The notes beneath the pieces were generated by a model, which saw only the letters and a program-made list of their open reading frames with translations, was not told the DNA's origin and ran no database searches. The position numbers and the translations under genes are program-made. From Planctomycetia bacterium (GTDB lineage Bacteria > Planctomycetota > Planctomycetia > Pirellulales > PALSA-1355), in contig JACQFF010000073.1 of the NCBI GenBank assembly GCA_016200205.1, positions 1 to 37,674 on the forward strand: 37,674 bases of DNA. The letters run 5' to 3'. Shown piece after piece: positions 1-37,674 of the stretch; position 1 is the first letter of the stretch, and each line of letters starts with the position of its first letter.

Positions 1-58
1 ATCGCGAATATGTCGGACAAAACGAGGCCCGAGCGAAGTTTCTGCAACCCCCGGTGCC
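1..58. repeat. 58-bp terminal direct repeat, identical to 37617-37674
   Basis: atcgcgaatatgtcggacaaaacgaggcccgagcgaagtttctgcaacccccggtgcc occurs at both window ends. Confidence 0.98.
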
Positions 59-114
59 TCTTTGACGAATGCCGAAAATGTGTTTTCCTCGGGAATTCGA
101 GGGTTAACCGTTCC

Positions 115-135
115 AAAAAGTGCAAAAGTCGAACT
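115..135 (+). repeat. 21-bp inverted repeat partner of 37585-37605
   Basis: aaaaagtgcaaaagtcgaact is the exact reverse complement of agttcgacttttgcacttttt near the right end. Confidence 0.95.
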
Positions 136-584
136 TAGTCGGTGAGGGTCATTTGAGCAGTGCAGGCCCGGCCATCTTCCGATCCATCCTGGGCGGCTTC
201 GCCGGCACTCTGGCGATCACGGCGATGATGTACTTCGTCGCACCCGCGATGCCGGGCACGCACATGGACATCGCCAACGTCCTCGGTTCTGTGCTGGGCG
301 GCAGTTGGTGGGTCGGCATGGCGATGCACTTTGTCATCGGTGCCCTGATTTTCCCGCTAACCTATGCCGTGTTCTTTTACGACTCCCTGCCGGGCGGTCC
401 GACCCTAAGAGGAATCGCCTTGGGAGTGTTCCTCTGGCTACTGGCACAGGCCGTAATGATGCCTATGATAGGAGCGGGTTTCTTCAGTGCCAACGCTGGA
501 GGAGTTCGGGCGATCGTGGGCTCACTGATGGCTCACGTCATCTATGGCGCACTTCTGGGCTGGATTTCCGGGCCACCCAAATGA
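120..584 (+). CDS. Hypothetical multi-pass membrane protein (true start possibly downstream of 120)
   Basis: 154-aa ORF with several hydrophobic segments; the called GTG start lies inside the 21-bp inverted repeat, so the N-terminus is uncertain. Confidence 0.7.
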   Translation: MQKSNLVGEGHLSSAGPAIFRSILGGFAGTLAITAMMYFVAPAMPGTHMDIANVLGSVLGGSWWVGMAMHFVIGALIFPLTYAVFFYDSLPGGPTLRGIALGVFLWLLAQAVMMPMIGAGFFSANAGGVRAIVGSLMAHVIYGALLGWISGPPK

Positions 585-833
585 CGATTGCGTAATCATA
601 CTCGCGACGAGGGACACGGCGACAATGAGCCACATTTTTGAAGAAAGTCAGCGGAGAGGCTCTCTCTTGCTCGCTCCGTTTGCGGCCGGCAGAAGAATCT
701 GCAATCCTTGCACAAACGGCCGCGATGTGGGCGCGGGAGCCGCCGTCCCAGCAGCGGACCGACCAACAATTTTGCCGCGTCGCCTGCGTGGCGGCGCTTT
801 CCACGATTGTCATCCAATATAGGAGTTTCACGA

Positions 834-1370
834 ATGCCTCGGTTGCATGTCATAAAACCCGAAGAAGCCATTGGATCTGCAAAAGAGATCTATGGCGAAG
901 TGACGAAGCGGATGGGCAAAGTGGTGAACATTTTTCAAGGCATGGCCAATAGCCCGGCCGCACTGCGAGCCTATTTGGCGATGTCGGCGGCGCTTAGCGA
1001 GGGAGAGCTATCGCCACAAGATCGCGAGGCCATCTATCTGGCCGTCAGCGAATCCAACGGATGTCAATACTGCGTCTCCGCGCACTCGATACTGGGTAAA
1101 CGAGCGGGCATGACAGACCAGTCGGTTCTTGCGGCCCGACGATTTCACTCGACCGACGGCCGGCAACAGGCGCTGCTGACATTCATTCGCAAGGTTATCG
1201 ACACCAAGGGGTATGTCACGGACGACGATTTAGCAGCGGTCCGCCGCTCGGGCTACAGCGACGGTCAGATTGTTGAAGCAATCGGGTACATTGCCTTGGC
1301 CACGTATTCAAATTTCTTTAACCACGTGCATGACACAAAGATCGATTTTCCAATCGCCCAAGCGCTCTAG
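834..1370 (+). CDS. Carboxymuconolactone decarboxylase / AhpD-like alkylhydroperoxidase family protein
   Basis: MPRLHVIKPEEAIGSAKEIYGEV...REAIYLAVSESNGCQYCVSAHSILGK with CxxC plus downstream His typical of AhpD-like proteins; AGGAG upstream of ATG 834. Confidence 0.88.
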   Translation: MPRLHVIKPEEAIGSAKEIYGEVTKRMGKVVNIFQGMANSPAALRAYLAMSAALSEGELSPQDREAIYLAVSESNGCQYCVSAHSILGKRAGMTDQSVLAARRFHSTDGRQQALLTFIRKVIDTKGYVTDDDLAAVRRSGYSDGQIVEAIGYIALATYSNFFNHVHDTKIDFPIAQAL

Positions 1371-1376
1371 CTAGGG

Positions 1377-1502
1377 CTACGACCGACCGGCGGCGCGCTG
1401 CATGATCCGCAACCTGCAGCTGGCGGATCCAGTGGTCACGCGACCGATCACGTAGGCATCGGTGCCGTCTTCGCGCAGGCGCTGGCTTCCGCTGGCCAGC
1501 CG
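1377..1502 (-). pseudogene. Possible C-terminal relic of selenophosphate synthetase (SelD)
   Basis: Reverse-strand RLASGSQRLREDGTDAYVIGRVTTGSASCRLRIM resembles SelD C-termini (LREAG..DAAVIGRV..G..GRLRI); N-terminal domains absent. Confidence 0.35.
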
Positions 1503-1548
1503 TTTGTGATGAGGGCCGAATCCCCGCTCGTCACGATCGGCGGCGGCC

Positions 1549-1619
1549 GCGGGCTTCAAACCTGTTGTGGGATCCGTCAAGCAGATTCCAGGTGGGTTCG
1601 ATTCGCATCCACTCCCGCT
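1549..1619 (+). pseudogene. tRNA-Sec-like 3' portion (anticodon TCA), 5' acceptor and D arm not identifiable
   Basis: Anticodon stem GCGGG/CCTGT with loop CTTCAAA (TCA at 1556-1558); 7-bp variable arm TGGGATC/GATTCCA; T arm GTGGG-TTCGATT-CGCAT (one mismatch); acceptor 3' strand CCACTCCC + G. No GGGAGTGG-like 5' strand found upstream. Confidence 0.55.
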
Positions 1620-1694
1620 ATCTCACGCCTGGCCGGTCCGTTCTCGGCGAACAGCCTGTCAATTCGAACATGCAAGCGCCGGATTGCCAGCCAC

Positions 1695-2164
1695 TTATCG
1701 TTCGACCTGTACGGCAATCGGAATATCCTGCCGCAAGTACAGGCAAGTGCCGTTGATGCCTTCGCAAACGTAGTAAAGCGCATAGGGTGACAATCGCACG
1801 GTTCCCCGCGAGTCCTCCGGTGACTTGAGCTCGAATTCGATCGACCGGGACTCGTTCGTCTCCGGCCGATCGCCAAGGGGAGCCGTCTGCAATCGGCGGT
1901 CGGTCGTCCAGCCGGCCGGCGCCGCGACCCACAACTTGACGGGTTCGTTCTCGTTGTTCCAATGGGCGTCCGCAGCCTTGTTGGTCCGCATCGCGAGGTG
2001 TACGCGCACCGACTCGCCCGGCTTGATCCGCGGGGGCACAACCACGGCTTCCACTCATCGACGGCGCGCTGAAAATCACCGTCCTCGCGGTATCGCGACT
2101 CGTAGCGCCTCCGATACCACAATACCAGGGTGGTCACAACGGTCGCTAGACTAATTCGATGCAT
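1695..2164 (-). pseudogene. Frameshifted small secreted/anchored protein resembling the C-terminal domain of thioredoxin/NHL-type or DsbD-alpha-like proteins
   Basis: MHRISLATVVTTLVLWYRRRYESRYREDGDFQRAVDE in one frame continues as VEAVVVPPRIKPGESVRVHLAMRTNK...YALYYVCEGINGTCLYLRQDIPIAVQVER in another; frames join near 2050 (gatgagtggaag would need one extra g). Confidence 0.5.
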
Positions 2165-2492
2165 GGCTGATTCAAAGGCTCTGGCGGTACGACGGACTCG
2201 TCGTAGCACTGCGGAAATGATGGTCGCAGAGCCCATTGTAGTTGATCGAGAGAACGAAATCGACGGATCGCTGCCAGTTTACCTTATGGGGACGAAGGCT
2301 GGCTCGGCTTGCTTCGGCCGCTGCGAGACGTTAGCTTGGTAGGCGATATCAGCGATTCGATTTGGCGTGCGTGTGATTGTAAGCCATCACACAGACGGGA
2401 CCGTCACGATGGACGATCCTTGGTTAGGATCCCGTCGGCCCAAAGTGGGATTCGGAGGCGGACACTTCAGACGAACAAATAGAGGACAATCC

Positions 2493-3560
2493 GTGAGACC
2501 CGCCCTTATTATTTGCGTCACCGCCGTGTTGGGGCTTGCGTGGTCTGCCGCCCGCACGATCGCTGTGGAGCCCACATCCTTCGACGCGGCGCTCCGCTCC
2601 TTTTCGGAACGATGGAGCCAAGACGATTGGGTGCCCAAGACCGGCGTGCCGAGCAGATTCATGCGGCCGCTGGACGATGACGGATGGAAAGCACGAATGA
2701 CCGCGTTCCAATCCGCGGTTCAATTCGGTGAGCGTGCCGTTGAACCGGTGCGGCAATTGCTGCGCGACGAGGACGCTTCCAAGCGTGCGCTGGCGGCTCA
2801 AGTCCTTGGATATCTACCAGCGCGGACTGCCCGCGAGGAGTTATTGCGGACCGCGCGGGAGGACGCTGAACCGGCCGTTCGGCTGTATGCAATCGACTCG
2901 CTGGGAATGCTGGGAACCGACGGATTGAACGTCGACTGGAAGGCTCTCGCAGATCAGCAGAAGAATCGTGACGCGAAGCGACATGTGACGTATGCCAGTG
3001 AGCGAGCGAACAACTTGATTGCCAAGGAAGTAATCGATCAGTTGACCTCTTGGAATGCGAGCCAGATGGACACGGCCCAAGTTGGCCAGCCTGCTCCCGA
3101 TTTTGAATTGAGCTCGGTGTCGGGTGAGAAAGTTCGACTCAGCAACTTTCGAGGAAAGAGTGCTGTCGTCCTCGTCTTTGTTTATGGCGATACGTGACCG
3201 GTCTGCCATGGTCAGCTCGCGCAGTTGCGCGGCAGATTAGCTGACCTGAAACAACTTGGCGCGCAGTTGATTTCGGTCGATCCGCACGAAGTCTATTCGG
3301 CACAGCACTTTCTCAAGGAAGTGGGAGTGGCGACCGAAGATCTCCACTATCCGCTGTTGCTCGACCCGGCCTGCGTTGTCAGTGCCACCTATGGCGTGGC
3401 GTTTCAGATGCGGATCCATACGGAACTGAGTAATCGGCCCGCGACGTTCGTGATTGATGCCGATGGGGTGATCCGCTACGCCCGTCGCGGGCAATCATTC
3501 TCCGATCGACCAGGAGCTGACCAAATCATCGAGGAGCTGAAGAGACTTGATGCCAAATAG
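2493..3560 (+). CDS. Predicted selenoprotein: secreted HEAT-repeat/AhpC-TSA (redoxin) protein with UxxC active site; Sec235 encoded by TGA 3195-3197
   Basis: GTG start with AGAGGA upstream and signal peptide (VRPALIICVTAVLGLAW); HEAT-like repeats; QPAPDFELSSVSGEKVRLSNFRGKSAVVLVFVYGDT-U-PVCHGQLAQLRGRLADLKQLGAQLISVDPHEV...RPATFVIDADGVIRYARRG; frame is continuous across a single TGA, with peroxiredoxin/thioredoxin features on both sides. Confidence 0.85.
3198..3246 (+). promoter_or_regulatory. Putative bacterial SECIS element for TGA 3195-3197
   Basis: GGTCAGCT (3210-3217) pairs perfectly with AGCTGACC (3239-3246); inner CGCGC (3218-3222)/GCGCG (3227-3231) with apical loop AGUU; loop begins 25 nt after the TGA, G at second loop position. 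Confidence 0.65.
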
Positions 3561-3616
3561 CACGCCCTGGTTTACTGCGGATGCATTGTAGACCCCGTCC
3601 TACGAGGAGGTTTCCT

Positions 3617-4270
3617 ATGCGAATTGCGATGCGCGGGCTTGCCACTGGACTTTGTTGCTGCTTGTTGTTTTCGGCCGCTCTCGCGAAACAGAAAGACGGC
3701 GAGTCGCGTCGGCCTGGACCTGAAAGTCCACGTCGCGAAGGCACACCGAAAGCTGGTGACGTGGCACCTGACTTCACGCTGGCAACACTCGATGGAAAGC
3801 AACAGGTCAGGTTGAGCGACTTTCGCGGCAAACGGCCGGTGGCGTTGGTTTTCGGATCTTATACGTGACCGCCGTTTCGGCACCAGGTTGGTGCCCTGGA
3901 GGCGATGTACGCGAAGTATCGCGGTGAGGTGGAGTTCCTCGTCGTTTACATTCGCGAGGCCCATCCCACCGACGGATGGCAAGTGCCTCAAAATGTGCGA
4001 GAGCAGATTCTGTTCGTGCAACCGAAGTCGATCGACGATCGGCAAGAGGTCGCCAAACAAATGTGTTCCACACTCAAGCTTTCGCTGCCGACGGTCATCG
4101 ACGGCCTGGACGATAAAGTGAATCAAGATTATGCCGCCTGGCCGGATCGACTGTATTTGATCGGCCGTGACGGTAAGATTGCTTTTAAGGGCGGGATGGG
4201 CCCGCAGGGCTTCCGCCCGAGTGAGTTGGAGGCGGCCATCAAAGACACTTTGTCGCAGGGCCCGAAGTAG
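3617..4270 (+). CDS. Predicted selenoprotein: secreted iodothyronine deiodinase-like protein; Sec84 encoded by TGA 3866-3868
   Basis: ATG 3617 preceded by GAGGAGG; MRIAMRGLATGLCCCLLFSAALA signal peptide; GDVAPDFTLATLDGKQQVRLSDFRGKRPVALVFGSYT-U-PPFRHQVGALEAMYAKYRGEVEFLVVYIREAHPTDGWQVPQN...RLYLIGRDGKIAFKGGMGPQGF; matches the deiodinase signature (FGS.TUPPF ... YI.EAH..DGW). Confidence 0.9.
3869..3895 (+). promoter_or_regulatory. Putative bacterial SECIS element for TGA 3866-3868
   Basis: 10-nt spacer then perfect 6-bp stem GGCACC (3879-3884)/GGTGCC (3890-3895) with loop AGGUU (3885-3889); loop begins 16 nt after the TGA. Confidence 0.75.
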
Positions 4271-4312
4271 CACTGTCCATCGGTGGAAATCTTGCCCAAA
4301 CGAAAGCCAGCG

Positions 4313-5212
4313 ATGCGCGTTTGCATGGTGGCGACCGCGGTCGCGCTGATTTGCTCTGAGGCCAGGGCTCAAGGGCGGGCTCATGCGGGCGGCGAGTCGC
4401 AGACCAAGCCTTTCGACGAGGATCGCATCGCCTGGCAGCACGCGGATGGCCTCAAGTTTCAAGGGCTGCGCCTCGCGGAACGGTTTCGTGAGTCCCTTTT
4501 GAACGCGGACGACGCTGGGCGTACGAAAGCCAGCCTCGTTGGCGCGGCGCTCCAGCGTTTTCGCACGGAATATCGGATTCCGCTGTCGCGCCGCCCGACG
4601 CTTGAGCGTTTTGCAGTCACCAGGGATGCGTTCGTGATGCAACTGCGCGGGGGACAAACGCTCGACCCCGACATATCGTTCGCTGATTTTTCGGGCCGGT
4701 GGTACGGTAAGTGGGACCAGATGCAGGTCGATCATCACTGGCACGCCGTCGTTCGCCGAACCGCTCTGGATGCCGCGGGCCGCCCGGACGATCCCGGCAC
4801 CAGCCTACCGCTGCTAGTTGGGCTGCAGTACGCCTGGATCGGCGACGGCTTTGGATGGAACTATCTTGTCCGTCCAGCCGCCGCGCCTGGAAGTGTAATC
4901 CTGGGCTATGTCTACCATCTCACTCCACACAAGCCTTCGGACATCCGCCTTGAATTTCCGTTAGTCGGCTATTTCGACGGTCCAGCGCGCCTGATCTGGA
5001 TCACGCCCTCGCTCATCTTCTTTGAGGAAGTTGTAGCGGGCACTTCGCGGCAGGAGCAAAGGTACGCGATCACCGGCTTCAATTACGTGATCGAGAACGA
5101 AACGGTGGTCAACGTCGGCGAGGGATTCCAGGCGGTGTACACGCGGCACCGAGAGTTGCGCCCGGACTGGCTGAAATTCCCGCTAAAGCTAATTGTGTCG
5201 AATGCGCCGTGA
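4313..5212 (+). CDS. Secreted protein of unknown function, third gene of the putative selenoprotein operon
   Basis: ATG 4313 (alternative GTG 4283), signal peptide MRVCMVATAVALICSEARAQ, aromatic-rich body (FADFSGRWYGKWDQMQVDHHWH); starts 42 nt after the deiodinase-like gene on the same strand. Confidence 0.8.
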   Translation: MRVCMVATAVALICSEARAQGRAHAGGESQTKPFDEDRIAWQHADGLKFQGLRLAERFRESLLNADDAGRTKASLVGAALQRFRTEYRIPLSRRPTLERFAVTRDAFVMQLRGGQTLDPDISFADFSGRWYGKWDQMQVDHHWHAVVRRTALDAAGRPDDPGTSLPLLVGLQYAWIGDGFGWNYLVRPAAAPGSVILGYVYHLTPHKPSDIRLEFPLVGYFDGPARLIWITPSLIFFEEVVAGTSRQEQRYAITGFNYVIENETVVNVGEGFQAVYTRHRELRPDWLKFPLKLIVSNAP

Positions 5213-5799
5213 TTGGTCGCGAGAACGGGCACACTCGTCCACAGGACACATCGCGGCGACCGAGCTGGCAAGAACGCCGGGGGGGAAGCTGACTTTGCTG
5301 AAGGCCGAGCGGGTTGGGGGGCAGGCCCGTGAACGCGACGTTTGGCCCACATGGCGGCCGGTGGCCCGGTTCGGCCAGCAAACGCCGCGAACGAGGAAAC
5401 GCCCCACTGCGGCGAACGTGGGGCGGTGGCGGAAGCACGCCCGCAGGCCTTGGGTTGCACGGCTTGAAATCCGTCATTTGGACATACGGACCACCGCCAG
5501 GGTGCCGGCGTGCGAAACGGAACGCAGAAAGGCTAGCGGGAGTCCGGGGGGCCGGCAATGAGGCCACTTGGTCGCCCGAGCCGTTGACCCTAATGACCTA
5601 ACCCAGCCTACCGAGGGCGAAACCAAACAACCCTAACTCGCTAAGCCCACCGCCGCGCAATTCCAATTCCCGCTGAACCAATACACCGCTCTTTCGATTG
5701 CGACCAATTTTGCCGAAAGGAACGGTCGCTTCACGTAACCTGATCGACGAAACTACTTCACGATTGCCCGCGGCTCTGCTCAAGAGTGCGTTCCTTTGC

Positions 5800-6000
5800 T
5801 GGAAATTGCCCGGCGTGGAGGGCTGCTAAACCCCCTTGCACGGCCGATTGACGGTAGGCCGCGTTGTACCATTCATTTTCCGAGGGATTGAACCAATTTC
5901 GGCTGGCCAAGGTGGAGCCAGGTGGCAAAGCGAGCCGCGTCCCGCCAACTCACGTAGGTGACAGGATGGATCGCTAACCTATTCACCCTGAAGCTGCCTG
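5800..6000 (-). pseudogene. Relic of a formylglycine-generating-enzyme/SUMF1-like domain
   Basis: Reverse strand HPVTYVSWRDAARFATWLHLGQP then, in a different frame, SENEWYNAAYRQSAVQGG; both segments match the order seen in SUMF1-like proteins. Confidence 0.5.
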
Positions 6001-6219
6001 GAGAACCGCTTCCGCAATGTCGGCGATGTTGAGGTCCGTGGCCATCGACGTGCGGGATCCCTTGCACTCGGCCGGGAAGCTCAACTCGACTCTCTCGCTT
6101 CAATCGATGTTCCGGGGTGCTTTCTTCTCGGCCGAGCCGCCACTAGAATGGCGGCTTTTGTACGCCTCGCAAGCCGCGGCGGGGCTGTGCGCTACCTTTC
6201 CTTGCCAGGAGTGTGATGG

Positions 6220-7506
6220 ATGTCGACGCCCACGAAAAAACCGTCCGAGCGCAGTGAAATCGCCACCCCAGCCGCCGAAGTCGGCATCATGCCGATGGAT
6301 TTGACGATCCGCACGAAGCTCTCGATCATGATGTTCTTGCAGTATTTCGCTTGGGGCGCCTGGTTTGTCTCGATGAGCGGCTACATCAGCGGGACGCTCG
6401 GGTTTTCTGATGGCCAGAAAGGACTGATCTACGCGGCATCGCCGATCGGCGCGATGGTGGCGCCGTTCTTTGTGGGGATGATCGCTGATCGATTCTTTGC
6501 CACGCAGCGCATCCTCGCCGCCCTGCATTTGATCGGCGGGGCCGTTCTCGTCGGCATCTCGATGTCCCAGACCTATCAAGCTTTCTTTCCGTTGATGTTG
6601 TTATTCTTTCTGTGTTACATGCCCACTATGGCGCTGACGAACTCGCTGGCGTTCAGTCATATGAGCGACCCAGGGCGCCAGTTTCCGGGCATTCGCGTAC
6701 TGGGGACGATCGGATGGATCGTGGCCGGGCAGTGGGTTGGCTACATGAATATCGGGGACACGAATACGCCTTTGCAGATCGGCGCGGCGGCTTCGGTCGT
6801 CTTGGCCGTCTTTTGCCTCACGTTGCCGCATACGCCACCGTCCAATCCCGGGGGCCGCGTCGAGGTGCGCACGGTTTTAGGGCTGGACTCTTTGCGCCTC
6901 ATGAAGCAGTGGTCATTCGCAGTGTTTGTCGTCGGTTCGTTCTTGATTTGTATTCCCTTGCAGTTCTATTACAGTTTCGCTCAATCGTTCCTGGAAGACG
7001 TGCACGTCGAGAACGCAGTGGGAAAGATGACCTACGGCCAGATGTCCGAAATCTTCTTCATGCTCGTGATGCCTTTTTTCTTTGTGCGGCTCGGCGTCAA
7101 GTACATGTTGCTGGTGGGCATGGCGGCCTGGGCTTCGCGCTACCTGTTGTTCAGCTTGGGCAATGCCGATGAAGATATATGGATGCTCTACATGGGTATC
7201 CTGCTGCACGGAATTTGCTACGATTTCTTTTTCGTGACCGGATACATTTACGTCGACAAAAAAGCTCCCGAAGCGATTCGCGCTTCAGCGCAGGTGTTCA
7301 TAACCTTTGTCACCTGGGGCGTTGGCGGCTTCATCGGGTCTACGCTAGCCGGAATGACGGGCGAGTACTTTAGGACCGGCCCGAAGACGCATGATTGGTA
7401 TGGCTTCTGGCTCACGCCCGCCATTGCGGCCGTGATCGTGCTGGTCGCGTTTGCCTTCCTGTTCCACGATCGCGTCGATGCCGAAAGCGACCCGCGACCA
7501 ATGTAA
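6220..7506 (+). CDS. MFS transporter, nucleoside:H+ symporter (NHS, NupG-like) family
   Basis: 428 aa; LSIMMFLQYFAWGAWFVSMSGYISGTLGFSDGQKGLIYAASPIGAMVAPFFVGMIADRFF and multiple TM segments. Confidence 0.85.
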   Translation: MSTPTKKPSERSEIATPAAEVGIMPMDLTIRTKLSIMMFLQYFAWGAWFVSMSGYISGTLGFSDGQKGLIYAASPIGAMVAPFFVGMIADRFFATQRILAALHLIGGAVLVGISMSQTYQAFFPLMLLFFLCYMPTMALTNSLAFSHMSDPGRQFPGIRVLGTIGWIVAGQWVGYMNIGDTNTPLQIGAAASVVLAVFCLTLPHTPPSNPGGRVEVRTVLGLDSLRLMKQWSFAVFVVGSFLICIPLQFYYSFAQSFLEDVHVENAVGKMTYGQMSEIFFMLVMPFFFVRLGVKYMLLVGMAAWASRYLLFSLGNADEDIWMLYMGILLHGICYDFFFVTGYIYVDKKAPEAIRASAQVFITFVTWGVGGFIGSTLAGMTGEYFRTGPKTHDWYGFWLTPAIAAVIVLVAFAFLFHDRVDAESDPRPM

Positions 7507-7653
7507 AGGTCGGTTTCTGTCTTCTGCACCCAATTTTCCGAATGCTGCGAGTTTGGCGCCCGGCGTCTCGATCGCGAATTTGACGTCGACGCTTAAGCTA
7601 CGTTTGAATATCTCTCGCCCAGGTGCACTGCCGCGGGGGCTGTTCGGTTCGGC

Positions 7654-8790
7654 ATGGGCGCGATTCTCATGACTTGCTCCAATATAAGCGTCGGGTTCGC
7701 TGCTTGCGGTCGGCTCCATGCTCGTGTCGCGCTGGCGCTGTTTCTGGGGGTCACGATTTTTTTCGTGGCGGTGACGTTCAGCTCGTTGAAAAGCGGATTT
7801 GCAGACGCGCCCAGCCGGGGGCCGGGCGACGTGGCACTCTATCGGGCCGAGGCCGATCGCATCCACGACGGGCAGCCATATTACGATGCCATAGCCGCCG
7901 AGCTTCGCTTGCGCGGCTATCCGACGCGGAGCATTTTCAATTGGCGCATGCCGTTGCCGGTGTGGCTGATTGGGGTCTTGCCCGGCTCGCTGGGGCAGGG
8001 TCTGCTCGGGCTTCTGGCGCTCACACTACTCTGCCTCAGCTTCGAACTGCTCGCCGATCAGATTGGCGTCAAGCAAGGCCTGCTGGGGGTGATACTGCTC
8101 TGTGGCGCGCTTTTACCCTGCGTGCTGGGCGACCTGTTTGTCATGCCCGAATTGTGGTCGGGCGTGCTGATCGCGCTTTCCGCGGTTTGCTTTGGGCTCA
8201 AGCGGCCGAGCGCGGGGGTGCTGGCTGGCGTGGCGGCGCTGTTTTTTCGCGAGTTGGCCGCGCCCTATTGCCTGCTGTGCATCGCTCTGGCCTTGTGGGA
8301 ACATCGCTATCGCGAATCGGCCTGGTGGTTGATCGGTTTCGCGGCTTACGCGGTTTATTTTGGCCTGCATATTTGGCAGGTGCTGCCGCGGATTTCGGCT
8401 GTTGACGCGGCCCATGCCGCCGGCTGGATTCGCTTCGGCGCCGCCGGCTTTCTGATCTCGACCGCGCAGATGAACGCCTATCTGCTGTTGTTGCCGCAAT
8501 GGGTCACGGCGATTTACCTCAGTTTCGTCCTGCTCGGCTGTGCGGGCTGGAATTCGCCGGAAGGTAGACTGATCGGTTTGACAACCGCGCTGTACGCAGT
8601 CGCCTTTAGCGTGGCAGGGCACGACTTCAATCAGTACTGGGGCTCGCTGACGGCGCCGCTGTTTTGTTTAGGCGCCTGCCGCTGCCCACATGCGATTGGA
8701 GAATTGTGGACCGCCGCAAACTTGTCGAGTGTGTCGACGCGGCGAGGATTGGAACCTGAGGCAGAATCTTCTTCCATTGGGACAGGGTAG
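7654..8790 (+). CDS. Multi-pass membrane protein, glycosyltransferase-like hypothetical
   Basis: 378 aa, many TM segments, N-terminal loop GPGDVALYRAEADRIHDGQPYYDAIAAELR. Confidence 0.7.
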   Translation: MGAILMTCSNISVGFAACGRLHARVALALFLGVTIFFVAVTFSSLKSGFADAPSRGPGDVALYRAEADRIHDGQPYYDAIAAELRLRGYPTRSIFNWRMPLPVWLIGVLPGSLGQGLLGLLALTLLCLSFELLADQIGVKQGLLGVILLCGALLPCVLGDLFVMPELWSGVLIALSAVCFGLKRPSAGVLAGVAALFFRELAAPYCLLCIALALWEHRYRESAWWLIGFAAYAVYFGLHIWQVLPRISAVDAAHAAGWIRFGAAGFLISTAQMNAYLLLLPQWVTAIYLSFVLLGCAGWNSPEGRLIGLTTALYAVAFSVAGHDFNQYWGSLTAPLFCLGACRCPHAIGELWTAANLSSVSTRRGLEPEAESSSIGTG

Positions 8791-8869
8791 GAGCGGGTCG
8801 GGTTTTCTCCGGGCTGCCCCTCAAGAGCGGCACTTTCCCAACGGGAGAAGGAGAAATGGCAATCGGCCT

Positions 8870-9970
8870 CTAGTAACCGTTCACATCCGACGGCTCGTTC
8901 TGCTCACTCATTTGGGCTGTTTCTTCGATCAATTGCAATAGCTCCGCCGAATCGGTCAGCAGTTGTTCGTGGGTGATATCTTCTTCGATGGCGGCTGACA
9001 CGATCGTGGCGGTCGATTCGGCACCCGATTGCAGGTTGACGCCGCGGTCGACCAGATACACGGGACGACCGCGAACCTGGTCGTAAATCCGTGCGACGTA
9101 CTCGCCAAGCATGCTGATTCCCAAGGCATTGACGGCGCCAAAAAAACTGCCAATCAACACGTGCGACGTCCAACCCGGCACGGCCAGCTCGGTGAACAAC
9201 CGGCAGTACAGTGAGTATCCGCTCAGCATGCTAAAGACCGCCAAGGCCAAATAACCGATCAACGAGAACACGGCGAGCGGAAAAGTCGAGAACGAAAAAA
9301 TAGCCGTCTTGGCCAATCGCCACAAACCACCGAGCGAAACCCGCGGCCGGCCGTCGTACCGCGCCAGCCGCCGGATTTCTATTCCTTTTTGTTTGAAACC
9401 TACCCAGCAGCGCAAGCCGGGAAAGTAGCGGTCGCGCTCGCCCAGTCGCACGATCTCGCGCACCACGCGTGCGTCGATCAAACTGAAATTGCCGGCATCG
9501 ACCGCGATGGGCGTATTGGCAATCGCCGCCAACGTGCGATGGAACCCGGCGAACAGGCACCGCTTCCAGAGCGGCTCCTGCCGGTGGCTGCGGATGGCGT
9601 ACACGACGTCATAGCCGGCTTGCCACTGCAAGAGAAATCGCCCGAGCGCTTCGGGGGCGTCTTGCATGTCGCTGTCCATCAACAGAACCAAGTCGCCCTG
9701 TGCATGAGCCAGGCCGGCTTGCACCGCGGCCTGGTGGCCAAAATTCCGCGACAGGTGGAGCACTCGTACTTGTGGGTTGTCCGCGGCCAGTTGATCGAGA
9801 ATTGCCTCGCTGCCGTCGGACGAGCCATCGTTGACGAATATGATCTCTTGGCGCGCGCCGGTGGCCTTGATCGCGAGGCGCACGCGCCGGAATATATTCA
9901 ATAGCACACCGGCTTCGTTGTAGACCGGCAACACCGCGCTGATGACGATTTCGTTGGAGGGCCGTCGCAT
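8870..9970 (-). CDS. Glycosyltransferase family 2 (DPM1/GtrB-like)
   Basis: ISAVLPVYNEAGVLLNIFRRV...EIIFVNDGSSDGSEAIL...LVLLMDSDMQDAPEAL plus C-terminal TM helices and EYVARIYDQVRGRPVYLVD. Confidence 0.93.
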   Translation of the reverse strand: MRRPSNEIVISAVLPVYNEAGVLLNIFRRVRLAIKATGARQEIIFVNDGSSDGSEAILDQLAADNPQVRVLHLSRNFGHQAAVQAGLAHAQGDLVLLMDSDMQDAPEALGRFLLQWQAGYDVVYAIRSHRQEPLWKRCLFAGFHRTLAAIANTPIAVDAGNFSLIDARVVREIVRLGERDRYFPGLRCWVGFKQKGIEIRRLARYDGRPRVSLGGLWRLAKTAIFSFSTFPLAVFSLIGYLALAVFSMLSGYSLYCRLFTELAVPGWTSHVLIGSFFGAVNALGISMLGEYVARIYDQVRGRPVYLVDRGVNLQSGAESTATIVSAAIEEDITHEQLLTDSAELLQLIEETAQMSEQNEPSDVNGY

Positions 9971-9971
9971 A

Positions 9972-12149
9972 TCAAACCTTGTATTGCCGCAATTGCCCGC
10001 GATGGCCGCAGCGCAACCAGAAAATGCATACCATCAAGCCTAGGCCACACACGGAGATGCCAGCGCCAACTCGCCGGCTTGGGGGCCGGAATTGAAGGCG
10101 CACGTCATGACTGCCCGCTTCCAAGACGCACCCTAGAAAATCTCCGTTTACCCGCATAACCGGCTGCGCCCGGCCATCGACGACGGCCTCCCACCCAGGG
10201 TGAAAGCTTTCGGTCGTGACTAGTAATTGGCGGGCACTTGCACCGGTGTTGATCGTAATCCGCCCGGGCGATTCGCACACGACCCTCGCGCTGCCCGGTA
10301 GCGATGGCGGCAGCGAGACAGGTTCATCGACGGCGGCCGCGTCGAGTCTGAGTGTATCGATTTCAGGCAGTCGTGCGTACGAAACGATCTCGGAAACGAG
10401 CCGGGCTCGCGGCGCGCTCGGCGCGACGTTGGTCCAATGCCGCTGGGTGTCGTCGCCGTTGGTGTCCGGACTGAAAATCCAGCCGACACCGGCTAGTTTC
10501 AGCGCCGCGATCGTTTTGTAGTCCAGTCGTTTGGCCGGCTCCAGGCCGGCATAGCCGTCGATGCGCTTGAGGCCGGCCAGGAGCATGCGATCGCCGGTCC
10601 TGAGGCCGCCGGTGGTTTCGGCGACGACAATTCGCGCATTTCGCTGCTCGGGCGGCAGGGAAATGTTGGCCACGAAGGTGTGCAGGTCCGCGGTATGGGG
10701 ATAGACGGAATAACTTAGTCCGTAACAAATCAAATCCAGCGCGGTGAATAGCACCAAAGTGACTGAAGCACCCCGCGCGCCGCGCTCAACCAGCGCGATC
10801 AAGCCCGCGGCAGCGCCAATCAGCAGAGGACCGCAGGCAACGAGCATCGGGCTGGCGACGAATTCGGGCCACGCGAGCGGCCCTGCAATTGCCAACCCCA
10901 CGCTCAGGAGAAAGGCGATCGCCAGCGGCCGTCGGCCGTGATGGTCAGCCAATGAATCGGATCCGTGTGAGTTTTTTACCAACAGCGTCAGCGCCAGGGC
11001 TGCTCCAGCCGCGATGCAAAACTGCACCAGCCCAATCGCTCGGCAAGGAAAACGAAATCGGTCGGCCAACGGTATCAGTGTTTGCAACCGGTAGAGACCG
11101 CCGAACTCGCCCATCGCCAACAGCAGGGCAAACGCGCCAAACGTGACGCACGCCCGAACATGCGGAGCCAGACTTGCCCAGCTTCGGCGTTGAGTAACTA
11201 GCCAAATGCACAGCAACAATGGTGCCGCTCCGGCGTAGAGCCCAAGCTCGTGCGTGTTCTGTCCGACGACCCGCGTTCGGAACAAGTAAGGCGCGAGCAG
11301 TTGCACTAAGTTCAACGGGTGCAGGGACCCCGTGTTGGCAAATGCCGTATCGGGAACTCGACGCGCCGAGTCGGACAGGGCGCATAGGGTGGGCAGCCAT
11401 TGGACCGCACCGCAGAGGACTCCGCACATCTTGCCCGCGACAACCAAAAGCCCCGTGCGGAAATTAGCTCGCACGCCAATCGCCCGCCATCCGAAATAGG
11501 CCGTTTCCACGAGAAGGGAAAACCAAACGTATTGCGGATAGCCCAACAGTAGTTGCGAAGCTGTCAAAAGCGCGATTCCCAGTTCGGCCCGAGCGCGTTG
11601 GTTTTGGCTCTCCGCGGAGAGCGTCACGTCGATGGTTAACAAGAGCCAGGGAATGTGGGTGGCCACCGCCACCGCATTGGGATGGACAAAGTGCAAAAGG
11701 TTGAAGCCACAGAACGTGAAGGCCAGGGCTCCATACAGAGCGGCGTCGCGCCTGCGAAGCCCGCGCTGCAAGAAGAAAAACATCCCGGCGAACATGAACG
11801 GATAACTGAGTACGAGCTCCAGGTTGAAAGCCGAGCCCAAGGGGAGCCAGCGATACAAGAGTAAATGCAACGGATGGTAAGCGCCCAATTGCCCCTCGGC
11901 GGCGAGATAAAATCCGCCGTACAGGCTGGGCATCCAATCGAACGGCTCAGCCCGATTGAGTTGCTGCGCATAAAAATTGCGGACCGGCAGGTGAAACTCA
12001 CCCAAGTCATCGGCGACGTAAACCCGACCGAAGAAAAAGGGAGCAGCCATGGCCGCGAAGCTCAACAGCGCAGCCAGTTGAATCCAAGCCGACAGCGTTC
12101 GCTCTGGACGGCGCGTGATCATTTCGAGCTTCTGGCAGACTGAGTGCAT
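9972..12149 (-). CDS. YfhO-like large membrane protein
   Basis: 725 aa; polytopic N-terminus, ESFHPGWEAVVDGRAQPVMRVNGDFLGCVLEAGSHDVRLQFRPPSRRVGAGIS C-terminus typical of YfhO-like proteins. Confidence 0.8.
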   Translation of the reverse strand: MHSVCQKLEMITRRPERTLSAWIQLAALLSFAAMAAPFFFGRVYVADDLGEFHLPVRNFYAQQLNRAEPFDWMPSLYGGFYLAAEGQLGAYHPLHLLLYRWLPLGSAFNLELVLSYPFMFAGMFFFLQRGLRRRDAALYGALAFTFCGFNLLHFVHPNAVAVATHIPWLLLTIDVTLSAESQNQRARAELGIALLTASQLLLGYPQYVWFSLLVETAYFGWRAIGVRANFRTGLLVVAGKMCGVLCGAVQWLPTLCALSDSARRVPDTAFANTGSLHPLNLVQLLAPYLFRTRVVGQNTHELGLYAGAAPLLLCIWLVTQRRSWASLAPHVRACVTFGAFALLLAMGEFGGLYRLQTLIPLADRFRFPCRAIGLVQFCIAAGAALALTLLVKNSHGSDSLADHHGRRPLAIAFLLSVGLAIAGPLAWPEFVASPMLVACGPLLIGAAAGLIALVERGARGASVTLVLFTALDLICYGLSYSVYPHTADLHTFVANISLPPEQRNARIVVAETTGGLRTGDRMLLAGLKRIDGYAGLEPAKRLDYKTIAALKLAGVGWIFSPDTNGDDTQRHWTNVAPSAPRARLVSEIVSYARLPEIDTLRLDAAAVDEPVSLPPSLPGSARVVCESPGRITINTGASARQLLVTTESFHPGWEAVVDGRAQPVMRVNGDFLGCVLEAGSHDVRLQFRPPSRRVGAGISVCGLGLMVCIFWLRCGHRGQLRQYKV

Positions 12150-12182
12150 CGTAAGATGGCGCCAATTTGACGGCGTTCCCCG

Positions 12183-13289
12183 TTAGACGCCAACCTGGGC
12201 AGCCGGCGCGCGGCAAGCCAATTGGCAACCGGCGCGCTTTGGCAATCCCCACGACGATATCAACACGCCAGGCGCCCGCAGTTCTTGCAAGTGGGGCGAA
12301 TCGATGATCGTGAATGGATGGGCGACACTTTGCCAGGTTTCTCCCCGCTGTTCGACGCAGTGCTCGTCGACAGGTCCAAGCCGATTGGCCGCGAGTTTCA
12401 AATAACTGATCCGCGCCGGATCAAAACCCATGATCCGTCCAACCGTGGCATCGACGGCGGTGGAGTTGCCGCCGATCACGAGCAAGCCCATCGGCTTGGC
12501 ACTGCCCATGATTGGGCCGTCTCCTTCCATCGCCAGGATTCCGTCGACGATGGCAATCGTTTTGGGCAGCGAGGCGTTGATATCGTAAACGCTTTCTGGA
12601 ATGCCGGCGTAGTGCAGCACGTTTTTCGGCCAGCCATACTTGATGCCGGGAATGACGCCGTACAGATTCTTCAAAGCCGCGGTATAGCCCACCCAATGGT
12701 GAGTCTTCATCTTGGGCATGGAGACGATCAGGTCGGCTTCGATCACCTGGCGAGGGAAATAAAATCCCTTCAAGTTGCTGGCGCGGCCGCTGTTCTTTAC
12801 CCAGCCAAGCTGGCTGTAGTTCAAATCGGCAAATTCCAGTCGGGCGGTATCGAGCGCTTCGTCAACGCCTGACTCGATCAGCGCCATTTCGGTATCGCGC
12901 ACGTGGCCCGGTCCTTCGCCCACCACGACGTGGGCTCCCCATCCGCGGAAAACCTCGGCCGCCGCCAGAATTACCGCCGGATGAGTGGTCATCTGCGGAG
13001 CCAGTCGCGAGGGTTCGACGAGGTTGGGTTTGAGCAGCACTTTTTTTCCGTGCAAGCCGGTCGGCTCCAGCCCGCTGGCGATCAAACCCTCGCGAATGGT
13101 TTGCTCCAGCGGCCCGTCGTAGCGCTGGTTACTCGCCACGAACACCGCCGCCTTCATCTGCAGAGCCCGGCGAAGATACGGAAAAGAGACGAGGCCCGCC
13201 AAAGCAGCTCCGGTGCCGATCAGCAGACTGCGGCGATCGAATTGACGTTCTTTTCGAGTCAGAGATTGGGGAGCCGTGTCGATCGTCAT
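12183..13289 (-). CDS. DUF362 domain-containing protein with Tat-like N-terminus
   Basis: MTIDTAPQSLTRKERQFDRRSLLIGTGAALAGLV; GKKVLLKPNLVEP, VVGEGPGH, LIVSMPKMKTHHWVGYTAALKNLYGVIPG. Confidence 0.85.
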   Translation of the reverse strand: MTIDTAPQSLTRKERQFDRRSLLIGTGAALAGLVSFPYLRRALQMKAAVFVASNQRYDGPLEQTIREGLIASGLEPTGLHGKKVLLKPNLVEPSRLAPQMTTHPAVILAAAEVFRGWGAHVVVGEGPGHVRDTEMALIESGVDEALDTARLEFADLNYSQLGWVKNSGRASNLKGFYFPRQVIEADLIVSMPKMKTHHWVGYTAALKNLYGVIPGIKYGWPKNVLHYAGIPESVYDINASLPKTIAIVDGILAMEGDGPIMGSAKPMGLLVIGGNSTAVDATVGRIMGFDPARISYLKLAANRLGPVDEHCVEQRGETWQSVAHPFTIIDSPHLQELRAPGVLISSWGLPKRAGCQLACRAPAAQVGV

Positions 13290-14176
13290 GAGGTTGCCCG
13301 GGCTTGAGTGGCGGGAATGAGTGGACACGCTGCTCCCGACGCGGCCAGCGCCAAAAGCGCGAGCTTGTAGCTCGACGGACCCCGCGAGAGGATCCGTCGA
13401 CTTGCCGCGCCCAGCCACGCGTCGGCCGCCGCGGGCAAGGCCCGCTGCGCGGCCAGCCCCAGCAGTCCGTAGCAGAGCGATTCCGTCGCGGCCTGCCGAG
13501 GAAGCTCGCGCTCTAAGTAGTCGACTGATTTTTGCACGTGCCCAGTCACATCGTCCTCGCCGGCAAGCGCTAAGAGCGCTAGACCCGTCGGTTGCACGTG
13601 CGGGCGGAGTTGTTGTCCGAAAACGACCGTATTGCCGTAGTTGCACCCGCCGGACTCGAGCAAACGATTTTGCAGAAGTCGCACTGCGTCGCGGGCACGG
13701 ATGTGATCGCTATGTCCGGTGTGCTTTAACGCCAGCAAATGCATCGCGGTCGGCTCGACCCAGGAGTGCGTTCCTTCGACCCATGGCCAACCGCGAATCG
13801 TGCTGTCGTGACCCATAACATCGGTTTGCTCGACGTGTGATCCTTGAATTTGCAGGATCCAAGTAACGGCCCGCTGGATTGCGGTTGAATATTTCGAACT
13901 GGCCAGCGAAGTCCCGTGGGCAGCTTGCCACGCCAAGACTGCCAGGCTCGTGGGCCAGCCGGGAGTCGATTGCGCGGCATCAATCCCCAAACTGCCGTCG
14001 GCCGCTTGCTGGCTCAGAAGCCACGCGATGGGTCTGGCCGCCGCCTGGTCGCGTCGATGCGCCAGCAGAGCCAAGGCCGAGAGGGCCGTCGGTTCTGTGG
14101 CCGACGGAGACTCGCCATGGTATCCCCAAGAGTCGGCCGCGGCGAGACGCGTGACCACGTCATCCAACCAGTTCAT
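13286..14176 (-). CDS. Prenyltransferase/squalene-oxidase-repeat-like protein (start could be 14251)
   Basis: Repeated WLLSQQAADGSLGI / AVTWILQIQG / SLAVLAWQAA segments; ATGA overlap with the DUF362 gene. Confidence 0.7.
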   Translation of the reverse strand: MNWLDDVVTRLAAADSWGYHGESPSATEPTALSALALLAHRRDQAAARPIAWLLSQQAADGSLGIDAAQSTPGWPTSLAVLAWQAAHGTSLASSKYSTAIQRAVTWILQIQGSHVEQTDVMGHDSTIRGWPWVEGTHSWVEPTAMHLLALKHTGHSDHIRARDAVRLLQNRLLESGGCNYGNTVVFGQQLRPHVQPTGLALLALAGEDDVTGHVQKSVDYLERELPRQAATESLCYGLLGLAAQRALPAAADAWLGAASRRILSRGPSSYKLALLALAASGAACPLIPATQARATS

Positions 14177-14401
14177 ACACGCGTTCCAATCGTCGTAATC
14201 GTTCCAGGCAGGCGCAGGCGGATGAATCGGGCGGGCGCAAACGCACAGCATCGCCTAGATTGCTGCAAATCAAGGATAGCTTTCGATCTTGCACCGCGCA
14301 GGGCGAGGGCACGATAACCGGCGCAGGCAGCGGATCCATCTGGACGTCTTGGCCTATATTTTTAGGCTGCCCCGGAGTTCCTTGGCCCGCGCCCGCCACC
14401 G

Positions 14402-16240
14402 GTGAGTCTCGTTGTGAGTGTCTTGATCGCCGACATTCCCGTTCCGCTCGCCGAGCAAAGGCGTCGCTGGCCGCAACAATCCGTGCTGCTGTTGGTCAAC
14501 GGCATTGCGCTATTGGCTGTGACAACGCTGCTACGGTGTTGGCACCTGGAAAACATTCCCGGCGTTAACGGCGACGAAGCGTGGTCAGGAGTTTGGGCTC
14601 TAAAACTATTGAGGGGAGACGCGATCGAGTGGCGCACACCTAGTGGAAATCCGATCAATCCCTTTTTCCTTGCTCCTTTGGCGGCGCTGCACGCGCTTTT
14701 TCCACCCTCGTTTGTGCTGCTGCGCATTACGCCGCTCATCAGTGGCCTGGTCGCTCTGGTGGCGAATTATTGTCTCTGTCGCCGGGCGTTCGACACGCGC
14801 ACGGCCGCGGTTTCGACGTTATTGCTGGCCGCGTTGCCCATCGACATTGCATATAGCCGGTTCGCATGGGACGCCAGCCAAAGCCTGTTGGCGACAGTGC
14901 TGGTCTTGTACTTGCCGCTGATTCACGGCCGCAAGTCGGTCGCCGCCGGATGGCCCGTGGCGGCGATGGTTGCGTACGCGGCGGCGATTCTGGTTCACCC
15001 AACGAACGTGTTCGCAGCGCCGCTGTTGGTCGTTCCCTTGCTGTGTTTGCATCGGGAACAGCTTCCGCGAATGCTGCAAAAAGCCTATCTTTCCGCGGCA
15101 AAATGGCCGTCCGTGGGAATTCTGGCGGCGAGCGCAGCGGCGGGTTATTTCTCATGGCCTTGGATCGTGGGACATTTGTCTCGCGTGGGCCCGCCCGTGG
15201 AGCTGTGCCGGTTCGCGGTGAATTACCTGCGACTATTTTCCGGCGCGAACGTGTACGAGTTTATCTCGGGCGCGGCTGTCGGAGCGCCGCAAGCCGACGG
15301 ATTAGCACGCTGCACGATGGCCTGCGATTTCGTATTCGGCTCGGCGGCGGTGCTGGCGCTGTGGGGGATGTATCGACGATTGCGCAATATGCCCACGCTA
15401 ACCGACTCCTGCGTGGTGGTGGGATGGTTCGTCATGGCGATGGGTTTCTGCCTTGTCGCCGGCGCTGGGGCGATTGCGCCGCATTTCGAACGCTATGGAA
15501 TTTGCCTGATCGCACCGGGTGCTTTGATCATGTCGCGCGGCCTGGCGTGGTGGATCGATCCTTGGCAGCCGCGCGGTAAGGTGTCGATGGCCATCGTCGC
15601 GATTGCGGTTTGGTTGTGGCCCGTGAGTTTCTATCTCAACTATTTCGAATTGTTCGAGCAGACGGGTGGCCGCTCGCACCGGACATTTCGGACTGCCGCC
15701 GTGGAGCCCAAGTTGGCGGCGCTGCGCTACGTGCTCGCCGAGCGCGGCTCGGTGGAGCCGGCGCGCATCGTTTGCCACGAGTGGTGGACCTATTGGCCGC
15801 TTGAATATCTGGCGTTGGGTGAAGAAAACTTGCGAGTTTTCACCTGGGACCAATGGCAATCCGCCAATGAAATGGGCGAGATTCGGCCGGCGGACAATAC
15901 CTGGTTTGTGGAATTTGCCGGCAGTGCCGCCGAAGCCGACGTGCTCAGATGGTGTGCGGCAGCCGGGTCAACAGTCGCACGCCAAACGATTTGTGACTAT
16001 GCGGAACGACGTGAAAGCGTCGAGCCTTCGAGATGCCCTTCGGGGCATCGCACGTTAGTACCCTTCGGATTGCCGGTTTCCCGGCGCACTAACATTCGCC
16101 GTTCGGCGGTCGGAAGAACTTTCGTGGGCCTGCAGCCTCTTCATCCTCGAGAAAGGCAAACCGGTCGCAAGGCCGGGACGCAAAACCATGTGTCGCGACG
16201 GGAAACCGTGGCTGCAACCTGGTTGGCGAAGGGATGTTGA
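14402..16240 (+). CDS. Polytopic glycosyltransferase family 39/ArnT-like membrane protein; called C-terminus suspect
   Basis: NGDEAWSGVWALKLLRGDAIEWRTPSGNP...PLISGLVALVANYCLCRRAFDTRTAAVSTLLLAALPIDIAYSRFAWDAS; last ~70 codons overlap structured RNA elements. Confidence 0.8.
   Translation: MSLVVSVLIADIPVPLAEQRRRWPQQSVLLLVNGIALLAVTTLLRCWHLENIPGVNGDEAWSGVWALKLLRGDAIEWRTPSGNPINPFFLAPLAALHALFPPSFVLLRITPLISGLVALVANYCLCRRAFDTRTAAVSTLLLAALPIDIAYSRFAWDASQSLLATVLVLYLPLIHGRKSVAAGWPVAAMVAYAAAILVHPTNVFAAPLLVVPLLCLHREQLPRMLQKAYLSAAKWPSVGILAASAAAGYFSWPWIVGHLSRVGPPVELCRFAVNYLRLFSGANVYEFISGAAVGAPQADGLARCTMACDFVFGSAAVLALWGMYRRLRNMPTLTDSCVVVGWFVMAMGFCLVAGAGAIAPHFERYGICLIAPGALIMSRGLAWWIDPWQPRGKVSMAIVAIAVWLWPVSFYLNYFELFEQTGGRSHRTFRTAAVEPKLAALRYVLAERGSVEPARIVCHEWWTYWPLEYLALGEENLRVFTWDQWQSANEMGEIRPADNTWFVEFAGSAAEADVLRWCAAAGSTVARQTICDYAERRESVEPSRCPSGHRTLVPFGLPVSRRTNIRRSAVGRTFVGLQPLHPRERQTGRKAGTQNHVSRRETVAATWLAKGC
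16140..16240 (+). promoter_or_regulatory. Cyclic di-GMP-I (GEMM) riboswitch-like aptamer
   Basis: aaaGGCAAACCggtcGCAAggccgGGACGCAAAacc matches the GEMM core (GGCAAACC-GNRA hairpin-GGGACGCAAA); P1 candidate CATCC/GGATG (16142-16146/16232-16236); P3-like arm with GAAA loop (cgacggGAAAccgtgg). Confidence 0.8.
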
Positions 16241-16535
16241 CCGCCGCAGCACTGCCGCGAGGCGCTACGGTGGAAATTTGATCACTTCGGATTGCAACGT
16301 CGCGCTGCGTGTGCGACCGAGCAATCTCTGGACCGGACCGAGAAATCGACCGGCTCCAGAACCTGGCTCGTCAGGGGGAGGCAATCGTTTTGGATTTCGG
16401 GGCTTTGGAAATTGCAATGCAGGCGAGCATCAACCAACACTTGACGCCGCAGTTGAAGAAGCCCCATTGACAACCTACGACCTGCTCCGCGAAAACAGCC
16501 ATCCGGCCGCGGGCGGTCGCAAACCGGAGGATTCC

Positions 16536-16715
16536 ATGAAGAACCTGGCCAAGAAAATGCAACGTTTCCTCACGTCGGAAGATGGGCCAACCGCAGTTGA
16601 GTACGCGGTGATGCTGGCCCTGATTATTATCGTCTGCTTGACCGCCATTCAATCGGTCGGCACGAAGGCCAACACCACGTTCACCAACGTGGCCGCCTCG
16701 ATCGGTGCGAGCTAA
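16536..16715 (+). CDS. flp: Flp family type IVb pilin
   Basis: MKNLAKKMQRFLTSEDGPTAVEYAVMLALIIIVCLTAIQSVGTKANTTFTNVAASIGAS; GGAGG upstream. Confidence 0.93.
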   Translation: MKNLAKKMQRFLTSEDGPTAVEYAVMLALIIIVCLTAIQSVGTKANTTFTNVAASIGAS

Positions 16716-16775
16716 TCAAGCAGTTCGGACGCAAGTCGGCTGAAATGCCGGCCCGTCGCAGTGTGAAGTAACCTG

Positions 16776-16815
16776 GCCCCTCGGCGTGCCGACCGCGCGC
16801 CGAGGGGCTTTTTTT
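16776..16815 (+). terminator. Rho-independent terminator after flp
   Basis: GCCCCTCGGCG / CGCCGAGGGGC 11-bp stem followed by TTTTTTT. Confidence 0.92.
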
Positions 16816-16971
16816 CGCACGCGAGCGGAAACGACGCAGTGCTACTTCCTTGCATCGTTTTTTCCCTACATCACGGCGGCATCAACAACGACATGCTAGG
16901 TTTTCGATAGCAGGCCAGTTACTTTTGCCGACTTGAACCTCCTTGCCACAAAGAGAAATGTGAAGGGCGCT

Positions 16972-17079
16972 ATGTCACCAGTGCTACCTATCGAAGCGAT
17001 GGTCGGTGCGATCCAGTTCGTGTGCTATTTCTTTACTGTCTTGGCAGCCCTGTTCGGCTGCATGCTGGTCAGGCAATAG
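16972..17079 (+). CDS. Candidate 35-aa single-TM small protein between flp and the prepilin peptidase
   Basis: MSPVLPIEAMVGAIQFVCYFFTVLAALFGCMLVRQ; GAAGGG upstream; below the ORF-track length cutoff. Confidence 0.45.
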   Translation: MSPVLPIEAMVGAIQFVCYFFTVLAALFGCMLVRQ

Positions 17080-17128
17080 ATTTGGCATCAACCCCCTCGA
17101 AGGCGCTCCTACTGCAAAGGATCTTGGG

Positions 17129-17692
17129 ATGATTGACTCGGCAATCTTCGGTGAGGCACTGAACGACAACTGGCCCACCTGGCTGGTGACGATCACGCTC
17201 GTGGTGGCCGCGATTATCGACGGCTACAAATTGAAGGTGCCCAACTGGATCACGTTCCCCATGATCGTCAGCGGCTGGGTTATCAGCACGATTTCGTTCG
17301 GCTGGCCAGGACTCGGTTGGAGCCTGGTGGGCACCGCGGTGGGTTTGGCCCTGCTGCTGCCGTTGTACGCCGTCGGCGGCATGGGAGCCGGCGACGTGAA
17401 ACTTCTGGCGGGTGTGGGTGCCTGGGTCGGCGGCACGATCACGTTGTATGCCTTTTGTGTCTCCGCGATTATCGGCGGCGTCATCGCCGTGGCGATGGTC
17501 CTGTACCGCCATGCGTGGCACAAGCACTATGCACAGTTTTGGACCATTTGGACGGAAATGGTTACGATTCGCGATCCCGAAAAGCTATCCGCCATCGCCG
17601 CCCAGCGGAAGAGCTCGATGCTCTTGCTGCCGTACGGCATCCCGATTGCGATCGGCACGATCGCTTACTTTGCCTACTCCGGCATGTTTTGA
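17129..17692 (+). CDS. cpaA: A24 family prepilin peptidase (TadV/CpaA)
   Basis: IIDGYKLKVPNWITFPMIVSGW ... GGMGAGDVKLLAGVGAWVG (GxGD motif). Confidence 0.9.
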   Translation: MIDSAIFGEALNDNWPTWLVTITLVVAAIIDGYKLKVPNWITFPMIVSGWVISTISFGWPGLGWSLVGTAVGLALLLPLYAVGGMGAGDVKLLAGVGAWVGGTITLYAFCVSAIIGGVIAVAMVLYRHAWHKHYAQFWTIWTEMVTIRDPEKLSAIAAQRKSSMLLLPYGIPIAIGTIAYFAYSGMF

Positions 17693-18150
17693 TAAATCGA
17701 TCACGTGACTTGCAAGGGCAGACGGTACACGGTTGGCATTCGAGCCAAAGGGGGCACTCGACAGGCAGGGGCTTTGAATCTGGAGACCGTTTGCCGGTTG
17801 TGCCGAATCTAGCGACAACGGCTCACGCGGTGGGCGAACTGCCGCTGCTCTGGCGTGCGTGAAATCGCGGCCGCGGCGGGCCGCAACTGGCAAACGTAGT
17901 CCCGGCAAGCTGATATACGAAGTCGTCAAGGCGCAAGTCGACGAGTTTTCGTCAACAGGGCAAACGGTGTCCCGCGACGCCGCTGGGCCTCGCGTCATTT
18001 CTAATCCTTTTTTATCAAGTTTGCTGGCTACGGACGCCAATCTTTCTACATGAATCCATAGGGATTGCCGACTTCGCCAAGCGCTAGAGCAAAACCGCGC
18101 ACGGCCGATGGCAAACCGAGCGTGACGGGCGATCATACGAGGAGAGGCTC

Positions 18151-19188
18151 ATGCGGTCTAAATCGATCCTACTTCTGGCGTTGGCCTTGGGCTGCGGCTT
18201 GGTGGCCTCGATTGGCATCAGTCAGATCATTGAAGGCCGCAACAAGGCGCCCAGCGCCGACAGCGACGTGCAACCGATTTTCGTGGCGATGACCGACATC
18301 AACGCCAACGAGGTGCTTTCGGCCCAAGTGATCAAACTCGAGGAATGGCCGAAGAAAATGGTTCCCGCGGGAGCCTTGACCAAACTGGAAAATGTCGAGG
18401 GCAAACGGGCGCGAACGAAGCTCTATCAGGGCGAACCCATTGTAGCCGCCAAGTTGCTCGGCGCCAACGAATCCGTGGGGGCCGCCAACCAAATTCCAGC
18501 GGGCTATCGCGTCGCGCACGTGAAAGTTGACGCCGTCACCGGCGGCAACAACTTGATCCTACCCGGCGACCGCGTTGACGTATTAGTGTTTCGCAACACG
18601 GGCGATATGAATGCCACGGCGGCCAAAATCGTATTGCAAGACATCAAAGTCTTTGCCGTGGATACGCATACTGAAACCGAGTTCACGCGCACCAAGGGCG
18701 ATCAGTCGGAACCGATGACCGCAAAGACCATCGCCCTGCTCGTCACCCCGCAGCAGTCCGTCATTTTGCACGCGGCCTCGGAGATTAGCGGATCGGTCCG
18801 GCTCGCGCTGCGTAACCCGGAGGATGAGAGCCACGCCAATATTCCGGGCGCAACGATCGGCGACATTTTTGGCCCCGACCAGTTCTCGAATCGAAGTGCC
18901 GAGCAGAGCTTTCAGAGGGATGCCAATCGCGGCCCAAAGAAAGACGTGCTTGTCCAACCGCCGGTTGCGGAGCGAATAGGCGCGCCTTGGAAAATGGTCG
19001 TGATGTACGGGAGCGAGTTGATGGAGGTCGAATTTCCCGCCGATGGCCGATTACCCAACAATCTGATCAAGAAGGATGCACTACGCCCCGCCAATTTGCC
19101 CGCGGCGCCAATCCCGGGATCGCAACTGACCCGTGAATCCGAGGAAGACGCTACGCCTCCGGAGAATGAGGAACCACAAAGCGAGTAG
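18151..19188 (+). CDS. cpaB: Flp pilus assembly protein CpaB/RcpC
   Basis: N-terminal TM, SAF-like segment, GYRVAHVKVDAVTGGNNLILPGDRVDVLV. Confidence 0.92.
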   Translation: MRSKSILLLALALGCGLVASIGISQIIEGRNKAPSADSDVQPIFVAMTDINANEVLSAQVIKLEEWPKKMVPAGALTKLENVEGKRARTKLYQGEPIVAAKLLGANESVGAANQIPAGYRVAHVKVDAVTGGNNLILPGDRVDVLVFRNTGDMNATAAKIVLQDIKVFAVDTHTETEFTRTKGDQSEPMTAKTIALLVTPQQSVILHAASEISGSVRLALRNPEDESHANIPGATIGDIFGPDQFSNRSAEQSFQRDANRGPKKDVLVQPPVAERIGAPWKMVVMYGSELMEVEFPADGRLPNNLIKKDALRPANLPAAPIPGSQLTRESEEDATPPENEEPQSE

Positions 19189-19308
19189 GACACACGATCC
19201 TGCCCGACAGCCGGAAATGTGACCAACTAAACGGAATTTGATCCTCGCGTGGAACGTCAAGGCGAAAAGCGCGGCGTTTGCGCGCAACGTGTCCATGGAA
19301 ATACAAGG

Positions 19309-21015
19309 ATGTCTAGGATGCTCCTAAATCGACGACTCAGGCAGCTTTTCGGCACCCCACTGGCCATCGCGCTTCTGGCGATCTGGATGAGTTGGCCCGC
19401 CCCGGCTCAAGCTGCTGATCCAGAGCCGGTCGTGCAAAAGATTCAAGCGGGCAACACGCGGTTGGAATTGACCGTTAACACCAGTCGCATCTTGACCCTG
19501 GATCAAAAAATCCCCAAAGTTCAAGTCGGCAATCCCGAGATGTTGGATTTTACGGCGCTCTCGGAAAGCCAGGTCCAGATCCACGGCAAGAAGGCCGGTA
19601 TCACGTCGGTCAATCTATGGGCCGAAGACGGCGAATTGCATACGGTCGACGTGGTGGTTGTGGGCGACGTGCGCGAGTTGGATCTGGTGCTTCGGCAACA
19701 GTTTCCCACGGCTACCGTCAAACTGTTCCCGACCACGGCCTCGACGCTGATCCTGTTCGGGTACGTGGATCGGCCGGACTACGTGAGCCGAATTACGGAC
19801 ATCGCCAAGGAATACTTTCCCAAAGTGCTCAACAACATGACCGTCGGCGGCTCGCAGCAAGTCGTCCTGCACGTCAAGGTTATGGAAGTCTCGCGCACCA
19901 AGCTGCGCAACCTCGGTTTTGATTTTATGAACTTCTCAGGCGCCGACTTTGTCGGCACTACGCCGGGGGGACTGATTACCAAAGCCAGCGCCACCACGAG
20001 CTTGTTCCGTGGGGGCGGCGATTTCACAACGGCGGGTCGTGAAACCTTTCAGCTCGGCCTCGTCAACAACCCCAGCGGTTTTGTGGGAATGCTCGAAGCA
20101 CTCAAGCAGGAAAACGTCCTGAAAGTATTGGCGGAGCCAAACATTGTCACCGTCAGTGGTCGGCCGGCCTATTTTCAAGTCGGTGGTCAGGTCCCGTACC
20201 CGCAGCCGACGGGTTTTGGAAACATTTCGGTCGCTTTTCGTCCTTTCGGAACCCAAGTCGACTTCGTGCCTATCGTGTTGGGCAACGGCAACGTTCGACT
20301 GGAAGTGAAACCCTCAGTGAGTGAAATCGATCCGACGCTCACCGTTCAGATTGCGGGTACCGCAGTGCCCGGTTTCCGTACGCGGGAAGTGGATACCGGC
20401 GTGGAGATGAAGTTCGGGCAGACCTTGGCCCTGGCCGGTTTGCTGCAACAAAGAACTCAATCCGTCCGTCAAGGGATTCCGTACGTGATGGATATCCCCT
20501 ATCTCGGCGCGGCGTTTCGGCGCAATAACAACCAGATCAACGAAGTGGAGTTGCTGATCATGGTCCGGCCCGAACTGGCCGAAGGCCTCGATCCCGATCA
20601 GGTGCCCCCCTGTGGCCCCGGCATGAACACGATGAGTCCCAACGACTGCGACTTCTACTGGAAAGGCCATATCGAAGTGCCGGTCAAACATCCCGGTTTG
20701 ATGGGCCCCTCACCTGGCGATCCGAACCAGGGCGAACCCGTCGAGCCGCCGGCGGCATCGCCCGCCGCCGAGGACATGCCCGCGGCGAAATCGCCCGATC
20801 GATCGGGCGGAACGGGCACCCTTAGCGACCGTCCGACATCCCGGACCTCCCCCGTGGCATTGGCGAGTCTCCCCCGATCGAATCCGCCGAGTTCGGCCAG
20901 CCCTGAGTCCTCCAATCCCTCCGACCCGCAGGCGCGCAAAACGCGGCCTCCAACAAAACCCAATTCTCCCCAGCCAGGGTTCATCGGACCCCGTGGTTAT
21001 GACGTAAAAGATTAA
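19309..21015 (+). CDS. cpaC: Type II/IV secretin CpaC/RcpA with long Pro/Ser-rich C-terminal tail
   Basis: KIPKVQVGNPEMLDFTALSESQVQIHGKKAGITSVNLW; VLAEPNIVTVSGRPAYFQVGGQVPYP; LAGLLQQRTQSVRQGIPYVMDIPYLGAAF. Confidence 0.95.
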   Translation: MSRMLLNRRLRQLFGTPLAIALLAIWMSWPAPAQAADPEPVVQKIQAGNTRLELTVNTSRILTLDQKIPKVQVGNPEMLDFTALSESQVQIHGKKAGITSVNLWAEDGELHTVDVVVVGDVRELDLVLRQQFPTATVKLFPTTASTLILFGYVDRPDYVSRITDIAKEYFPKVLNNMTVGGSQQVVLHVKVMEVSRTKLRNLGFDFMNFSGADFVGTTPGGLITKASATTSLFRGGGDFTTAGRETFQLGLVNNPSGFVGMLEALKQENVLKVLAEPNIVTVSGRPAYFQVGGQVPYPQPTGFGNISVAFRPFGTQVDFVPIVLGNGNVRLEVKPSVSEIDPTLTVQIAGTAVPGFRTREVDTGVEMKFGQTLALAGLLQQRTQSVRQGIPYVMDIPYLGAAFRRNNNQINEVELLIMVRPELAEGLDPDQVPPCGPGMNTMSPNDCDFYWKGHIEVPVKHPGLMGPSPGDPNQGEPVEPPAASPAAEDMPAAKSPDRSGGTGTLSDRPTSRTSPVALASLPRSNPPSSASPESSNPSDPQARKTRPPTKPNSPQPGFIGPRGYDVKD

Positions 21016-21179
21016 GGAACTTCACCAAAGCCGAACCGGAAAGGGGGCTGCCCCCGGCGGTTTTGTCGGAGTTTTCAAAAGCCGCCGAGCGGTCTCGGCG
21101 CGCAAACGGAACGTGGGGATTTGCAAGGCCGGCGATTCGGGACCTTGCGTTAGGATTTCGCACGCGGTGAATACACATC

Positions 21180-22409
21180 ATGAGTAATGTGCTCCGATTG
21201 GCTATTGTGGATCCGGTCGACGCGTCGCGCGATTCGCTGAAGTCGACGCTGCTGGGCATGGAGATGGTTTGGCTCGAGGCCGAGTGCTCGCGGTATGAGT
21301 TCTTTGCCGACGTCGTGGCTCAAACGCACCCTGATATCGGGATTGTGGCGCTCAATCACAATCCGGAAAAAGCGCTTCAACTAGTCACCCAACTGCACGA
21401 TGCCTCGCCGGAGTGCAGCATCGTGGTGATCAGCTCCTCGACGGATGGAAATCTGATCTTGCGCGCCATGCGGGCGGGCGTCAAAGAGTTTCTGCCGCAG
21501 CCGGTGCGGATCGAAGATCTCGTGGCCGCGCTGGAGCGCATCGGCAGCCAACGCTTCGGTCGCGGCGACCATAAGAACCCCGGTTGCAATGTGATTGCCG
21601 TGGCAGGCGCCACGGGCGGCGTCGGCAGCACGAGTCTGGCAGTCAATCTGGGCTGCGTCTTGGCGGCCGATCCGCAGAACACGGTGGCGCTGGTCGACAT
21701 CGATCTGTGTTTAGGCGATGCCGACGTGTTTCTGGACACGATTCCGGATTACACGCTGCTGGACGTCGCTCAAAACGTGACCCGGCTCGATTTCGCCCTT
21801 TTGAAACGCTCGCTTACCAAGCACGCCTCGGGACTCTACCTGTTACCCAGGCCCGTTCAGTTGGAAGACATGGCCCTGATTACGCCCGACGATTTGCGGC
21901 GGGTGGTTGGGCTGCTCAAGGCCACGTTCACCCACCTGATCATCGACATGTCGAAGAGTTTTAGCGCGATCGACATGGTGGCCGTGGAGATGGCGAACCA
22001 CATTCTGCTGGTTACGCAATTGGATTTGCCCTGCCTGCGCAATATCGTCCGGCTGATGATGTCCTTTGGACAGATGGAGGCCATCAAGGACAAGGTCAAA
22101 GTCGTGGTGAACCGCGTGGGCTTGGATAACCACATTGGCTTGAAAAAAGCCCAGGAAACGATCGGCTGCGAGATCTTCTGGCAGCTTCCCAACGATTATC
22201 GCGTGATGGTCGAGGTTCGCAATAACGGTGTGCCGTTGATCGAACAGGCTCCCAAAGCGGCCATTACGCAATCGATCATTGGGCTGGCCGCGGCCCTCTG
22301 CGGAAACGGACAGTCGCCGGCTGAAACCAGCGACTCGACGCCTAAGGGCGCGGTAGGCCGGTGGCTGAACATCTGGCCAAGCAGGGCCCGCAACGGCGGC
22401 GCCAAATAG
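21180..22409 (+). CDS. cpaE: Pilus assembly ATPase CpaE/TadZ
   Basis: Receiver-like N-terminus, then VIAVAGATGGVGSTSLAVNLGCVLA (deviant Walker A) and VALVDIDLCLGDADVFLD. Confidence 0.93.
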   Translation: MSNVLRLAIVDPVDASRDSLKSTLLGMEMVWLEAECSRYEFFADVVAQTHPDIGIVALNHNPEKALQLVTQLHDASPECSIVVISSSTDGNLILRAMRAGVKEFLPQPVRIEDLVAALERIGSQRFGRGDHKNPGCNVIAVAGATGGVGSTSLAVNLGCVLAADPQNTVALVDIDLCLGDADVFLDTIPDYTLLDVAQNVTRLDFALLKRSLTKHASGLYLLPRPVQLEDMALITPDDLRRVVGLLKATFTHLIIDMSKSFSAIDMVAVEMANHILLVTQLDLPCLRNIVRLMMSFGQMEAIKDKVKVVVNRVGLDNHIGLKKAQETIGCEIFWQLPNDYRVMVEVRNNGVPLIEQAPKAAITQSIIGLAAALCGNGQSPAETSDSTPKGAVGRWLNIWPSRARNGGAK

Positions 22410-22711
22410 CGGCCATCGATGGGTGGACGCCCGCCGTGCCGTGTCGGGGCGCTTTAATCCCCACGACCCGCAACCTCGGCACACATCGTCCGGCCAACCG
22501 CCGTGAGAAGGGCCGTTTTCTTCCGTCTGGCTTGCCAGGCAGTCTGAGCGAAGTGCGAGCTATATTTCGTTCAGGCAATGCCGTCGGGTTTGTGCTGCAC
22601 TACTTGACTACTTTTCAAGCCGCGACCGCAAGCGAGCCTGCGTCCCTGCTTTAGCCGGCAGGAACACGCGAAGCACACCGAACGCACGCCACTGGCCCAG
22701 ATCCCCAACTT

Positions 22712-24052
22712 TTGCCCGTTATGTCAGGACCGACCATGAAGAGTCCCACGCTACGACCTACGGAAGAATCGAAGGGCGTCGAGTTCGAGAATCTGAAGCG
22801 GCGCATTCATGGGAAGCTCGTCGACAAACTCGATTTGACGCGAGTCGGCGAGTTGGAAGGCGATGTGTTGCGCCGAGAGATTCGGCTCGTTGTGGAACAT
22901 CTCTGCGACACCGAAGACACGCTCTTGAATCGCACGGAACGCGAACGGCTTGTCGAGGAGGTGTTGGACGAGACATTTGGGCTTGGCCCCCTCGAATTTC
23001 TGCTCAAGGATCCGACGATCAGCGATATTTTGATCAACGGACCGAAGAACGTTTACGTGGAACGTAGGGGAAAAATGGAAAAGACCACGGTCGCATTCCG
23101 CGACAACAACCACTTGATGCAAATCATCGATCGCATCGTTTCCAAAGTCGGGCGGCGCGTGGACGAAGTCTGCCCGATGGTCGATGCCCGCTTGCAGGAT
23201 GGGTCGCGCGTCAACGCGATCATTCCGCCCCTGGCGCTCGACGGCGCGTGTGTTTCGATTCGCCGTTTCGGCGCCAACCCGCTGAAACTCGAGGATTTGC
23301 TGAACTACAAGGCGTTCACGCCCGAAATGGTGATGTTGCTGGAAGGCTCCATCAAGGCGCGATTGAACATCGTCATCGCCGGAGGAACGGGCTCGGGCAA
23401 AACGACCCTGCTGAACACCCTGTCGAGTTTCATTTCCAATTCGGACCGTATTGTCACGATCGAGGACGCGGCCGAATTGCAGTTGCAGCAAGACCACGTA
23501 GTCCGGCTGGAAACGCGCCCGCCGAATATCGAAGGCAAAGGAGCGATTACGGCCACCGACCTGGTGCGCAATGCGTTGCGTATGCGGCCCGAGCGGATCA
23601 TCATCGGCGAGTGCCGCGGAGCGGAAACCCTGGACATGTTGCAGGCCATGAACACCGGTCACGAAGGATCGTTGACCACGATTCATGCCAACACGCCTCG
23701 CGACGCCATCGCGCGTATGGAAACCATGATCACGATGGCCGGGTTCGAATTGCCTTTGAAGGCGCTGCGACAACAGGTGGCAAGCGCCGTGGACCTGATT
23801 GTGCAAACCAATCGTCTGCAGGGCGGACCCCGCAAGATCACGCACATCACCGAAGTCCTTGGAATGGAACAAGACACCATCGTGATGCAGGACATCTACC
23901 ATTACATCAAGGAGGGCATCGATGAAAACGGGCGCGCCTTTGGCCGGTTCGAATCCACGGGCGTGCGGCCGAATTTCATGGAACGCCTGGAAGCGGCCGG
24001 TGTGCGGTTGCCTTCGAGCGCCTTCAGGCAGCGCGTCATGTTAGAGGATTAA
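22712..24052 (+). CDS. cpaF: Secretion ATPase CpaF/TadA
   Basis: [72 protein letters not shown]. Confidence 0.97.
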
Positions 24053-24103
24053 TCCCGCAACACGCTCGGTTTTTCGAAGAACTCACCCTGTCGTGGTTAT
24101 GCT

Positions 24104-25072
24104 ATGAGCCCTTTGATCATTTACATTGTCGTGTTTTCCGGAGTCGCCGCGTTGGTCGGCGGCGTCGGCTTTTTCTTGAAGGCCTCGACCGAAACGGGCG
24201 TCGAAGACCGTCTGGCGATGCTGACCGGCTCCAGCACCGGCAAACAAGCCAAAGAGGCTCTGCTTAAAGGCAGCGTGTTGGCCCAACCCCTGGAAAGCAG
24301 CCAGCATCTGATCTGGGAATACCTGTCCCATTTGGGCAACTTGAACCTGCTGTTCGAACAGGCCGACACGTCGATTACCGCGCCGCAGTTTTTCGGCATT
24401 TCCGCGATCATGGCGATCGTCGGAATGTTCATTCCGGTCTTCGCAGGAATGCATCCCGGCCTGGTGCTGCCAATGGGGATCTCGTTGGCGGTTCTGCCCT
24501 GGCTATGGCTCTTGCTGCGCAGACGCAAGCGCTTTCGGCAATTTGCCAGACAGCTTCCCGAGGCGCTGGAATTGGTGTCGCGGGCCCTGCGGGCAGGCCA
24601 CAGCCTGGCATCGGGCTTCAACCTGGTCTCGGAGGAAATGCACGAACCCATCAGCAAGGAGTTCCAGCGCGTTTTCGAGGAGAACAATCTCGGCATCCCG
24701 CTCGACACGGCGCTCGATAACATGACCAATCGAATTCCTAATTTGGACTTGCGATTCTTTGCCACCGCGATCATCTTGCAGCGTCAGACCGGTGGCGACC
24801 TGGCGGAAATCCTCGACAAAATCGGTTATATCGTTCGCGAACGCTTCAAGATCTGGGGACAGGTCCAAGCCCTTACCGGCGAAGGACGGCTCTCCGGCAT
24901 CGTGCTGCTGGCTTTGCCTCCGGCGCTGTTCGCCGCTGTTTACCGCATGAATCCCGAGTACGAGACGCCGCTGTTCACCGATCCTCTTGGCCGAAAGATG
25001 CTGGCTGTCGGAATCGTCATGCAACTCCTCGGCGCGATCGTCGTTAAGAAAATCATCAACATCAAGGTCTAG
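24104..25072 (+). CDS. tadB: Type II secretion system F family protein, TadB
   Basis: FARQLPEALELVSRALRAGHSLASGFNLVSEEM; C-terminal TMs. Confidence 0.92.
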   Translation: MSPLIIYIVVFSGVAALVGGVGFFLKASTETGVEDRLAMLTGSSTGKQAKEALLKGSVLAQPLESSQHLIWEYLSHLGNLNLLFEQADTSITAPQFFGISAIMAIVGMFIPVFAGMHPGLVLPMGISLAVLPWLWLLLRRRKRFRQFARQLPEALELVSRALRAGHSLASGFNLVSEEMHEPISKEFQRVFEENNLGIPLDTALDNMTNRIPNLDLRFFATAIILQRQTGGDLAEILDKIGYIVRERFKIWGQVQALTGEGRLSGIVLLALPPALFAAVYRMNPEYETPLFTDPLGRKMLAVGIVMQLLGAIVVKKIINIKV

Positions 25073-25076
25073 CTCT

Positions 25077-26057
25077 ATGTTGTTTTTGAGTGCCGCGATC
25101 TCGTTTTCCGATCTCGTCCCGTTTGCCGTCTTCGGCCTGTTCGCCGCGGGAGCGTGGCTGCTTTTGGAAATGTTGGCTTCGCGCAATCCGCGCGCTCAAG
25201 AACGACTCGAAGAGTTGCGCTATCCGACCGCTCGCCGCCGCAACCAGGAATCGGCCGCGCCGGTCAAGAAGTCAGCCACCATGACCAAGGTGTTGTCCAA
25301 GGCCACGCCCATGGCCAGGCCGCTGCAACCGAAGTCCGTCGAGGATGTGGGCAAGTTGAAGGGCCGGCTGTCGCAAGGTGGATTTCGTAGCGAAGGATCG
25401 GTGGGTATCTTCCTGGGCCTGAAATTCATTGGGCTTCTCATCGGATTGGCTTCCAGCGGCGGAACTGCCTTGTTGACGTCCAGCTTCAGCCAATCCGCGT
25501 TGATTTATGCCGTGCTGGTTAGCGCAGGCTTTTTCTACTTGCCCGACGCGGTCGTTTGGCTGATCGCCCGGCGTCGCAAGGAGGCTATCTTCCTGAGCCT
25601 GCCGGACGTGCTCGACTTGCTCGTCGTGTGCGTGGAGGCCGGCTTGGGTTTGGACCAGGCCATGCGCAAAGTCAGCGAGGAAATGAAAAAGTCGTGTCGA
25701 GTTGTGGCCGAAGAGTTCGCGCTGTGCAACTTCCAGTTGCAGATGGGCCGCGCGCGAACCGAGGTTCTTCAAGACCTGGGCGCGCGCACTGGCGTCGATG
25801 ACTTGCGAAGTCTGGCGGCCATCTTGATCCAAGCCGACAGGTTCGGTTCGAGTATCGCGCAAGCGCTACGGGTCCAGAGCGATTCGATGCGCACGCGCCG
25901 CCGCCAATTGGCCGAGGAAAAAGCAGCCAAAACCTCGGTTAAGCTGATTTTCCCGTTGGTCATTTTCATCTTTCCGGCCGTCTTCGTCGTTCTGGTCGGA
26001 CCCGCTGCCATTACCATCGTCAATGAGATGTTCCCGATGATGGCCGGTGGTAAGTAG
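25077..26057 (+). CDS. tadC: Type II secretion system F family protein, TadC
   Basis: SLPDVLDLLVVCVEAGLGLDQAMRKVSEEM; AEEKAAKTSVKLIFPLVIFIFPAVFVVLVGPA. Confidence 0.92.
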   Translation: MLFLSAAISFSDLVPFAVFGLFAAGAWLLLEMLASRNPRAQERLEELRYPTARRRNQESAAPVKKSATMTKVLSKATPMARPLQPKSVEDVGKLKGRLSQGGFRSEGSVGIFLGLKFIGLLIGLASSGGTALLTSSFSQSALIYAVLVSAGFFYLPDAVVWLIARRRKEAIFLSLPDVLDLLVVCVEAGLGLDQAMRKVSEEMKKSCRVVAEEFALCNFQLQMGRARTEVLQDLGARTGVDDLRSLAAILIQADRFGSSIAQALRVQSDSMRTRRRQLAEEKAAKTSVKLIFPLVIFIFPAVFVVLVGPAAITIVNEMFPMMAGGK

Positions 26058-26200
26058 GGTAGATTCGGAAAACCTGGAGGATTTGGTTCCTTCGTGTCAC
26101 AGTTCCGAACCGGCTCTGTCGATAGACACAGCAGAGGCGGCGTCCCGTGGGCTTTCCCACCTGCGCGCTTCACTTAACGCCACTCCATGGGAGGGAGTCG

Positions 26201-26785
26201 ATGTTTCGCTGCGGTCCTGCGATTCTGTTTTTTTGGACAATGCTGATTTCGGCAGCCCCGGCCGAAGCGCAGTGGATGACCAACTTCTGGGACGGCGTGC
26301 ATCGCCAATACCGACGCAACAGCGACTGGCCCGAGCCGTTTCTGCGGCCAGACCGGGAATCGGTGACGCTGCCGTTCGGCTTGATGGTGGCCAACGGTTG
26401 GCGACGGCAGAACCTCCTGTCGGATTACCATTTTCAAGACGACAACCTGCAACTGAATCAGGGTGGCGAGCTCAAACTGCGATTTATTTTGACGCAAATG
26501 CCGCCCCAACGGCGGACCGTCTTTGTGCAACGCGGCCCAAGCCCGGACGTGACTGCCACGCGGATCGAAATAGTGCAACGGGCCGCCGGCAGAATGCTCC
26601 CGCCGGATGCGTTTCCCGAGATCGTCGAATCCGATCTGCCCAACGACGGTTGGCCGGCTGAAGAAGTCGATTCCGTCACGAAACGGTTCAATAGCAGCCG
26701 CCCGCAGCCGCGTGTCATTAGCTCCTCGGGCGGCGGAAGCAACAGTGGAAGCGGCGGTGGAAGCAGTAGCGGTGGTTCGAGGTAG
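26201..26785 (+). CDS. Secreted hypothetical protein with Gly/Ser-rich C-terminal tail
   Basis: MFRCGPAILFFWTMLISAAPAEAQ signal peptide; tail SSGGGSNSGSGGGSSSGGSR; lies between tadC and the TPR gene. Confidence 0.75.
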   Translation: MFRCGPAILFFWTMLISAAPAEAQWMTNFWDGVHRQYRRNSDWPEPFLRPDRESVTLPFGLMVANGWRRQNLLSDYHFQDDNLQLNQGGELKLRFILTQMPPQRRTVFVQRGPSPDVTATRIEIVQRAAGRMLPPDAFPEIVESDLPNDGWPAEEVDSVTKRFNSSRPQPRVISSSGGGSNSGSGGGSSSGGSR

Positions 26786-26934
26786 TCCCCGCGCTTGTGA
26801 GCAGGGCACCAGAACGCGCTCGGCATCGTGTTTTGAACTACAAATTCAGCGTGAGGCCGGACGGCGCCAAACAAAGGCATCGTGACCGGTCGGAGTCCAA
26901 AACCATCCGAGATCGATTGAAGCGAGGACTTTCC

Positions 26935-28038
26935 GTGAGCAGCAGGCTCTTGTTTTCATTGGCCTTCGCCGCTTCCCTGTCGACGCTTTCCGGAGGGTGT
27001 GCATCGCCGACGTCGGTTCGATCCGCGACCGCTGGGCCTTCTCTATTGGAAAAGATGACCGCCAGCGTCAAAGATGGATCCAAAAGCCTCTCTGCCATGC
27101 TCTCCCCGAAGCCGGCCTGGACCCGTGTCGAGCCCGCCGAACCGGCGCACGACAAAGTCGGTCCCAACGTGTTTGTGGCAGCGGCGCAAATAAGCGAGCA
27201 GTCCGGCAATGCGGAAGCGGCCGAAGCACAATATCAAAAAGCGCTTGAAATCGACCCCAATCATTTGGGCGCGCTGCTCGGCTATGCCCGCCTGGAAGAC
27301 CGTCAGAATAATTTCGACTCGGCCGCGAAACTCTACCAGAAGGCGATGAAACGCCACCCCAAGGAAGGTTCGGTTCATAACGATTTGGGGCTCTGCTATC
27401 ACCGCCGCGGAATGCTCCCCGAGGCGGCGCTTTCCTTGCAGCAGGCCGTCGACTTACAGCCCAAGAAAAAACTGTATCGCGACAACCTGGCCACGGTGCT
27501 TGTTGAGCAGGATAAGACGCCCGAAGCGCTCAAGCAATTGATCGTGGCACACGGCGAGGCGGTAGGCAATTACAACCTGGCTTATCTTCTGGTGCAACGT
27601 CATAAGAATGCGGCCGCACTCGAGTACTTTCGCAAGGCCGCCGAAAAGGATCCGTCGCTCACGGCCGCTCAGCAGTGGGTCGCGACACTGTCATCGCCGG
27701 CGGGGAAAAATGGTTCGTTCGGAAACGGTTCGGGGCTGGCAGCCGGCCGAGGGCCCTCGCCGCTGCCGCCCGTGGCGACCAGCAACAGTGCGGCCTTTGT
27801 GGCCGCTCGCGTCGCGTCGGATCCGAACGGAACGGCGCGGTTTGCGAAGGCCGGCGGCATCGGCAACATCGCGGAAGATTCGAGCCAGCGCGTCCGGCCT
27901 CAATTTCCGACGCGCGGAGTGCAATTCCCGCAGGTCCGTCGGCCGGATGAGTCCGCCGCCGACGCGCCTGCGCCATTGCCCCAGTCGCCCATCGACGCCG
28001 CGCCCGGTGTTGGCCGCTTGCCCGCCGTGACACGGTAG
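26935..28038 (+). CDS. TPR-repeat lipoprotein (TadD-like)
   Basis: SSRLLFSLAFAASLSTLSGGCASPTS lipobox; TPR units (AEAQYQKALEIDPNHLGALLGYARLE, AAKLYQKAMKRHPKEGSVHNDLGLCY). Confidence 0.85.
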   Translation: MSSRLLFSLAFAASLSTLSGGCASPTSVRSATAGPSLLEKMTASVKDGSKSLSAMLSPKPAWTRVEPAEPAHDKVGPNVFVAAAQISEQSGNAEAAEAQYQKALEIDPNHLGALLGYARLEDRQNNFDSAAKLYQKAMKRHPKEGSVHNDLGLCYHRRGMLPEAALSLQQAVDLQPKKKLYRDNLATVLVEQDKTPEALKQLIVAHGEAVGNYNLAYLLVQRHKNAAALEYFRKAAEKDPSLTAAQQWVATLSSPAGKNGSFGNGSGLAAGRGPSPLPPVATSNSAAFVAARVASDPNGTARFAKAGGIGNIAEDSSQRVRPQFPTRGVQFPQVRRPDESAADAPAPLPQSPIDAAPGVGRLPAVTR

Positions 28039-28104
28039 CGCGGTGTCGATCTTCGTGCGGCGCCCGCGGCCCGGCTGTCGAAGCGAGCGACCCCGGGAGG
28101 CAAA

Positions 28105-29769
28105 TTACCACGAGCGGCCGTTTTTGCGAGTTCCGCACAGACAGACTTCCAAGCCCAAGGTCTCGGCCATCGCCGCCTTGGCAAACAGCGCCTTGTCCGC
28201 CTCCGCCGCGCTGTTGGCATAAGCCACTTGGATATGATTGGCTTTGTGCCGGGCCATCATCTGATCGCGTGACACGCCGTAGGTAACCGCGTGCATGATG
28301 GGCCACTGCGGCGTCGTTGCCTGCCAGCGTCTTTGGGTTTCTTCGCTGGGAAGTTTCACCACGCCGGCGCGCCCGATATCCAGGCACAGCCGGTCTCCTT
28401 CGACGAACACGCGCGACCAGACGATTTCCCCCGGCTTGGAAATTCCCTTCAGCGTTCCGCCGCCCGAGGGAAAATACATGGGCGGTTGCCGTTCGCTGCT
28501 GGCCCCCGCCCAGCCGCCGATAAAATGGGCCGGCGGCGCCGATCCGCTAATCAACAGCACCCACACGTAATCGGAGACCGTGCCGGATCGGTCCCAGTCG
28601 CCCCAACGGACGTCGTGCAAGGTGTTTTCCACCGGCTGCTGCATAGCCTTGTGCACGCGATACGTCATCAGGCCGTCCAAGCCGGCACACTCATCGACTT
28701 CGTTGAAGTGCGGTAGCGGTTCGCCCTCGTGGAGCACCCGCTTTCCATCTCGGCTGCGCACCGGCGGGCGGTCCGCATTGTTCAAAGTGCCTTCCACGAG
28801 ATCGCTGGCCGGCAGCAGGTCCTTCAGGCCTTGCTGATATTGAATGCCGATCGTGTGGCAACCGAAATCGTCGGCGAGCCGCAGGGCGGCGATGTACATT
28901 TTACATTGTTTGTGAATCTGTTCGTCGGTCAGATGCTCGGCATGGTTCGGACCAGTGACAAACCTCATACCACGCTCTTCCATCCATGCCCGCACGGCGC
29001 GCGCCTCGTCGTCGACAACTTGTGTCGTTTCGTAATACAGGGCCGATTGGCTGAGGCGTTCCTTGTAGACGCCCGTAGGGTGCAACAGATGATCGGGGAT
29101 GATGGCGTTGAACATGCCCATGCAACCCTCGTCGAACACTCCCATGATGGCCTTTTCGCGGCGCAATTGTTCGGCCAGCGCGGCGCCGAGCCGACGTTCC
29201 TTTCCGGGCGATTGGACGTCCTTCCAACGGGTCACGTGGTCGATTTTGTGTTTGACGGTTCCCTTGTCGAGCCAGCGCTTGAGATTGCGCACAAACGACT
29301 TGTCGGTGAAATCCTCGCTCCAGAGCGTCGAGTATTTGCGGCCCGCCTTGGTCAAGGAGCCGTTCAGGTTGAGCATGCCGACCAATCCTGGCCAGGTTCC
29401 CGACCAATTGGCCACGGTAAGCACCGGGCCCTCGTGCGACACCAGCCCGCTCAGTACGTGATGCGAGTATTGCCAGACCGCTTCGGCGACGATGAGTTTG
29501 GCCTTGGGGTCGATAGAACCGAAGATTTGCATGCCTTCTTTTTGCGAGCCGATGAATCCGTGGTCTTCGGCCGGTTTGTAAGGATGAGCCCGCACGAGTT
29601 CATAACCCTCATCCGCTACCGCGCGCGTCAAAGCTCGTTCCATCTCCTGCTGGGCCGGCCAGCATTTTTGGTTGGCGCTCAGGCGCAGGTCGCCGCTGGC
29701 AACGAGCAGCACTTGATTCTTTTTGATCTTGTTGGGCTTGGACGCAGTGGGAAGCCGATATTCCGACAT
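28105..29769 (-). CDS. L-fucose/L-arabinose isomerase-like protein
   Basis: 554 aa; substrate-isomerase-like architecture ([74 protein letters not shown]). Confidence 0.65.
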
Positions 29770-29883
29770 GCCAGAACTCCACTCAAGGTGTTGATCGTTG
29801 AAGGTTCGAAGTTGTCTGGAAGATAGCCGATCCGAAAGTCGTTCGCCCGGCGGAAAAAAATGCGGTGCGGTGCGGTCGGGACT

Positions 29884-32800
29884 CTACTCGGAGATGATCT
29901 CTACCTGGCCCCAATAGGCAGCGTCGAATTTCCCACTCTGCGTCGCGTTGAGCAATTCCAAATGGACTTTCTTGCCGGCGAGCGAAGTCAGGTCGAGCGA
30001 AATCGTTTGCCACCTGGCCGCGGCGTCCTTTGAGCCGACCAGTGCCTGGTGCAGGCGATTGCCATTGGCGTTAACCGTCAGATTCCAAGCACCTTGCGGA
30101 TCGTGGGAGACGCTCAAAACGAGTCGCGTTCGCTTGTCCTCGGGCACTTCGACGACGGCCCGCAGAATGCATGGCTCTTGGCGGCTCACGGGGCACGTTC
30201 GCAAGACGCCCTCGCGGCCGAGATGTTCCTCGACGATTGCCAGCCCCGCTTTGCCCGCTTTGGACGTGGAGAAGCCGGGGGCAAGCTGTTGCACCAATGT
30301 CGCGAATTGGGCCGGATCGTTCGTCTCTCGCGGCACGATGGGCTGCGCACCCGGCAGCTTTTTCGAGCTCGGATCGCTCGGCGGCTTGTCCAAGGTGAGC
30401 AGCGCGAATAAATCGGCCAACTCCTGAGGCTTCAGTTGCTTTTCCAACTCCTCGGGCATCAGCGAAAGATGGCTGGCTTTCATCTCCTCGACATCTTGTC
30501 GCGCGATGGTCTCCAGCTTGCCTCCTTGAGTTTTCAGGACGACTCGCTGATTGCTTTCCTCCGCCAGCAAACCAGTCAGCACTCGACCGTCGACGGTGAC
30601 TATGGTCCGCGCTTGGTAAGCGGCTCCAATGACCAGGCTCGGGTCGAATACATTCGACAGGAGCTGTTCGAACGAACTACGGCCGTTGAGCGTGATATCG
30701 GGCCCGACGTCCTGTCCCTCACCGTAAATCTTGTGGCACTGTCCGCAAACGCGATTGAAAATTGCCTGGCCGGCCTGGGCATCGCCCGGCGTGCGGCGCA
30801 AAAAAGTGCGCATCTGGGCGATCACGTCTTCGCGCTTCGGATCCCGTTCGCTGCGGATCGAGCCCCACTGGGCTCGTACTTTGGCCGCCAGCGTGGCGTT
30901 CCCGCCCAGCATCAGTTGCCGCACTTGATTGACATTCAGGGCCGTCGCGGGAATCTCCTGGCGACCGATGGCATCCAGCAATTGTTCGGCCCAAGCGGTT
31001 CGTTCCGTGAGTACCTCGATGGCCCGCGGCCGCAATTCCGGCTCGAGTTGCTGATAGCTGGTCAGAATTGCCTTTGCTACCCACGGTGCGTCCACGCGAG
31101 CCACCAGCCCGAGCGTGGCGCTACGCAACTCAACGGGAATGAATTTGGTGTCCGTCAGCAGCGGGGGCACCACCGCTTCGAGTGAAGGGTCACCGATCGC
31201 CGCCAAGGCGGCCATCGCCTGGATGCGGCGCTCGGTCGGTTGGTCGGCGGCAAGCAACAGGCTGCGGACTGCCTTAAGCGCTTGCGTGTCTTTCCAGGTG
31301 GTCGCCAGGATCGCCGCATTGAAGTAGAGCGGATCGCCCGCGGAACCGACCAGGATCTTCTGCACGATCAGTTCCAGCCGGGGCCGCAATTGAACGAGCT
31401 GCTGGGGGGTGATTTCCCGGTCTTGCAGCTTGCTCGCCAGCGCCGTCAAGCACTTTTGCATGGCGGCCGGATCGCGCCCGGATCCATCGAATAGAAAATT
31501 CATCAGCGCAACGATCGGCCCGGGGTCGCGAGTGCTGCGGCCGAGCACCCGATCGATCACGCGGGGCATCATCGTCGAAATCGCCGGCGACTTCTTGTAG
31601 TCGTCTTGGGCGACAAGCCGCAGAAATTGTTCACTCTGCTCTTCCAGCAGTGGAGAGAGATTCTGCCAAAAGATATGCGGGATGAGCTTGTCGTCGCCGC
31701 TGGCGGCCAGCACTTCCAATAAAAGCGGCAGCGGATCGAGGCCCTCGATCTTTTTGGCGGCAATAGCGACCTGTAAACGCACTTCGGGCGAAGGGTCGCG
31801 AGCCATCGACGCGATTTTCTGCCGCACTGTGGGATCGACTCGGCCAAAGTTACCCGCCGCACGGACTCCCCAAGCGCGAAAGCCGGGGTCTTGGTCGACG
31901 AGCAATGCTTGGTGGAGTTCCAACGACAGCGAGCCACTGCCGACGAGCGTCCATAAGGCATGCATCCGCGCCTTGCGTGGCGCCGCGGCCTCGCCGACGA
32001 GCCGCTCCAGTTGCGGCCGGGTTTGCCGATCGTTGCGCTCGCACAGGATTCGCTGAGCGAGATCGCGGAAGAAAACGTTGGGGCTGTACAGTCGCCGGAT
32101 TAATTGGACATCGGTCTCGGCCGCCAAATCGAAGGGTGCCGCGCGTGGGCTGTTTTCATAGCGGACGCGGTAGAGGCGGCCCTTGGAGCGATCGATGCCT
32201 TCCGCATCGCGGCGCGCGTCCTGGTAACAGTGATAGCGGTCGTACCAATCCAAAATATAGAGACAACCGTCGGGGCCCGTTTTTTGCGCGACGGGCATGA
32301 ACCAGGCGTCGTTGGCGGTCAGAAAATCGGGCGCTTCAGTGCCAAGATATGTCGAGCCGACGCGCGACAACACGTCCACATTGATGCCGTTCCCGTGGAT
32401 ATTGCCCATGTACAGCCGTTCGCGGTACGCCGGCGGATACGCATCGCTATCAAAAAAATGAATGCCGCAATAGGCCGCTTTCTGATGTTTATGCCTGACA
32501 ATCGAGCCCATCGGCGAAGTGAAGGGCGGATAAGGTCCACCTTGGCGAATGTAATAGCCCGTTTCGGCCAGGTGCCAAAGATGATCGATCACGCAGGCGC
32601 TCACGAACGCGCTGCCATCGCCGTCCCAGGCGACTCCCCACGGATTACTGGTTCCTTCGGCGAAGAGCTGAAAATCGCGCGTGCGTGGATGAATGCGAAA
32701 CAGCGCGCAGGTGAAGTCGTACTGCTTGCCCCGGTGTTCGACGTGGCTCTGGTTGAACACTCCATTGAGACCGTATAGCCATCCATCGGGCCCCCAGGTC

Positions 32801-33342
32801 AATGAGTTGGGCAATTCATGGGTGTCGTCGCGCCCGAATCCACTGACGACGACTTCTCGCTTGTCGGCTTTGCCATCGCCGTCGGTATCTTGCAAAAAGA
32901 GAATGTCGGGGGCGTTGGCCACCCAAACGCCTCCGTAGCCCACTGCGATGCCGGAGGGAATATTGAATCCCTCGGCAAAGACGGCGAACTTATCCGCTTT
33001 GCCGTCGCCATTGGTATCTTCCAGCACCTTGATGCGGTCGCGTCCGGGTCCTGGTTCGAGGCGAGGGTATTCGAGGCTCTCGGTAATCCAAATCCGGCCC
33101 CGTTCGTCGAACGTCATCGCCACGGGATTGACGATGTCGGGTTCGCTGGCCACCAACTCGACCGTGAATCCCTCGGGCAACGACATCTTCTTCATCGCCT
33201 CAGCTGGCGAAAGCGGCGGCCCTGGGGGCTTGTCTTGGGCATGGGGAATGACTTCCGCCGGCGCGGAAAAAAGGGCAGGAGTGCAAACCGCTTGCAAGAC
33301 ACAAACGGAAACGATCGTTGCGCAAATTGAGAATCGTTTCAT
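29884..33342 (-). CDS. PVC-type heme-binding CxxCH protein / membrane-bound dehydrogenase with HEAT repeats and C-terminal cytochrome c domain
   Basis: LPEGFTVELVASEPDIVNPVAMTFDERGRIWITESLEYP; HEAT-like middle; FNRVCGQCHKIYGEGQDVGPDITLNGR. Confidence 0.93.
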   Translation of the reverse strand: MKRFSICATIVSVCVLQAVCTPALFSAPAEVIPHAQDKPPGPPLSPAEAMKKMSLPEGFTVELVASEPDIVNPVAMTFDERGRIWITESLEYPRLEPGPGRDRIKVLEDTNGDGKADKFAVFAEGFNIPSGIAVGYGGVWVANAPDILFLQDTDGDGKADKREVVVSGFGRDDTHELPNSLTWGPDGWLYGLNGVFNQSHVEHRGKQYDFTCALFRIHPRTRDFQLFAEGTSNPWGVAWDGDGSAFVSACVIDHLWHLAETGYYIRQGGPYPPFTSPMGSIVRHKHQKAAYCGIHFFDSDAYPPAYRERLYMGNIHGNGINVDVLSRVGSTYLGTEAPDFLTANDAWFMPVAQKTGPDGCLYILDWYDRYHCYQDARRDAEGIDRSKGRLYRVRYENSPRAAPFDLAAETDVQLIRRLYSPNVFFRDLAQRILCERNDRQTRPQLERLVGEAAAPRKARMHALWTLVGSGSLSLELHQALLVDQDPGFRAWGVRAAGNFGRVDPTVRQKIASMARDPSPEVRLQVAIAAKKIEGLDPLPLLLEVLAASGDDKLIPHIFWQNLSPLLEEQSEQFLRLVAQDDYKKSPAISTMMPRVIDRVLGRSTRDPGPIVALMNFLFDGSGRDPAAMQKCLTALASKLQDREITPQQLVQLRPRLELIVQKILVGSAGDPLYFNAAILATTWKDTQALKAVRSLLLAADQPTERRIQAMAALAAIGDPSLEAVVPPLLTDTKFIPVELRSATLGLVARVDAPWVAKAILTSYQQLEPELRPRAIEVLTERTAWAEQLLDAIGRQEIPATALNVNQVRQLMLGGNATLAAKVRAQWGSIRSERDPKREDVIAQMRTFLRRTPGDAQAGQAIFNRVCGQCHKIYGEGQDVGPDITLNGRSSFEQLLSNVFDPSLVIGAAYQARTIVTVDGRVLTGLLAEESNQRVVLKTQGGKLETIARQDVEEMKASHLSLMPEELEKQLKPQELADLFALLTLDKPPSDPSSKKLPGAQPIVPRETNDPAQFATLVQQLAPGFSTSKAGKAGLAIVEEHLGREGVLRTCPVSRQEPCILRAVVEVPEDKRTRLVLSVSHDPQGAWNLTVNANGNRLHQALVGSKDAAARWQTISLDLTSLAGKKVHLELLNATQSGKFDAAYWGQVEIISE

Positions 33343-33544
33343 GGACCTGCCTGGGGGCCATCGAACATGGGCTGAGAACCGCGCTCTTGCCGGCTTAAAA
33401 TGCTGATTATGGGCAGTCGCCGGCCCGCTCGCAACCGGCCCAGCCCGCAATCACCAACCGTCAGACTCGCTTGACACATCCTGCGCGGGGCGAGCAGAAT
33501 TGAGTTGGGCATCTTTTTCTCTTTTGGGAATTGACGGACCGAAC

Positions 33545-34372
33545 ATGCAATCTACGCCATCGAACCGTTCCGGGCCGGCGCTCGTCGCTTGGGCCTGTTT
33601 TTTTGTTGCCGTTGCCGGCTGCGGCACGGCGGATTACGAATCCCTGTTGAATAGGCAGCTTAACGACATTCGGGCTGGCGCACCCTTTCGAACGTTGTTT
33701 GGGCCGACCGAACTGTCCGACACGCCCATTAAAATCCGGGTGCCGATGGCTTTCAAACACTCCTACATGGAAAACAGCTCGCATCCCGACGACGGCGCAA
33801 AAATCAGTCCCGATCGTGTTCAGCCGCCGTTTTTGCCGTTGCCGGGGTTCAAGTTGTGCTACGAGAGCCAAGTGGAGAACGTCGAGGGTCGGCCGCCGTT
33901 TTATTGTTACCTGGCCGCTATTCCCTCCAAGCCGGGCGATGCCCAAAAGCTGGCGGCCGATTTGCAAGCCAAGCTGAAGGCGAAATTCAATGACACTCCG
34001 GATGCCTGGGAAGAATTGGACGCCAATACTCCCCAAAACAAGGGGCTGCCCTGGAAGAAGATTCGCGTTACGGGCGAGCAGCCATTCCGAGTGACAGACG
34101 TCATGGGGATCGTTTCCAAGAATCTGCCCGGCGTCTTTGAACTATGGATGCACGACGCTCAGGACTACATCGTCCTGGTTGGCTGGCGTGCGCCCTCGTC
34201 GATCGAAGGTCCTGCGAGCGCTCAGCCTCCTCCGTCGATGTCGCCTACCGGCGTAATGACTTCGGCCGCGCAAGATGTCAGGCCCGATTTTTCGACGATG
34301 CCCGCCTTGACCGCCGGCACGCTTACGATCGAACAACCCGCCGGATCGCCGCCTGCGGAGGGCAATGGATGA
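33545..34372 (+). CDS. Hypothetical lipoprotein
   Basis: ALVAWACFFVAVAGCGTADYES lipobox; 275 aa. Confidence 0.78.
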   Translation: MQSTPSNRSGPALVAWACFFVAVAGCGTADYESLLNRQLNDIRAGAPFRTLFGPTELSDTPIKIRVPMAFKHSYMENSSHPDDGAKISPDRVQPPFLPLPGFKLCYESQVENVEGRPPFYCYLAAIPSKPGDAQKLAADLQAKLKAKFNDTPDAWEELDANTPQNKGLPWKKIRVTGEQPFRVTDVMGIVSKNLPGVFELWMHDAQDYIVLVGWRAPSSIEGPASAQPPPSMSPTGVMTSAAQDVRPDFSTMPALTAGTLTIEQPAGSPPAEGNG

Positions 34373-34575
34373 GGTCTCTCTGATCTCTCCGCGAGGATGA
34401 ATCGCACGGAAAATGGAATCTGCCCCTCGCGAGCGACGCGGTTAATATAGACTGACGAGGTTGCGACCCGCTACGCGGTTGGGTAGACTCTTGGGCAATC
34501 CTCGGAACTGATGCAAACCTCGCTTGCCGCGGCGAGTCCTGCCCTCGAAACCGACCTGCCAAAAAGGAGCTGTCG

Positions 34576-35886
34576 ATGATCCACCGATTGGCTGTGCCAT
34601 TTTGTTGCTTGCTGGCGGTCGTTTTGTGTTTGCCCGCGGTGGCCGCCGAAAAACGCCCGTTGTCCAAAGGCACGCCCGGAGCCGAATGGCCCCAATGGCG
34701 CGGCGAGCATCGCGACGGCATTTCGACCGACACCGGCTTGCTCAACCAGTGGCCCAAAGACGGCCCGCCCTTGCTCTGGAAAGCCAGTGGCCTGGGAAAG
34801 GGGTTTTCAAGCATCTCGATTGCCAACGGCCGCATCTTCACCGCAGGAGATCGTGAGACAGGCCAGCACGTCATCGCCTTGAATTTGGCCGATGGGAAGG
34901 AAATCTGGAGCACGCGCATCAGCGATGTCTGGGCGCCGGACGGATATGCCGGGCCTCGCTGCACGCCGACCATCGATGGCAGTCGGGTGTACGTCGTGGG
35001 TCCCCACGGTGATTTGGTGTGCTTGGAGTCCGACAGCGGCACGGAAGTCTGGCATCGTAACATGAAGGCCGATTTCGGCGGACAGATGCACTCCGGTTGG
35101 GGCTATAGCGAATCTCCGCTCGTCGATGGCGACCGGCTGGTCTGCACGCCGGGCGGTCCGGAGGCGGGCATCGTGGCGCTTAATAGAAAAACCGGGGCCG
35201 AAATTTGGCGCTGTGCCGTTGGCAATCCTGGCGACCGCGGCGGCAATGGCGCGGCATACTCTTCGATCGTGGTCAGCAATGGTGGGGGCGTCCGCCAATA
35301 CGTCCAACTGATGGGCCGTGGGGCCGTTGGCGTGGCCACCAAAAACGGAAAATTCCTCTGGAGCTACAACCGCGTCGCCAACGGAACGGCTAATGTTCCC
35401 ACGCCCGTGGTGCACGACGATTACGTATTTGTCTCCTCCGGTTATCAGACCGGAGCGGCCCTCCTGCACTTGCAAGCAGCCGATGGCGGCGTCAATGCCG
35501 ACGAGGTTTATTTCCTCGACGGAAAGCAATTCCAAAACCATCACGGCGGGATGATCATGCTCGGAGACTATATTTACGCCGGTCACGGCCATAACGCGGG
35601 CGCTCCGACCTGCTTGGAATGGAAGACCGGCAAAACCGTGTGGCGTCACAACCGTGGACCGGGCAAGGGCTCGGCCGCCGTCGCTTATGCCGACGGGAAT
35701 TTATATTTCCGCTTCCAAGACGGAGTCATGGCGCTGGTCGGCGCTACGCCCGACGAGTATCAGGAAAAAGGGCACTTTCAAATCCCCGACGTAAGCCAGC
35801 CAAGTTGGTCTCACCCAGTGATCGTCGGCGGCAAGTTGTATCTGCGCGAGCAAGACGCGCTGCTCTGTTACGACGTGAAAAAGTAG
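34576..35886 (+). CDS. Secreted PQQ-binding-like beta-propeller repeat protein
   Basis: WPQWRGEHRDGISTDTGLLNQWPKDGPPLLWKASGLGKGFSSISIANGRIFTAGDRETGQHVIALNLADGKEIWSTRI. Confidence 0.93.
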   Translation: MIHRLAVPFCCLLAVVLCLPAVAAEKRPLSKGTPGAEWPQWRGEHRDGISTDTGLLNQWPKDGPPLLWKASGLGKGFSSISIANGRIFTAGDRETGQHVIALNLADGKEIWSTRISDVWAPDGYAGPRCTPTIDGSRVYVVGPHGDLVCLESDSGTEVWHRNMKADFGGQMHSGWGYSESPLVDGDRLVCTPGGPEAGIVALNRKTGAEIWRCAVGNPGDRGGNGAAYSSIVVSNGGGVRQYVQLMGRGAVGVATKNGKFLWSYNRVANGTANVPTPVVHDDYVFVSSGYQTGAALLHLQAADGGVNADEVYFLDGKQFQNHHGGMIMLGDYIYAGHGHNAGAPTCLEWKTGKTVWRHNRGPGKGSAAVAYADGNLYFRFQDGVMALVGATPDEYQEKGHFQIPDVSQPSWSHPVIVGGKLYLREQDALLCYDVKK

Positions 35887-35954
35887 TCCCCGGCCGGCTC
35901 CTCATCGTAAATCGGCAGCGTGTATTTCATGTGCTTGCGTCCCGTCTCGCCAGA

Positions 35955-36251
35955 CTAGCCGCCAGCTAGCGCGCCGATGATCAGAAGGGGTTCCGCTCCC
36001 GACGCGACGGCGTCGGGCAGCGGGGAATCGGGTGGCTCATGGGAGAGATCCTGCTCGCAGGCGAAGAACCTGAGAAACGGTCGGCGCAACTGAGTGACGT
36101 GGTCGCGGATCGTCCCGCGCAGCATAGGATAGCGGGCCTCGAGTGCGTCAAGGATCGAGCGCTGCGTAACCGGACCCTCGACGTCGAGTTTTACTTCGCC
36201 GCTGATATGGGCCAGGATTCGCAGATGTAGGGGCAGTTCCACTCGTATCAT
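35955..36251 (-). CDS. MoaD/ThiS-like ubiquitin-fold protein
   Basis: [74 protein letters not shown]-terminal GALAGG. Confidence 0.75.
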
Positions 36252-36262
36252 GGCTGTGGAAT

Positions 36263-37378
36263 TTATCGCAGTGTCTGGACTTCGACGGACAGGACGGCCG
36301 GAAGATCTCGGACGATGGGAGCCCAATTGTCGCCGGCGTCGGCCGATGCGTACACCTGCCCGCCCGTGGTGCCGAAGTACACGCCGCACGGATCGAGCGA
36401 GTCGAGGGCCAGCGCGTCGCGCAACACGTTGACGTAGCAGTCGTTTTGCGGCAGACCTTTCGTGAGCGCTTCCCACTCGTTTCCACCCGTCCGGCTGCGG
36501 TACACGCGCAGCTTCCCATCGGGCGGAAAGTGCTCGGAGTCGCTCTTGATCGGGACTACGTAGATGGTGTCTGGCTCGTGCGCATGAACGTCGATCGGAA
36601 ATCCGAAATCGGTTGGCAAGTTACCGCTGACCTCCTGCCACGATTCGCCGCCGTTGTCGCTGCGCATCACGTCCCAGTGCTTCTGCATGAACAGCACGCT
36701 TGGACGGGACGAGTGCATCGCGATGCGGTGGACGCAATGGCCGACCTCCGCATTCGGATCGGGGAGGCCCTCTGACCGCAAGCCGCGGTTCATCGGCCAC
36801 CACGTCTTGCCACCATCGTCGGTTCGAAACACGCCCGCGGCGGAGATAGCGATGAAGATCCGCTCGGGATTTCTCGGATCAAGAACGATCGTGTGCAGGC
36901 CCATCCCACCGGCCCCTGGCTGCCAGAACCGTCCTGACTCATGGCCGCGCAGCCCGGGGAACTCCTGCCACGAGCGGCCGCCGTCCACGGAGCGGAACAA
37001 GGCGGCATCTTCCGCCCCAGCGTAGACGGTATCCGGATCGGTCAGTGACGGTTCGAGGTGCCAGACTCGCTTGAACTCCCAGGGATGGGGCGTGCCGTCG
37101 TACCAAAGGTGAGTGCCGGTGGCGCCGTCGTACGCAAACTTGTTGTCGACGGGCTCCCAGGTCTTGCCACCGTCGTTGGAGCGCTGGATCAATTGCCCGA
37201 ACCAGCCGCTGGACTGCGATGCGTACAGCCTGTTCGCGTCAACGGGCGAGCCCTTGACGTGGTAGATCTCCCAGCCCGCAAAGTGGGGGCCACTGATTTC
37301 CCACCGCTGGCGCTTGGCGTCCGATGTCAAGATGAACGCGCCCTTGCGCGTGCCAACCAGTACTCGTACTTCGCTCAT
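36263..37378 (-). CDS. BNR/VPS10-type repeat (sialidase-like) beta-propeller protein
   Basis: Repeated S.DGG.TW motifs: [48 protein letters not shown]. Confidence 0.9.
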
Positions 37379-37472
37379 TACTTACTCCTTCTGATCAGGG
37401 GTGGGCCGTGGCTCAAATCGGTTTGGCACCAACGATGATCTTCCATTGGTGGCATTCTCCCGAATCATGCAT

Positions 37473-37583
37473 AGAGCCTATCCGCTCGGACAAGGGGACA
37501 GTCCCATTTTGCTCCCCGACCATCCTGCGGATGGTGCCCGCCGCAAAATCGCGACAGTCCCCGACGGTTCTCGGACAGGCTCT
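37473..37583. repeat. REP-like imperfect palindrome
   Basis: Nested inverted arms: AGAGCCTATCCG (37473) / CGGACAGGCTCT (37572); ATTTTGC/GCAAAAT; perfect ACCATCC-tgc-GGATGGT (37519-37535); GGGGAC/GTCCCC. Confidence 0.8.
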
Positions 37584-37584
37584 T

Positions 37585-37605
37585 AGTTCGACTTTTGCAC
37601 TTTTT
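37585..37605 (-). repeat. 21-bp inverted repeat partner of 115-135
   Basis: agttcgacttttgcacttttt, exact reverse complement of 115-135. Confidence 0.95.
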
Positions 37606-37616
37606 CTGGAGCGTGA

Positions 37617-37674
37617 ATCGCGAATATGTCGGACAAAACGAGGCCCGAGCGAAGTTTCTGCAACCCCCGGTGCC
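37617..37674. repeat. 58-bp terminal direct repeat, identical to 1-58
   Basis: Exact identity to the window start. Confidence 0.98.

Follow-up and report, generated by a model that had tools for sequence, protein, structure and literature searches.

Within selB, remnants of the tRNA-Sec gene selC have been described in Sinorhizobium meliloti pSymA and in Rhizobium sp. NFR07 (Mukai 2021, PMC8124441), and in the case of pSymA a selC is also present elsewhere (PMC8124441). A human tRNA-Sec pseudogene was discussed in PMC5330540. In Pseudomonadales, horizontally moved selA-selB-selC with a flanking selenoprotein gene, fdhA, was described (Zhang 2006, PMC1794560). The open-access literature searched yielded no account of a scar in which selD, selB and selC are combined.

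Here, a stretch of 37,674 nucleotides (the window) from the genome of a Planctomycetia bacterium (4.96 Mb, 328 contigs, 95.8% complete) was analysed. Window 1380-1619 is, with high confidence, the scar of a complete selD(-)-selB-selA-selC(+) locus that formerly neighboured two selenoprotein genes and was collapsed by two deletions. Alignment to the intact sel locus on contig C221 of the same genome establishes what the selB and selC pieces are and how they are ordered and oriented. The features are listed in the table.

Table. Features of the scar, its neighbouring selenoprotein genes and the intact sel locus (window coordinates unless a contig is given)
Feature	Position	Strand	Remarks
Probable selD C-terminal fragment (RLREDGTDAYVIGRVTTGSASCRLRIMQRAAGRS)	1380..1481	-	stop 1377-1379
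selB fragment, codons 345-371	1479..1559	+	end of beta-barrel region, TIGGGR motif; reliable to ~1550
selB/selC junction zone (GGCGGCGGCCGCG)	1539..1551	+	selB and selC alignments overlap
3' part of selC	1539..1619	+	D loop to GCT just past 3' end
AhpC/TSA-type selenoprotein gene	2493..3560	+	in-frame UGA at 3195
Deiodinase-like selenoprotein gene	3581..4270	+	in-frame UGA at 3866
SelD fusion protein	C221 6925-9180	-	751 aa
selB	C221 9312-11273	+	
selA	C221 11339-12790	+	
Intact selC	C221:12868-12963	+	tRNA-Sec model, ARAGORN

The selC piece held the UCA anticodon arm, the variable arm, the T arm and the 3' acceptor strand. It was identical to the intact selC (G000:C221:12868-12963) at 75 of 81 bases (window 1539-1619, E 7e-29), the match spanning the D loop to the 3' end, and to the selC of G023, an order-level relative used as the third party in the comparison, at 73 of 81. 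The feature is derived from selC, with a match beyond chance. Its anticodon loop was CTTCAAA (UCA), seven bases long, on a stem GCGGG/CCTGT with two G-U pairs; a 7-bp variable arm (TGGGATC/GATTCCA), a T arm with one mismatch and the 3' end CCACTCCC-G followed. All of the tRNA-Sec-like parts that an earlier note had placed at 1549-1619 were present in the sequence. The end of that interval was retained and its start was moved upstream, the selC part beginning at 1539 to ~1542. The same note had seen no 5' acceptor strand or normal D arm, and this was borne out: no 5' acceptor partner was present in the scar sequence, the upstream bases belonged to selB, and the 18 of them compared with the missing selC 5' end matched at 6 positions, about the chance level. 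It had also proposed a covariance-model search, an ARAGORN run and a search for an intact selC elsewhere. The Rfam tRNA-Sec model (RF01852), run on 1300-1800 (501 bases) at a permissive threshold, gave its best match at 1511-1616 with 31.2 bits (E 2.7e-4), under the model cut-off of 47 bits; the intact selC, which was found on C221, scored 67.3 bits and was called as tRNA-Sec by ARAGORN. ARAGORN called no tRNA over the window, the scar included. The scar would probably make no working tRNA.

The missing 5' half of the tRNA is, judged from the alignments, selB coding sequence and not degraded selC. SelB of the same genome (653 residues) matched window 1479-1559 by tblastn over residues 345-371, with 23 of 27 residues identical (E 4e-9), and its gene matched by blastn at 64 of 81 bases (E 2e-15). 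The selB of G023 matched the piece as well (52/61 bases), and a nucleotide search of relatives placed the bases upstream of 1539 in the interior of selB (C221, G023). The selB frame was intact and stayed open through the tRNA part; the intact frame suggests that the collapse was late relative to divergence. The selB and selC alignments overlapped over ~1539-1558, in an ambiguous zone containing GGCGGCGGCCGCG, and since selB and selC are alike across it, the position of the breakpoint cannot be refined further. Junction homology was assessed on the sequences of relatives in place of the lost pre-deletion sequence.

In the intact loci selD lies on the minus strand next to selB, and therefore selD was sought on the minus strand beside the selB piece. 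The best match of the genome's own SelD in the first 6 kb was at window 1481-1401 (-), with E 0.068; there, 13 of 27 residues were identical to SelD residues 725-751, the exact C-terminus. Pfam and NCBIfam gave no match on this short peptide. Since the SelD model match ends short of the C-terminus in the loci listed, a C-terminal profile was built from relatives instead. This profile ranked the 1380-1481 peptide first in the window, with E 0.0042 in a set of 3086 ORFs (136 kb of sequence), and in the unrestricted search one apparent chance peptide in G023 scored similarly. With the profile restricted to the expected place, the peptide scored 16.3 bits, and 0 of 20,000 dinucleotide shuffles reached 14. 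Strand and position agreed with the intact loci, and 1380-1481 is probably a piece of selD.

Two further reading frames adjoin the scar. A carboxymuconolactone decarboxylase/AhpD-like gene with a CQYC motif (836-1370, +) ends 6-7 bases before the SelD-like stop. A reading frame at ~1695-2079 (-), which lies after the scar and before the selenoprotein genes and ends in YALYYVCEGINGTCLYLRQDIPIAVQVER and a stop, resembles a C-terminal gene fragment; perhaps it represents further decay at the scar site.

The intact locus on C221 has the order selD(-) selB(+) selA(+) selC(+), and SelD, SelB, SelA and selC are arranged likewise, in order and in relative orientation, on contig C111 of G023. The scar pieces follow this native order and strand, firmly for selB and selC and probably for selD. 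The C221 SelD, beside selB on the opposite strand, is fused to an N-terminal pyridine-nucleotide-disulphide oxidoreductase; the G023 SelD has 355 aa. C221 holds the only complete selA of the genome, and is unlikely to be a contaminant, given that its composition agrees with the bin.

The scar measures ~240 bp compared with ~6.0 kb for the corresponding stretch of C221, so that two internal deletions would have removed ~96% of the locus. One would have extended from the C-terminus of selD up to codon 345 of selB (~3.3 kb on the C221 map), and the other from near codon 371 of selB to the D loop of selC (~2.5 kb), with selA wholly lost. The GGCGGCCGC-like stretch common to selB and selC at the junction suggests a short-homology deletion, and the second deletion most likely occurred via this short similar stretch, GGCGGCCGC, in both genes. 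The scar locus may have been dispensable because the divergent intact selD/selBAC of C221 would supply Sec-tRNA and SelB. The scar is probably without function. The mechanism of collapse is ordinary, and the genomic fossil is clear.

Both UGA genes lie ~1 kb from the scar. The first matched Pfam AhpC-TSA (5e-28, UGA read through), and six relatives at 46-52% identity carry one in-frame TGA each. The second matched T4_deiodinase (5e-35), and one TGA is present in all relatives listed and in the genome's own paralogue on contig C84. In light of the in-frame UGA and the relatives with one in-frame TGA, both genes very probably encode selenoproteins, presumably served by the intact C221 system. 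Against public genomes, the deiodinase protein found seven distant loci. In a non-exhaustive look at the relatives sampled, these two genes were not seen beside a sel locus. The C84 paralogue (G000:C84:8389-8880) would encode a second selenoprotein of the deiodinase-like type (72% identical); it has an in-frame TGA and is cut off by the contig end. C84 was considered as a paralogous selenium island and rejected, as only the deiodinase gene is common and no SelA, SelB or SelD match was found on that contig.

Elsewhere in the window, a c-di-GMP-I riboswitch at 16145-16230 (+) scored 48.1 bits, above the Rfam cut-off, and was the sole match at curated thresholds. It lies upstream of a Tad/Flp pilus cluster comprising prepilin peptidase, CpaB, secretin, TadZ, T2SSE and two T2SSF. 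The window ends (1-~140 and 37564-37674) fall within a MITE-like dispersed element of ~190 bp, present in near-identical copies, with terminal inverted repeats of ~24 bp (CTAAGTTCGACTTTTGCACTTTTT...AAAAAGTGCAAAAGTCGAACTTAG). A 58-bp core of this repeat had 17 exact matches on 16 contigs; the element appears to have been active recently, and its presence at both ends explains the contig ends. A circular contig or plasmid with a selC attachment site was rejected, since the 58-bp identical window ends are this dispersed repeat.

Several other origins of the scar were weighed. A duplicate of the C221 locus, made recently in this genome and then deleted, would account for the identical gene order and the 93% selC identity. 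However, the three sequences were roughly equidistant: over selC, scar and C221 shared 75 of 81 bases, scar and G023 73, and C221 and G023 73, and over selB the corresponding counts were 57, 57 and 54 of 72. Furthermore, the scar agreed with G023 against C221 at 3 selC and 8 selB sites (11 in total). It is thus not a recent C221 copy, and such a duplicate is unlikely. The scar locus is, on this evidence, a second locus, either an ancient paralogue or one acquired separately, an old duplication being a possible source. In a selC tree, scar, C221, G023 and G223 grouped together, without strong support. The nearest relatives in the genome set, G001 (same genus) and G002 and G003 (same family), had no tRNA-Sec above 52 bits, a range shared here by other tRNAs with long arms, no TIGR00476 SelD, and only general EF-Tu type SelB matches. 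Around this genome, the Sec trait is thus patchily distributed. A sample of 398 genomes from the order and 395 from the phylum yielded neither a closer donor nor a second example of the scar. In composition, the window was somewhat atypical over its first 12.5 kb (mean r 0.40 vs 0.54-0.67 for core contigs), which is compatible with a foreign origin of the DNA and is not proof of it. An assembly or binning chimera might be suspected, as the genome is a fragmented MAG; yet an assembler is unlikely to fuse two genes over a similar stretch of ~9-20 bp, the scar pieces are not C221 copies, the outer borders change too, the window-end repeat is present on 15 other contigs of the bin, and C221 fits the bin in composition. 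We regard a chimera as very unlikely.

The earlier note had offered a degraded or recombined selC copy, a former selenium locus, a tRNA 3' end left by integration and a tRNA whose 5' half is divergent. The former two agree with the present results, in that a partial selC similar in sequence to the intact one is fused to a piece of selB and, most likely, one of selD, arranged as in intact sel loci; the latter two found no support. Fragments of tRNA 3' ends typically serve as attachment sites, and integration into selC is known, so that the piece has the form expected of a remnant left by a selC-targeting integrative element. However, no integrase or transposase was found among the window ORFs scanned by Pfam, the identity continues beyond the anticodon arm as far as the D loop, and the left border enters selB and the SelD-like end in native order instead of foreign DNA; an attachment site is accordingly highly improbable. 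The intact UCA loop of seven bases and long variable arm, with the selB frame open through the tRNA part, could also fit a working tRNA-Sec whose 5' half is unusual, or the nesting of selC in selB reported for Alphaproteobacteria (PMC8124441). This is the least credible of the alternatives: the scar has no complete acceptor stem or D arm, its 5' half is protein-coding selB, it scores 31 vs 67 bits, its T stem has a mismatch and its predicted fold energy is -36 vs -46 kcal/mol for intact selC. In the reported nesting a whole tRNA lies at the SelB C-terminus, whereas here a partial selC follows SelB residue ~371.

The collapse of a complete sel locus by deletion is therefore preferred. One complete Sec system may, tentatively, have been displaced by a divergent one: two loci would have coexisted, with the one linked to its client genes then lost and the unlinked one taking over the decoding of the same UGA genes. 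If true, this would be a traceable displacement of a genetic-code-expansion system. Sec use is patchy among bacteria, a pattern attributed to repeated gain and loss, and to our knowledge the intermediate stages are rarely seen. The scar preserves such an intermediate, with a sel locus erased beside its client genes and a divergent copy sustaining the trait. A weak tRNA-Sec match became readable as a multi-gene fossil once its flanks were examined.

Compared with known systems, the scar resembles the rhizobial remnants (PMC8124441) in that what is left of a bacterial selC is fused to selB in the sense direction, with selC elsewhere as in S. meliloti. However, those remnants are selC 5' halves at the SelB C-terminus that arose via nesting, with a transposon in pSymA, whereas here the selC 3' part is joined to mid-selB by deletion, with a trace of selD. 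Like the human tRNA-Sec pseudogene (PMC5330540), it is a dead extra copy with a working gene elsewhere, but the human pseudogene is a retrotransposed copy of a eukaryotic tRNA and the scar a collapsed multi-gene bacterial locus. As in the Pseudomonadales loci (PMC1794560), Sec machinery stood beside a selenoprotein gene in a lineage where the trait is patchy; those loci are intact, whereas here only a scar adjoins the selenoprotein genes and transfer is not implied.
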